NCBI GenBank assembly: GCA_007123715.1
Contig: SKKO01000056.1
Coordinates: 1 to 52,519 of the forward strand
Direction: 5' to 3'
Source: Balneolaceae bacterium
GTDB lineage: Bacteria > Bacteroidota > Rhodothermia > Balneolales > Balneolaceae
DNA length: 52,519 bases
Part shown: positions 1 to 52,519 of the stretch, piece by piece
How positions within the stretch are numbered: position 1 is the stretch's first letter
Layout of the letters: each line of letters opens with the position of its first letter
Translations under genes and position numbers: made by a program
The notes under the pieces: model-generated
The model's input: the letters and a program-made list of their open reading frames with translations, nothing else
What the model was told of the DNA's origin: nothing
Database searches by the model: none

Positions 1-734
1 CTGAAAACAGGGCTGTAAATATCCGCGAAACCATAAGAATCGCAAAAAAAGAATACCGGCAGGAATGGGAAACGGCTTCGGTTGATCACAAAGTAAATCC
101 GGCGCTCTTCTTCGGCGAATTGAGACGCCAGCTGCGCGATGATGCGATCGTTACCGTTGATGACGGGAACCACACGTTTTTAACAGCCGAACTTTTCGAG
201 GTCAGACAATCACGGCACCTGATCTCCCCGACTGATTTCAATTGTATGGGCTATTGTGTTCCCGCGGCCATCGGGGCAAAAATTGCAAACCCCGGTAAAC
301 AGGTGGCAGGTATTGCAGGTGATGGTGCTTTTTTGATGACCGGTATGGAACTATTAACCGCGGCGGCTACAAAAACCGGTGTTGTTATTTTTGTATTTAA
401 TGACGGTGAGTTGTCTCAAATTTCACAAGGCCAGAAGATACCGTATAACCGAAAAGTGTGCACTCAACTTGGAAATGTACACCTCGAAGGGGTCGCAATA
501 GCAACCGGCAGCCGGTACATCAGAATAGAAAATAACAGTGAGCTGAAACCCGGGATCAGCGAGGCATTATCTTTTGCAGAGCAAAATGAACCTGTAGTGG
601 TGGATGTAAACATCGATTACTCCAAAAAAACCCGGTTTACAAAAGGTATTGTAAAAACCAATCTCGGCCGTTTTCCTCTCTCCGAAAAAGTGAGATTTAT
701 TTCCAGGGCATTAATAAGGAAAATTACGGGGTGA
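1..734 (+). CDS. Thiamine-diphosphate enzyme, acetolactate-synthase-like, C-terminal part (5' cut by window)
   Basis: The frame is open from the first bases (codon phase starting at base 3), so this is the 3' end of a longer gene; no start is assigned. About 243 residues are visible. They match the C-terminal, TPP-binding domain of the IlvB/pyruvate-decarboxylase superfamily: the pattern NCMGYCVPAAIGAKIA followed by AGDGAF and, about 25 residues on, VFNDGELS is the Mg/TPP-binding motif (GDG...N-N/D). The family makes or breaks C-C bonds next to a 2-keto acid (acetolactate synthase, glyoxylate carboligase, benzoylformate decarboxylase and others). The N-terminal domains that decide the substrate are outside the window, so the exact reaction cannot be named. 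It converges on the next gene with a 25-base gap. Confidence 0.8.
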   Translation, partial: ENRAVNIRETIRIAKKEYRQEWETASVDHKVNPALFFGELRRQLRDDAIVTVDDGNHTFLTAELFEVRQSRHLISPTDFNCMGYCVPAAIGAKIANPGKQVAGIAGDGAFLMTGMELLTAAATKTGVVIFVFNDGELSQISQGQKIPYNRKVCTQLGNVHLEGVAIATGSRYIRIENNSELKPGISEALSFAEQNEPVVVDVNIDYSKKTRFTKGIVKTNLGRFPLSEKVRFISRALIRKITG

Positions 735-759
735 AGGAGCAGATGAATGGCCTCCCCCA

Positions 760-3702
760 TTAAAAACTTCCAATGTAGTAGGTTACTTCATTGCGTGTTG
801 GTTCCCATCCGATCGAAATTCCGACATCAAAAGCGAGGTTGCTGAGCCTGAAACGGGAACGGATTCCTGCCCCGAATACCGAACGTGAACCAGCGAGTAA
901 ATCCTGCTCATTAAGATCCGTAACTGTCTGGGAAAAGAGTACAAGGTAAATATTCGAGAGATAGACCGGTACAAGAAGCCTGCCGTCATCAGGATGGGTA
1001 AGCGGAATGGTATAACGCGCATTCAGGATACCGACATTATTGGCCCCGATCAGCGGAAAACCCGAAAAATGATCTGAAAACTGAGACAGAACATTGAATA
1101 CCGGCACATCGGTTTGAGTAAAAATTTCTCCGGATAAACGGAGAGATTGATTCCATCGTGAAAGTGGAGACAAAAATGTGATGGCACCTGCACGAAGCCC
1201 TTTACGCTGTGTAAGATTGCCGGTTATGGAGAGGCGGTCATTCTCTATTTGAATTTCATCGCTGTTCAGTCCGTATCTTCCTTCGGCAAAAAGAACCAGT
1301 CCGCTGTTAGGCTGTACATCGCGTATGAACTGGCGCAGCCTGAAATTAAAAATGGAACGAAATCCAGCCGTGTGACGTGTGCCAAATTCAGATATTGGAG
1401 AGGATGTGTTCTCTGCATCCAGAAACCGGATCTGCGAAATAAAATATTGCGGTTCCAGCAAAAGTGAGGTGAAGCGCACATTGCTTTCGAAACGCAGACG
1501 TACCGGAACTTTAAAAGAGCCCCCGCGGGATTGCTGCAAAACCAGAACGCGTTCCGGTTCATCATTTTCGTTGCCATTATCTGAATTTTCATTTCCGGTT
1601 CCATTTTCACGGACCCGGAAGCCGGTGAAGTTAGGTTCATTAAATAGTTCGGTTACAAATCCGGGAAAAAAGCGCTGGTTCCGGTAAGTCAGATTATACC
1701 AGATTCTGTCGGCATAATGATTCAGGTCAGCCGAGTAGGATTGCCGGCTCATCAAATCAGTACTTTCAAGTTGTATCCCGATCCGGTCGTAGCCCGAATC
1801 TGTTTCGTATGTCGGAACCCAAAATCGGGGTTTGAGCCACCCGATTCCGGTACGGTAAGGCTCAGGGTTCCAGGCTAAGAGATCCGGATCGATTTCCCTG
1901 TTCATAAGCGGCCGCTCAAGGAGGTTCCCGATTACGGTTGAATACTTCCACCGGAAGCGTTCAATTTCATGGTTCAGTGCCTGCTCACGGTGAAGCAGGA
2001 AAAGCCGCTGTTCGCTCAGTTCCTGGGCAATATAGGCTATGGTTCTGCCATCAGGTGACCAGGAAGCTTCGAATGCGTTATAAAGGCTTTCGGTGAGTTG
2101 AACAACTCTATCTGATGGCATGTCATACTCATACACATTCATAACCCCTGTATGATCACTCACAAACAGAAACGATTCGCCTGCCGGGTGCCAGGAGATG
2201 TCGTAGATGGAGCCATCTTGAAAAACGATATCAGGATGTCGTGTCAGCAATTCTTCCGTTTCACCGATGTCTTCAAACCAGATTGCCTGCACACCTTTTA
2301 CCCTTCCGATGATAGCTGCAAGGGATGCATCGTTTGGATTGAGAGCAATTTGCACCATTGTTGCATGATCAGGCATGGAAAAAGTACGAACCAGCTCTCC
2401 GGATGATGCGTCTACCGATACCAGCCTCATTTCTTCACCGGCAGTCTGAACAGCGAATATTTCGCTGTTTGACCATTCAGGCGAGAAGGCCCGTTTTTTT
2501 TGCGTAATCTGTTCTGATTTACCGGTGGTGAGATCAAGGCGGTGAAGGTCTCCCCGGAAAAGATTATCATAGAGCAGATCTGCATGATATCGGGAATAAA
2601 TGAGCTCCCTTTCGCCTGTGAGAGAATACTGGTAATCAGGAGTTATGGACACTTCATGAAAGAGATCAGCGCCCTCATTGGTTGTGTTGTAAATATAAAA
2701 ACCGGTCGCTCTGTTACAGGAACGTGCATAAAAAAGCAGATTTTCGTTATCGAGCCAAAGGGGGCGGTTTAACCGCCTGCAGGTACCATTGAAAGGAACC
2801 CGTTCTGATAGTTCTGTGGTATTGCTGAGGAGTTCTGATGTGCGATGATTCTCTTCTTTTCTGTTCGCTTCACTGAACTGGCGATACAGCGTCCGGGGCC
2901 AGTAACCGGTAGTATGGCGAAGCGCTGTACCGAAGCCTAAAAACGGGTATCGGTAATGAAAATCAATGGACTGTTTCATGGCTGTTTCTCCGAACTCATT
3001 CAGCAGCCAATTTGTAAACTCATATCCGCCTATGTAGTGGCGGTCGAAAGGAGGTGTAAAGTCGGTTACATGCAGCAACTGGCCCATGGACCATTCGTGC
3101 CGGGTTTCTATCAGGGAGTTGAACTGGTTTCTGAAATAAGGATGATTTCCCCTGCCGGAGTTTGGGATGGTGCCATGGCTTTCGTGATGAACGGCAATAC
3201 CTTCAAAAACTCCAAGCGGTGCCGCCGAATGCACCGAACGCCGGATATCCGGAGAAAAGAGGCCGAGATAGCGGGTAAATGAATGTGGGTTTACACTGAA
3301 ATGCAATACATGGACCAATTCATGCGGTACCACCAGTTCGAGCCAGCTCCCGGTTTGAGGGTTCATGCTTTTGCCGATACTTGGGGATAATTCCACTTCT
3401 GAACGGAAGTTAAGAGGTGAAACAAACCCGTTGGAGAGGTCATTTTCCGGGTTCAGGATAAATGGAAAGTTTCGAATATTACCGCCTACCAGGTTTTGGA
3501 TATCGTCATAATCACTTTCCAGAATGGCAAGAGTTCTCCAGGCTTCATTTTCGTAACGTTCAGGATAGACCAAATGGAAGCGTTCCGTTTTTACCTGCAT
3601 CCAGTTTTGTCCCGGAATTCTGTATTGAGTAGAATAGAATTGTGAAAATGCCGGACTGGTAAAAAAAAGTAGAATCAGCAGGGCTGTGAATAGTCGTAGC
3701 AT
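760..3702 (-). CDS. Secreted M-type metallopeptidase / WD40-like propeller / outer-membrane barrel protein
   Basis: A 980-residue exported protein. Residues 1-21 are a signal peptide ending at AFS-Q. Residues 22-290 resemble the peptidase MA-like domain: zinc motif HELVH at 127-131 and a plausible third ligand E167 in GVFEGIAVHHE, the gluzincin arrangement. Residues about 300-590 carry repeated TolB/PD40-like blades (for example the DISWHPAGESFLFVSD and EASWSPDGRTIAYIA segments). From about 640 to the end there is alternating beta structure, ending in a terminal Phe as in outer-membrane barrels. It would therefore sit in the outer membrane with a periplasmic or surface protease/propeller portion (inference). 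It starts 6 bases after the Nramp-like gene, so the two are probably co-transcribed. Substrate unknown. Confidence 0.75.
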   Translation of the reverse strand: MLRLFTALLILLFFTSPAFSQFYSTQYRIPGQNWMQVKTERFHLVYPERYENEAWRTLAILESDYDDIQNLVGGNIRNFPFILNPENDLSNGFVSPLNFRSEVELSPSIGKSMNPQTGSWLELVVPHELVHVLHFSVNPHSFTRYLGLFSPDIRRSVHSAAPLGVFEGIAVHHESHGTIPNSGRGNHPYFRNQFNSLIETRHEWSMGQLLHVTDFTPPFDRHYIGGYEFTNWLLNEFGETAMKQSIDFHYRYPFLGFGTALRHTTGYWPRTLYRQFSEANRKEENHRTSELLSNTTELSERVPFNGTCRRLNRPLWLDNENLLFYARSCNRATGFYIYNTTNEGADLFHEVSITPDYQYSLTGERELIYSRYHADLLYDNLFRGDLHRLDLTTGKSEQITQKKRAFSPEWSNSEIFAVQTAGEEMRLVSVDASSGELVRTFSMPDHATMVQIALNPNDASLAAIIGRVKGVQAIWFEDIGETEELLTRHPDIVFQDGSIYDISWHPAGESFLFVSDHTGVMNVYEYDMPSDRVVQLTESLYNAFEASWSPDGRTIAYIAQELSEQRLFLLHREQALNHEIERFRWKYSTVIGNLLERPLMNREIDPDLLAWNPEPYRTGIGWLKPRFWVPTYETDSGYDRIGIQLESTDLMSRQSYSADLNHYADRIWYNLTYRNQRFFPGFVTELFNEPNFTGFRVRENGTGNENSDNGNENDEPERVLVLQQSRGGSFKVPVRLRFESNVRFTSLLLEPQYFISQIRFLDAENTSSPISEFGTRHTAGFRSIFNFRLRQFIRDVQPNSGLVLFAEGRYGLNSDEIQIENDRLSITGNLTQRKGLRAGAITFLSPLSRWNQSLRLSGEIFTQTDVPVFNVLSQFSDHFSGFPLIGANNVGILNARYTIPLTHPDDGRLLVPVYLSNIYLVLFSQTVTDLNEQDLLAGSRSVFGAGIRSRFRLSNLAFDVGISIGWEPTRNEVTYYIGSF

Positions 3703-3708
3703 GCGGGG

Positions 3709-4971
3709 TTAATGAATGAACATCCAGTAAAGGTAAATTAAGGCAAAAACCGTAAGAAAGAGAATTCCTGATATACTAAGCCAATATAACCATTTTCGCG
3801 GCCGGTAAAGTTCGCTTACTTCGGGCTGGTGAATCAGTTTGTGATTCATAAAAGCAAGAACCGGCGCCATCAGAAAAGAGAGTGTTGTGGCGAGGTCAAT
3901 CAGAAATCGGAAACGGTCGCCGAGAATGAAAAGCAAAACAAGTGTACCCGTACTTACGCCAACTAGCAGGTAAGCCATCAATGAACCGGACTCAGTACTG
4001 TCGGCAGCCCTGTTTTTTTTAAGGCTGATGATATGATTCAGAACCCTTGGATAGGTATCCGTTACAGTAAGTGTGGTACTAAGCATGGTTGTAAAGGCAC
4101 AAATAGCGATGATATAATAGGCCCAGCTGCCCAAAGCTGTAGTGTAAAGGCTGATCAGTTGATTGGAAAAGCCTGCTGCGCTTGTAGCAAATTCTTCACC
4201 GGAGCCATACATCACAACGGCACCAAGTGTCAGAAAACAGAGTGCAATGACGGCTGCACCGATGTAACCAAGGTTGAAATCAAACAATACCTCACTAAGT
4301 TTGGGTTTATATCCGGTTTGTTTCATCCGTTCTACTGACCAGATCGACTGCCAGGCTGCAGCGTCTATTGGTATGGGCATCCAGCCCATCAAAGCAATCA
4401 GAAAAGCTACACCGGAAACGGTCCATACCTCGGGTGCAAGCAGTTCAGGCTTGGGCTGATACCCGATATTGGAAAATGCCAGAATCATTGCTGCAACGGT
4501 AGAAAAAGCCAGAATGACCATCAGAACTTTTACAGCTTTATCAAGCATGGCATAGGTATTTCGTGCAAGATAAATCACCGATAAAAAAAGAATAATGGCA
4601 CTCCACAGAATAACAGGAAGGTCGATCCCTGTTAAGCTTGTTGCAAGACTTGCCGTTACCATGGTAACAGCTGCATGTACGGCAAACATGGTGGATATGG
4701 TAAAAATAGTGAAAATCCAGAAAGCAGCAGGGCTCATTTTTGCATAGCCCTCAATCATGTTTTTGCCGGTGGCCAGGGCGTATCTCGGGCCATATTCAAG
4801 AAAAGGGTATTTGAAAAGATTGGCGAGAATCACGGCCCAAATCAATGCAAAGCCAAATTCGGCACCGGCGCGGGTGGATTGAACAAGGTGGGACACACCG
4901 ATAGCCGCCGCAGCCATAATAAGGCCGGGCCCGAGACTGTTCTTAATTCCCTGAAATGAAAACTTAGGCAT
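3709..4971 (-). CDS. Nramp-family-like transporter lacking the DPGN motif
   Basis: A 420-residue membrane protein with about 11 hydrophobic segments. The start of helix 1 (NSLGPGL, then helix, then RAGAEFG) follows the Nramp pattern closely, and TM6 contains MPIPIDAAAWQS where Nramps have their helix-breaking MPHN motif. Canonical Nramp Mn/Fe transporters have DPGN in helix 1 with Asp and Asn as metal ligands; here the aligned residues 25-28 are GVSH, and the helix 6 Met-Pro-His pattern is also altered. The metal site is therefore changed and the substrate could be a different cation or not a transition metal at all. It is the first gene of a probable two-gene operon with the downstream peptidase/barrel gene. 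Family membership is fairly sure; substrate is unknown. Confidence 0.75.
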   Translation of the reverse strand: MPKFSFQGIKNSLGPGLIMAAAAIGVSHLVQSTRAGAEFGFALIWAVILANLFKYPFLEYGPRYALATGKNMIEGYAKMSPAAFWIFTIFTISTMFAVHAAVTMVTASLATSLTGIDLPVILWSAIILFLSVIYLARNTYAMLDKAVKVLMVILAFSTVAAMILAFSNIGYQPKPELLAPEVWTVSGVAFLIALMGWMPIPIDAAAWQSIWSVERMKQTGYKPKLSEVLFDFNLGYIGAAVIALCFLTLGAVVMYGSGEEFATSAAGFSNQLISLYTTALGSWAYYIIAICAFTTMLSTTLTVTDTYPRVLNHIISLKKNRAADSTESGSLMAYLLVGVSTGTLVLLFILGDRFRFLIDLATTLSFLMAPVLAFMNHKLIHQPEVSELYRPRKWLYWLSISGILFLTVFALIYLYWMFIH

Positions 4972-5117
4972 TCACTTATTGGATGTTGCTTTATGATTCA
5001 GATTGAATGAATTTAGAAGACGATAAAGAATACTGTGAATATTGGAACCTTTGTAACAGTATTTTCTTTATTTTTAATAAAGCACATTATAACAATTAAT
5101 ATGGAGGTTTGAACAGG

Positions 5118-6245
5118 ATGGTAAGCGAAAAAACAATCCATGAGCTCATCAATAAAAACGGTAAAACACTTGTCACCATAACCCTGCCAACCCATAAAAA
5201 AGGAGAAGAATCAAAACAAGACCCTATTCGTTTTAAAAACCTGTTATCTGAGGCTGCAAAAAAGATCGATAAAAAAGAATCAAAAAATGGTTACTCAGAT
5301 AAATTTCTGAAAAAAGCGAAAGAACTGCTCGACAAGCCCCTGTTCTGGTCGCATATGGACAACGGACTTGCCTTATATATCTCGGAAGATTCATTTGATA
5401 TATATAAGCTGCCATACGACGTAGAAGAACAGGTATTTGTGAACGATCATTTTATGATTATACCGCTTTTACCCATGACCAGTATGGACGGTTCTTTTTC
5501 TGTACTTGCTGTAAGCAGGCAAAGAGTACGTTTACTGCGATGCACAAGAAATGAAGTTCAGGAAATCACTCTCGCCGACATACCACTATCGGTAGATGAT
5601 TATCTCGAAATTGACCCGGAAAAGCAGTTGCAGTTCCACACAGGTGCCCATGGGCAAAAAGCTGTCTATTTTGGACATAACGCCAATGAAGAGGATAAAA
5701 TGATTGTCGTTGAAGCTTTTTTCCGTGAAATAGAAAGGGAAATTACGAAATTCATGAAATTGACAAATGAGCCGCTTATCCTTATAGGCCTGATTGAAAA
5801 CACAAATCTCTACAAAAAAGCCAATTCATATAATCGCATAGTAGAGGATATTGTAAAACGCAACCCGGATGAATTGTCTGACAAGGAGCTGAAGGATAAA
5901 GGATGGGAAGTAATTCAGAAATATTTTCTGAGTGATATGTATCAAACACTTGAAAATTTTTCTGAAAACAGCAGTGAGAAAGTATCCAACAATCTTGGTG
6001 AAATAGTGGAAGCAACTGTAATGGGTAAATCACATACCATTTTCATCTCAAAAGGTGAAAAAAAATGGGGTATCTATGATACTGAAAATCACACGGTTCA
6101 TTACAGCAATACGCCGGGCAATCATGATGTAGAGCTGCTTAACTGGCTTTCCATCACGGCTTTCAAAACCGGAAGCAAGGTGTATGTGCTGCCCAAGGAA
6201 GAAATGCCCATCCGCTCAATGGTTGCGGCAGAATTTCGTTTCTGA
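5118..6245 (+). CDS. baeRF-family protein (bacterial archaeo-eukaryotic release factor-like)
   Basis: A 375-residue soluble protein. The ATG at 5118 is chosen because GGAGG lies at 5103-5107, about 10 bases upstream; an earlier TTG at 5109 is too close to that site. The layout resembles the bacterial relatives of aRF1/eRF1: an N-terminal segment with LVTITLPTHKKGE, a middle segment with the conserved FHTGAHGQKAVYFGH stretch, and a C-terminal domain with EATVMGKSHTIFISKG and a final LVLPKE-type core. In eRF1 relatives the middle domain releases peptidyl-tRNA; the bacterial members are thought to act on stalled or hibernating ribosomes, but their roles are largely unproven. Transcribed divergently from the Nramp-like gene. 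The family call rests on remembered domain patterns, not a search. Confidence 0.6.
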   Translation: MVSEKTIHELINKNGKTLVTITLPTHKKGEESKQDPIRFKNLLSEAAKKIDKKESKNGYSDKFLKKAKELLDKPLFWSHMDNGLALYISEDSFDIYKLPYDVEEQVFVNDHFMIIPLLPMTSMDGSFSVLAVSRQRVRLLRCTRNEVQEITLADIPLSVDDYLEIDPEKQLQFHTGAHGQKAVYFGHNANEEDKMIVVEAFFREIEREITKFMKLTNEPLILIGLIENTNLYKKANSYNRIVEDIVKRNPDELSDKELKDKGWEVIQKYFLSDMYQTLENFSENSSEKVSNNLGEIVEATVMGKSHTIFISKGEKKWGIYDTENHTVHYSNTPGNHDVELLNWLSITAFKTGSKVYVLPKEEMPIRSMVAAEFRF

Positions 6246-6252
6246 ATCAGAT

Positions 6253-6294
6253 AAAAAAACATGGGCCGCCTTATTTACCGGCTGGCGGCTCATG
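6253..6294 (-). terminator. Rho-independent terminator of the uup-like gene
   Basis: On the minus strand, just after the stop of the ABC-F gene, an 11-bp stem (plus-strand arms 6260-6270 and 6284-6294, one G-U type mismatch, 13-base loop) is followed by a run of seven T residues (plus-strand A run 6253-6259). This is a textbook intrinsic terminator for the minus-strand gene. The baeRF gene on the plus strand ends at 6245 and meets the same hairpin but without a T run after it. Confidence 0.8.
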
Positions 6295-6296
6295 AT

Positions 6297-8186
6297 CTAT
6301 TCTCTTTCTGCCATTTCCAGCCAGACCATCGTTTTTTCTTCAATCAGTTCGGTAAGTATTCCATAGCGTTCCGATTTTTCCTGAAGTTGGGCAGGTTTTA
6401 ATTTGCCTTCTGTCAGCTCTTGCAGAATCAAACGTTGCTCAGATTCAAGGCTTTGAATCTCTTTTTCAAGTTTATGGTACTCTTTCTTTTCGTTGAAAGT
6501 AAGCCCGCTGCTTTCTTTTCCGGAGGTGACTGGCTTCTCTTTCTTTGATTCTGTTGATTGCCGCTTTTCCTTTTTTCTTTCTGCTTCTTCTTCTGCTTTT
6601 AAATACCTGTACTCCATATACGTTCCATGATGGTCCCGGATGATCCCTCCTCCCTCAAAAACAAAATAGTGATCTACAATTTTATCCATAAAAAACCGGT
6701 CATGCGACACCACAATGAGGCACCCTCCAAATCCAGCTAAAAATTCCTCCAGTTTTTGAAGGGTGATGAGATCCAGGTCGTTGGTCGGTTCGTCCAGAAT
6801 TAGGAAATTTGGATTTTTGATCAATACCATCATCAGCCCTATTCTGCGTTTTTCACCGCCGCTCAGCTTATGAACAGGAGTGTACTGCATTTCGGGGGTG
6901 AACAAGAAATGTTCCAGAAATTTTGAGGCGGAAATCCTGCTCCCGTCGGCCAGTTCAATTACTTCGGCAATCTCTTTGATTACATCAATAACACGCATTT
7001 CACCGTCTATTTGAAGGCCATCCTGCCGGTAATGGCTGATTTGAATCGTGGCACCGGTTTTTACTTCACCTAAATCAGGTTTTTCCTCTCCGGTAATGAT
7101 TTTCAGAAAGGTGCTTTTTCCGGCGCCATTCTTCCCGATAACGCCAATTTTTTCACCTTTTTTGAAAGAGTATGAAAAATTATTCAGAATGATTATATCA
7201 TCATAGGATTTCGAAACATCTTCCAGCTCCAGTACCTGCCCGCCGATACGTCTCATGGATACATTCAGTTCCAATTCGCGGGTATCTGGTGATTGGGAAG
7301 CTCTTTCTTTGATTTCATAAAAATCATCAATTCTGGATTTGGATTTGGTGGTTCTGGCCTTGGGCTGCCGTCTCATCCATTCGAGTTCTTTTTTTAACAG
7401 CCGTCCCGCTTTGGCAATCCCTGTTCTTTCAACGGTTTCACGTTCAGCTTTTTTCTCAAGGTAATAGCTGTAATTGCCATTATGATGATAAAGTTTGCTG
7501 TTATCCATCTCGATGATGCGATTGCATACACGGTCAAGAAAATAACGGTCATGCGTAACCATGAAAAGAGTGGTTGTGCTTTTAGCCAGCCAGTCTTCCA
7601 GCCACTCAATCATCTCTACATCAAGATGGTTGGTTGGTTCATCGAGAATCAGCAGGTCGGGATTGTCGAGAAGCACAAAAGCCAGAGCTACCCTTTTTTT
7701 CTCCCCGCCGGATAAAGATGAGATCATCTGATCGAGGTTATGGATATTAAGCCTGCCAAGAATTTGTTCCATTCTTTGCTCAAAATCCCAGGCGTTAGCA
7801 GCATCCATCGCGGCTGATGCTTTTTCAAAAGCCTCACGGGTTGTCTCGTTGTATTCAACCGCCTGGTTCTCTACCGTATTTTCATACTCCTGCACAATCT
7901 GCATTACCTCCGAATTTCCTTCAGAGATATATTCCCGGATGGTTAGGCCCGGTTTCAATTCAGGTTCCTGTTCAAGATACCCGGTTCGAATACCGTTTTG
8001 AATCATTACCTCCCCACCATCCTGTACCTCCTTTCCGGCAAGTATTTTTAAAAGAGTGGATTTGCCGGTTCCGTTGGGTGCAACAAGAGCTGTCTTATCC
8101 CCCTGAGACAGGCCAAAGGTGATGCCTTCAAATAATGGTTTCAGTCCATAACTTTTGGATAAATTTTCACAGGTGAGATAGGTCAT
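6297..8186 (-). CDS. uup: ABC-F family ATPase, Uup-like
   Basis: About 629 residues with two ABC ATPase domains and no membrane segments, as in the ABC-F ribosome-associated class. Each half has a Walker A (APNGTGKST, GKNGAGKST), a signature (LSGGEKKR, LSGGEKRR) and a Walker B with DEPTNHLD or DEPTNDLD. The linker has a lysine/arginine-rich segment (RRQPKARTTKSKSRIDDF) and there is a charged coiled-coil C-terminal tail of about 95 residues, both characteristic of Uup rather than EttA. Uup relatives act on ribosomes and branched DNA intermediates. The ATG at 8186 (MTYLTCENLSKSYG) is preferred over an upstream TTG at 8225 because the first ABC domain begins directly there. A strong terminator follows. 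Confidence 0.88.
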   Translation of the reverse strand: MTYLTCENLSKSYGLKPLFEGITFGLSQGDKTALVAPNGTGKSTLLKILAGKEVQDGGEVMIQNGIRTGYLEQEPELKPGLTIREYISEGNSEVMQIVQEYENTVENQAVEYNETTREAFEKASAAMDAANAWDFEQRMEQILGRLNIHNLDQMISSLSGGEKKRVALAFVLLDNPDLLILDEPTNHLDVEMIEWLEDWLAKSTTTLFMVTHDRYFLDRVCNRIIEMDNSKLYHHNGNYSYYLEKKAERETVERTGIAKAGRLLKKELEWMRRQPKARTTKSKSRIDDFYEIKERASQSPDTRELELNVSMRRIGGQVLELEDVSKSYDDIIILNNFSYSFKKGEKIGVIGKNGAGKSTFLKIITGEEKPDLGEVKTGATIQISHYRQDGLQIDGEMRVIDVIKEIAEVIELADGSRISASKFLEHFLFTPEMQYTPVHKLSGGEKRRIGLMMVLIKNPNFLILDEPTNDLDLITLQKLEEFLAGFGGCLIVVSHDRFFMDKIVDHYFVFEGGGIIRDHHGTYMEYRYLKAEEEAERKKEKRQSTESKKEKPVTSGKESSGLTFNEKKEYHKLEKEIQSLESEQRLILQELTEGKLKPAQLQEKSERYGILTELIEEKTMVWLEMAERE

Positions 8187-8336
8187 ATAGTTTGTCTTTT
8201 GATGATATTTAGGTACATATACCAATTAAGTTCTTTGTTGATTTGTATGGATCGGTCATCAACTTTAAAGTTGGGTAAGGAATTCAAACAGGTCGGCACA
8301 AAATACGTGTTAACCCACCCTGTATGGATCATCTGG

Positions 8337-8609
8337 CTACATCTGTCTCGTGTGCCAAATGGTCAACATATCAATGTGATTGGTTTTAAATTCATATACC
8401 AGTCGATAATTCCCGTGTATAAGCTCTCTGATTTCCGGACGTCTGAATTCAGGAACAACTCTAACACTAATTGGTTGATCACGAAGTTTTTGGCAATGGT
8501 CGAAAACACCTTCCGCCCATTCAATTGCTGTTGGTATATGATCCATTGCAATATAATCGGTACACTCCTCAACTTGAGTTAGAAACCGATCCGTTAGAAT
8601 TATTTCCAT
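8337..8609 (-). CDS. RelE/ParE-family toxin
   Basis: A 90-residue protein with the RelE/ParE pattern: N-terminal ILTDRFLTQVEECTDYIA helix, then a middle LRDQPISVRVVPEF segment and the conserved IRELIHGNYRLVYEF core, followed by the beta strand HIDMLTIWHTR. This family either cleaves mRNA on the ribosome (RelE) or poisons gyrase (ParE); the YRLVYEF-type core with a final WHTRQ tail looks more ParE-like, but this is not decisive. Its ATG lies inside the end of the upstream antitoxin gene (10-base overlap), the classic translational coupling of type II modules. Confidence 0.82.
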   Translation of the reverse strand: MEIILTDRFLTQVEECTDYIAMDHIPTAIEWAEGVFDHCQKLRDQPISVRVVPEFRRPEIRELIHGNYRLVYEFKTNHIDMLTIWHTRQM

Positions 8610-8884
8610 TTAGAAAGATGTTTTTCAATTCTTTCTTTTGCTTGATCGATATTATATGTTTTGCCTTGCTCAACCTGTTGTTTCGCTTCAAGTAAATCCT
8701 CAAGCATCTCTATTTTTTTGGTAAAACGTTCAAATTCTGATACATCCATCAAAACAGCAGCACTTTTACCATGTTGAGTAAGTATTATTGGCTGCTTCTC
8801 TTTTTTTAAGCGCTTTACAAAATCGGCTGACTTCTTGCGAAACTCAGAAAGAGGTTCGATGTCTTTTAAAATTGAAATATTCAT
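8600..8884 (-). CDS. Phd/YefM-family antitoxin
   Basis: A 94-residue protein beginning MNISILKDIEPLSEFRKK and containing the family core QPIILTQHGKSAAVLMDVSEFERF: an N-terminal DNA-binding fold that also dimerises, then a charged, probably flexible C-terminal helix that would wrap the toxin. It is first in the operon, overlapping the toxin gene by 10 bases. Phd/YefM proteins repress their own promoter, and an inverted repeat lies directly upstream of the ATG (8888-8925). Antitoxin and toxin together would form a stress-responsive or selfish stabilising module. Confidence 0.85.
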   Translation of the reverse strand: MNISILKDIEPLSEFRKKSADFVKRLKKEKQPIILTQHGKSAAVLMDVSEFERFTKKIEMLEDLLEAKQQVEQGKTYNIDQAKERIEKHLSKWK

Positions 8885-8887
8885 ATC

Positions 8888-8925
8888 AGTACTTTAATGG
8901 TATTAATTCGTACTTTTAAAGTACT
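8888..8925. promoter_or_regulatory. Inverted-repeat operator of the toxin-antitoxin operon
   Basis: Two perfect 10-bp inverted arms, AGTACTTTAA at 8888-8897 and TTAAAGTACT at 8916-8925, are separated by 18 bases. The first arm lies just 3 bases upstream of the antitoxin start codon (minus strand), the usual place for autoregulation by a Phd/YefM antitoxin. The two GTACTTT cores would be the half-sites for an antitoxin dimer pair (inference). Confidence 0.6.
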
Positions 8926-8996
8926 ATAATTGGAGTGATTATACAATGTCGGAAAAGGTGTTTAACAAAATGTTTATTGTTTTGTTATGTGTAATT

Positions 8997-10247
8997 TCAT
9001 TCTTTTTTTACGATTAATCCGAAAGCAATCCAGATTGTTGTTGCTACAATCAGCGCTGTTGCTCCAAAAGGCAGGCCGAAATAAACGGCAAACAATGCCC
9101 CGCCCCATGTTGGGCCAATCATTCTGCCAAGCCCCGAGAGACCCTGTGATGCACCCATAATGGCACCCACATTATCTGTACCCGCTTCCTTCGAAATCAA
9201 ACTGGTAATTGTTGGGGTATTCAGGCTCTTTCCGAGAGCCATCACCCCAAGGAAAAGTGCAAGTGTAAGCATGTTATGGGCAAGCGGGATAAGGCCCAGC
9301 CCGATAACCATCAGGATATTACCCACCATAAATAGTTTCTCTTCGGCAAATAGGTTGGTGAGCGGTTTGATAAGAAATCCCTGTACGATCACGGCGATGA
9401 TCCCGATATAAAAAAACTGGATACCCACCTCTTCAGCTGTCATATTGAGCTGACCCTCGGCAAATAAAGGGAAAGCGCTATAGAGGCTTGATTCGCCAAA
9501 TGAAAGCAGGAAAAATCCGATAATAAGCGGAATAAGAAAACCGCGGGAAGATTTACTTTTTTGGTCTGACAACAGGCGCCAGAATTGCGGCGTAAAAACA
9601 CTTGGCCTGCGGAAACTACCGGTGTGTTTTTTGGAGGTATCCACCGTTTCAGGCAATTTGAAAAGCACCATCAAAAAACTGCAGAATGAGAGGAAGGCAG
9701 CGAAAAAGCCTGGAAGGGCAAAACGGTTTTCACTCATCCAATCTGCAAATTGTGTAAACCCCATACTTGCTACAAATTCATGAAATGCAGGATGGATAAG
9801 TGCTGTAGCAGTGGCAGGTCCAATTACAAATCCGATCCCAAAGGCAGCACCAATCAGTCCCATGCCGCGGGCCCGGTTTTCAGCATCGGTAATATCAGCA
9901 ATGTACGCCTGTGCCGTTGAGATATTACCGCCCATGGTTCCGGCTACGATTCTTGAGAAAAAGAGAACGCCAAGAGATTCAGCAAAGCCGAAAATGATAT
10001 AGGCAATTACGGCACCAAACGTGCTGAGAAGCATAATCGGCCGACGGCCGATACGATCACTCCAGCTCCCCCATATCGGTGAAAAAATGAGCTGCATAAA
10101 AGAATAAACGCTGTACAGCAGTCCGATCATAATAGCTGAAGCGGCGAACTCCTGTGCATAAAAAGGCAGAAGCGGCAAAACGATTCCAAAACCGAGAAGG
10201 TCGATCATTACCACTAAAAAGACAGTAGCGAGTGCAGGTTTATTCAT
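8997..10247 (-). CDS. MFS transporter, DHA1/TetA-like exporter
   Basis: A 416-residue polytopic protein with about 12 hydrophobic helices. Family landmarks include the first helix VVMIDLLGFGIVLPLLPFYA, motif A GSWSDRIGRRP between helices 2 and 3, and a conserved GPATATAL in helix 5, all matching the drug:H+ antiporter DHA1 branch that includes TetA. Such proteins export small molecules using the proton gradient. The substrate cannot be inferred and resistance to tetracycline should not be assumed. It is an isolated gene, divergent from the following sugar-oxidation group. Confidence 0.83.
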   Translation of the reverse strand: MNKPALATVFLVVMIDLLGFGIVLPLLPFYAQEFAASAIMIGLLYSVYSFMQLIFSPIWGSWSDRIGRRPIMLLSTFGAVIAYIIFGFAESLGVLFFSRIVAGTMGGNISTAQAYIADITDAENRARGMGLIGAAFGIGFVIGPATATALIHPAFHEFVASMGFTQFADWMSENRFALPGFFAAFLSFCSFLMVLFKLPETVDTSKKHTGSFRRPSVFTPQFWRLLSDQKSKSSRGFLIPLIIGFFLLSFGESSLYSAFPLFAEGQLNMTAEEVGIQFFYIGIIAVIVQGFLIKPLTNLFAEEKLFMVGNILMVIGLGLIPLAHNMLTLALFLGVMALGKSLNTPTITSLISKEAGTDNVGAIMGASQGLSGLGRMIGPTWGGALFAVYFGLPFGATALIVATTIWIAFGLIVKKE

Positions 10248-10426
10248 TAAAAAATTAATTTAAAACAGACCGGTTAAGATAGAGGCTTCCTGATAACATT
10301 TCCTGAAAAACATTCGGTAAGGGAGTGTCTCAAAATACGCATGGATTTATCAGATTGAATGATGTAACTTCAACAACCTGAAACGAATCGTAAGGTTCAA
10401 TTTGTCTTTTTTACTCATATTTGCTC

Positions 10427-13270
10427 ATGAATACAGTTCGCCAACTCTTTTTTTATGGTTTTATTTTCTTTCTGCCGGTTGTTCTGCTGATTGCCGGATG
10501 TACTCCCCAGCCGCGTTATGAGCTCCAGCCGGGCGACAGGATCGCCATTGTTGGTAATTCTCTTGCCGACCGGATGCAGCACGATGGCTGGCTTGAAACG
10601 TATATACACGCAACTCATCCAAATCATGAAATAGTGATCCGGAACCTGGGTTTTACAGGAGACAGGGTTCATTACAGGCCCCGCGCACATGTTGATTTTG
10701 GCGATCCCGACCATCATTTGTCGAATGTACGCGCAAACGTCATCTTTGCTTTTTTTGGTTATAACGAATCATTTGATGATAATCCGGAAGAATTTAAAGA
10801 TCACCTGAGGGAATGGATCAGGCATACAAAAAGCCGTTCTTATGATGGCGAAAGTGTTCCCGAAATTGTTTTATTTGCACCAGTTGCCCATGAGAATCTA
10901 AATGATCCCAATCTACCGGACGGAATTGAAAATAATCGTAGGTTGCACGACTACGCCCACGTAATGGAAGAAGTAGCTGAAGAGTTTGATATCGTGTTTG
11001 TGGATCTGTTCCATATTACTGAAGAGCTCTACAGTAAGGCAAGTTCTCCGTTTACGATTAATGGGGTTCATTTGTCGGAATATGGAAATCAGCAGGTTGC
11101 CATGGCAATTGCCGAAAACTTGTTCGGTGGAATTCCGCGACGTAACCGCAGCAGGGTGGATGCCATCCGCGAGGCTGTGCTGGATAAAAACTGGCACTGG
11201 CATAATCGCTATCGTGCAACAAGCGGCAATGATGTGTGGGGAGGCAGGGCCGAATTGCACGGCAACAGGGCAACCCTGCAGCATGAGTTAATGATGCTGG
11301 ATGTGATGACAGCTAACCGGGACAAAATCATCTGGGCGCGCGCTAAAGGAGGTGAATTGACAGCAGATGACAGCAATGTGCCGCTTCCTGCCCCTGTTGA
11401 AACCAACTTTGATGGAGAAGCCATTTATCTCGGAGGTGAGGAAGCGATCGAAAAAATGACCCTGGCAGATGGCCTGGAGATTAACCTTTTTGCATCCGAA
11501 GAGATGTTTCCGGAACTGGTAAACCCCGTACAGATGCAGGTGGATACAAAAGGAAGGCTATGGGTTGCCGCGTGGTCAACCTATCCCAAATGGGAGCCTC
11601 TCAAGGAGATGACCGACCGCCTGATGATCCTTGAAGATACCAATGGAGATGGGATAGCTGACAAAGCAACCACCTTCGCCAATATCCACAATCCCACCGG
11701 TTTTGAATTCTGGAATGGCGGGGTAATCGTAGTTTCAGCACCCGATATTTTGTTCCTGAAAGACACTACGGGCGATGACAAGGCCGATGTCAAAATTCGC
11801 CTGATGGGAGCGATTGATTCGGCCGACACCCACCACACAGCCAATAACATAGTTTACGGGCCCGATGGCTGGATTTATTACCAGCGCGGGGTTTTTCACC
11901 TAAGCAATGTGGAAACTCCGTGGGATGCTCCCCAGGAATCGGTAACATCGGGACTGTACCGGTTTAATCCGAGAACATTCCAATTCGAGTTTTTAGTGGA
12001 GAACATTTACAACCCGCACGGGATCAGCTTTGACCAGTGGGGATATCAGTTTATCACTGACGGTACCCGCGGGGCAGCATCCCAGGTTTATGTGGATTTT
12101 GATGAAAACCGGTTTGCCAGCCGGCCATTATTGAACCACACAATTCGACCCGTTCCGGGTAACCAGGTGCTATCCGGTGATCATTTTCCGGATGAATTTC
12201 AGAATAATTTTCTCATTTACAATGTGATCGGATTTTTGGGAGCAAAACGTTACGAACTGCAATACAACAACGGTGTGGTATGGGGAGAAGAGATCGGAAA
12301 TCTCTTCGTTTCAGATGACCCAAACTTCCGGCCAACACACGGCATTATAGGTAATGATGGTGCACTTTATATCAGCGATTGGCAAAATGCCATCATCGGC
12401 CACATGCAGCATAATCTACGGGAACCCATGAGAGACCATACCCATGGCCGGGTTTATCGGATTACGGCCAAGGACCGTCCTCTGTCGGAACCGGTATCTA
12501 TTTACGGTGAGCCGGTTGAGCATCTTCTTGAACTGCTTACCCATCCTACCCTTGGAGTAAGGCACAGGGTACGGGTAGAACTGAGCGGCCGTGATACAGA
12601 TGAAGTTTTGGCAGCCGTGGAAAACTGGGTACAGCAATTCGACCATTCCAATACGGAACATGCACTTCCACTTCTTGAGGGCCTATGGATTTATCAACAG
12701 CATAACAGGCTTAATATGGAGCTGCTGGGCAGGGTACTGAGTTCACCGGAAGAAAATGCACGGGAAGCGGCACGGCGGGTTGAATGGCACTGGAGCGATA
12801 CTCGTGGAAGCATGGCGCAGCATTTACACGCTGATCACTCTCCGGAAGAATCGGAAGATATTGCACGTAACATCTATCTGGATTTGACCGGTAATGAAGT
12901 GGCACAACTTACCATCACGGCACTGGTGTCGGAGATGCTGTTTGATGTGGCACAATTTACCATCAGAACAGGCCAGCCGGTAGAATTAACGGTTGATAAT
13001 CCCGACTATATGCCGCACAACCTGTTGATAACCGAACCGGGAGCTGTTGATGAGGTGTACAGGATGGCAATTGACCTTGGAGCAGCCGGATTTGACAAAC
13101 AGTTTATTCCCGATTCACCAAAAGTATTGCACGCCACGCGGCTATTGCAGCACACCCAAAGCCAGATACTTGAATTCACGGCTCCATCCGAGCCCGGGCT
13201 GTATCATTTTATCTGTACATTCCCCGGCCATGGCCAGCTGATGCGCGGCATCATGGAAGTTGTCGAATAA
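10427..13270 (+). CDS. Lipoprotein fusing SGNH hydrolase, PVC-type propeller dehydrogenase and cupredoxin
   Basis: A 947-residue exported lipoprotein. The ATG at 10427 gives a signal peptide with lipobox LIAG-C25; the alternative TTG at 10421 adds two residues. Residues about 35-240 are an SGNH/GDSL-like domain (IVGNSLADRM, FFGYNES, GVHLSEYG blocks). Residues about 330-670 match the PVC-type membrane-bound dehydrogenase propeller (LADGLEINLFASE, MQVDTKGRLWVAAW, ILEDTNGDGIADKAT, NIVYGPDGWIY). A HEAT-like helical stretch follows. The last about 110 residues are a type 1 copper domain: MPHN His, then FICTFPGHGQLMRG with Cys, His and Met. The predicted role is deacylation plus oxidation of a sugar outside the inner membrane, with copper instead of the usual heme as electron outlet (inference). 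A ThuA gene follows 84 bases later. Confidence 0.78.
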   Translation: MNTVRQLFFYGFIFFLPVVLLIAGCTPQPRYELQPGDRIAIVGNSLADRMQHDGWLETYIHATHPNHEIVIRNLGFTGDRVHYRPRAHVDFGDPDHHLSNVRANVIFAFFGYNESFDDNPEEFKDHLREWIRHTKSRSYDGESVPEIVLFAPVAHENLNDPNLPDGIENNRRLHDYAHVMEEVAEEFDIVFVDLFHITEELYSKASSPFTINGVHLSEYGNQQVAMAIAENLFGGIPRRNRSRVDAIREAVLDKNWHWHNRYRATSGNDVWGGRAELHGNRATLQHELMMLDVMTANRDKIIWARAKGGELTADDSNVPLPAPVETNFDGEAIYLGGEEAIEKMTLADGLEINLFASEEMFPELVNPVQMQVDTKGRLWVAAWSTYPKWEPLKEMTDRLMILEDTNGDGIADKATTFANIHNPTGFEFWNGGVIVVSAPDILFLKDTTGDDKADVKIRLMGAIDSADTHHTANNIVYGPDGWIYYQRGVFHLSNVETPWDAPQESVTSGLYRFNPRTFQFEFLVENIYNPHGISFDQWGYQFITDGTRGAASQVYVDFDENRFASRPLLNHTIRPVPGNQVLSGDHFPDEFQNNFLIYNVIGFLGAKRYELQYNNGVVWGEEIGNLFVSDDPNFRPTHGIIGNDGALYISDWQNAIIGHMQHNLREPMRDHTHGRVYRITAKDRPLSEPVSIYGEPVEHLLELLTHPTLGVRHRVRVELSGRDTDEVLAAVENWVQQFDHSNTEHALPLLEGLWIYQQHNRLNMELLGRVLSSPEENAREAARRVEWHWSDTRGSMAQHLHADHSPEESEDIARNIYLDLTGNEVAQLTITALVSEMLFDVAQFTIRTGQPVELTVDNPDYMPHNLLITEPGAVDEVYRMAIDLGAAGFDKQFIPDSPKVLHATRLLQHTQSQILEFTAPSEPGLYHFICTFPGHGQLMRGIMEVVE

Positions 13271-13354
13271 TGAATCCTACCCAAAAACCTGCCAGAATGC
13301 AAGATTGCTCCTGCTTAACTTTAACAGATTAAACAAAAACACCAGATAACAGAT

Positions 13355-14341
13355 ATGAAATTTTCCCATAGTAACCTGTTTCTTATTATCCTTATGACTG
13401 CATTTTTTTCTGCGTGTAACTCAGATACACCCCAGCGCACAAATAGTGATACTCTTCATACCGGAAGTATTGATCCAGACGTGCCACATATTGTTTTTGT
13501 TACCGGAGATGAAGAGTATCGTTCAGAAGAAAGCATGCCGATGCTGGCAAGAATTCTGACAAATCGCTATGGTTTCCGTGTATCGGTTGCTTATGCACTT
13601 ACAGATGGTATCATCGACCCTAACCGACAGGATAACATTGAAGGATTGGAGGCTCTTGAAGATGCCGATATGATGGTCATGTACACACGCTTCAGAAATA
13701 TTCCCGATCATCAAGGCCGCTATATTCTTGAGTTTGCGGAATCGGGTAAACCGATGGCCGGATTCAGGACATCAACTCATACATTTCAGTATGGGGAGGG
13801 TCACCCGAACCAACACCTTGACTATGAATGGCCGCAAAAGGTATTTGGCCTGCCATGGATCAGCCATTACGGCGGAAGAAACTCAACGGACGTCTCTATT
13901 TTCGAAAATAACCATTCGCATCCGATTCTAACCGCTGTGGAGCCGTTTCATGCACGAAGCTGGTTATACCATGCCAATACATTACTGGATAATGCGGAGC
14001 CTCTTTTAAACGGCCGTGCAGTGGAAGGTGCTGAACCGGGTGGCGACCATTTTGGTGATCCGTATGTTGTGGCATGGACACATATGTATGAGGGTGAACA
14101 CGGTACAAGCCGGGTATTCTTTACCACACTTGGCCATCCAGAGGATTTTTTTGATGAAAACATGAGAAGGCTTGCCATCCAGGGGATATTTTGGGCGCTT
14201 GGCATGGAGAATCAGATTCCGGAAGAAGGCTTGAATGTTGATTTTGTTGGAGAATATGATCCCAATCCAGCCGGCTTTGGGGAACAATTCAAACCCGACA
14301 TAAGGCCGGAAGATATTCAGCTTATTTATACGGAGGAGTGA
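13355..14341 (+). CDS. ThuA-domain lipoprotein
   Basis: A 328-residue protein with a lipoprotein signal (lipobox FFSA-C21). The mature part is a ThuA-like, class I glutamine-amidotransferase-type fold: HIVFVTGDEEYRSEESMPMLARIL at the start, then EDADMMVMYTRFRNIPD, and the late THMYEGEHGTSRVFFTTLGHPEDF block that is diagnostic of the family. ThuA proteins occur with sugar oxidoreductases in trehalose and other carbohydrate pathways; their chemistry is still poorly defined. Being next to a PVC-type dehydrogenase, a frequent partner, supports a role in oxidised-sugar handling in the periplasm. It is followed by a convergent sodium/solute symporter gene. Confidence 0.8.
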   Translation: MKFSHSNLFLIILMTAFFSACNSDTPQRTNSDTLHTGSIDPDVPHIVFVTGDEEYRSEESMPMLARILTNRYGFRVSVAYALTDGIIDPNRQDNIEGLEALEDADMMVMYTRFRNIPDHQGRYILEFAESGKPMAGFRTSTHTFQYGEGHPNQHLDYEWPQKVFGLPWISHYGGRNSTDVSIFENNHSHPILTAVEPFHARSWLYHANTLLDNAEPLLNGRAVEGAEPGGDHFGDPYVVAWTHMYEGEHGTSRVFFTTLGHPEDFFDENMRRLAIQGIFWALGMENQIPEEGLNVDFVGEYDPNPAGFGEQFKPDIRPEDIQLIYTEE

Positions 14342-14395
14342 TACCGGTTTTCTAAACAGAAGAGCGAATTCCTGATTAATCTGAGTTATTTTAGA

Positions 14396-14457
14396 GTTGC
14401 CACGGAAACACGGAAATGCACTGAAAACATCCTTATATTTTGAGTCTCCGTGGTAAC
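14396..14457. repeat. Intergenic hairpin with short tandem CACGGAAA units
   Basis: An 11-bp inverted repeat, GTTGCCACGGA at 14396-14406 against TCCGTGGTAAC at 14447-14457 (one mismatch, wobble-compatible), encloses about two and a half direct copies of CACGGAAA. It sits between two convergent genes (ThuA and symporter), where it could act as a bidirectional terminator or be a copy of a dispersed intergenic repeat. Similar CCACGGAAACACGGAAA strings are common intergenic repeats in several bacteria. Confidence 0.5.
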
Positions 14458-14468
14458 AAAGATTTCTC

Positions 14469-15842
14469 TCATTTATCTAGAAACCGTTCAATGGCCGAAA
14501 CAGCAAGATAAACGCCAATTGAGCAAAATAAAGAGAGAAGAAAAGCCCAGGAGAGGTCAAATATATAAGTAGAAGAAAGCCAAACCGTCATTGCGGTAAA
14601 GAGTGTGGCACCGGCGGCATACTTACCCCCTGTTTTAGTAAACAGCCCGAATGTCACAATGGTAAAAAATCCTGCTGTACCAAAAGCTGCGGCATCTACA
14701 ACGAGGTTATAAACACCTTCTGCGTTTGTAGCAATAAACCAGGCCAGGATTCCAAATATTACGACAAAAAACCGCGCCCAGCCCACTTTTCTGCTCTCTG
14801 CCATGTTGGGACTGCTTTTTACAACGATATTGTGCGAAACAAGCGATGAGGCCACCAGAAGTGTGGAATCAACCGTTGAAAGGATGGCAGAAACCAGTGC
14901 GCCCGCAAAAATAATATAAAGCGCAGTTGGCATATACGCTTGTGCCACAAGGGGTATTATTTGTTCACCATCTTCCAGCCCGGGAACCAGGTGAAGGCCA
15001 ACAAGGCCGATAAAAGCAGGGATCAGTCCAAACCCAAGATACATGGTGCCAGCCGCAATGGATGAACGTTTTGCTACTTCCGGAGATCGGGTGGCAATAA
15101 CCCGGGCTACAAGTTCATGTGCCACCACAGATCCGCACAGAGGAATTGCCCATATATCAATACGATCGAGTAGAGGGGTGCCAGGCGGCTGCCGCAGGGT
15201 GAGCCGGTCTGGATCTATGGAACTCCAGATCCCGGCAATATCAGGTGTGTTGAACAGAACAAGAACAAAAAGAGCGATGAGGCCAAAGATTAAAACAATA
15301 CCCTGAAGCAAATCGGTGTAGGCTACGGCGAGGAGTCCGCCTAGAACAGTGTACACAATCACAATGGTTGCAGCAATACCGATAGCGATCTCAAGTTCCA
15401 GGCTGGATGATGCCGTTAAAACCTGGCCGAATGCACGTATCTGAGCCGCCGCCCACATCAATGTGGAGGGAATCATCATAAAAACGGCTAATTTTTCCAC
15501 TCCCGATGAATAACGCTCCCGGAAAAGATCAGCCAAAGTGGTAAGTTTTCGTTTCCAGAGGGGAACTGCAAAGATAAAACCCATCAATACCAGACAGAGC
15601 CCGAAACCGAAAGGATCAGCTGTACTGCCTGCCAGCCCGCCGCTGTATATGGCACCGGATGCCCCTATCACACTTTCTGAACCAAACCATGTGGCAAATA
15701 TGGTGAATGTACCCAAAACATAACCCAGTTGACGGCCCGCAAGAAGATAGTCAATTTCAGTTTTGATATATCTCGAAACCCACCAACCGATAATGAGCTG
15801 AACAGACACATATACTAAAATTCCGAGAAGAAGGCCGGTCAT
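14469..15842 (-). CDS. Sodium:solute symporter (SSS family)
   Basis: About 457 residues with 12-13 hydrophobic helices. The start ATG at 15842 (MTGLLLGILVYV) leads straight into the first helix; an upstream TTG at 15911 would add an unlikely 23-residue extension. Family landmarks are DYLLAGRQLG, the ATWFGSESVIGASG helix-1 break, and VYTVLGGLLAVAYTDLLQG, the SSS signature near helix 5-6. This family couples Na+ to uptake of sugars, amino acids or organic acids. No shine-Dalgarno sequence is clear. It lies tail to tail with the SGNH/dehydrogenase and ThuA genes, so a sugar or sugar-acid substrate is possible but unproven. Confidence 0.82.
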   Translation of the reverse strand: MTGLLLGILVYVSVQLIIGWWVSRYIKTEIDYLLAGRQLGYVLGTFTIFATWFGSESVIGASGAIYSGGLAGSTADPFGFGLCLVLMGFIFAVPLWKRKLTTLADLFRERYSSGVEKLAVFMMIPSTLMWAAAQIRAFGQVLTASSSLELEIAIGIAATIVIVYTVLGGLLAVAYTDLLQGIVLIFGLIALFVLVLFNTPDIAGIWSSIDPDRLTLRQPPGTPLLDRIDIWAIPLCGSVVAHELVARVIATRSPEVAKRSSIAAGTMYLGFGLIPAFIGLVGLHLVPGLEDGEQIIPLVAQAYMPTALYIIFAGALVSAILSTVDSTLLVASSLVSHNIVVKSSPNMAESRKVGWARFFVVIFGILAWFIATNAEGVYNLVVDAAAFGTAGFFTIVTFGLFTKTGGKYAAGATLFTAMTVWLSSTYIFDLSWAFLLSLFCSIGVYLAVSAIERFLDK

Positions 15843-15932
15843 TAGGAACAGGGATAAGGAATGAAATATTTGAAAACGGGAATATAGCGATTGGGGAAAA
15901 AAAGTTAACAAGAAATTGTTTCAGATTTCCAG

Positions 15933-15948
15933 TCAAAGATATCTTTGA
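15933..15948. promoter_or_regulatory. 16-bp perfect palindrome between divergent genes
   Basis: TCAAAGATATCTTTGA is a perfect 16-bp palindrome, 91 bases upstream of the symporter start and 100 bases upstream of the pyruvate-kinase-like gene. Its position between two divergent genes suits a dimeric repressor or activator site. No dedicated regulator gene is adjacent. Confidence 0.35.
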
Positions 15949-16047
15949 ATTTAACATATACTTAATGGTACTTAATGCTGATTTTCCATAAATATTTAGA
16001 GTGGGAATCAGATTATATTACAGTAATAGACTGATTTCAGTAACAAA

Positions 16048-17553
16048 ATGACATGTATGGTAATGACAGAAAATGATGACATAATAATCAGGAAGCAGAG
16101 AGACTTGTTAAAACGCCTGATATGGCTTCGGAACCAGGTGGATTGTGAGGGAACAGAAAGATTTAAAAAATGGGAATCCTGGATTGTGCGGGATGAATTT
16201 ATTGAAAGCGGGAAAAATCTTGCCAACTATTTAGCTCTCAGAAAACATGATTTGAGGGTACTCCAGAGAGAGCTCTCACCTCTCGGTTTATCTTCACTTG
16301 GGAGGCTGGAGTCCAAAGTATTACCGGCGTTGGATGCAGTTATCGCATCTCTGGCGAAAATTTCTGACAGCCCGAAATCAAAAAAATATCCTCATCCGGA
16401 TCAGGAGAAAATTCAATTTGGGCAAAAACTCTTAAAAAAAAGATCTAACGAAATATTTGGACATTCATCATCCCACATCCGGATCATGGTAACTCTTTCA
16501 GGAGAATCAGCCGATCAGCCGGAATCCATTGAAAATCTTGTCATTCGGGGAATGGATGTGGCACGGATCAACTGTGCGCATGACGATCGGGCAACATGGG
16601 AAGCATTGATTCATCATGTTCGTACTGCATCAGCAAAGACAGGCAATTCATGCCGGGTTATGATGGATCTTGCAGGCCCGAAAGCCAGAATAACAGGGGT
16701 CACATTTCCACAGGAACAAAAGCGTGTTTTCAGCGGGGACACAATTTATTTGTCAGATACACCGGAACTTATTGGCGAAGATCATATTACGATGAAAGTG
16801 AGCATCCCTCATATTTCAAAAAAGCTGCCAAAGGGAATGGAAGTGTGGATTGATGACGGTAAAATCGGGGCGAAAGTTGCAGGGCACACGGAAACCGGTT
16901 GCTATTTGGAGGTATTTCATTCCGGACAAAAAGGAACAAAACTGAGTCATTCCAAAGGAATAAACTTTCCGGGAATCGCGATCGGCAGGGCTTTGTGTGA
17001 TACAGATATAAAAAACCTTGATTTTATGATTGGCAACGCAGATATAATCGGATATTCGTTTATCCAAAAGGCAGAAGATATCGATTTACTTGAAAGGGAG
17101 ATATCCAAAAGGGTTAATGATACATTCACCATACCGCTTGTGGCAAAAATTGAGACAGAATTGGCTGTACAGAATCTTCCCGAAATCATCGTACGTGCAG
17201 CCGGCCGCTATCCGCTTGCCATTATGATTGCAAGGGGCGATTTAGCTGTAGAAATTGGGTATGAACGTCTTGCTGAGATCCAGGAAGAGATTCTGTGGCT
17301 TGCAGAAGCGGCACATATACCGGTGATATGGGCAACCCAGGTTCTTGAAAGACTTGTAAAAAAAGGAGTTCGATCAAGAGCTGAAATTACAGATGCCGCT
17401 ATGAGTGTACGCGCAGAATGTGTTATGCTGAATAAGGGTGCCTATGTACCGGAAGCCATAGAGATTTTGAGAGATCTTTACAAACGCATGAACCAGCACC
17501 AGGAAAAAAAATCGCCACAGCTCAGGGCACTAAAAAGCTGGACTGCCATTTGA
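16048..17553 (+). CDS. Atypical pyruvate kinase-like protein with N-terminal extension and no C-terminal domain
   Basis: A 501-residue protein. About 140 N-terminal residues are a charged helical domain not found in standard pyruvate kinase. Residues about 143-480 form the barrel and B domain: IRIMVTLSGES, GMDVARINCAHD, MDLAGPKARI, KGINFPG, the catalytic-lysine block LVAKIETELAVQNL, MIARGDLAVEIG and ATQVLERLV are all recognisable. The family pattern DTKGPEIR has become DLAGPKAR: the Glu position that marks K+-dependent enzymes is Lys here, as in K+-independent ones. The regulatory C-terminal domain is missing; the protein ends soon after the barrel. Catalytic Lys, Glu, Asp and Thr are kept, so phosphotransfer remains possible. 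Plant and bacterial pyruvate-kinase-like proteins with the INCAHD motif are not well characterised. Confidence 0.75.
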   Translation: MTCMVMTENDDIIIRKQRDLLKRLIWLRNQVDCEGTERFKKWESWIVRDEFIESGKNLANYLALRKHDLRVLQRELSPLGLSSLGRLESKVLPALDAVIASLAKISDSPKSKKYPHPDQEKIQFGQKLLKKRSNEIFGHSSSHIRIMVTLSGESADQPESIENLVIRGMDVARINCAHDDRATWEALIHHVRTASAKTGNSCRVMMDLAGPKARITGVTFPQEQKRVFSGDTIYLSDTPELIGEDHITMKVSIPHISKKLPKGMEVWIDDGKIGAKVAGHTETGCYLEVFHSGQKGTKLSHSKGINFPGIAIGRALCDTDIKNLDFMIGNADIIGYSFIQKAEDIDLLEREISKRVNDTFTIPLVAKIETELAVQNLPEIIVRAAGRYPLAIMIARGDLAVEIGYERLAEIQEEILWLAEAAHIPVIWATQVLERLVKKGVRSRAEITDAAMSVRAECVMLNKGAYVPEAIEILRDLYKRMNQHQEKKSPQLRALKSWTAI

Positions 17554-17706
17554 GGCAGATAGCTATCCCGGTTATTTCACATTATCTTTATGCCCTCAAA
17601 TAAAAAAGTGGATAAAAAAATCTGAGCAGCCCAAAGTATTTTGATTGGGTAGCTTTTCGTATATTTAGGGCTTATAACATTTTGATAATGAACGACCACG
17701 TTCTTC

Positions 17707-20700
17707 ATGGCAAAAAAATTTAAAGAAGTAAAACAACTGGCATACCCCAAAGCAGAGGTTGAAACTCTGAATTGGTGGAAAGAGAATAAGATTTTTGAAA
17801 AAAGTCTTGATTCAAGGGATGATGGTATACCCTTCACATTTTATGAAGGTCCGCCTACTGCAAATGGAAAACCGGGAATTCACCATGTAATGGCCAGAAC
17901 GGTTAAAGACCTATTCTGCCGTTATAAAACCCTCAAAGGTTTCAGGGTAGAGCGAAAAGGCGGCTGGGATACCCATGGGCTGCCCGTAGAAATTGAAGTG
18001 GAAAAAGAGCTCGGGCTCGAAGGCCGTTCACAGGTTGAAGAGTATGGATTGGCGGAATATAATGCCAAATGCCGGGAGAGTGTTTTAAGGTACAAGTATC
18101 TCTGGGACGACCTTACCAGCAGAATGGGTTATTGGGTTGATCTCGATAATCCTTACATAACCTTTGAGAACGATTATATTGAATCGGTTTGGTGGGGTTT
18201 CAAGCAGCTTTTTGATAAGGGACTGGTTTACAAAGGTTACAAAATTCAATGGTATTCGCCTGGCAGCGGAACAGTTCTTTCATCTCATGAAGTGAGTCTG
18301 GGCTACGAAGAAACACAAGACCCTTCCATTTATGTAAAGTTTCCGCTCGATGCTGACGAAAATGTTTTTTTTCTGGCGTGGACAACCACTCCCTGGACAA
18401 TTATTTCAAATATGGCGCTTGCTGTAAATCCTAAGCTGGAATATGTAAAGATTAAAGTTACGGAAGATGAGATAACGGAATTTTATATCCTTGCTAAAGG
18501 ATGCCTTAATTCAGCCATAAAACACAGTTATGAAATTGTAGAAACGTATAAAGGAAGCGATCTGCTTGGCTGGGTTTATAAACCGGTTTTTGACTATGCA
18601 CTGAAAGAAGTTGAAAAAGAAAGTGCATGGAGAGTTATTGGCGCTGAATATGTAACAACCGATGATGGTACCGGTGTAGTACATACTGCTCCTGCATTTG
18701 GAGCTGATGACTATGATAACTGTAAGGAAGCCGGAATCCCTATGTTTAATCCAATTGACAGGGAGGGCAGGTTTACTGCACAGGTTCCGGATTTTGCAGG
18801 ATTGTGGTTCAAAGATGCCGACAAGGAAATTGTACGTGCAATAAAAGAAAAAAACCGCATGTACCATCATGAAACCTACATGCACAATTATCCTTTCGAC
18901 TGGCGAAAAGGCACCCCGCTGATGTCATATCCTGTTGAGTCGTGGTTCATACGAACGACTGAGGTAAAAGATAAAATGGTGGCCTTCAACAAAAAGATTA
19001 ACTGGAAACCGGAAAGCACCGGAACCGGCCGGTTTGGAACCTGGCTTGAAAATAATGTAGACTGGGCTGTATCGAGACAACGCTTCTGGGGAACTCCAAT
19101 TCCTATATGGGTAAGCAGTAAAGATCCAGAATATATTGAGTGTATTGGCAGTGTTGAGGAACTTAGAAAAAAAGCCGGAATCGAAAAAGATGAAGTAATT
19201 GACCTGCATCGTCCGCATATCGATAAATACACCTGGAGGTGCCCGAAAGGCGGTGTTATGCAGCGAATTCCCGATTTGCTTGATGTTTGGTTTGACTCCG
19301 GAGCGATGCCATGGGCTCAGTGGCATTATCCCTTTGAAAATAAAGACAGGTTCAAAAAAAGCTTTCCGGCAGATTTCATTGCCGAAGGTGTTGATCAGAC
19401 ACGAGGCTGGTTTTACACACTCCACGCTTTGAGCACCATGCTTTTCAATAAACCGGCCTATTTGAATGTGGTTTCGAACGGCCTGGTTTTGGATGCCAAA
19501 GGTGAAAAAATGAGTAAAACCAAAGGCAATACGGTCGACCCGACCGAGGTTATTCAAACCTACGGTGCCGACACAGTTCGGTGGTATATGATGACCAACT
19601 CATCACCCTGGGAAAATTTAAAGTTCAGTGAAGCAGGGTTGCAGGAAATTCAAAGAAAATTTTTTAATACCGTTGTTAACACGTACTCTTTTTTCGCGCT
19701 TTACGCCAACATCGATGGATTCAGGTACTCCGGTAAACCTATTCCATGTTCGGAACGAACTGAGATGGACCGCTGGATTATCTCACGGCTCAATTCTACT
19801 GTCAAACAGGTTGATGAGCTTCTGGATCAGTATGAGCCTACAAAAGCCACACGGGAAATTGAGAATTTTGTTGATGAATTAAGCAACTGGTACATACGCC
19901 GGAGCAGGCGTCGTTTCTGGAGGGAAGGTAAAAGCCTGGATAAAACGGCAGCATATCAAACCCTTTTCGAATGCCTGCTCAGTCTGGCAAAGATTATGTC
20001 TCCGGTTGCACCTTATATAAGTGAATGGCTGTATCAAAACCTGAATGATGTGGTGAAACAGGAAGAGAAATCTGTACACATCTCTTTTTACCCCAGCGTG
20101 GAAGAGACAGCGATCGACAGGCAGCTCGAACGCAGGATGGATGTGGCCAGGATTATCAGCTCAATTGTGCTGAGAGTCAGGAACCAGATTGATGTAAATG
20201 TTCGGCAGCCACTGGCGAGAATTATTCTTCCAATGAATCAGGAAGAAAGAATAGTTGTTGAAGCGGTAAAAGAGATTATTTTGGACGAAGTTAATGTTAA
20301 AAAGATAGAGTATGTAGATGATGACTCAGGGATAGTAAGTAAAACGGCAAAACCAAACTATCCTGTCTTAGGTAAGCGTTTGGGCAAGCAGATGAAAAGT
20401 GTAGCCGCTAAAATTGCAGAACTGAGAACTGAAGATATTACCCGGTTCGAAAATGAAGGAGTAGTAGAACTGGATCTGAATGAAAAAGAAAAAGTTCGGA
20501 TTTCTTCAAGTGAAATTGAAATTCAGCGAACAGGCCTTATGGGCTGGTCGGTAGAAACCGATAAAGGTATTACAGTTGCAGTAGACACGGAACTATCCAA
20601 CGAGCTGATTCTTGAAGGGTTATCACGGGAATTTGTGAACCGGATTCAAAATATGAGAAAAGAGGCCGATTTCGAAGTAACAGATCGCATTATTATTGGG

Positions 20701-20877
20701 TTTAAAGGAACCGATCAATTAAAAAGCGCTGTTCAGTCAGCAATTGAAAATATTAGGACAGAAACTCTTGCGGAAGAGATAAGTACTGCGTTACTTGAAG
20801 TATCAGACTTTGTTAAAACTTGGGAAATTGAAGGCGATGAGGCTGAAATCTCCATTCGCAGAACTATTAATAATTAA
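17707..20877 (+). CDS. ileS: Isoleucyl-tRNA synthetase, eukaryote-like (type 2)
   Basis: 1056 residues. Class Ia landmarks: HIGH-like PGIHH within FYEGPPTANGKPGIHHVMA, editing-domain stretch TTPWTI and the TTDDGTGVVHTAPAFGADD block, the VSRQRFWGTPIP strand, and the KMSKS loop as KMSKTKGN. The GPPTANGKPGIHH and GWDTHGLPVEIEVEK patterns belong to the eukaryote-like IleS2 branch, whose members are generally less sensitive to mupirocin than E. coli-type IleS1. No C-terminal zinc finger is visible, also as expected for this branch. It heads a compact run with the dksA/traR-like gene (12-base gap) and lspA, an ileS-lspA association seen in many bacteria. Confidence 0.95.
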   Translation: MAKKFKEVKQLAYPKAEVETLNWWKENKIFEKSLDSRDDGIPFTFYEGPPTANGKPGIHHVMARTVKDLFCRYKTLKGFRVERKGGWDTHGLPVEIEVEKELGLEGRSQVEEYGLAEYNAKCRESVLRYKYLWDDLTSRMGYWVDLDNPYITFENDYIESVWWGFKQLFDKGLVYKGYKIQWYSPGSGTVLSSHEVSLGYEETQDPSIYVKFPLDADENVFFLAWTTTPWTIISNMALAVNPKLEYVKIKVTEDEITEFYILAKGCLNSAIKHSYEIVETYKGSDLLGWVYKPVFDYALKEVEKESAWRVIGAEYVTTDDGTGVVHTAPAFGADDYDNCKEAGIPMFNPIDREGRFTAQVPDFAGLWFKDADKEIVRAIKEKNRMYHHETYMHNYPFDWRKGTPLMSYPVESWFIRTTEVKDKMVAFNKKINWKPESTGTGRFGTWLENNVDWAVSRQRFWGTPIPIWVSSKDPEYIECIGSVEELRKKAGIEKDEVIDLHRPHIDKYTWRCPKGGVMQRIPDLLDVWFDSGAMPWAQWHYPFENKDRFKKSFPADFIAEGVDQTRGWFYTLHALSTMLFNKPAYLNVVSNGLVLDAKGEKMSKTKGNTVDPTEVIQTYGADTVRWYMMTNSSPWENLKFSEAGLQEIQRKFFNTVVNTYSFFALYANIDGFRYSGKPIPCSERTEMDRWIISRLNSTVKQVDELLDQYEPTKATREIENFVDELSNWYIRRSRRRFWREGKSLDKTAAYQTLFECLLSLAKIMSPVAPYISEWLYQNLNDVVKQEEKSVHISFYPSVEETAIDRQLERRMDVARIISSIVLRVRNQIDVNVRQPLARIILPMNQEERIVVEAVKEIILDEVNVKKIEYVDDDSGIVSKTAKPNYPVLGKRLGKQMKSVAAKIAELRTEDITRFENEGVVELDLNEKEKVRISSSEIEIQRTGLMGWSVETDKGITVAVDTELSNELILEGLSREFVNRIQNMRKEADFEVTDRIIIGFKGTDQLKSAVQSAIENIRTETLAEEISTALLEVSDFVKTWEIEGDEAEISIRRTINN

Positions 20878-20889
20878 ACAATTAGGATC

Positions 20890-21294
20890 ATGACATCTTC
20901 AAAAGAAACGAAAAATGAAGAACGCATCTCTCCATATAGCGATGAAGAGCTTGAGTATTTCAAAAAAATTATCATAAAAAAGCGTGATGAAGCCGATCAG
21001 GAATTAACTACCCTGCAAAACCTGCTTAGAGAAAGCATGGAAAATGCATCGGATGAGTCTGCCTATTCATTCCATATGGCTGATGCAGGAACCGATGCAC
21101 AGGAAAGGGAAAAAACGTATATGTTATTTAACCGGACAAAGAAGTTTATTCGTTATCTTGACCATGCATTACAGCGTATTGAAAATAAAACATATGGTGT
21201 TTGCAAGGTAACCGGAAAAAAAATTGCCAAAGGGCGGTTAGAAGCTGTACCACATACACAGCTTAGTATTGAAGCGAAACTTAAACGAAGATAG
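20890..21294 (+). CDS. DksA/TraR-family RNA polymerase-binding protein, single-cysteine type
   Basis: 134 residues: an N-terminal coiled coil with the DksA tip motif DAGTDA (Asp65 and Asp69), then HALQRIENKTYGVCKVTGKKIAKGRLEAVPHTQLSIEAK, the zinc-finger region of the family. Only one of the four zinc cysteines (C105) is kept, as is usual for Bacteroidota-type members, so the fold is probably zinc-free. DksA-like proteins bind the RNA polymerase secondary channel and, with ppGpp, adjust transcription during nutrient stress. It sits between ileS and lspA and overlaps the longest reading of lspA. Confidence 0.85.
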   Translation: MTSSKETKNEERISPYSDEELEYFKKIIIKKRDEADQELTTLQNLLRESMENASDESAYSFHMADAGTDAQEREKTYMLFNRTKKFIRYLDHALQRIENKTYGVCKVTGKKIAKGRLEAVPHTQLSIEAKLKRR

Positions 21295-21307
21295 TCCCCC
21301 AATATAT

Positions 21308-21982
21308 TTGTCAGAAAGAGCAAAAAAATTAACTGTCCTGTTTGTACCGGCCATAAGTGTTTTAATTCTTGACCAGGTCTCGAAGTACATGATCCGCACA
21401 AACCCCGGGCTTCACCGGATAGATGTGGTTGAGGGTTGGCTTGCATTTAACTTTACAAAGAATCCGGGTATGGCGCTTGGGATGGATTGGCTCTCTACGC
21501 CAACGATCAGTGTGATTGCCATTCTTGCAACCATTGGAATTCTCACCTACATACTTTTTACCCTTCAGAAGGCTAATCTCGCCTATCTTGCATGCATGAG
21601 CTTAATTTTAGGGGGAGCACTTGGGAATATAACCGACCGTATATTTATGGGAATTGTCGGAGGCTATGGGGGTGTACTTCATGGCCATGTTGTTGATTTT
21701 ATTCATTTTAACCTTACAATTGGCGATTGGCCGGTATTTCCCTACATTTTCAATGTGGCTGATATCGCTATAAGCACATCCATTATCATATTGTTGATTT
21801 TTCACAAAAAAATCATGCCTGTACCACATTCCGAATCAGAACAAAAAGAGGATAATACCGGACAGAGTGAAAGTACCGCTGAAAGAGTAACGATTGAAAA
21901 TGAAGGGAGCCGGCAGATCCTTATTAATGAAAGTCAACAGACAGCTGAAGCCCAAAATCAGCCCGGAAAAGACCAAGAGTGA
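21308..21982 (+). CDS. lspA: Lipoprotein signal peptidase II
   Basis: About 224 residues. Four membrane helices with the aspartyl-peptidase signatures: LDQVSKYMI after helix 1, the FTKNPGMALG loop, GNITDRI with the first catalytic Asp, and FNVADIAIS with the second. It removes signal peptides from diacylglyceryl-modified prolipoproteins, fitting the many lipoproteins in this window. The start is uncertain: TTG at 21308 (MSERAKKLTVLFV) places the first helix naturally, while TTG at 21269 would overlap the preceding gene by 26 bases. A hydrophilic, acidic tail of about 50 residues after the last helix makes it longer than the usual 160-170 residues. Confidence 0.88.
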   Translation: MSERAKKLTVLFVPAISVLILDQVSKYMIRTNPGLHRIDVVEGWLAFNFTKNPGMALGMDWLSTPTISVIAILATIGILTYILFTLQKANLAYLACMSLILGGALGNITDRIFMGIVGGYGGVLHGHVVDFIHFNLTIGDWPVFPYIFNVADIAISTSIIILLIFHKKIMPVPHSESEQKEDNTGQSESTAERVTIENEGSRQILINESQQTAEAQNQPGKDQE

Positions 21983-21992
21983 TTAACTGAGC

Positions 21993-23216
21993 CTATTCCA
22001 GCATCAATCGTTTCAGAAAACCTTCTCTTGAAATGGGCTTATCAAGTTTTTCTTCATGGTGATCCGTATCGAGATGATCGAGCGGAACGGAAACTTCTTC
22101 TACAAGTTCGAGACCAAAACTATTGAGGCCAACACGTTTAACCGGGTTATTGGTTAATAATCTCAGTTTTCTTATTCCAAGTTCATGCAGGATCTGGGCA
22201 CCAACACCATAGTCACGGGAGTCCATTTTAGCACCCAGTCTTGAACGGATTTCATGTTTTGTAAGACCATCGTCCTGGAGTTTAATAGCTGTTATTTGAT
22301 CGGTTATATGAAACTCCTTGCTCATCTGATCCATGTACAGAACAACTCCCTGCCCGCTATTTTCTACCATTTTGAGACATTGGTGTAGTATCCCGGTTTT
22401 ATCGCTTCTTTTGCTGCCGAAAATATCAGCAAGCGGAGTTGAAGAATGAACACGCACAAGTACCGGATCTTCTTTATTCCATTCACCCTTTACAAAGGCA
22501 AGGTGATGTTCCCCGGTTAGTTTTTCTTCAAATACATGCAGCTTAAATTCACCATAAATGGTTGGCATATCCACACTCATGATATTCTTTACAAGCGATT
22601 CATGCTTCATCCGGTACGCTATCAGGTCTTTGATGGTTACCAGTTTCATATTCAGCCTTTGAGCGAGGGTGATAAGCTCAGGAAGGCGTGCCATTTCACC
22701 GTCATCATGCATAATTTCACAAATGATACCGGCTGGAGCTAATCCCGCCAGCCGTGCAATATCAATGGCGGCTTCCGTATGGCCTGCACGGCGTAAAACA
22801 CCGCCATTAACCCCGGTTAATGGAAATACATGCCCCGGACGTCTGAAATCAGAAGGTTTGGCTTCCGGATTAATCAGTTCACGTATCGTGTTGGCACGAT
22901 CTGGAGCAGAAATACCGGTAGTGGTTTTACCTTTGTGATCAACAGAGATTGTAAAAGCCGCTTCATCAGGATCTGCACCTTCTGTAACCATATAATCCAG
23001 GTTCAGTTCTGCAGCGCGTTTATTTGTGATTGGAACACACACCAGACCCCGGCCATGGATCACCATTGTGTTGATTGCCTCCGGTGTGGCCTTTTCGGCT
23101 GCCATCAGAAAATCCCCTTCATTTTCACGGTCTTCATCATCAACAACGATAATCATTTTACCCGCTCGAATATCTTCTATGGCTTCAGGAATAGTATGAA
23201 AACGAAATTTCTTCAA
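21993..23216 (-). CDS. ribB: RibBA-type protein: DHBP synthase with degenerate GTP cyclohydrolase II half
   Basis: 407 residues. Residues 1-205 are a normal 3,4-dihydroxy-2-butanone-4-phosphate synthase: VVDDEDRENEGDF acid pocket, RRPGHVFPL and GHTEAAIDIARLAG are intact. Residues about 210-400 align with GTP cyclohydrolase II, but its zinc motif (normally C-x10-C-x-C after the RVHS stretch) reads T260, S271 and K273, and the QEGRGIGL catalytic stretch is MDQMSKEFHI. This half has thus lost all three zinc cysteines and the usual catalytic residues, and is expected to be inactive in GTP ring opening. The protein would supply only the butanone phosphate; another RibA must exist elsewhere. It is convergent with lspA. 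Confidence 0.85.
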   Translation of the reverse strand: MKKFRFHTIPEAIEDIRAGKMIIVVDDEDRENEGDFLMAAEKATPEAINTMVIHGRGLVCVPITNKRAAELNLDYMVTEGADPDEAAFTISVDHKGKTTTGISAPDRANTIRELINPEAKPSDFRRPGHVFPLTGVNGGVLRRAGHTEAAIDIARLAGLAPAGIICEIMHDDGEMARLPELITLAQRLNMKLVTIKDLIAYRMKHESLVKNIMSVDMPTIYGEFKLHVFEEKLTGEHHLAFVKGEWNKEDPVLVRVHSSTPLADIFGSKRSDKTGILHQCLKMVENSGQGVVLYMDQMSKEFHITDQITAIKLQDDGLTKHEIRSRLGAKMDSRDYGVGAQILHELGIRKLRLLTNNPVKRVGLNSFGLELVEEVSVPLDHLDTDHHEEKLDKPISREGFLKRLMLE

Positions 23217-23336
23217 TGGAACTAGTTCCTAATTGGTTAAATGTATAATCGTTGAATGGATAACTAAATGACTGTAATTCTATTTTGCAGAAATAACCGG
23301 CAAATAGCTTTTACCCATGAAACAGTTAACGATTAA

Positions 23337-23654
23337 CTATTTCTTACCAGGATTCACATCCGTGATTGAATTTTTTTGAAAACGGGCTTTTACACCACTG
23401 TCAATTTCAAGCAAAACCGTGTCATCATCAATGGAGTTTACCACACCAATCATTCCGCCACCTGTAACAACTTTGTCGCCCTTTTTCATTTCACTCACTT
23501 TCTTTTGAATATCCTTTTGTCGCTTGGATTGCGGCCGGATGATAAAGAAATAAAAAACAAAAAAGATTGCACCTAAAAACAAGAGATTAATCATGGCTCC
23601 TCCGCCATCACCATCAGGGGGAGCAAGTAAAAAATAGGTTGATAAAAATGTCAT
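23337..23654 (-). CDS. yajC: Preprotein translocase subunit YajC
   Basis: 105 residues with one membrane helix (NLLFLGAIFFVFYFFIIRPQSKRQKD) followed by a cytoplasmic beta-rich tail with the family core KKGDKVVTGGGMIGVVNSIDDDTVLLEID. The FIIRPQ-x-KR end of the helix is typical. YajC associates with SecDF in the inner membrane and assists protein export. The N-terminal 17 residues before the helix (APPDGDGGG) are rather long and glycine-rich. Probably a single gene; ribB follows 120 bases downstream on the same strand. Confidence 0.92.
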   Translation of the reverse strand: MTFLSTYFLLAPPDGDGGGAMINLLFLGAIFFVFYFFIIRPQSKRQKDIQKKVSEMKKGDKVVTGGGMIGVVNSIDDDTVLLEIDSGVKARFQKNSITDVNPGKK

Positions 23655-24035
23655 AAATCAAAAATCAAAAATTAATATTCAGCTTACAAAGATAGCGTAT
23701 TTAAGAGGTATGAGCAATTGAGAGGTATGGTACCCCGGTTACTTTTGAAGTCTGAAAAAGAAGATTTGCCTTTAAGGCTCAGATAAACTGTTCGGGGTGA
23801 TGATGCCGGTATAGTATTATCATCAATTCAGTGAATTTAGCAGAATAAATGTAAGCATGTACCCTTATCAGCACAGATTTATGAACTGTGCGGACTGATT
23901 TCTTTCCGTGAAAGGGTCATCAATAAATCAGGATTGCTAAATTCAATGGCTGGATTAAAACCTTCACCATCATGCCAGCAGCCAATATGTATATTTTTCG
24001 GACTGATATCTGTTGCTGAAGTAATGGTATCAGCT
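23655..24035. other. Gap of about 380 bases without a convincing gene
   Basis: AT-rich sequence containing the yajC promoter side and short repeats (aatcaaaaatcaaaaatta near 23660). One minus-strand open frame of 59 codons (23879-24058, TTG start overlapping the end of the DUF2892 gene) reads as a protein-like sequence with the stretch NIHIGCWHDGEGFNPAIEF, but it has no ATG or ribosome-binding site and I recognise no family. It may be a decayed gene end. Nothing else is visible. Confidence 0.3.
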
Positions 24036-24233
24036 CTATTTTTTAGTGGAAAGACCAACCGGTAAGTAAAGAGGGCAAGTTCCGATTGCGCTGGTCAGTA
24101 GAAATACAACGGCAAGAATTCCCAGGATAATGGCAGCAGTGCCCGAAAGAACTCCAGTAAAATATAATATACCAACAATCACCGCGATTACTGTTCTGAT
24201 AAGCCGGTCGGCGGTACCCATATTTTTTTTCAT
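24036..24233 (-). CDS. DUF2892 (YgaP-like) inner-membrane protein
   Basis: 65 residues: MGTADRLIRTVIAV, two hydrophobic helices, and the end motif GTCPLYLPVG, the standard DUF2892 pattern. In E. coli the same domain is the membrane anchor of the rhodanese YgaP, and stand-alone copies are common near rhodanese and sulfide-oxidation genes. The conserved Cys in TCPLY may take part in sulfur chemistry (inference). It is the last gene of a minus-strand run gntR-dsrE-33-residue peptide-DUF2892, directly across from the sqr operon, which agrees with a sulfur role. Confidence 0.85.
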   Translation of the reverse strand: MKKNMGTADRLIRTVIAVIVGILYFTGVLSGTAAIILGILAVVFLLTSAIGTCPLYLPVGLSTKK

Positions 24234-24254
24234 ACTGTTTTCCTCAATAAGAGA

Positions 24255-24356
24255 TTAGATTAAGTGTTGGATAAAGAATGCGGTAAGAACAATGATCAAC
24301 AGACAAACCAAACATACTATCAATAGTTTAAACCATTTTGGTTTATCATGCATCAT
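24255..24356 (-). CDS. 33-residue single-helix membrane peptide
   Basis: A short frame: a double ATG (24356 and 24353), a positively charged start (HDKPKWFK), one strongly hydrophobic helix of about 20 residues containing two Cys (VCLVCLL), and a short end. It lies between the DsrE gene (11-base gap) and the DUF2892 gene (21-base gap) on the same strand, with spacing like a true operon member. Charge layout suggests N-terminus in the cytoplasm. No family is recognised; the context suggests a helper for sulfur handling in the membrane. Confidence 0.5.
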   Translation of the reverse strand: MMHDKPKWFKLLIVCLVCLLIIVLTAFFIQHLI

Positions 24357-24367
24357 GTTGGTTAGGA

Positions 24368-24793
24368 TTAAAATGTGAAATACCGAACATGCTCCTGCAT
24401 CATATAAGCGGCTATCTCAGGCGGGCTTGCAATTGAAACACCGGAAATGAGGTCAGAATCAGTAAAATCTCTGTTCGGAAGGAAAATGCCACAAACCTCA
24501 ACAGTGATGCCGCGTTCCAGCAAGCCTGTAAGAAGTTGACCAGGTGAGCGACCCGAAGGTGCAAAGGCAGGTGAATTATACCCTGTAATAGCAAGATTTC
24601 CTGCCTCACCACAGAGTAAGATTCGTACTTTCACATCTTGGTTAACAGACTGAGTGGCAAGCACCATGGCCATCATTTGAGTTTCTGAATCAGCCGAAGT
24701 GATTACGACAAAAAGTTCTTTTTCAGAATTGTTGACCTGGATAGTGAATGAGCTGAAAAATATAAATAAAGCGATGAATGCGGACATTTTCAT
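24368..24793 (-). CDS. Exported DsrE-like sulfur-carrier family protein
   Basis: 141 residues with an N-terminal hydrophobic signal (AFIALFIFFSSFTIQ) and then a DsrE/DsrF-like fold: ELFVVITSADSETQMMAMVLATQS, VRILLCGEAGNLA with one Cys, and LLERGITVEVCGIFLPNRD with the second Cys at the place used as persulfide carrier in DsrE relatives. These proteins pass sulfane sulfur between enzymes. A periplasmic location would fit sulfide oxidation outside the cytoplasm. It starts 10 bases after gntR ends, so both probably share the regulated transcript. Confidence 0.8.
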   Translation of the reverse strand: MKMSAFIALFIFFSSFTIQVNNSEKELFVVITSADSETQMMAMVLATQSVNQDVKVRILLCGEAGNLAITGYNSPAFAPSGRSPGQLLTGLLERGITVEVCGIFLPNRDFTDSDLISGVSIASPPEIAAYMMQEHVRYFTF

Positions 24794-24803
24794 AATGATT
24801 TGG

Positions 24804-25589
24804 TTATGATTTAAATACAGGAGCGAAATCCTTCAAGGGCATGTCAGATCCTTCCTTATCATCCGGCGACCTTTCAAGAGTCATTTCATACAACACCTTG
24901 TCGTTGCGATAAAACCGTTTTTGGTAATAAAGCGGTTTGTGTCCAATTGTGTAAGAAAGCCTGTCTATTAAAAATAATGGGGTGTTCAGATCCACGTGTA
25001 ATTCAGCAGAAAGCTGTTCATCAGCTGCTTCGGCCGACATTCTGTAGCACCCTTTGATAACAGGAATATTGTAGTCTTTTTCCAGAATCGAATATATGGT
25101 TGCTTGTGTTAACTGTTGTTTGTTCAACAATTGCCCATAAAACACCGGAAGCCACGTGATGTCGTATGCAATGGGATTACCGTCACCAAGCCTGAGCCGG
25201 TCTATGCGAAGTACTGTACTTCCCTTGTCTATGTGCAGCAGTTCGGTAAGCCAATCAGGAGCTTCTGTAGTACCGAAATATTTGACCACAGATGATGGTA
25301 TTAGGCCAGCTCTGGACATGTCTTCGTTGAAATCAGTAAGCTTAACAAGATTGTGAGCTGCTCTTCCGTCACTGACAAATGAACCGAGTCCCTGGCAACG
25401 GTATATGATGGAGTCACTTTCCAGCGATTGAAGTGCTCTTCGGATGGTTACACGGCTTACATCAAACTTTTTGGCAAGTTCATTTTCGGAGGGTAGTTTT
25501 TCCTCAGGTTTAAATGTACCCTCATCAATCTGTTTTCTAAGCCATTGTGAGATTTGGCTGTGACGGGGTATTCCTTCTTTAAGCATCAT
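24804..25589 (-). CDS. GntR/HutC-family regulator with UTRA domain
   Basis: 261 residues. Residues about 10-75 are the GntR winged helix (ISQWLRKQIDEGTFKPEEKLPSENELAKKFDVSRVTIRRAL, and GLGSFVSD at the wing). Residues about 95-245 are the UTRA effector domain (DRLRLGDGNPIAYDITWLP, PLFLIDRLSYTIGHKPLYYQKRFYR). HutC-type repressors release DNA when a small ligand binds UTRA. The only two Cys are C65 in the wing segment and C181 in UTRA, which would allow thiol or persulfide sensing (inference). It is divergent from sqr, and two matching dyad sites at 25637 and 27009 are candidate operators. Sulfide operons elsewhere use CstR or BigR/SqrR, so a GntR-type regulator here is unusual. Confidence 0.88.
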   Translation of the reverse strand: MMLKEGIPRHSQISQWLRKQIDEGTFKPEEKLPSENELAKKFDVSRVTIRRALQSLESDSIIYRCQGLGSFVSDGRAAHNLVKLTDFNEDMSRAGLIPSSVVKYFGTTEAPDWLTELLHIDKGSTVLRIDRLRLGDGNPIAYDITWLPVFYGQLLNKQQLTQATIYSILEKDYNIPVIKGCYRMSAEAADEQLSAELHVDLNTPLFLIDRLSYTIGHKPLYYQKRFYRNDKVLYEMTLERSPDDKEGSDMPLKDFAPVFKS

Positions 25590-25636
25590 ATAAAAAGTTT
25601 TTTCTGAATTTAATAAAAATCAAATCAATTATCAAT

Positions 25637-25652
25637 ACTTGTAGATACATGT
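25637..25652. promoter_or_regulatory. Candidate GntR operator, gntR-sqr intergenic region
   Basis: ACTTGT-AGAT-ACATGT: two 6-base half-sites in inverted orientation with one mismatch. The same arrangement, perfect this time, occurs at 27009-27024 upstream of the yeeE pair. It lies 45 bases before the sqr ATG and 48 bases before the gntR ATG, within the window where both promoters must be (TTGTAG at 25639 and TAATTT at 25662, 17 bases apart, are a possible -35/-10 pair for sqr). A spacing of this type suits a GntR dimer. Confidence 0.6.
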
Positions 25653-25696
25653 AGAATTATGTAATTTTATATGAACCAGCAATAATCAATAATGAT

Positions 25697-26956
25697 ATGG
25701 AAACAGTACAAACAAAATCAGGAAAAGAGATAGAACAGGATAAAGCGATTCCTTTCGCTGCTCATCATAAATTTTTAATCGTGGGCGGAGGAACTGGCGG
25801 GATTACGGTTGCAGCTCAAATCATGAAGAAATTAAAAAATACGGATGTAGCTATCATTGAGCCTTCGGAGGTTCATTATTACCAGCCAATGTGGACATTT
25901 AACGCGGCCGGAATTCTCAAGAAGGAGCGTTCTAAAAGATTAATGAACGATGTAATACCCAAAGATGTGGTATGGATTCGGGATCGTGTAACGACCTTTC
26001 ATCCGGAAAAAAACCTGGTGAAAACCGCAGGCGATGATTTTTATTCCTATGAATACCTTATTGTTGCCCCCGGAATCCAGGTGGATTGGGATGCCATACC
26101 GGGGCTTGCCGGGAATTTAGGCAAACATGGCATTTGCAGTATATACTGCTACAGGCATATAGACTATGTAGAGGAATGCATCAAAAATACAAAAAATGGA
26201 AATGCTCTTTTTACCCAGCCAAATACAAAGTTCAAATGCGGGGGTGCCCCTCAGAAAATTATGTATCTAGCTTCCGATATCTGGAAAAGAAATGGGATTC
26301 TTGATCAGATTAATGTACAATTCACGACTGCCGGTTCAGTGATTTTTGGCGTGAAGGAAGTAGCCGAAGCATTGAAACCGGTAATAGCAAGGTATAGCAT
26401 TGAGCCAAAATTACTTCACAACCTGAAGGCAATAAAAGCGGAAGAGAAAATTGCCGTGTATGATATATTTAAAGATGGCAAACCTGTTGACGAAGTGGAA
26501 ATTCCATATGAGATGTTACATGTAACTCCGCCGCAAAGTTCGCCGGATTTTATCAAAAGAAGCCCGATTTCAGATGCAGAGGGCTGGGTGGATGTAAACA
26601 TGCATACGATGCAGCACAATCAGTACCCAAATATTTTTTCCCTGGGAGATGCCGGCAGTACTCCAAATGCAAAAACAGGAGCAGCCATAAGAAAACAGTC
26701 GAGAGTGGTGACCGGGAATTTATTCTCACTTGAAAAGAATGGCCACATTGATGAAAATCTAATCTATGATGGTTATGGATCCTGCCCATTGATTACCGGC
26801 ATCGGAAAATTAATTCTTGCGGAATTCGGATACGAAAATAAGATGTCTCCATCATTTCCATTTAACCAGATGAAAGAAAGATGGACCATGTATCACATGA
26901 AGAAGGATCTGCTCCCAATTATGTATTGGCATGGCATGTTGAAAGGCAGGGCTTAA
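25697..26956 (+). CDS. sqr: Sulfide:quinone oxidoreductase, type II (SQOR-like)
   Basis: 419 residues. FAD-binding GGGTGG at residues 30-35; the paired redox cysteines of the type II branch are C181 (NTKFKCGGAPQKIMYLASD) and C363 (YGSCPLITG), with the NIFSLGDAGSTPNAKTGAAI flavin motif between them. FIFNTTGFGVKEV-like and YEMLHVTPPQSSPDF stretches follow human SQOR closely. The enzyme oxidises H2S to sulfane sulfur (passed to a thiol or sulfite) and puts electrons into the quinone pool at the inner membrane. It has a slightly longer hydrophilic N-terminus than needed. Divergent from gntR, with a candidate operator in between; first gene of the sulfide island. Confidence 0.92.
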   Translation: METVQTKSGKEIEQDKAIPFAAHHKFLIVGGGTGGITVAAQIMKKLKNTDVAIIEPSEVHYYQPMWTFNAAGILKKERSKRLMNDVIPKDVVWIRDRVTTFHPEKNLVKTAGDDFYSYEYLIVAPGIQVDWDAIPGLAGNLGKHGICSIYCYRHIDYVEECIKNTKNGNALFTQPNTKFKCGGAPQKIMYLASDIWKRNGILDQINVQFTTAGSVIFGVKEVAEALKPVIARYSIEPKLLHNLKAIKAEEKIAVYDIFKDGKPVDEVEIPYEMLHVTPPQSSPDFIKRSPISDAEGWVDVNMHTMQHNQYPNIFSLGDAGSTPNAKTGAAIRKQSRVVTGNLFSLEKNGHIDENLIYDGYGSCPLITGIGKLILAEFGYENKMSPSFPFNQMKERWTMYHMKKDLLPIMYWHGMLKGRA

Positions 26957-26978
26957 TTAGTAAAAATATAATTTCATG

Positions 26979-27001
26979 TAATTACTTGAGTTACGTAATT
27001 A
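26979..27001. promoter_or_regulatory. Dyad element after sqr
   Basis: TAATTAC (26979-26985) and GTAATTA (26995-27001) form a perfect 7-bp inverted repeat with a 9-base centre. It lies 23 bases after the sqr stop and 8 bases before the GntR-type site. With no T run it is a weak terminator; it may be a second protein-binding site. Confidence 0.3.
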
Positions 27002-27008
27002 TTTTACA

Positions 27009-27044
27009 ACTTGTATTGACAAGTAGTTACATTTGTTTTATATT
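27009..27044 (+). promoter_or_regulatory. Promoter with overlapping GntR-type operator before yeeE
   Basis: TTGACA at 27016-27021 and TATATT at 27039-27044 are separated by exactly 17 bases, a near-consensus sigma-70-type promoter 36 bases ahead of the yeeE start. A perfect dyad ACTTGT-ATTG-ACAAGT covers 27009-27024, directly across the -35 box, and matches the 16-bp site in the gntR-sqr region. Binding there would block RNA polymerase, as expected of a repressor. Confidence 0.65.
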
Positions 27045-27079
27045 TCTATCAGAAACAATTAATCAAAGCATTAAAAACA

Positions 27080-27643
27080 ATGTTAGACTTTTTATATCAA
27101 CCATGGCCCTGGTATGTGGCCGGCCCGATTATAGGGTTAACCGTTCCCGTTTTGCTGCTGGTTGGCGGCAAAATGTTTGGAGTATCTGCCAATCTGCGCC
27201 ACGCGTGTGCAGCCTGTAATTTTGGCAACGTAGAATTTTTTAATTACGACTGGAAAACAGCCGGAAAATGGAACTTCACTTTTTTAGCAGGGTCAGTTTT
27301 TGGCGGGTTTTTAGGGGGGTATGTTTTTGCAAACCCGGAACCAATCGCACTTGCTCAATCTACCATTGCCGATTTGCAAGCCTTGGGAATTCAGGATTTT
27401 ACAGGTTTAGTTCCCGATGACCTGTTTACGTGGAGTTCACTGGGAACCGTACCCGGCCTCATCGTTCTAATTCTTGGAGGCTTTCTCGTCGGTTTTGGAG
27501 CACGATACGCAGGCGGCTGCACTTCCGGCCATGCTATTTCGGGCTTGTCTGACCTCCAGCTTGCATCTCTTATTGCAGTGATTGGCTTTTTTATCGGAGG
27601 CCTCCTGATGACATGGTTCATCTATCCAATTATACTATCCTAA
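27080..27643 (+). CDS. YeeE/YedE-family sulfur transporter, first half
   Basis: 187 residues with five or so hydrophobic helices. The signature GGCTSGHAISG near residue 150 and NLRHACAACNF with three nearby Cys are those of the YeeE/YedE (TsuA-like) family, which brings thiosulfate or related sulfur species across the inner membrane through a row of cysteines. Long family members hold both halves in one chain; here the second half is the next gene (12-base gap). A strong promoter with a candidate GntR operator lies upstream. Confidence 0.86.
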   Translation: MLDFLYQPWPWYVAGPIIGLTVPVLLLVGGKMFGVSANLRHACAACNFGNVEFFNYDWKTAGKWNFTFLAGSVFGGFLGGYVFANPEPIALAQSTIADLQALGIQDFTGLVPDDLFTWSSLGTVPGLIVLILGGFLVGFGARYAGGCTSGHAISGLSDLQLASLIAVIGFFIGGLLMTWFIYPIILS

Positions 27644-27655
27644 TAGAGGTTTAAA

Positions 27656-28081
27656 ATGAAATTTACAGAATATTTAAAGTATTTACTGATCGGTACAGCT
27701 TTTGGATTTGTACTGATAAAATCAGAAGTGGTATCCTGGTTCAGAATCCAGGAAATGTTTCGCTTTGATGCATTCCATATGTATGGAATTATCGGTGTTG
27801 CGGTTATCGTGGGCATCATATCTGTTCAGATAATCAAACGAAATAATATGAAAGATGCCAGTGGGAATCCCATCACCATACCTCCCAAAGATGCATCGCA
27901 GGTTAAGAGATACCTGATAGGCGGTTCAATGTTTGGCCTTGGGTGGGCACTTTTGGGTGCATGCCCCGGCCCAATGTTTGCACTGCTGGGTAGCGGACTC
28001 ACCATTATGGTAATCCCGATACTGGCAGCACTTGCAGGTACTTACACGTACGGCATTTTAATAGAAAAATTACCTCATTAA
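27656..28081 (+). CDS. YeeE/YedE-family sulfur transporter, second half (DUF6691-like)
   Basis: 141 residues with four helices. The key stretch FGLGWALLGACPGPMFALLG contains the conserved G-x-CPGP Cys of the YeeE second half. It presumably forms one transporter with the preceding gene, from which it is 12 bases away; a good AGAGG precedes its ATG at 27648-27652. Paired half-size YeeE genes next to persulfide dioxygenase and rhodanese genes are a recurrent arrangement, supporting import or export of sulfane or thiosulfate sulfur. Confidence 0.85.
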   Translation: MKFTEYLKYLLIGTAFGFVLIKSEVVSWFRIQEMFRFDAFHMYGIIGVAVIVGIISVQIIKRNNMKDASGNPITIPPKDASQVKRYLIGGSMFGLGWALLGACPGPMFALLGSGLTIMVIPILAALAGTYTYGILIEKLPH

Positions 28082-28138
28082 GAAAGTTTTATTTAAAAAG
28101 ATTATCAATAAACAAAAAACAAAACATAAATAATCATC

Positions 28139-29545
28139 ATGTACTTCAAACAATTCTTTGACGAAAAATTAGCACAATATGCATACCTGATCGGTTGTCA
28201 GGCAAACGGAACCGCAGTAGTGATCGACCCAATGAGGGACATTGATCAATACATCGACGCAGCAGCAAAAGAGAATCTTACTATTGTTGCGGCTACAGAT
28301 ACTCACATTCACGCTGATTACATATCAGGTCTGCGTGAATTTGCAGAACGCGGTGTGAAAGTCTATGCTTCTGATGAAGGTGACAAAGACTGGAAATATG
28401 AATGGCTTATCGACAGTGATTACAACTATGAGCTGATGAAAGACGGGGATGAAATTAAAATCGGTAACATCACCATTAAAGCATGGCATACACCCGGGCA
28501 TACACCGGAGCACCTCACATTTCTAATAACCGATGGTGCTGCCGCAAATGAGCCCATGGGTATGGCTACCGGCGACTTTGTATTTGTAGGCGATCTTGGA
28601 CGCCCCGATTTGCTGGAATCAGCCGCAGGCATGGCCAATGTAATGGAACCTTCAGCAAGAACGTTATACAAAACGGTAGAAGAGTTCAAAAAAATGCCGG
28701 AATATATGCAGATTTGGCCCGGCCATGGTGCAGGAAGCGCATGTGGAAAAGCATTAGGCGCTATACCCGAAACAACAGTTGGATACGAGCTGAGATATAA
28801 TAATTCGTTAAAGTCCGCAACATCAGAAGATAGCTTTGTGAAGTTTATCCTTGAAGGACAGCCCGAGCCGCCTCTCTATTTTGCAAGAATGAAACGGGAT
28901 AATAAAATTGGTCCCGCAATCATAGGCGGACTTCCAAAGGTTAAAAGGCTTACAATAAAAGAGCTTGGTATCGCAGCCGTTAAAGAAGGAGCCGTAATTT
29001 TGGATACCCGCGAGAGAAATGAATATGCGGCAGGCCACATACCGGGCTCATTGCTTTCACCATTAAACAGGCAATTCAACACGGTTGCAGGCTCCTATAT
29101 AACTGAAGACGAGAAGATTTACCTTATTGTTGAAGAACACCGCGTAGAGGAAGCCATTCGCGACCTTTACAGAATCGGCCTGGATAATGTTGTAGGGTAT
29201 GTTAATGCAAGAGATCTCCAGATTTACAAGACCCAGGGAGGAAAAATGGAAACTCTGGAAGTAACCGATTTTGATGTTATTGGAAAACTTACGGAAAACG
29301 ATGTGATCCTTGACGTCAGAAAGGCATCAGAGTTTGAGGAATTCCATCTGACAGGAGCCTTGAATTTTGCTCACGCCAGGCTTCTTCCCAAAATGAAAGA
29401 ACTTCCTGAAGGGAAGAAATTTTATGTTCACTGCCAGTCAGGTGGAAGATCAGCAGTTGCTGCTGCTCTTTTAAAGCGCAGCGGCTTAGACGTGGCACTG
29501 ATTGATGATGAAGTAGAGAAAGTAAAATCAGCAGTTACGGCTTAA
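28139..29545 (+). CDS. CstB/ETHE1-like persulfide dioxygenase fused to two rhodanese domains
   Basis: 468 residues. Residues 1-255 are a metallo-beta-lactamase fold with the persulfide-dioxygenase iron site: THIHADYISG (H56), HTPGHTPEH (H121) and VGDLG (D152). The usual sixth motif residue (HADH) is Tyr61. Residues about 265-355 are a rhodanese homology domain whose loop has no catalytic Cys (LIVEEHRVEEA). Residues about 365-468 are an active-looking rhodanese with HCQSGGRS (C432). The same three-part design is known in S. aureus CstB, which oxidises thiol persulfide to sulfite and transfers sulfur to form thiosulfate. Downstream of sqr and yeeE, it would clear persulfide made by SQR. A hairpin follows the gene. 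Confidence 0.9.
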   Translation: MYFKQFFDEKLAQYAYLIGCQANGTAVVIDPMRDIDQYIDAAAKENLTIVAATDTHIHADYISGLREFAERGVKVYASDEGDKDWKYEWLIDSDYNYELMKDGDEIKIGNITIKAWHTPGHTPEHLTFLITDGAAANEPMGMATGDFVFVGDLGRPDLLESAAGMANVMEPSARTLYKTVEEFKKMPEYMQIWPGHGAGSACGKALGAIPETTVGYELRYNNSLKSATSEDSFVKFILEGQPEPPLYFARMKRDNKIGPAIIGGLPKVKRLTIKELGIAAVKEGAVILDTRERNEYAAGHIPGSLLSPLNRQFNTVAGSYITEDEKIYLIVEEHRVEEAIRDLYRIGLDNVVGYVNARDLQIYKTQGGKMETLEVTDFDVIGKLTENDVILDVRKASEFEEFHLTGALNFAHARLLPKMKELPEGKKFYVHCQSGGRSAVAAALLKRSGLDVALIDDEVEKVKSAVTA

Positions 29546-29570
29546 TAAGTCTGCTGATAAATGAGAGAAT

Positions 29571-29604
29571 CACACAATCCCTCCCACATGGGAGGGATTG
29601 CGTG
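29571..29604 (+). terminator. Strong hairpin after the persulfide dioxygenase gene
   Basis: A perfect 11-bp stem (29575-29585 with 29590-29600) around the 4-base loop ACAT, extended by three more pairs after one mismatch. It begins 26 bases after the stop codon. There is no T run, so it may act as an mRNA 3' stabiliser or a Rho-assisted terminator, separating the dioxygenase from the permease genes. Confidence 0.55.
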
Positions 29605-29706
29605 CTCAAATATTAATATATAGTGAAGAGACAATAAAAAGGAATGGACAGGCCACTTCCAGTCATAAGTTGTCTGCCAGCTCATCCAGGTACTTGATAG
29701 GAACCT

Positions 29707-31428
29707 TTGAATAAAACAACATTTCATATTACATCCATTTTCCCGATTCTGAACTCCCTGAAATCGTATAGTAAATTGGATTTTAAGGGTGATCTGAATG
29801 CAGGGATTACAGTGGGTATCATGCTTATCCCGCAAGGAATGGCATACGCTTTAATTGCCGGGTTGCCTCCGCAGTACGGCCTGTATGCCGCATTGGTTCC
29901 CCTGTTGATTTATGCATTCATGGGTACATCCCGTCATCTTGGAGTTGGGCCGGTAGCCCTAATTGCATTACTGATTGCTTCTGCAGTAGCACCCATAGCA
30001 GAAACACCCGAAGAGTATATTACTTTGAGTATTCTGCTAACACTTATGACAGGCGGTTTGCAGTTTTTATTCGGATTAATGCGGATGGGATTTTTGGTGA
30101 ATTTACTATCCCATCCGGTTTTGTCAGGCTTTGTATCGGCCGCCGCAATTATCATTGGTTTCAGCCAATTACATCACTTGCTCGGGATTCAATCGGTTAC
30201 AGGTGGTTTGCATGAAATTGTGCAGGGAATTGTATTACAATTTGCAGAAATAAAGCCTTTGACATTTGCAATAGGTGGAGGAGCAATTGCAATTATTCTA
30301 CTTGCAAAAAAGAAATTGAAGGCAGTTCCGGGCCCGGTATTGGCAGTTATATCTGGTATTTTACTTATTTATTTCACAAGCATGCAGGAAAAAGGTATTG
30401 CCATAGTGGGTGAAATTTCAAGCGGACTTCCCGCATTCATTATTCCCGCAGTTGAATGGCAAACCCTATTGAACCTTATGCCAATGGCAGCAGCCATAGC
30501 ATTGGTAGCATTTATGGAAGCTATTGCAGTTGCCAAGGCTGTACAACAAAAATCAAAAGAATATAAAATTGACCCAAACCAGGAACTGGTGGCCCTGGGA
30601 GCAGCCAATATTGGGGGTGCTTTTTTCCAGTCTTTTCCTGTAACGGGCAGTTTTTCCCGTACAGCTATCAATTATGAGACTGGTGCAAAGACAGGAATAG
30701 CCGGATTATTCAGTGCCGGTATCGTTGCTTTATCGCTTATATTTCTCACACCAATCTTTTATTATCTTCCAAACGCTGTTCTTGGTGCAATTATCATTGT
30801 AGCAGTTTTAGGACTCATAGATTACGGGGAGATAAAAAGACTTTGGGAGCTTGGCCATTACGACCGTTACATGATGATTGCCACATTTGCGGGTACATTA
30901 TTCATTGGTATCAAGGAAGGAATTTTACTCGGGGTTACCCTTTCCGTGATTATGCTTCTGTATCGATCCGCCCGGCCGAACTATGCAGTAATTGGCCGGA
31001 TTCCCGGAACAACTGTTTATCGGAACATTGAACGTTATGAAACCGAGAAACATCCCGATACATTGATTTTCCGTTTTGACGCACCCTTACATTTTGCAAA
31101 TGCCGAGTATTTCAGGAAAAAAGTAAATGAGCTAATCAGCAATAATCCCGACACAACCTGTCTTATTCTCGACCTGAACGGGATTAACGAAATGGATTCA
31201 ACCGGTCTTGATGAATTTCTTGAAACAATAAAGGACATGGTTGAGAAAAAAATATCGGTAAAACTGACAGAGGTGAAAGCAACGGTTCGTGATATGATAA
31301 AACGCGGAACAGACGGCAGTGAGAAATGGGAGTTTTATATGAGAATAGAGGATGCTGTGCGGTCACTAGACGGAGAACATACATCAGATGAAAATGAACG
31401 TGATACCATTCACCTTGATACGAAATAA
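29707..31428 (+). CDS. SulP-family anion permease with STAS domain
   Basis: 573 residues: 10-14 hydrophobic helices with the SulP signature region GITVGIMLIPQGMAYALIAGLPPQYGLYA, then LGVGPVALIALLIA, and a cytosolic STAS domain from about residue 445 (LILDLNGINEMDSTGLDEFLETI). SulP proteins move sulfate, bicarbonate or other anions. The start is TTG at 29707 with AGGA 4 bases upstream; there is no in-frame ATG for a further 37 codons, well into the first helix. Downstream of the persulfide dioxygenase it is well placed to move sulfite, sulfate or bicarbonate (inference). Confidence 0.85.
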   Translation: MNKTTFHITSIFPILNSLKSYSKLDFKGDLNAGITVGIMLIPQGMAYALIAGLPPQYGLYAALVPLLIYAFMGTSRHLGVGPVALIALLIASAVAPIAETPEEYITLSILLTLMTGGLQFLFGLMRMGFLVNLLSHPVLSGFVSAAAIIIGFSQLHHLLGIQSVTGGLHEIVQGIVLQFAEIKPLTFAIGGGAIAIILLAKKKLKAVPGPVLAVISGILLIYFTSMQEKGIAIVGEISSGLPAFIIPAVEWQTLLNLMPMAAAIALVAFMEAIAVAKAVQQKSKEYKIDPNQELVALGAANIGGAFFQSFPVTGSFSRTAINYETGAKTGIAGLFSAGIVALSLIFLTPIFYYLPNAVLGAIIIVAVLGLIDYGEIKRLWELGHYDRYMMIATFAGTLFIGIKEGILLGVTLSVIMLLYRSARPNYAVIGRIPGTTVYRNIERYETEKHPDTLIFRFDAPLHFANAEYFRKKVNELISNNPDTTCLILDLNGINEMDSTGLDEFLETIKDMVEKKISVKLTEVKATVRDMIKRGTDGSEKWEFYMRIEDAVRSLDGEHTSDENERDTIHLDTK

Positions 31429-31442
31429 TTAAATAAGCAGTA

Positions 31443-33236
31443 ATGGAAACAGAAATTATCATTGTTCTTATTATTATGGCATTTACCATCTTTTTGCTGG
31501 TAACGGAATTGGTGCGTATAGACGTGACTGCTATCCTCACCATGCTGGCATTAAGCTGGAGCGGAATTTTAACAAGCAGTGAAGCTCTCTCAGGATTTTC
31601 GAGTAATGCCGTGGTTGCGATGATTGCAGTGATGATATTAGGTGAAGGAGTGGCAAAAACAGGGATGATGTCACGTTTTTCTAAATGGCTGCTGAAGCGG
31701 GTAGGTACAAAAAAAACATCTGTACTTGGATCGCTTTCCCTTTCGGTGGGAACCCTTTCCGGCGTGATCCAGAACATTGGTGCGGCAGCACTCTTTCTGC
31801 CAAGTATTATTGACATTGCACGGCGTATCCGGGTTTCTGCATCTGAATTGATTATGCCGATTGGTTTTATGGCCATAATTGGTGGTACGCTTACCATGGT
31901 TGGATCAGGCCATCTAATTTTGACCAATGATTTACTTGAAAGTGCAAATCTTGAGCCGTACGGACTTTTTGCCGTAACCCCGGTAGGTGTTGCACTTTTG
32001 ATATCTGCAATTCTGTTTTTTCTTTTTTTCGGTAAAATATTCTTACCCCAGGGGTCTGCAGACGGCAAGCTTGAACCCACTGAACAGGAAAAAGTGATAG
32101 AGGCATTTAATCTCAAAAAGGATATCAGGTATTTCAGGTTAGGCAAGAATAGCGGTGTAGAGGGAAAAACGGTTGAAGAATCCGGAATATGGAGCGTATA
32201 CGATATCAATATACTTGCGCTGTCACATAATAATCATGCCGATTATGCTCCGTGGCGAGAAACGATTTTTAAAGAAGGCCAGATTATGGCCCTTTACGGT
32301 GATACAGACAAAGTGGATAAATTTGCAGAGAATTATGATCTTGAACCGGTAATAAATCACCCTATGTTTGAAGGGCTCGATGATCCCGAAGAGTCTGGTT
32401 TTGTAGAGGTTATTGTACCGCCGCGTTCGGAATTGGTAGGCCAAAGCATCCGGCAGTATTCCATGAGAAAAAGATATGCGGTTGAACCTGTTATGCTGTT
32501 CAGTGAAGGAAAACGAAAAGAAGGTGATTTTTCGGACCATAAAATTAAAGCAGGGGATATTTTTATTATTTACGGTCCCTGGAATCATATTAAAATGCTT
32601 CAGAGTACCGACCCGTTTGTGGTAGCCACCCCATTTTCTGTGGATAGGAAATATCCATCAAAAACATGGCAGGCAGCAGGCAGCTTCCTGCTGGCTATTT
32701 TGCTTGCAATGACCGGTTTTTCCATTTCCATCTCCTTTTTAACCGGCGCTATGGTGATGATACTCAGCAGGGTAATGACTATTCAGGAGGCCTATAAAGC
32801 TATAGAATGGAAAGTGGTATTTTTACTGGTAGGCCTGATTCCGCTGGGTATCGCCATGCAAAATAGTGGAACAGCAGAATTTATGGCAGAAGGGGTAATG
32901 AATGTAGTAGAAGGGAACCATTTGATAGTTCTTCTGTTCACCGTAGCAATACTTGCTACAGGTTTTTCTTTGGTGATGTCGAATGTTGGGGCTGTAGTTG
33001 TGTTGGCGCCTCTCGTAGTAAGTATAGGGTTGCTTGCAGGTGTAGACCCTAGGCCACTTGTATTGTTGGCAGCAGTAAACGCCGGAAATTCATTTATTCT
33101 GCCCACACACCAGGTGAACGCACTGATGATGACAGCAGGCGGCTATAAAACACGAGATTATTTTAAAGCCGGAGGAGGCATGACGATCGTTTTTCTCGTA
33201 GTTTCCGTTCTGTTTTTTTACTACACATTCTTTTAA
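31443..33236 (+). CDS. SLC13/DASS-type permease with two TrkA-C (RCK_C) domains
   Basis: 597 residues in the order helices 1-6, two RCK_C domains (about residues 210-390; for example FRLGKNSGVEGKTVEESG and VIVPPRSELVGQSIRQY), then further helices. The QNIGAAALFLPSIIDIARR and VMSNVGAVVVLAPLV segments are the paired intramembrane loops of the divalent anion:Na+ symporter/ion-transporter superfamily. Members with internal TrkA-C domains are linked to sulfate or organic-anion transport. It starts 14 bases after the SulP gene, so both form one unit. Substrate probably an oxidised sulfur anion in this context (inference). Confidence 0.83.
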   Translation: METEIIIVLIIMAFTIFLLVTELVRIDVTAILTMLALSWSGILTSSEALSGFSSNAVVAMIAVMILGEGVAKTGMMSRFSKWLLKRVGTKKTSVLGSLSLSVGTLSGVIQNIGAAALFLPSIIDIARRIRVSASELIMPIGFMAIIGGTLTMVGSGHLILTNDLLESANLEPYGLFAVTPVGVALLISAILFFLFFGKIFLPQGSADGKLEPTEQEKVIEAFNLKKDIRYFRLGKNSGVEGKTVEESGIWSVYDINILALSHNNHADYAPWRETIFKEGQIMALYGDTDKVDKFAENYDLEPVINHPMFEGLDDPEESGFVEVIVPPRSELVGQSIRQYSMRKRYAVEPVMLFSEGKRKEGDFSDHKIKAGDIFIIYGPWNHIKMLQSTDPFVVATPFSVDRKYPSKTWQAAGSFLLAILLAMTGFSISISFLTGAMVMILSRVMTIQEAYKAIEWKVVFLLVGLIPLGIAMQNSGTAEFMAEGVMNVVEGNHLIVLLFTVAILATGFSLVMSNVGAVVVLAPLVVSIGLLAGVDPRPLVLLAAVNAGNSFILPTHQVNALMMTAGGYKTRDYFKAGGGMTIVFLVVSVLFFYYTFF

Positions 33237-33284
33237 TGCAATCGTAAATTAAGAACGGAATTAATAAAACGGTTTCATCAAAAT

Positions 33285-33680
33285 ATGAAAAGACTAAGTT
33301 TAATCATTTTAATAGGAATAACAGGAGTCATTATGTTTAATTTGTTTTCAAAATCAACCGCAGTTGATGTCAGTATTGATCAGTTTAAAGAAATGCTCGA
33401 CAAAGATCGCGGCATTGTTGTAGATGTTAGAACCAAACAGGAGTACAATGCAGGCCACTTAAAAATTACCGATGCGCAATATGACTTCCTGAACGGAGAA
33501 TTCCAGGATCAGATCGAAAGCTTTGATAAAAATAAAACCTATTATCTGTACTGCCGTTCAGGCAACAGGAGCGGACAGGCAGCCCGAATTATGCAAAAAG
33601 AGGGGTTTAAGAACGTATTCAACGTAGGTGGTTTTGAGGAACTTGCCGAAGCCGGTTTTGATTCAAACAAGGGTGAATAA
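33285..33680 (+). CDS. Exported single-domain rhodanese
   Basis: 131 residues. An N-terminal hydrophobic segment (LIILIGITGVIMFNLF) acts as signal or anchor; residues 30-130 are a rhodanese fold with IVVDVRTKQEYNAGHL and active-site loop CRSGNRSG, followed by NVFNVGGFEEL. It transfers sulfane sulfur, for example between persulfide and cyanide, thiol or sulfite acceptors, in the periplasm. Last gene of the sulfide island, 48 bases after the permease. Confidence 0.88.
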   Translation: MKRLSLIILIGITGVIMFNLFSKSTAVDVSIDQFKEMLDKDRGIVVDVRTKQEYNAGHLKITDAQYDFLNGEFQDQIESFDKNKTYYLYCRSGNRSGQAARIMQKEGFKNVFNVGGFEELAEAGFDSNKGE

Positions 33681-33688
33681 CTGATCCG

Positions 33689-33801
33689 GAAATGGATAAT
33701 TAGAGATGTATGCCCGAATGATGACCCGGTTGGGGGGCTGTAAATATGCAAAGCTACGTGCAGATTACGCTGCAACCATTACACAAACAATTATCCATTT
33801 C
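33689..33801. repeat. 113-base intergenic element bounded by a perfect 13-bp inverted repeat
   Basis: GAAATGGATAATT (33689-33701) and AATTATCCATTTC (33789-33801) are exact complements. The 87 bases between them include a smaller perfect hairpin TGCAG-ATTACG-CTGCA (33759-33774) and a GC-rich centre (CCCGGTTGGGGGG). The whole could fold as a closed multi-branch RNA or be a small terminal-inverted-repeat element. It lies just after the rhodanese gene and before the 76-codon gene. Confidence 0.45.
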
Positions 33802-33851
33802 ACTCAATACTCAGGTATATAACCGGAGTATATGGATCAAATGCCTTTAAG

Positions 33852-34082
33852 GTGATTCAGATTCATAATTTAATTGACATTCAAAAATTAAAAAGGATGA
33901 AAGAAATTTCTGATACGGCTTATAAAGAGATAGAAGAGGCTATTGGCAGTGAACAAAGTGTTGTGGGTATTGATGCGAAAAAAACACATATCATCATCAT
34001 CCATATGCTGCAGCAAATTCAACGAAAGATAGATTCACTCGAACAACGAATGGAACAACTTGAAAACCGGTTCAGCGGGTAG
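33852..34082 (+). CDS. Hypothetical coiled-coil protein
   Basis: 76 residues, with GTG start at 33852; an ATG at 33897 (MKEISDTAYKEIEE) is an alternative 61-residue start and may be the real one, with AAAAAGG directly before it. The sequence is charged and helical, with a middle VVGIDAKKTHIIIIHMLQQIQ strand/helix and a C-terminal heptad pattern (IDSLEQRMEQLENRF) that predicts a short coiled coil. I do not recognise the family. Its 3' end overlaps the convergent methyltransferase gene by 11 bases. Confidence 0.5.
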   Translation: MIQIHNLIDIQKLKRMKEISDTAYKEIEEAIGSEQSVVGIDAKKTHIIIIHMLQQIQRKIDSLEQRMEQLENRFSG

Positions 34083-34665
34083 CCACGCCACGGATTACCA
34101 TGGCCTTGCCCTGATGGAACTCACCCTCTTGCAACATAATTTCTTCTTCCTGTAGATAAGAGATATTCATATTATCCAACAGGTTCTGTATTTGGGTAAT
34201 ACTATAAAGGCGGTTCAATGATTTTGGTCCACCCGATCTGCGACCTAGTTGCTTTTCGGAATAACATTCCATAAAAAAGGTACCGCCATCTTTCAATGAT
34301 TTTATCACCTTATCTATTACGGTTTCAAAAAGCTGTGAATCCAGTTGTACATAAATCAGGGCAGCAGCATTATAGGTTTCTTCAGGCAAAACGGCATTTT
34401 CGAGATTATCTACGATGTAATTGATTTCCACATTGTGATCAACGGCCAACCTGTTCGCTTTAACCTGGGCTTTTACACTGAAATCAACAGCAGTCACTTC
34501 CCATCCCCTTTTGGCAGCATAAACTGCATTTCTGCCTTCACCTTCTCCGGGCAGTATTAGTTTACCGGGACTAAGCCGATCTATCTGGCTTTTAAAAAAC
34601 TTATTCGGTTTTATCCCATAACCATAATCATATAAAGAATAGCGTTGGTTCCAAAATTCCTGCAT
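34072..34665 (-). CDS. SAM-dependent methyltransferase, TehB/thiopurine-type
   Basis: 197 residues, class I Rossmann methyltransferase. Begins FWNQRYS, typical for the TehB-like group; motif I is LILPGEGEGRNAVYAAKRGWEVTAVDFS, and the motif IV region is YNAAALIYVQLDS. The end (EEIMLQEGEFHQGKAMVIRGVATR) also matches small methyltransferases for tellurite, selenite or thiols. The substrate cannot be read from the sequence, but proximity to the sulfide island leaves S-methylation of sulfur compounds open. Convergent with and overlapping the coiled-coil gene. Confidence 0.82.
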   Translation of the reverse strand: MQEFWNQRYSLYDYGYGIKPNKFFKSQIDRLSPGKLILPGEGEGRNAVYAAKRGWEVTAVDFSVKAQVKANRLAVDHNVEINYIVDNLENAVLPEETYNAAALIYVQLDSQLFETVIDKVIKSLKDGGTFFMECYSEKQLGRRSGGPKSLNRLYSITQIQNLLDNMNISYLQEEEIMLQEGEFHQGKAMVIRGVATR

Positions 34666-34936
34666 AGCTATTACCTCCTGTGTTAGTTATTAAGAATAAA
34701 ATACATTTTTTTCCGTAAATCGGCTTGAAAACTGTTTTTAAAACACAAATTTTTGATTAAATAATTTTGATCCGGATGTCCTCAGGAAACAACTTCGAAA
34801 AAAAATGGATGGAGATGAAGAAAGCCGATAGCTCACCATAAATCATTAACCGAATTCGAAACTTTCTTTTGTATCGTTATGATATACACACCCATCAAAT
34901 ATTTTCAGTCAATCATTTCAAGAAAATCAGGATATT
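34666..34936. other. Intergenic stretch between divergent genes
   Basis: About 270-300 AT-rich bases with no credible gene. It holds the divergent promoters of the methyltransferase (TTACCTCC at 34672-34679, the reverse of a GGAGGTAA ribosome-binding site for the minus-strand gene) and the DUF1343 gene. A 21-codon open frame near 34770 is too short and lacks context. Confidence 0.4.
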
Positions 34937-34968
34937 ATGTATGGTCAAGTAAATCAATTCGGGGATAA

Positions 34969-36165
34969 TTGAAAAAATTGAGCGAATCAACCGGCCTTTT
35001 ATGCAATCATACAGCCTGGGATGTATGCTCGGGGAAGTACCTCTTTGAAAGGTTGCCGTCACTGAAACGACTGTTTGTTCCCGAACACGGGCTATTTGCA
35101 GAACTGCAAGATCAGGTACCTTTGACGGATACAGATGGATATCGTGATTTTGGCATCGAAGCAGAAGTTGTTTTGCTGTATGGCGGTGATGAAAAAAGCC
35201 TCAGGGTTGAATCCAGACATTTGGAGGACCTGGAATTATTGGTTATTGACATTCAGGATGTCGGATCACGATATTTTACCTATGCTGTTACCATGAGTTA
35301 TATGCTGGAGGCAGTTCAAAAATTTGCTCCGGATCTGGAAGTTATGATTATTGATCGTGAAAACCCGGCCGGGATGCAGGTCGAGGGCAGTTTACTTTCG
35401 CGGGAATATGAGTCATTTGTAGGTAGAACAGGTTTGCCCCATCGGCACGGTTTGACCATAGCTGAACTGGCACTTTTTTTTCAGAAACAGATGGATGCGT
35501 CATTTTCACTTTCCATTTTACCTTTAAAAGGGAAAAAACTGCGTACGAAATTGCCGGAACAAGTGAGCATCCTCAATCAGAATAAAATAATGGAAATCAG
35601 CGACCATGAATTTTGGCTGATACCACCCTCTCCCAATATGCCGGGGCCTGTTACACCTATCATTTACAGCGGACAGTGTCTTCTTGAGGGTACCAATATC
35701 AGCGAAGGCAGGGGAACCACACGACCGTTCGAAATTTTTGGTGCGCCATGGCTTAAACCAGTGAAACTTGTTCGTGAAAATCAGGGATTTTCAGATTTCA
35801 AAGGTGCAAGATTACGCCCGCTGAGGTTTGTACCAACTTTTCACAAATGGGCCGGCCTTATTTGCGAAGGATTTCAGCTTCATCTTACCGGGCAACCCTA
35901 TCATTCTCTGCTCCACACCCTGTTTATGATTCGAACCATTAAAGAACATTTTCCACAGTTCACATGGAGAGAAGGGCCTTATGAGAAGGGATCCGATAAA
36001 ACAGCGATTGAGCTTCTTTGTGCCGATCCCGTTTTGCTAAAATACCTGGAGGGTAGCGGTGAGTTTAAAGATGTGAAGGATTATCTTAAAAATTGCGAAG
36101 AAAATTGGATCCTGAGTATGGGTTCATATAGCTTATATAATCGCGAACACTTCTCCATACTTTGA
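34969..36165 (+). CDS. DUF1343 (NamZ-like) protein, start possibly frameshifted
   Basis: 398 residues. Family features: STGLLCNHTAW, LFVPEHGLFA, DIQDVGSRYFTYAVTMSYMLEA, IIDRENPAGMQVEGSLL, LPHRHGLTIAELA, PPSPNMPGP and EGTNISEGRGTTRPFEIFGAPWL. The family member NamZ (YbbC) of B. subtilis is an exo-N-acetylmuramidase acting on peptidoglycan fragments, so muropeptide recovery is likely. There is no signal peptide here. The only usable starts are TTG at 34969 or later; the codon before is a stop. A good ribosome-binding site and ATG at 34937 open a frame MYGQVNQFGDN that ends right at this TTG in the other phase and resembles the usual DUF1343 N-terminus, so a one-base deletion near 34968 may have cut the gene. 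Confidence 0.78.
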   Translation: MKKLSESTGLLCNHTAWDVCSGKYLFERLPSLKRLFVPEHGLFAELQDQVPLTDTDGYRDFGIEAEVVLLYGGDEKSLRVESRHLEDLELLVIDIQDVGSRYFTYAVTMSYMLEAVQKFAPDLEVMIIDRENPAGMQVEGSLLSREYESFVGRTGLPHRHGLTIAELALFFQKQMDASFSLSILPLKGKKLRTKLPEQVSILNQNKIMEISDHEFWLIPPSPNMPGPVTPIIYSGQCLLEGTNISEGRGTTRPFEIFGAPWLKPVKLVRENQGFSDFKGARLRPLRFVPTFHKWAGLICEGFQLHLTGQPYHSLLHTLFMIRTIKEHFPQFTWREGPYEKGSDKTAIELLCADPVLLKYLEGSGEFKDVKDYLKNCEENWILSMGSYSLYNREHFSIL

Positions 36166-36225
36166 TATGAAAGGATATGATGTAATAGCTTTATTAAAAA
36201 TATTCAACAAACTACAATATTTCGC

Positions 36226-37545
36226 ATGCTGAAAACCGCACAGCTATTCATAATTCTTCTGGTACTTGTCTCATGTGATAAAAGTGAACAGGTAACATAT
36301 ACACCTGTCAAAACAGAGATTATTGCGGAGAACGGCTCTTTTTTTATTTACCGGAACGGTAAACCGTATTTTATAAAAGGAGCCCGAACACTTGGCACAA
36401 GGTATATGGAACAGGTTGCCGATTATGGCGGCAATTCGGTTCGTGTGGGATATGGTGACGGGCTGCAGGAAGTGTTAGACCGTGCTTCTGAGCTGGGACT
36501 TACGGTACTGGCAGGGTTGCCGGTCGGGGCAGAGCGTGACGGGTTCGATTACAGCGATTCCACAATGGTGCAAAAACAGTTCAATCGGATCAGGGAAATC
36601 GTGGATAATTATAAAGATCATCCCGCTCTTCTGATGTGGGCAATCGGTAATGAACTGGATCACATTCCGGGTAACCTCCCCTATGATTTGAATATGTGGA
36701 ATGCTGTAAATGATATTGCCGAAATGATAAAGAAGACCGATCCCAATCATCCGGTCATGACGGTTATCGGAACGGGAATGCCCGAAAAGCTTGCCGAGCT
36801 TATGATACGGGCTCCATCTATCGACCTGCTGGGAATCAACGCATATGCCGATCTGAATCAGGTTTCGGGGTGGCTGGATGAGTATGGCTGGAACAGGCCG
36901 TTTGCCGTAACAGAATGGGGTCCCTCAGGCCACTGGGAGGTGCCGCGAACAAACCTGGGTGTTGTGATTGAGGAGACAAGCACTGAGAAAGGGGCACTAT
37001 ATAAACAGAAATACAGAGAGATTATTGAAGCCGATTCCCGAAGTGTTGGATCCTATGCCTTTTTATGGGCCAGTAACAGAATGGAGCGTACACATACGTG
37101 GTACAATATGTTTCATGATGATGGGAGTGAAAAAGAAGCTGTTCATGTGATGAACTATCTTTGGAGCGGTGAATGGCCATCCAACAGAGCACCGAAGATT
37201 GAGAAACTCCTGATCAATGGCAGGCAGGCTATCGATAGTATCATCCTGGAACCAGGTGCTATTCATACTGCGGTCATTAAGGCTATGGATCCCGATGGAG
37301 ATTCACTGCGTGTGGTGTGGGAATTACTGCCTGAACTTGGGGAGTTTGCAGCTTACGCAGGTCAGGGCGAAACGAAACCGGAACCTATTGAAGATTTTAT
37401 GGAGTTTGTCGATGAAACCGGATGTGAACTTTTATTCAGCTTACCGGAAGAAGCCGGTAAAACATACAGGCTTTTTGTGTATGTTTATGATAATTACGGA
37501 AATGTTGGCATCGCAAATATACCCTTTTACGCGGGAATAGATTGA
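36226..37545 (+). CDS. Lipoprotein with glycoside hydrolase clan A-like barrel and Ig-like domain
   Basis: 439 residues. Lipobox LVS-C17 after a short signal. Residues about 35-320 form a TIM barrel like GH2/GH5: FIKGARTLGTRY, YGGNSVRVG, MWAIGNELD with the likely acid/base E143, and AVTEWGPSGHWE with the likely nucleophile E230. Residues about 330-439 are a beta-sandwich (MDPDGDSLRVVWELLPELG), as seen in carbohydrate-binding or Ig-like modules. It would be anchored facing the periplasm or surface and act on a beta-linked glycan; substrate unknown. It follows the DUF1343 gene by 60 bases, in line with a shared glycan-recycling role. Confidence 0.72.
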   Translation: MLKTAQLFIILLVLVSCDKSEQVTYTPVKTEIIAENGSFFIYRNGKPYFIKGARTLGTRYMEQVADYGGNSVRVGYGDGLQEVLDRASELGLTVLAGLPVGAERDGFDYSDSTMVQKQFNRIREIVDNYKDHPALLMWAIGNELDHIPGNLPYDLNMWNAVNDIAEMIKKTDPNHPVMTVIGTGMPEKLAELMIRAPSIDLLGINAYADLNQVSGWLDEYGWNRPFAVTEWGPSGHWEVPRTNLGVVIEETSTEKGALYKQKYREIIEADSRSVGSYAFLWASNRMERTHTWYNMFHDDGSEKEAVHVMNYLWSGEWPSNRAPKIEKLLINGRQAIDSIILEPGAIHTAVIKAMDPDGDSLRVVWELLPELGEFAAYAGQGETKPEPIEDFMEFVDETGCELLFSLPEEAGKTYRLFVYVYDNYGNVGIANIPFYAGID

Positions 37546-37623
37546 AGGGTTTTATGCCTTAAAAAGAGAAGAAAATGTTTAAGAGATTGATTAACGTTAT
37601 GATTATTTGGATTCAAAAAAATT

Positions 37624-38775
37624 ATGTCAATGGCTTCTTCAGATAAAGTTACAATAATCGGTGGTGGTATTGGGGGACTTGCCATGGCAAATGCCCTTCA
37701 GCATTTCGGGATACCTTTTGACCTCTACGAACAATCTCCGGAACTTTCAGAAGTTGGTGCGGGGATCGGTTTAACGGAAGCCACTATTCGTATTTTGGAT
37801 AAGATGGATCTTGGAAATATGTTGTGGAGGCAGGGATCAAAAGTGAAAGAAGTGTATATGCCGGATAAAAACCTGAAAGTGAGAAGGCATATTACTGTGA
37901 ATTCCGAAATGGTATGTATCCACAGGGCAAGGCTGATTGATATTTTGAAAAGCAGGCTTGCCAAAGAGGTGATACATCTGAATAAGAAAGCTATTTCGAT
38001 AGAAACCGCGAAAAATGAAAATATAATTACATTTGAAGATGGCCAAAGTGTTGAATCAGCGTGCACTGTAGCGGCAGACGGTATTCACTCGGTTCTGCGC
38101 AGGCAGGTTTTCCCCGCTATAAAATTGCGTTACATCAATCAAACCATCTGGCGTGGAATATCCGAAGCACCCATGCCGCAAAATTTTGGCCAGTCCTATC
38201 TCGAAATCTGGGATGAAGACCTGCGTTTTCTGGTAATCCACATCAACGACAGTGAAATATTCTGGCTAGGGGTAAAATCTGAAAAACCCGGAGGAGAAGA
38301 TAATCCTGAAACGATTCGTGAAGATTTGCTTAAACTATTCCAAAACTTTCATCCTGAACTTAAAGAACTGATTCGGACATCAAAAAATGTACTCCGAAAT
38401 GATATGGCTGACCTTGGAACAGTTCCCAGAACCTGGTATAAAAACCGGCTGGTATTTCTGGGTGATTCTATCCATGCCACAACGCCAAATTTAGCACAGG
38501 GCGGCTGCCAGTCAATCGAAGATGCATGGTGCCTTGCCAAATGCCTGAAAAAATTTGGACCGGATTATTCAACCGCATACGAAACGTATCAGAGTCTCAG
38601 GGAAAAGAAAGTAATGAAAATTGTGAAAGACTCATGGAATTTTGGTAAAGCTGCCCACACGTCAAACCCGTTTTACCATTATGGATACAGGTTTCTACTG
38701 ACAAAGGCACCAAAGTTTATTTTGCGAAAACAGGAAGCGTTCTTAAATGACTTGAGTTATCTGCGCGAAATTTAA
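37624..38775 (+). CDS. FAD-dependent monooxygenase (UbiH/PHBH family)
   Basis: 383 residues. FAD-binding GGGIGG at 13-18, the mid-chain DG motif (AADGIHSVLRRQ), and the GD motif VFLGDSIHATTPNLAQGGCQSIEDA close to the C-terminus are the three landmarks of flavin-dependent aromatic hydroxylases and epoxidases. Such enzymes use NAD(P)H and O2 to hydroxylate small aromatic or polyprenyl substrates; similar proteins include salicylate hydroxylase and zeaxanthin epoxidase-like monooxygenases. No membrane anchor is seen. It appears to stand alone, with gaps of 78 and 133 bases to its neighbours. Substrate cannot be given. Confidence 0.85.
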   Translation: MSMASSDKVTIIGGGIGGLAMANALQHFGIPFDLYEQSPELSEVGAGIGLTEATIRILDKMDLGNMLWRQGSKVKEVYMPDKNLKVRRHITVNSEMVCIHRARLIDILKSRLAKEVIHLNKKAISIETAKNENIITFEDGQSVESACTVAADGIHSVLRRQVFPAIKLRYINQTIWRGISEAPMPQNFGQSYLEIWDEDLRFLVIHINDSEIFWLGVKSEKPGGEDNPETIREDLLKLFQNFHPELKELIRTSKNVLRNDMADLGTVPRTWYKNRLVFLGDSIHATTPNLAQGGCQSIEDAWCLAKCLKKFGPDYSTAYETYQSLREKKVMKIVKDSWNFGKAAHTSNPFYHYGYRFLLTKAPKFILRKQEAFLNDLSYLREI

Positions 38776-38908
38776 TTAATTTCGGATTTTTTTTAAAGAT
38801 ACTTTTCATGATGAACCGGGTTCAAAAAACTAACACGTGGTAGCGCTGAAGCATCCCTCTCATAAATCCATAATTTTTTGTATATATCAGGAATAGGGGG
38901 TTTTTCGA

Positions 38909-39472
38909 ATGATCCAGAAAAAATCAGATTTTATTTTCAAGTATCCGCCTAACCTGCAGGAACTTGACCTTGCCACAATGGTGAGCATGTATCGCGACCG
39001 GGGTGAACCGCGCCGTGCTGCACCCGGTAAATACCTTGCCTGTGCAGTTAGCCACAAACTCCTTAAGCATGCCAAATGGTGGTTTGGAATTTATTACAGC
39101 CAATCAGCATGGGACAGCCTCCTTACAAAATCCTCAGAAGGCTATCCGCTGACTGAAGCGGAATTAAATCTGCTTGGCCTTATACTGGCATTGGAAGATG
39201 ACCCGCCTCACCGTGAGTATGTTGAAAAAAACATCGGAGTACTTCCAAAACTGGCATACCTTATCGTGAATGACTTGCGCCAATTCGGGTTTATCCGCGA
39301 AGATGATCATGGTTTCCTTACCATTGCACAGCCTGGTGAACGGGCATTGCAAGGGATCTGCCGAAGAATATTCGGAAAGAGATTTATTCCTGAAATGCTT
39401 GAAGTATATCATCTTAATCCGGAGCTTTTCAAAAAACCTGATCAACATAGTGATCAAGCCTCACTATTTTAA
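38909..39472 (+). CDS. Hypothetical protein with possible winged-helix C-terminus
   Basis: 187 residues, not recognised. Soluble and helical, with conserved-looking ELDLATMVSMYRDRGEPRRAAPGKYLACAVSHKLL and WWFGIYYSQSAWDSLL stretches in the first half. Residues about 115-160 (LAYLIVNDLRQFGFIREDDHGFLTIAQPGERALQGI) have the shape of a winged helix: helix, then a charged turn and two short strands. It has no signal peptide or Cys cluster. ATG start at 38909 has no clear Shine-Dalgarno. It is codirectional with argS (89-base gap). Could be a lineage-specific regulator; function unknown. Confidence 0.6.
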   Translation: MIQKKSDFIFKYPPNLQELDLATMVSMYRDRGEPRRAAPGKYLACAVSHKLLKHAKWWFGIYYSQSAWDSLLTKSSEGYPLTEAELNLLGLILALEDDPPHREYVEKNIGVLPKLAYLIVNDLRQFGFIREDDHGFLTIAQPGERALQGICRRIFGKRFIPEMLEVYHLNPELFKKPDQHSDQASLF

Positions 39473-39561
39473 ACAATCAAACATCTTCTTCACTATAGAA
39501 ATGATTGAAAGCCGTATATTTTTGATTCTTCATAAAACAGGCAGTATTTAATATTTTATTT

Positions 39562-41196
39562 ATGGAATCATATCTGCAGGAAATCATCAGGCAGGCGCTT
39601 TTAGAAATCGGGGCTGAAGAAAATCAGATCCCTCCCATTAAAATTGAAAAACCGAGAGATCCTTCTCACGGTGATGCGGCTACCAATGTTGCCATGCTAA
39701 TGGCAAAAACACTCAGAAACAATCCCCGTAACATTGCAGAACAGATTACTGCAAAAATCCGCTCTGATTCATCAAAGGTGAAAACAGCTGAAGTGGCAGG
39801 GCCGGGATTTATCAATTTCAGGTTTGCGGATGACTACCTGTACAGTGAACTTGCATCTATTCTGGAAAAAAATACTGAATATGGCAAATCAAGTGAAAAT
39901 TCAGGATTGAAATGCCTTCTTGAATTTGTAAGCGCAAACCCCACCGGACCCCTTACTGTAGGCCACGGACGAAATGCCGTTTTGGGTGATACGGTAGCAC
40001 GTCTGATGGAATGGACGGGCGCAGAGGTTGAGCGCGAATACTATTTCAATAACGCCGGCCGGCAAATGAGGATGCTGGGCCTCAGTGTTCAGGCGCGCTA
40101 TCTTCAGGAACTTGAACTGGATGCAGGATTTCCTGAAGACGGTTACGAGGGCGCCTATATTAGTGACATCGCAAAGGAACTGGTGCATGAACACGGGGAT
40201 TCACTGGCAAATGAGGCCGACGAAACGGTATTTAAAGAGAAAGCAGAGAAAGTAATCTTTGACGATATTCAGAATTCATTAAAGCGCATGAACATTGTAA
40301 TGGATTCATTTTTCAATGAGCATACGCTTTATGAAGACGGTTCTATCCAAAAAGTGATTGATACTTTCAGGGGCAAAGGACTGGCTTATGACAAAGATGG
40401 TGCTGTCTGGTTCAAAACCACAGAATTCGGTAAAGATCAGGATACAGTTTTGGTAAAAAGCACAGGTGAGCCTACCTATCGTCTACCCGATATCGCTTAT
40501 CATGCCAATAAGCTGGATCGCGGATATGATCTCTGCCTCGATATTTTCGGAGCTGACCATATCGACACTTATCCCGATGTAATAAACGGTATAGAGGTAC
40601 TGGGCTATGATAAAAGTAAAGTGGAAGTGTTGGTATACCAGTTCGTTACCCTGATGAAGGATGGCAAGCCATTTAAAATGAGTACCAGAAAAGCCAATTT
40701 TGTCACACTCGACGAATTGATGGATGAAGTAGGAGAAGACGTTACACGCTTTTTCTTTCTGATGAGATCGCCTAACACCCATCTCGAGTTCGATGTGAAC
40801 CAGGCCAAAGAAGCCGGTGAAAAAAATCCGGTATTTTATCTACAGTATGCTCATGCCCGGATACAGTCCATCCTTAGGAAAGTGACAGAACTGGAAGCGT
40901 TCGATGGCAGTGCTGATCTCTCTTTACTAAATCATGAATCGGAAATTTCACTCATCAAAAAGCTGATGAGTTTTCCCGATGCGATATCAGGTGCGGCATC
41001 CGTCAGGGAACCTCATCGCCTTATTACCTATCTGAATGAACTGGCCCAGGGTTTTACTTCTTTTTATCACGATTGCAGGATTATTGGAACGGAGAAAAAC
41101 CTGATGCACGCACGAACAATGCTCGCAGAGGCCACGGCCCGCGTACTTGCCAACGGCCTGGGTATCCTGGGAATCAGCGCTCCGGACAAGATGTAA
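39562..41196 (+). CDS. argS: Arginyl-tRNA synthetase
   Basis: 544 residues. N-terminal additional domain (about residues 1-110, with PRDPSHGDAATNVAM and GFINFRF), class Ia HIGH-like motif as PTGPLTVGHGRNAVLGD, YYFNNAGRQM, ADHIDTYPDV, and the KMSKS equivalent KPFKMSTRKANF; C-terminal DALR-type anticodon-binding domain (YLQYAHARIQSIL onwards). It charges tRNA-Arg with arginine in the cytoplasm. Length and architecture are normal. It ends convergent to the fructosamine kinase gene with 34 bases between the stops. Confidence 0.95.
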   Translation: MESYLQEIIRQALLEIGAEENQIPPIKIEKPRDPSHGDAATNVAMLMAKTLRNNPRNIAEQITAKIRSDSSKVKTAEVAGPGFINFRFADDYLYSELASILEKNTEYGKSSENSGLKCLLEFVSANPTGPLTVGHGRNAVLGDTVARLMEWTGAEVEREYYFNNAGRQMRMLGLSVQARYLQELELDAGFPEDGYEGAYISDIAKELVHEHGDSLANEADETVFKEKAEKVIFDDIQNSLKRMNIVMDSFFNEHTLYEDGSIQKVIDTFRGKGLAYDKDGAVWFKTTEFGKDQDTVLVKSTGEPTYRLPDIAYHANKLDRGYDLCLDIFGADHIDTYPDVINGIEVLGYDKSKVEVLVYQFVTLMKDGKPFKMSTRKANFVTLDELMDEVGEDVTRFFFLMRSPNTHLEFDVNQAKEAGEKNPVFYLQYAHARIQSILRKVTELEAFDGSADLSLLNHESEISLIKKLMSFPDAISGAASVREPHRLITYLNELAQGFTSFYHDCRIIGTEKNLMHARTMLAEATARVLANGLGILGISAPDKM

Positions 41197-41230
41197 ATAA
41201 TCGTTCATTGGCATTAACGGTTTTTCCTGG

Positions 41231-42094
41231 TCACCACGATCTCAGGAACCGTTCGAACTGTGAAGCGTAATGGCCGCCAAAAAGGTTCACATGCACTAAG
41301 AGCGGATACATATTGAATACCGGAACCCTGTCACGGAACCCGGGCTCCAGCGGGGTAACCGATTCATACCCTCTGTAAAAATCCTCCGAAAATCCTCCGA
41401 ACATTTTGGAAAAAGCCAGGTCAACTTCCGGATGGCCATAATATACTGCGGGATCAATCAGAACAGCGGTTCCGGCGGCATCAAACAGATAGTTTCCGCC
41501 CCAAAGGTCGCCATGAAGAAGTGAAGGTTTGCATGCAGGCATAAGATTTTCAAGTTCATTTGAAAGACGTTTCCAGCTTACATCCAGGTTTTTGGATAAA
41601 CGGCCGGAATCAAATGCCATCCTGAGTTGGGGGGCAATTCTTTTTTCCCTGAAGAAATCTATCCAATCGCGATATTTTTCATTTTGCTGGGGCAGGCTTC
41701 CGATATAATTATCCGTATCAAAGCCAAAGTATTCTCCGCGGGTCTGATGGAGTTTTGCTAATTCGGCACCAAAAGTATATGAATTACCGCTTCTACCCTC
41801 TTCAATATACTCCATGAGTAAAAAGCCTGGTGTACCGGTAGCAGCATTTCCAACTGCAATTACATCCGGAATACGGAGAGAAGTTCCAGACGACTTGAGT
41901 GCATGCAGCCCGAGCGCTTCTTTCTCAAAAAAATCATGAGGGGCAGAAGGATTATATTTTAGGAAAAGCTGTCCCTTATTGGTTGATATCAGGTATGCAT
42001 GATTGATACTTCCGCCAGAAACAGAACGGTGATTGTTAATCGTAATTCCATGCCGGTCAGATAATACATTAACTACATTTTCAGGTAAATACAT
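41231..42094 (-). CDS. Fructosamine/ketosamine kinase family protein
   Basis: 287 residues with the aminoglycoside-phosphotransferase-like kinase fold: VSGGSINHAYLIST glycine-rich loop, catalytic HGDLWGGNYLFD and metal-binding LIDPAVYYGHPEVDLAFSKMFGGF. The HGDLW-x-GN and DPA-x-YYGH motifs are those of fructosamine-3-kinase relatives, which phosphorylate sugars attached to lysine or free amines so that they fall off (protein deglycation). Length is right for bacterial YniA-type members. Divergent from the hypC operon. ATG at 42094 used. Confidence 0.88.
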   Translation of the reverse strand: MYLPENVVNVLSDRHGITINNHRSVSGGSINHAYLISTNKGQLFLKYNPSAPHDFFEKEALGLHALKSSGTSLRIPDVIAVGNAATGTPGFLLMEYIEEGRSGNSYTFGAELAKLHQTRGEYFGFDTDNYIGSLPQQNEKYRDWIDFFREKRIAPQLRMAFDSGRLSKNLDVSWKRLSNELENLMPACKPSLLHGDLWGGNYLFDAAGTAVLIDPAVYYGHPEVDLAFSKMFGGFSEDFYRGYESVTPLEPGFRDRVPVFNMYPLLVHVNLFGGHYASQFERFLRSW

Positions 42095-42265
42095 CTTTAA
42101 TAAGATCGTCAGGTAATTAAAAATTTTTATGCTGCGGTAACCTCAGAATAAAGTAAATCGCTGAGATAATCATAGTATGAAGCGATTGTTTTCAATTTTT
42201 TGTATTGTGAAGTATATGAATCGATTGATTCTGACGAGAAAACAAAAAAAACAGGAGCTGAGAAT

Positions 42266-42550
42266 ATGTGTCTTGCAATTCCCGGAAAAGTCATTTCTAT
42301 TGCACCGGATTTTGATGAAGTCAATTATCCCGGTAAAGTATCATTCGGAGGAATTGTGCGCGAGGTAAATTTCTGTTTCCTGCCTGAAACCGACGTTGGA
42401 GACTATGTGCTTGTACATGTAGGAGTTGCACTCAGTAAGGTTGATGAAGAGGAGGCCTTACTTACCCTGAAATATCTTGACGAGATGGGAGAACTGGATG
42501 AAATAAAAACAGAGCCGGAAAGTCCGGGAGCCGGATATGAAATACCTTGA
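42266..42550 (+). CDS. hypC: Hydrogenase maturation chaperone HypC
   Basis: 94 residues starting MCLAIPGKV, the HypC signature whose Cys2 carries the Fe(CN)2CO unit. The ATG at 42266 is preferred, as AGGAG is 8 bases upstream (42253-42257); longer readings add a 22-residue segment that no HypC has. The middle YPGKVSFGGIVREVNFCFLPETDVGDYVLVHVGVAL matches the family. HypC works with HypD in assembling the cyanide-ligated iron of [NiFe]-hydrogenase. It overlaps the hypD start by 14 bases and opens the hydrogenase locus. Confidence 0.95.
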   Translation: MCLAIPGKVISIAPDFDEVNYPGKVSFGGIVREVNFCFLPETDVGDYVLVHVGVALSKVDEEEALLTLKYLDEMGELDEIKTEPESPGAGYEIP

Positions 42551-43622
42551 TGAGTTCCGGGATTCTGTACTTGTTCATAAACTGCTGCGTAAAATACGGA
42601 GTACGGTAACTCAGCCCTGGCATATCATGGAGGTTTGCGGCGGACAAACTCACGGTTTGGTACGCCATGGAATTTTAGATATGCTGCCTGAACAAATCCG
42701 GATGATTCACGGTCCGGGATGTCCCGTCTGTGTTACACCGGTTGCCCTGATCGATAAGGCGATTGATCTGAGTATGAGAAATAATGTGATCCTGTGTTCT
42801 TACGGAGATATGCTTCGGGTTCCGGGAAGCTCAATCAGCCTGCAACAGGCCAGAGCCAGAGGCGGAGATATTCGGATTCTTTATACACCGCTCGAAGCGG
42901 TTACCATCGCAAGGAATAATCCATCGAAAGAAGTTGTTTTTTTTGCGGTAGGCTTTGAAACAACCGCCCCTGCAAATGCACTTTCCGTTTTACAGGCACA
43001 TAAGGCCGGTCTAAGAAATTATTCAGTATTAAGTGCACATGTGCTGGTGCCGCCGGCAATTGAAGCCATCATGAGTGATCCTGGTACGATAGTAAACGGA
43101 TTTCTGGCGGCAGGGCATGTTTGCACGGTAATGGGGTTGAGTGAATACGAACCCCTTGTTGAACAGTGGAAAGTACCCATTGTGGTAACAGGGTTTGAAC
43201 CTGTTGACTTGCTGGAAGGTATCTGGATGGTTGTTTCACAACTTGAAAATGGGGAGTATCGTCTCGAAAATCAATACCGGCGGGTTGTAAGTAAAAATGG
43301 CAACCGGGTAGCAATCGAGTGGATTCGACAGGTGTTTGAACACCGTACGAGAGAGTGGCGGGGCATTGGTGAAATACCGCTGAGCGGATTATTTTTACGG
43401 GAAAAGTTTAAACATTATGATGCCCTGCAAAAATTCGGTGAGCCCGAAATTCAGGCCGGAAAGCAGGAAGATTGCCGTTCCGGTGATATTATGAAAGGGA
43501 AAATCAAGCCGCCTGATTGTCCGCATTTTGGGAATAAATGTACCCCCGTGTTTCCTTTGGGGGCTCCGATGGTTAGCAGTGAGGGGGCCTGCGCGGCTTA
43601 TTATCAGTACAGGCAAAAATAA
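42537..43622 (+). CDS. hypD: Hydrogenase maturation Fe-S protein HypD
   Basis: 361 residues with a conserved MEVCGGQTHGL stretch, GPGCPVCVTP, the CSYGDMLRVPGSS block, GFETTAPANAL, and a C-terminal four-Cys region (KIKPPDCPHFGNKCTPVFPLGAPMVSSEGACAAYY). HypD holds a 4Fe-4S cluster and, with HypC, is the scaffold for the Fe(CN)2CO moiety. ATG at 42537 lies within the last codons of hypC, indicating translational coupling. All family motifs appear intact, so function is expected. Confidence 0.96.
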   Translation: MKYLDEFRDSVLVHKLLRKIRSTVTQPWHIMEVCGGQTHGLVRHGILDMLPEQIRMIHGPGCPVCVTPVALIDKAIDLSMRNNVILCSYGDMLRVPGSSISLQQARARGGDIRILYTPLEAVTIARNNPSKEVVFFAVGFETTAPANALSVLQAHKAGLRNYSVLSAHVLVPPAIEAIMSDPGTIVNGFLAAGHVCTVMGLSEYEPLVEQWKVPIVVTGFEPVDLLEGIWMVVSQLENGEYRLENQYRRVVSKNGNRVAIEWIRQVFEHRTREWRGIGEIPLSGLFLREKFKHYDALQKFGEPEIQAGKQEDCRSGDIMKGKIKPPDCPHFGNKCTPVFPLGAPMVSSEGACAAYYQYRQK

Positions 43623-43638
43623 TTGCAGATCAAATTAT

Positions 43639-44694
43639 ATGAATCAAAAACCTGCTGTAACACTAAATTGCCCGATGCCCTTCCGTGATTTCGATTCGAT
43701 CACACTTGGACATGGCGGCGGAGGTAAATTAACCCAAACATTACTGGAGAATGGTGTCTTTTCACTCCTGAACAATGACTGGCTGACGGGGCAGGATGAT
43801 GCTGCAAATCTGGTTCTTGATGGTAAATACGCTTTTAGTACCGATACATTTGTGGTATCACCGGTCATATTTCCGGGAGGAACAATTGGTGATCTGGCCG
43901 TTAACGGTACGGTAAATGATCTGGCAGTGAGTGGCGCCAAGCCTGAATACCTTTCGCTTTCATTTATTCTTGAGGAGGGACTGCAGGGCGCTGAATTTTG
44001 GGAAATCCTGCTATCCATACGGAATGCCTGTTCCGAAACCGGAGTGAAAGTGGTTACCGGAGATACAAAAGTGGTGGAAAAAGGAAAAGGAGATAAAATT
44101 TTCATAAATACAACCGGTATTGGGAAAATTCATTCATCAGCAAAATTGGGAATGAAAAATATTCGCCCTGGTGATAAAATTCTGCTTAGCGGGCCACCAG
44201 CCCGGCACGGAATTGCCATTATGAGCAAACGACAGGGACTGGAATTTGAGACAACGTTAACCAGCGATACACGTCCGCTTCACCTCATTTGTATGCAGCT
44301 AATTGAACAATTTGAAAGCGGCATACGCTTTATGCGCGATCCTACCCGGGGCGGAGTGGCTACGGTTCTTCACGATATCGTGCGTCATACAAATCTGGGA
44401 ATTGAGATCCGGGAAAATAGCCTGCCTCTTGAAAATGAAGTAGCGGGAGCATGTGAAATGCTCGGGTTTGATCCTCTCTTTGTTGCAAATGAAGGATTAT
44501 TTGTGTGCGTTGTTAGCCCCGAGATATCCGATGCATGTTTGCATACACTTCAGACATGGAAACACGGTGCCCAGGCTGCGGTTATCGGCAACGTTGTGAA
44601 TGAACATCCCGGAGGTGTGCTGATGCACAGCAAAATTGGAGGAAAAAGAATGCTGCCTCAGGCAAGCGGAGAACTGTTGCCAAGAATATGCTGA
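43639..44694 (+). CDS. hypE: Hydrogenase maturation factor HypE
   Basis: 351 residues of the AIR-synthase/selenophosphate-synthetase fold: DSITLGHGGGGKLTQTLL, DDAANLVLDGKYAFSTDTFVVSPVIFPGG, NDLAVSGAKPEYLS, RDPTRGGVATVLHDI. It ends in Cys (LLPRIC), the C-terminal residue that carries thiocarbamate and becomes thiocyanate, which HypE donates as CN. Start ATG at 43639 gives the normal length; an upstream start inside hypD would add a poor 37-residue extension. 16 bases after hypD. A hairpin follows. Confidence 0.95.
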   Translation: MNQKPAVTLNCPMPFRDFDSITLGHGGGGKLTQTLLENGVFSLLNNDWLTGQDDAANLVLDGKYAFSTDTFVVSPVIFPGGTIGDLAVNGTVNDLAVSGAKPEYLSLSFILEEGLQGAEFWEILLSIRNACSETGVKVVTGDTKVVEKGKGDKIFINTTGIGKIHSSAKLGMKNIRPGDKILLSGPPARHGIAIMSKRQGLEFETTLTSDTRPLHLICMQLIEQFESGIRFMRDPTRGGVATVLHDIVRHTNLGIEIRENSLPLENEVAGACEMLGFDPLFVANEGLFVCVVSPEISDACLHTLQTWKHGAQAAVIGNVVNEHPGGVLMHSKIGGKRMLPQASGELLPRIC

Positions 44695-44696
44695 TC

Positions 44697-44723
44697 AACC
44701 GGGTGTTTTTTGCACCTTCGGTT
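44697..44723 (+). terminator. Hairpin after hypE
   Basis: AACCG+GGTG (44697-44705) pairs with CACC and CGGTT (44713-44723) around a TTTTTTG loop, with a two-base bulge. There is no T run afterwards, so termination is uncertain; it could mark the end of the hypCDE message or partial read-through into hoxF. Confidence 0.35.
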
Positions 44724-44736
44724 TATAAAAAACAGC

Positions 44737-44766
44737 ATCTATTTAGATTTTTATATCTAAATAGAT
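44737..44766. promoter_or_regulatory. Perfect 12-bp inverted repeat upstream of hoxF
   Basis: ATCTATTTAGAT (44737-44748) and ATCTAAATAGAT (44755-44766) are exact complements separated by TTTTAT. Each arm is itself nearly palindromic (ATCTA-TT-TAGAT), so it reads as two adjacent dyads, a pattern typical of protein-binding sites for dimer pairs. It lies about 190 bases before the hoxF start in the 250-base gap separating the maturation and structural genes. The regulator is not known. Confidence 0.5.
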
Positions 44767-44953
44767 AAAATATGGGCTCACCATTTGAATAATTCAATAA
44801 TTCCTCATAATGTACAACTATACCTACATGCGACTCTTCATTTATTATTAAATTTGCGATGGTCATCAGGTTAGTTCATCATTGATCTGATGCTGTCCGG
44901 ACAAAGATGGGTTCGTGTAAATTTTCCAACCTAAAGAAAAAAGGATGTTGGAT

Positions 44954-46720
44954 ATGGATGCACAACTTACAGGTACTTACCTAAACGAACCTCCCCGCAC
45001 ACAAATGCTGAATCGGCTTTGGGAATTTCAGCGTGCAAAGCAATATATTTCTGACGCTGATATTATTACTCTTGCCAGAGATTATCAGATATCTGAAATA
45101 GAGATCGAGGGGATTGTTTCATTTTATCACTTTTTTCACCGAAAGCCTGCCGGAAAATATACCATCTACCTGAATAACAGCATGACGTCACATCTAAAGG
45201 GATTCAACAGGATTCTTGAAGCTTTTGAACGTGAAACTGCTGCCAAAGCGGGATCAACAGATCCTACCGGAACTTTTGGGTTGTTTCTTACACCCTGTAT
45301 CGGATTAAGTGACCAGGAGCCAGCGGCCCTGATTAACTTTTACCCATTCACAAACCTGAATACCCTTAAAATACGGGACATTATCACACAACTAAGGAAA
45401 GGTGTGCCGGTTGAGGAGTTGTATGATATGCCGAAGGAAAACATACATTACACAACCGAAGATAAACCCGGCATATTCTTTTCGGATTTTAAATCCGGTT
45501 CAGCGATTTCTAAACTGGTTGCCCTCCAGCAGAATGGTGTTATTAATTTATTAAAAGAAACCAAGTTATCGGGAAGAGGTGGAGCTTTTTATCCGACTTG
45601 GATGAAATGGCAGGCTGCTGCGGATGAAAATTCAACCCAAAAAGTAGTGGTTTGTAATGCAGATGAAGGTGAACCGGGCACATTTAAAGATCGTGCATTA
45701 TTACATAAAGTACCCGAGACTGTGATCGAGGGAATGATCGTTTGTGCCTATGCCGTGGGTGCAGGTTTTGGGCTGATATACCTGAGGGCTGAATATACCT
45801 GGCTGTTAAACAGGATTGAAAAGGCCTTGCAGCGATATCGTGATAAAGGGTTGCTTGGAAAGAGCTGTGGGGGTATTACGAATTTCAATTTTGATATCCG
45901 GGTTCAGCTCGGGGCGGGTTCCTACGTTTGCGGAGAGGAAACGGCACTGCTCGAATCGGCAGAAGGTAAGCGTGGAGAACCACGTACCAGATGGTTTTAC
46001 CCGGTACAAAAAGGATATCTGAATTTACCAACCGTGGTAAATAATGTGGAGACGTTCTCTGCTGTTTCAAGAATCATCGAATTTGGTACAGATCATTTTC
46101 GAAGCTATGGTATTGAAAAATCACCCGGCACAAAAATTATCAGTGTCTCCGGTGATTGTAAATATCCGGGAATTTACGAGATAGAATGGGGTATGACACT
46201 TGGTGAACTGCTCGATAAATGCGGTGCCGAAGACCCCTATTATATTCAGGAAAGCGGGCCATCAGGTACTGTACTTACGGTAGATGAACTGGATGTCCCG
46301 TTCGCCATGTTTGCTGAATTTTTCAGCCAGCACATCAGGTGTGGCGGTGCACTGACCATATTTAATAAAAACCGGGATATCCTTGAAATACTGTTGAATT
46401 ATGCCGATTTCTACAAGAAAGAGTCTTGTGGAATCTGCACCCCATGCAGGGCCGGTAATTACTTCATTGAGCGTAAACTGGGACGGTTAAAAAACAGACT
46501 TGCCAATAAGGATGATATAGAAGAATTGAAGCAATGGAGTATTATCATGCGTCACACGAGCCGCTGTGGGTTGGGTAAAACAGCAACAAACAGCCTCATT
46601 AATACCCTCGATAAGTTTGGTGATTATTTTGATGGCATTATCGAGCAGGATAAATCTGCATTAAATGTAGGTTTTGATATGGAAGCAGCGATCCGCGATT
46701 ACGAGGAATTTAAAAATTAA
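44954..46720 (+). CDS. hoxF: HoxF: diaphorase subunit with degenerate NuoE-like N-terminus
   Basis: About 588 residues. The ATG at 44954 is chosen over 44945 because AAAAGG ends 9 bases upstream. Residues 1-165 resemble NuoE, but of its four 2Fe-2S cysteines only one (in LTPCIGLSD) remains; the CxxxxC position reads LNNSMTS. The rest is NuoF-like: GRGGAFYPTWMKW and NADEGEPGTFKDR for NADH, GAGSYVCGEETAL for FMN, and ESCGICTPCRAGN with SRCGLG for the 4Fe-4S cluster. It oxidises or reduces NAD(H) in the soluble bidirectional hydrogenase. Followed after 20 bases by the hoxU-hoxY fusion. There is no separate hoxE gene. Confidence 0.92.
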   Translation: MDAQLTGTYLNEPPRTQMLNRLWEFQRAKQYISDADIITLARDYQISEIEIEGIVSFYHFFHRKPAGKYTIYLNNSMTSHLKGFNRILEAFERETAAKAGSTDPTGTFGLFLTPCIGLSDQEPAALINFYPFTNLNTLKIRDIITQLRKGVPVEELYDMPKENIHYTTEDKPGIFFSDFKSGSAISKLVALQQNGVINLLKETKLSGRGGAFYPTWMKWQAAADENSTQKVVVCNADEGEPGTFKDRALLHKVPETVIEGMIVCAYAVGAGFGLIYLRAEYTWLLNRIEKALQRYRDKGLLGKSCGGITNFNFDIRVQLGAGSYVCGEETALLESAEGKRGEPRTRWFYPVQKGYLNLPTVVNNVETFSAVSRIIEFGTDHFRSYGIEKSPGTKIISVSGDCKYPGIYEIEWGMTLGELLDKCGAEDPYYIQESGPSGTVLTVDELDVPFAMFAEFFSQHIRCGGALTIFNKNRDILEILLNYADFYKKESCGICTPCRAGNYFIERKLGRLKNRLANKDDIEELKQWSIIMRHTSRCGLGKTATNSLINTLDKFGDYFDGIIEQDKSALNVGFDMEAAIRDYEEFKN

Positions 46721-46740
46721 CACAGTTTCGGAGATGGATT

Positions 46741-48015
46741 ATGGCCAAACGCGTAAATATTACCATTGACGGCAGAAACATATTAGCTGAAGAAGGGAGA
46801 AATCTTGTAGAAGTAGCATCAGAAAACGGGTTCTTTATTCCCTCTCTCTGTTATTTTGAAACCATTGATCCTCCGCTTGGAACATGTCGTACATGCACAT
46901 GCAGAATCAACGGCAAGTTTGGCCCGGCCTGTACGGAGAAAGTAACTGAAGGCCTTACTCTTGAAGTAAATGCACCCGACCTGAAAGACATGAGAAAAGC
47001 TTTGGTGGAAATGATGTTTGCCGAGGGTAATCATATCTGCCCATCCTGCGAAAAAAGCGGTAATTGCGACCTTCAGCACATGGGCTATGAACTTGGTATA
47101 GCGATCAGCCGTTTCCCGCATCTGTTCAAAGACAGGCTGATTGATTATGATGCCAAACGGATGATTATGGAGCATAACCGGTGTATTAAATGCATGCGGT
47201 GCGTTGTGGAAATTAAGAATGATGACGGTAATCAGATATTCAGTTATCAGAATCGCGGCAATGAAACGTATGTAGGGATTGATTATAAAGAAGAAAAGAA
47301 ACTCTCGAGGGAGCAGGCCATTCATGCCATGAACATTTGTCCCACCGGAGCCATTATCGTTCGGGGAGAAAGTTATGGGTTGCCGTTTGGATTCAGAAAA
47401 TTTGATAAAAAATCTACACGGCCGGATTATGGCAAGCCTATTCATAATAATAACAAACGAAAAGGGAAACCTGCCAAAAAGACCATCGCAACCGTATCCC
47501 TCGCCGGCTGTTTTGGCTGCCATATGTCGCTCCTCGATATAGATACCGAACTACTCGACATGGTTGAATTGATTTCATTCCACAAATCGCCGATCACGGA
47601 TATTAAGGAATTTTCACAGCGCTGTGATGTGGGTATCGTGGAAGGTTCCGTTTGTAACGATGAAAATGTGGAAACGCTCAGGGCATTCAGAAAAAATTGC
47701 GACTTGCTTGTAGCTGTAGGTGAATGTGCCATTTGGGGTGGATTGCCATCCATGCGAAACAGCATTCCGCTTGGGGAGTGTATGGAAGAGGCATACCTGA
47801 ACTGTGTAACGAGTGAGGAGGGAAATACCATCATCCCTTATCATAAAGACCTTCCAAAAATGCTTGACAGGGTTTATGAAAGCCGTGAAATAGTGAAGAT
47901 CGATTATTTCATTCCGGGGTGTCCGCCCGATGCACAGCACATCTGGAAAGCAGTAAAGAATCTGTTGTGGGATGAAAATTATTCCATCCTATATTCTGAA
48001 TTTAAGTACGATTAA
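46741..48015 (+). CDS. hoxU-hoxY: HoxU-HoxY fusion: electron-transfer and small hydrogenase subunits in one chain
   Basis: 424 residues in one uninterrupted frame. Residues 1-215 are HoxU: 2Fe-2S ligands C37, C49, C52 and C64; H98, C100, C103, C109 for a 4Fe-4S site; C148, C151, C154 and C200 for another. Residues 216-248 are a Lys/Asn-rich linker (SESYGLPFG to KGKPAKK). From about 249 is HoxY: AGCFGCHMSLLD (C257, C260), AVGECAIWGG (C329) and PGCPPDAQ (C394), the proximal 4Fe-4S cluster. In the well-known Ralstonia and cyanobacterial enzymes these are separate genes. The fusion would tie the H2-activating module rigidly to the NAD module. Sits 15 bases before hoxH. Confidence 0.9.
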   Translation: MAKRVNITIDGRNILAEEGRNLVEVASENGFFIPSLCYFETIDPPLGTCRTCTCRINGKFGPACTEKVTEGLTLEVNAPDLKDMRKALVEMMFAEGNHICPSCEKSGNCDLQHMGYELGIAISRFPHLFKDRLIDYDAKRMIMEHNRCIKCMRCVVEIKNDDGNQIFSYQNRGNETYVGIDYKEEKKLSREQAIHAMNICPTGAIIVRGESYGLPFGFRKFDKKSTRPDYGKPIHNNNKRKGKPAKKTIATVSLAGCFGCHMSLLDIDTELLDMVELISFHKSPITDIKEFSQRCDVGIVEGSVCNDENVETLRAFRKNCDLLVAVGECAIWGGLPSMRNSIPLGECMEEAYLNCVTSEEGNTIIPYHKDLPKMLDRVYESREIVKIDYFIPGCPPDAQHIWKAVKNLLWDENYSILYSEFKYD

Positions 48016-48030
48016 ATCAAAGGTGTAATC

Positions 48031-49485
48031 ATGAGCAGAACCATAACTATTGATCCTGTAACAAGGGTGGAGGGGCATGGAAGGGTAACCATCCACCTTG
48101 ACGATCAGGGAAAAGTAGATGAGTCTTTTTTCCATATTGTGGAATTCCGTGGATTTGAACGTTTTATCCAGGGACATCCCTACTGGCAGGCTCCCAATCT
48201 TGTACAGCGTCTGTGTGGTATATGTCCTGTAAGCCATCATCTTGCGGCGGCAAAAGCGATAGACCAGATCGTTGGAATTGACCCCGAAAATCTTTCTCCG
48301 CTGGCAACCAAACTGAGAAAATTGCTGCATTATGCCCAGATCTTTCAGTCTCATGCCCTTCACTTCTTCTATCTGGCTTCCCCTGACCTTCTTTTCGGGA
48401 TGGACGCCCCGCCGGAGAAGCGTAACGTTGTGGCAGTTGCAGCAGAAAACAGGGACCTTGCCGTAAAAGGTATCACAATGAGAAAATTCGGGCAGGAGCT
48501 GATTAAAGCACTTGCCGGGAAAAAAATCCATGGTACACTAGCCGTACCGGGCGGTGTCTATAAAACCTTCAAGAAAAAGGATCGTGACTATTTCCTGAAC
48601 GGTAATGAGATTCCGAATATTGAGACCATGATCGAATGGTCGCAGGCAATGGTGGAATTCATGAAAAATTACCATGCCGGAAATCGTGAATTTCTGGATG
48701 AATTTGCAGCCTTCCCATCCGGCCATCTGGGAACCGTAAAACCTGATGGTGCACTCGAACTTTATGACGGACGCCTTCGCGCAATTGATTCCGAAGGGAA
48801 AATTACTCTGGCCGATGTACATTCAGATGATTACGCAGAGTATTTTTTAGAAGCGGTGGCAAGATGGTCGTACATGAAGTTTCCTTACCTGAAAAATATG
48901 GGACGCAAGAAAGGATGGAATCGTGTAGGGCCAATGGCAAGGTTAAATATTTGCGACTATATTCCAACCCCGCTTGCCGAAAAAGCAAGACTCGAGTACT
49001 TTGCCTTTGCAGGAAAAACGGTTGTCAACAGTACCATGTATTCTCACTGGGCCCGCCTTATTGAAACACTTCATTGTGCCGAAGTTATCAATGTATTGTT
49101 GCATGATCCAGATATTCTCGGCGAGGATGATTTGGTGCGCGAAGGCCGCTACCGGCAAAAAGGGATCGGAATAATCGAAGCCCCAAGGGGTACACTTACA
49201 CACCACTACGAAGTGGATGATAAAGGCATGATAACACGGTGTAACCTTATCGTATCAACCACACACAATAACGATGCCATGAACGAAGCTGTGAAGTGGG
49301 TGGCGAACAAGGTAATCAGTAAAAAGGATACTATAACGGAAGGGATGCTGAACCAGGTTGAGGTTGCAATTCGTGCCTACGATCCATGCCTCAGCTGCGC
49401 AACTCAGGCCTTGGGGAAAATGCCGCTGAAAGCTGAACTCTATGATCATGAAGGAAATCTGATCCGTGAAATCATAAAAAATTAA
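48031..49485 (+). CDS. hoxH: HoxH: large catalytic subunit of group 3d [NiFe]-hydrogenase
   Basis: 484 residues. The N-terminal nickel motif is RLCGICPVSHH (C62, C65) and the C-terminal one DPCLSCATQALG (C453, C456). The HoxH-like ITIDPVTRVEGHGRVTI start and long KFGQELIKALAGKKIHGT block place it in group 3d (bidirectional, NAD-linked). About 28 residues follow C456 and must be cut by a maturation protease for nickel insertion to finish. The residue after CAT is Gln where His is common, a minor change at the processing region. It catalyses H2 to 2 H+ + 2 e-, reversibly. One base separates its stop from the protease gene. Confidence 0.95.
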   Translation: MSRTITIDPVTRVEGHGRVTIHLDDQGKVDESFFHIVEFRGFERFIQGHPYWQAPNLVQRLCGICPVSHHLAAAKAIDQIVGIDPENLSPLATKLRKLLHYAQIFQSHALHFFYLASPDLLFGMDAPPEKRNVVAVAAENRDLAVKGITMRKFGQELIKALAGKKIHGTLAVPGGVYKTFKKKDRDYFLNGNEIPNIETMIEWSQAMVEFMKNYHAGNREFLDEFAAFPSGHLGTVKPDGALELYDGRLRAIDSEGKITLADVHSDDYAEYFLEAVARWSYMKFPYLKNMGRKKGWNRVGPMARLNICDYIPTPLAEKARLEYFAFAGKTVVNSTMYSHWARLIETLHCAEVINVLLHDPDILGEDDLVREGRYRQKGIGIIEAPRGTLTHHYEVDDKGMITRCNLIVSTTHNNDAMNEAVKWVANKVISKKDTITEGMLNQVEVAIRAYDPCLSCATQALGKMPLKAELYDHEGNLIREIIKN

Positions 49486-49486
49486 T

Positions 49487-49972
49487 ATGAAAAAAATTCT
49501 TTTGTTAGGTATAGGCAACTCCGGAAGGGCTGATGACGGCCTCGGGTGGCTTTTTCTTGATGAAATTGAGAAAAGATATCCCGGAATATTTGCAATAGAG
49601 TATCGCTATCAGCTTCAGGTTGAAGATGCCGAACTGATACGCCATTACGATTCTGTATTATTTATTGATGCCACCCAGGAAAAAATCCCGGAAGGCTGTG
49701 CAATAAGGCCATGTGAATCATCAGGAAGTTTTTACTACTCGTCTCACTTGCAAAGCCCAGAAGCCATTGTTTATCTTGCCGAAGAGCTCTATGGCCGGGT
49801 CCCGGACGCCAATACGCTTCACATATGCGGATATGATTGGGAATTGGGAAACCGGCCGTTACAAGCGGCACTTGAAAACCTCAACCGGGCACTGAAATTA
49901 TTTCATGATACATTTTTTGAAATTGCAGTCCCGGCCTCTCAGGAACATAAATCTGAACCTGTAACCTTATGA
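49487..49972 (+). CDS. hoxW: HoxW-like hydrogenase maturation endopeptidase
   Basis: 161 residues. Starts MKKILLLGIGNSGRADDGLGW, the HycI/HoxW nickel-sensing motif with the conserved DDGLG. Middle Asp/His pattern includes YQLQVEDAELIRHYD and VLFIDATQE; YSSHLQSPEAIVYLAEELYG and LHICGYDWELG follow. It clips the C-terminal tail of HoxH once Ni is in place. Placed directly after hoxH and overlapping the next gene by 4 bases (ATGA), as expected for a dedicated protease. Confidence 0.9.
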   Translation: MKKILLLGIGNSGRADDGLGWLFLDEIEKRYPGIFAIEYRYQLQVEDAELIRHYDSVLFIDATQEKIPEGCAIRPCESSGSFYYSSHLQSPEAIVYLAEELYGRVPDANTLHICGYDWELGNRPLQAALENLNRALKLFHDTFFEIAVPASQEHKSEPVTL

Positions 49973-50205
49973 ACGATATGAAAATCATGAAATCTTTATG
50001 GATCGCACTGGTATCGTCACTAACTGCCGGCAGTATGTTGCTCTATGCTCATCCGGGACATGGTGACACTCACGGCCACTCACTTCTTCATTATCTTATG
50101 GAACCCATGCATGCGATGGTTCTTGCAGCTGTAGTACTGATGATAGCCGGTTCATGTACCTGGTACCTGATCCGTAAAAAGAATAAAGCGGCCGAACGTG
50201 CATGA
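49969..50205 (+). CDS. Short HupE-like His-rich membrane protein
   Basis: 78 residues. Signal-like first helix (SLWIALVSSLTAGSMLLY), then AHPGHGDTHGHSLLHYLMEPMHA, very like the N-terminus of HupE/UreJ nickel permeases (AHPGHG followed by His pairs), then a single further helix and a basic tail (LIRKKNKAAE). HupE has about six helices, so this is only its start. It overlaps hoxW by 4 bases and hypA by 8, which argues for a genuine coupled gene. A periplasmic nickel-collecting peptide is a reasonable guess (inference). The exact start among three close ATGs is open. Confidence 0.7.
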   Translation: MNDMKIMKSLWIALVSSLTAGSMLLYAHPGHGDTHGHSLLHYLMEPMHAMVLAAVVLMIAGSCTWYLIRKKNKAAERA

Positions 50206-50554
50206 AATTACCGTTGTAGCTAACATTATTGATATCGCTGAGCAGGAAGCCCGAAAAGCCGGAGCATATTCTGTGATTGCAATAGACATTGAAATCGGTA
50301 AACTGAGCTGCATCGAAAAAGCAGCATTTGATTTTGCATGGAAGCACGGGGTGCGAAATACCATGCTCGAAAAAGCAGAGAGAACAACACACTATATTCC
50401 CGGCAAAGCAACTTGTAAAACATGCGGAGAGGTTTTTGAACTATCCGAACTGTTTGAACCATGCCCCCATTGCGGGGGGTATCTGTCCGAAGTACTGGAG
50501 GGAAATGAATTGAAAGTACGATCACTGAGAATAGAAGAAACAAACAACATCTAA
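50198..50554 (+). CDS. hypA: Hydrogenase nickel-insertion protein HypA
   Basis: 118 residues. GTG at 50198 gives the obligatory MHE start, where His2 binds nickel; no other start keeps it. The zinc site is CKTCGEVFELSELFEPCPHCG (C73, C76, C89, C92). HypA delivers nickel with HypB to the large subunit. The frame overlaps the HupE-like gene by 8 bases. It precedes hypB by 11 bases. Confidence 0.94.
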   Translation: MHEITVVANIIDIAEQEARKAGAYSVIAIDIEIGKLSCIEKAAFDFAWKHGVRNTMLEKAERTTHYIPGKATCKTCGEVFELSELFEPCPHCGGYLSEVLEGNELKVRSLRIEETNNI

Positions 50555-50565
50555 AGGATTGAGTT

Positions 50566-51372
50566 ATGTGTATTACTTGCGGCTGCGGCACAGATAGCGC
50601 CCATATTGTAACGGAAGGCCACGATCACGATCACCATCATCCTCATGATCATGATCACCAACATCACCATCATTCGCAAGGCCATGAACACAGCCATCAG
50701 GATGTGAATGGAAGGCTGATTACCCTCGAAAAAGATATTTTACACGAAAATGACCTTCTCGCAGCAAGAAACAGGGGCTATCTTGATGCAAAAAAAATAT
50801 TCGCGATCAATATGGTAAGCTCTCCGGGAAGTGGCAAAACCATGCTTTTGGAACGAACTCTCACAGACCTGAAGAATGAAATCTCTTTCAGCGTTATCGA
50901 AGGAGACCAAAACACAAGCCTGGATGCTGACCGTATCAGGCAAACAGGAACAAAAGCCGTGCAAATCAACACGGGAAAAGGATGCCACCTCGATGCACAC
51001 ATGGTGCTGCATGCCATCCGGGACCTGGAGCCACCGGATAATAGTATTCTGTTTATCGAAAATGTAGGGAATCTTGTATGCCCGTCCATGTTCGACCTTG
51101 GAGAAAATGAACGCGCAGTGATCTTCAGTGTTACCGAAGGCGATGACAAACCCATCAAATATCCTGACATGTTCCATACATCCGGAGTATGCGTCATCAA
51201 CAAATCAGACCTTCTGCCTTACGTCTCTTTCAATGTGGAAAGAGCCATTGAAAATGCCAAAAAAATCAATCCTGAATTAACTTTTTTTACCACAAGCTGT
51301 ACAACGGGAGAGGGCCTGGATGAATGGTACGACTGGCTGAGGAGTAACGTGCATAAACCCGTTACCGGCTAA
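50566..51372 (+). CDS. hypB: Hydrogenase nickel GTPase HypB with His-rich tail
   Basis: 268 residues. Starts MCITCGCG (C2, C5, C7), the high-affinity nickel motif; residues 13-44 contain 16 histidines, a nickel-storage sequence. GTPase part: Walker A SSPGSGKT (85-92), EGDQNTSLDADRIR, the metal-switch GKGCHLDAHM, ENVGNLVCPS and NKSDLL. It stores nickel and hydrolyses GTP to drive transfer to HypA and HoxH. 12 bases before hypF. Confidence 0.95.
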   Translation: MCITCGCGTDSAHIVTEGHDHDHHHPHDHDHQHHHHSQGHEHSHQDVNGRLITLEKDILHENDLLAARNRGYLDAKKIFAINMVSSPGSGKTMLLERTLTDLKNEISFSVIEGDQNTSLDADRIRQTGTKAVQINTGKGCHLDAHMVLHAIRDLEPPDNSILFIENVGNLVCPSMFDLGENERAVIFSVTEGDDKPIKYPDMFHTSGVCVINKSDLLPYVSFNVERAIENAKKINPELTFFTTSCTTGEGLDEWYDWLRSNVHKPVTG

Positions 51373-51384
51373 GATAAATCCACT

Positions 51385-52519
51385 ATGCCAACCTATCATA
51401 TGCGTTTTCGGGGCATCGTACAGGGCGTGGGGTTCCGTCCGTTTGTGTATGAAAAAGCGCATGAAAACGGATTAAAAGGATGGGTGAAAAACAGCGGTAA
51501 CGGGCTTGAAATCCGCATTTCAGCCACAGAGGAAAAAGCACGGTCATTTTACAGGTATGTAAAGAAAAATGCTCCGCCGCACTCACTCATCACAAAGCAG
51601 AGTTTTCGCAAAATTAAAGACGTGTCGTTTGATGATTTTACGATCGTTAAAAGTACCAAAGATAAACAGGCCGGAACACTGCTTGCCCCGGATATTGCTC
51701 TCTGCGATTCGTGCCGAAAAGAATTGAACAACCCGGCTGACCGGCGCCACCGGTATGCATTTACCACCTGCCTGCATTGCGGCCCCCGGTATTCCATCAT
51801 AACCGGATTGCCATACGACCGCCCCAATACAACCATGGCCAACCTTCACATGTGCCGGGATTGTATGGCTGAGTATGAAAAACCGGGTGGTTACCGTCAG
51901 CACAGCCAGACCAATTCCTGCCCGGATTGTCCCATCCCGATGCATCTTTATTCCGGGGATGGGGATGAGTTAAGCCGGGATGCGGATGATATACCTGAGA
52001 TGTGTGTGAATGCCCTCAAATCGGGAAAGATTCTTGCTGTAAAGGGGATCGGTGGATACCTGCTGCTCACCGATGCAACAAACCGAAACAGCATTGAAAC
52101 GTTGCGTATCCGGAAGCAGCGTCAGGCAAAGCCGTTTGCTGTAATGTATCCCGATTTGGCGACAGCCAAAGGCGATGCTATCCTTTTTCCATACCATGAA
52201 GAAGCACTCAAAGCTGCGGATGCTCCGGTTGTGCTCTGTGAGCGTAAAAAAGAACCTGCAAGCGGCCTTTGCAGCGAACAGATTGCACCGGGGCTTGGAA
52301 CCGTTGGCATCCTGCTGCCATACAGCCCTCTCTATGAGTTGTTGATGCAGCAAATTAATCGTCCGCTCATAGCGACAAGTGCGAATCTGAGTGGCGCTCC
52401 CATTATTTATGGAGACAAACAGGCTCTGGAACATCTGGGTACTTTTGCTGATTACATACTTGCTTTCAGCCGCGATATCGTAGCACCGCAGGATGACAGC
52501 GTGGTTCATTACACTTCAA
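51385..52519 (+). CDS. hypF: Carbamoyltransferase HypF, N-terminal half (cut by window end)
   Basis: About 378 of roughly 750 residues are visible. Residues 1-90: acylphosphatase-like domain (RFRGIVQGVGFRPFVYEKA). Then two zinc fingers, CDSC...CLHC and CRDC...CPDC, as in HypF. Then a YrdC-type domain (LAVKGIGGYLLLTDATN, LRKQRQAKPFAVM, LIATSANLSGAP). The C-terminal Kae1-like half is beyond the window. HypF makes thiocarbamate on HypE from carbamoyl phosphate for the CN ligands. Frame stays open to the last base. Confidence 0.94.
   Translation, partial: MPTYHMRFRGIVQGVGFRPFVYEKAHENGLKGWVKNSGNGLEIRISATEEKARSFYRYVKKNAPPHSLITKQSFRKIKDVSFDDFTIVKSTKDKQAGTLLAPDIALCDSCRKELNNPADRRHRYAFTTCLHCGPRYSIITGLPYDRPNTTMANLHMCRDCMAEYEKPGGYRQHSQTNSCPDCPIPMHLYSGDGDELSRDADDIPEMCVNALKSGKILAVKGIGGYLLLTDATNRNSIETLRIRKQRQAKPFAVMYPDLATAKGDAILFPYHEEALKAADAPVVLCERKKEPASGLCSEQIAPGLGTVGILLPYSPLYELLMQQINRPLIATSANLSGAPIIYGDKQALEHLGTFADYILAFSRDIVAPQDDSVVHYTS

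Follow-up and report, generated by a model that had tools for sequence, protein, structure and literature searches.

The hydrogenase locus of a Balneolaceae genome raises the question of whether HoxU, the iron-sulphur subunit of the diaphorase, and HoxY, the hydrogenase small subunit, are here a single protein and, if so, how that protein arose and what the joining does. In enzymes of the HoxFUYH family, H2 is split at HoxH and electrons pass via the clusters of HoxY and HoxU to the FMN of HoxF and to NAD+, in a reversible reaction. We investigated the locus in a window of 52,519 nucleotides (contig SKKO01000056.1, assembly GCA_007123715.1), this being the whole stretch of DNA that was analysed.

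A fused hoxUY gene among hox and hyp genes

We identified a single reading frame for both subunits, running from ATG to stop over 424 codons with no internal stop (computed mass 48.0 kDa), within the gene order hypC, hypD, hypE, hoxF, hoxUY, hoxH, protease, hypA and hypB. The features are as follows.

42266..42550, + strand: hypC
42537..43622, + strand: hypD
43639..44694, + strand: hypE
44945..46720, + strand: hoxF, with a HoxE-like N-terminal domain, an FMN/NAD domain and a C-terminal 4Fe-4S site (C495/C498/C501/C541)
46741..48015, + strand: hoxUY, fused HoxU (diaphorase Fe-S subunit) and HoxY (hydrogenase small subunit), 424 aa
46741..47415, + strand: HoxU part, residues 1-225, with three Fe-S sites and a conserved PFGxRxFD tail
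47416..47472, + strand: variable joint, residues 226-244, TRPDYGKPIHNNNKRKGKP, with no in-frame ATG, GTG or TTG
47473..48012, + strand: HoxY part, residues 245-424, with the proximal-cluster ligands C257, C260, C329 and C394
48031..49485, + strand: hoxH, the [NiFe] large subunit, with the motifs RLCGICPVSH and DPCLSCATQ
49487..49972, + strand: hoxW-like hydrogenase maturation protease, assigned by synteny (its match is weak and falls short of the curated cut-off)
50198..50554, + strand: hypA (GTG start)
50566..51372, + strand: hypB

The Pfam domains of hoxUY are Fer2_4 (residues 3-75), NADH-G_4Fe-4S_3 (85-122), Fer4_Nqo3 (143-205) and Oxidored_q6 (257-407). In sequence, residues 7-225 align to chain B (HoxU) and residues 244-424 to chain C (HoxY) of PDB 5xf9, which, with 5xfa, we take to be the NAD-reducing hydrogenase of Hydrogenophilus thermoluteolus. 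With cluster types taken from the known HoxU/NuoG families, the HoxU part contains a [2Fe-2S] site (C37/C49/C52/C64) and two [4Fe-4S] sites (H98/C100/C103/C109 and C148/C151/C154/C200). The HoxY part (245-424) matches the 5xf9 HoxY over its full length; it has a single 4Fe-4S cluster, the proximal one, and lacks a domain for medial or distal clusters. All of the HoxU cluster ligands, and the four HoxY cysteines, are kept in 114 of 114 aligned homologues, both fused and split. The original prediction, of one 424-residue chain with three Fe-S sites in HoxU and these same four cysteines in HoxY, is thus borne out, with the HoxU part extending to residue 225 rather than ending at 215. An AlphaFold2 model of hoxUY was of moderate confidence (mean pLDDT 71.8, pTM 0.66), and Foldseek matched its halves to 5xf9 chain B/F and chain C; the arrangement of the two halves is not readable from this model because confidence is low across the joint.

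The structural locus consists of three genes, hoxF, hoxUY and hoxH, as had been proposed, and this order is conserved across the fused clade wherever the contig reaches. HoxF had also been described as HoxE-less, and there is indeed no separate HoxE, but the N-terminus of HoxF carries a HoxE/NuoE-like domain (PF01257) that retains only one of its usual cysteines. HoxF and HoxU together contain Complex1_51K, NADH_4Fe-4S, Fer2_4, NADH-G_4Fe-4S_3 and Fer4_Nqo3, a complex I-like diaphorase set with an FMN/NAD domain. HoxH contains the four NiFe-binding cysteines (RxCGxC ... DPCxxC; here RLCGICPVSH and DPCLSC), and we found no other [NiFe] large subunit in the source genome. The L2 motif of HoxH reads DPCLSCATQ, not DPCLSCATH, the final His or Gln lying where the maturation protease cuts HoxH. 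Among the rows read, this Gln was present in 40 of 57 fused and 0 of 28 split ones, with two changes on the tree.

We additionally noted sulfur genes upstream of the hydrogenase (25697-31428). These comprise a sulfide:quinone reductase-like gene (25697) and a thiosulfate-transporter TsuA/YeeE-like gene (27080), a metallo-hydrolase with rhodanese that is persulfide-dioxygenase-like (28139), all three weak matches below cut-off, and a SulP-like permease (29707) assigned by reading only.

Distribution of the fusion

Scanning one genome for each species yielded 73 loci and, with the window and further loci from genome searches, 70 different fused rows; a frameshifted draft (L068) and three loci cut at contig ends (L069, L071 and L072) were left out of the counts. 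All but one of the different fused sequences (69/70) fall in one clade, which contains Balneolota, Rhodothermota, Bacteroidota (Chitinophagaceae, Cyclobacteriaceae, Saprospiraceae, Flavobacteriaceae and others), Gammaproteobacteria (Woeseiaceae/Lysobacterales) and one Myxococcota (Polyangia) MAG. Two isolates, Robiginitalea marina and Ginsengibacter hankyongi, carry the fused gene. Within the window's own order it is present in 10 of 128 genomes, other genomes of the same genus being among the carriers, and a separate family of this order (f56) has split hoxU and hoxY. The search for the fused junction across genomes, proposed with the original prediction, returned 69 different sequences in one clade. 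The fusion is the rule in a large clade and nothing out of the ordinary for this lineage.

As the source assembly is a draft (390 contigs), a stop lost, or a frameshift introduced, in sequencing or assembly might in principle have created hoxUY. This explanation is scarcely credible: it is refuted by independent assemblies, dozens of which show the same fusion, the two isolates among them, and by the same-genus genomes.

Origins of the fusion

In a tree of U+Y sequences, the large fused group resolves as one clade (bootstrap/SH-aLRT 100/100), which sits within a larger clade (100/99) together with split enzymes of the C. necator type and of some Bdellovibrionota. A second fused group of six genomes (L120 and L184-L188) is placed among other gammaproteobacterial split enzymes, and a relative in genome G1089 is split, with a 4-nt overlap. 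Judged from these sequences, HoxU and HoxY were joined on at least two occasions in evolution. Constraining the fused forms to one common origin was rejected with L120 alone (p = 0.003) and again after adding four of its relatives (AU p = 1.6e-28). A sequencing error behind the L120 fusion was likewise rejected, as five further relatives are also fused. Gammaproteobacterial carriers of the main fusion nest among Bacteroidota with moderate tree support, which suggests that the main-clade fusion reached Gammaproteobacteria by transfer.

Three Chitinophagaceae loci (L011, L018 and L024) additionally contain a distantly related split HoxU/HoxY pair, lying a few kb away from the fused operon and on the other strand; this second pair groups with cyanobacterial-type forms.

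The joint between HoxU and HoxY

A 30-residue Lys/Asn-rich linker had been predicted between the two halves. We found that the truly variable part of the joint is about 19 residues long (about 226-244), and that the span of approximately 215-248 is mostly made up of the conserved HoxU tail (P215, G217, R219 and D222 invariant) and the HoxY leader. The PFGxRxFD tail of fused HoxU has a counterpart, P[IF]GxRxYD, in split HoxU. From C200 to C257 there are 53-61 codons in fused rows (median 56), and mostly 49-68 codons in split genes of the same subfamily. An inserted linker domain is rejected, as the fused spacing equals the split-gene spacing; the Lys/Asn-richness itself stands, limited to the window's protein and its nearest relatives. 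The sequence of fused joints varies freely, with length changing by whole codons only. Over half of the joint substitutions (187/349 changes, 54%) fall at third codon positions, indicating that the joint is read as codons.

HoxY is in phase with HoxU in all 70 fused rows, versus 2 of the 41 split rows counted (20/19/2 across the three phases). Overlaps of 4-11 nt between hoxU and hoxY are frequent among split relatives, the C. necator genes overlapping by 4 nt; the split genes of family f56 do not overlap and have gaps of 14-134 nt. Because the C200-C257 span is the same in fused and split genes, the most likely event is a loss of the HoxU stop and of the frame offset, with nothing added. The ancestor of the fused gene would have been a hoxU-hoxY pair, probably overlapping by a few bases, that became one gene on losing this stop and offset.

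Proposed working and alternative explanations

By analogy with the split enzymes, electrons would pass between the [NiFe] site of HoxH, the proximal cluster of the HoxY half, the clusters of the HoxU half and the FMN/NAD site of HoxF. We predict that hoxUY is translated as one stable chain, in which a peptide bond would link two modules, the diaphorase (HoxF with the HoxU half) and the hydrogenase (the HoxY half with HoxH). The two modules should therefore not separate at the HoxU-HoxY interface, and the fusion would prevent their separation. The predicted 1:1 ratio of U to Y holds as a direct consequence of the single chain, no second full copy of HoxU or HoxY having been found elsewhere in the source genome (98% complete), and a free HoxFU diaphorase should be ruled out. 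It had also been proposed that the covalent link would fix the electron path between modules; the cluster ligands do not differ between fused and split enzymes. In unfused enzymes, separation is documented: the enzyme of Rhodococcus opacus dissociates in two on purification, at the module contact (PMC3189943), and HoxEFU of Synechocystis is readily isolated without HoxYH (PMC7363133). The fusion may also raise stability or activity, although neutrality is no less probable.

A bolder reading, to which we give a probability of roughly one in three, is that selection favoured the fusion, on both occasions, as a means of keeping the diaphorase and hydrogenase halves together. If this is true, these lineages have a natural single-chain bridge between modules, and no free HoxFU diaphorase. 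Set against it is the reading, to which we assign slightly less than an even chance, that the fusion is functionally neutral, one small indel having joined the genes with stoichiometry, stability and electron flow unchanged; the single chain is not disputed. Since hoxU and hoxY would already have overlapped and probably been translated together, such an indel could join them without effect. The neutral reading agrees with the overlaps in many split relatives, with a joint that is variable and has no extra length, and with the identical cluster ligands of fused and split forms, and the C. necator SH is a stable tetramer although unfused (PMC3189943). It accounts less readily for a fusion that is kept in 69 different sequences over wide phyla without reversal seen, that was likely transferred into Gammaproteobacteria and that arose twice, although persistence alone is no proof of selection.

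Both of these readings take hoxUY as a single polypeptide. It is improbable that the one frame yields free HoxY as well, by an internal start or proteolysis. Split HoxY genes usually start 12-16 codons before the Cys matching C257, and 17 of 70 fused genes (e.g. L013-L015 and L017-L019) retain an in-frame ATG that lies within this range, precisely 13 codons upstream of C257; however, the joint lacks an in-frame ATG in 28/70 fused genes, and lacks any ATG, GTG or TTG in 11/70. The only start codon near the joint in the window is a TTG at residue 214, which is 43 codons upstream of C257, and a hidden internal HoxY start within the window's joint was rejected, with none of the three start codons there.

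We found no description of a HoxU-HoxY fusion in the open-access literature, although one may exist elsewhere; in two papers that use the term 'hoxUY', it belongs to gene lists and expression constructs. Fused hoxUY genes already lie in public genomes. For cyanobacteria, there is debate over whether HoxEFU acts as a diaphorase separately from the hydrogenase (PMC7363133). The fused enzyme, with U and Y in one chain that should form no free HoxFU, is thus a natural case in which to ask if separation matters, and as the same junction was fused twice independently, the question is open to comparative testing. The fused enzyme may also serve as a more robust template for regenerating NADH with H2.

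Comparison with known systems

We assign the enzyme with high confidence to the group 3d cytoplasmic NAD-coupled [NiFe]-hydrogenases, of the Cupriavidus/Hydrogenophilus HoxFUYH kind, with the fused hoxUY tying the diaphorase to the hydrogenase module. The features of this group are present, namely the HoxH Ni-site cysteines, a short HoxY, a HoxF/HoxU diaphorase and placement beside the C. necator SH in the U+Y tree. Group 3d enzymes are known in Bacteroidetes, HydDB listing Phaeodactylibacter (PMC5037454). The classical four-gene HoxFUYH has separate HoxU and HoxY, in place of which the window has the single frame 46741-48015; the locus is thus a variant of HoxFUYH and not the classical arrangement. 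Nor is it a cyanobacterial-type HoxEFUYH, which has a separate HoxE with a 2Fe-2S cluster, the HoxE-like domain here lying inside HoxF.

HoxFUYH of C. necator H16 (plasmid pHG1) resembles the window in gene order, domains and all cluster ligands, in the HoxE-like N-terminal domain of HoxF with one usual cysteine, and in the maturation protease and hyp genes nearby, with a U+Y identity of 47%. It differs in its separate, overlapping (4 nt) hoxU and hoxY and in a HoxH L2 that ends in His, where the window's ends in Gln. The C. necator SH is without a [2Fe-2S] cluster matching the HoxE-like domain (PMC3189943). The two halves of the window's protein match HoxU and HoxY of 5xf9/5xfa, which there form separate chains (B and C). 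The split HoxFUYH forms of Bdellovibrionota (L073, L074 and L179-L183) and of family f56 (L164-L177) are among the window's nearest split relatives by sequence and tree (U 40-47%, Y 51-62%), and have separate genes, in every phase. Cyanobacterial HoxEFUYH (Synechocystis, Acaryochloris) is likewise an NAD(P)-linked bidirectional hydrogenase with homologous HoxU and HoxY, but its HoxE, hoxU and hoxY are all separate. Finally, in the electron-bifurcating NiFe HydABCSL (PDB 7t2r), the N-terminal part of subunit A is HoxU-like and the small subunit resembles HoxY; there, in contrast to the window, the HoxU-like domain lies within a larger subunit (692 aa) and the small subunit is separate.
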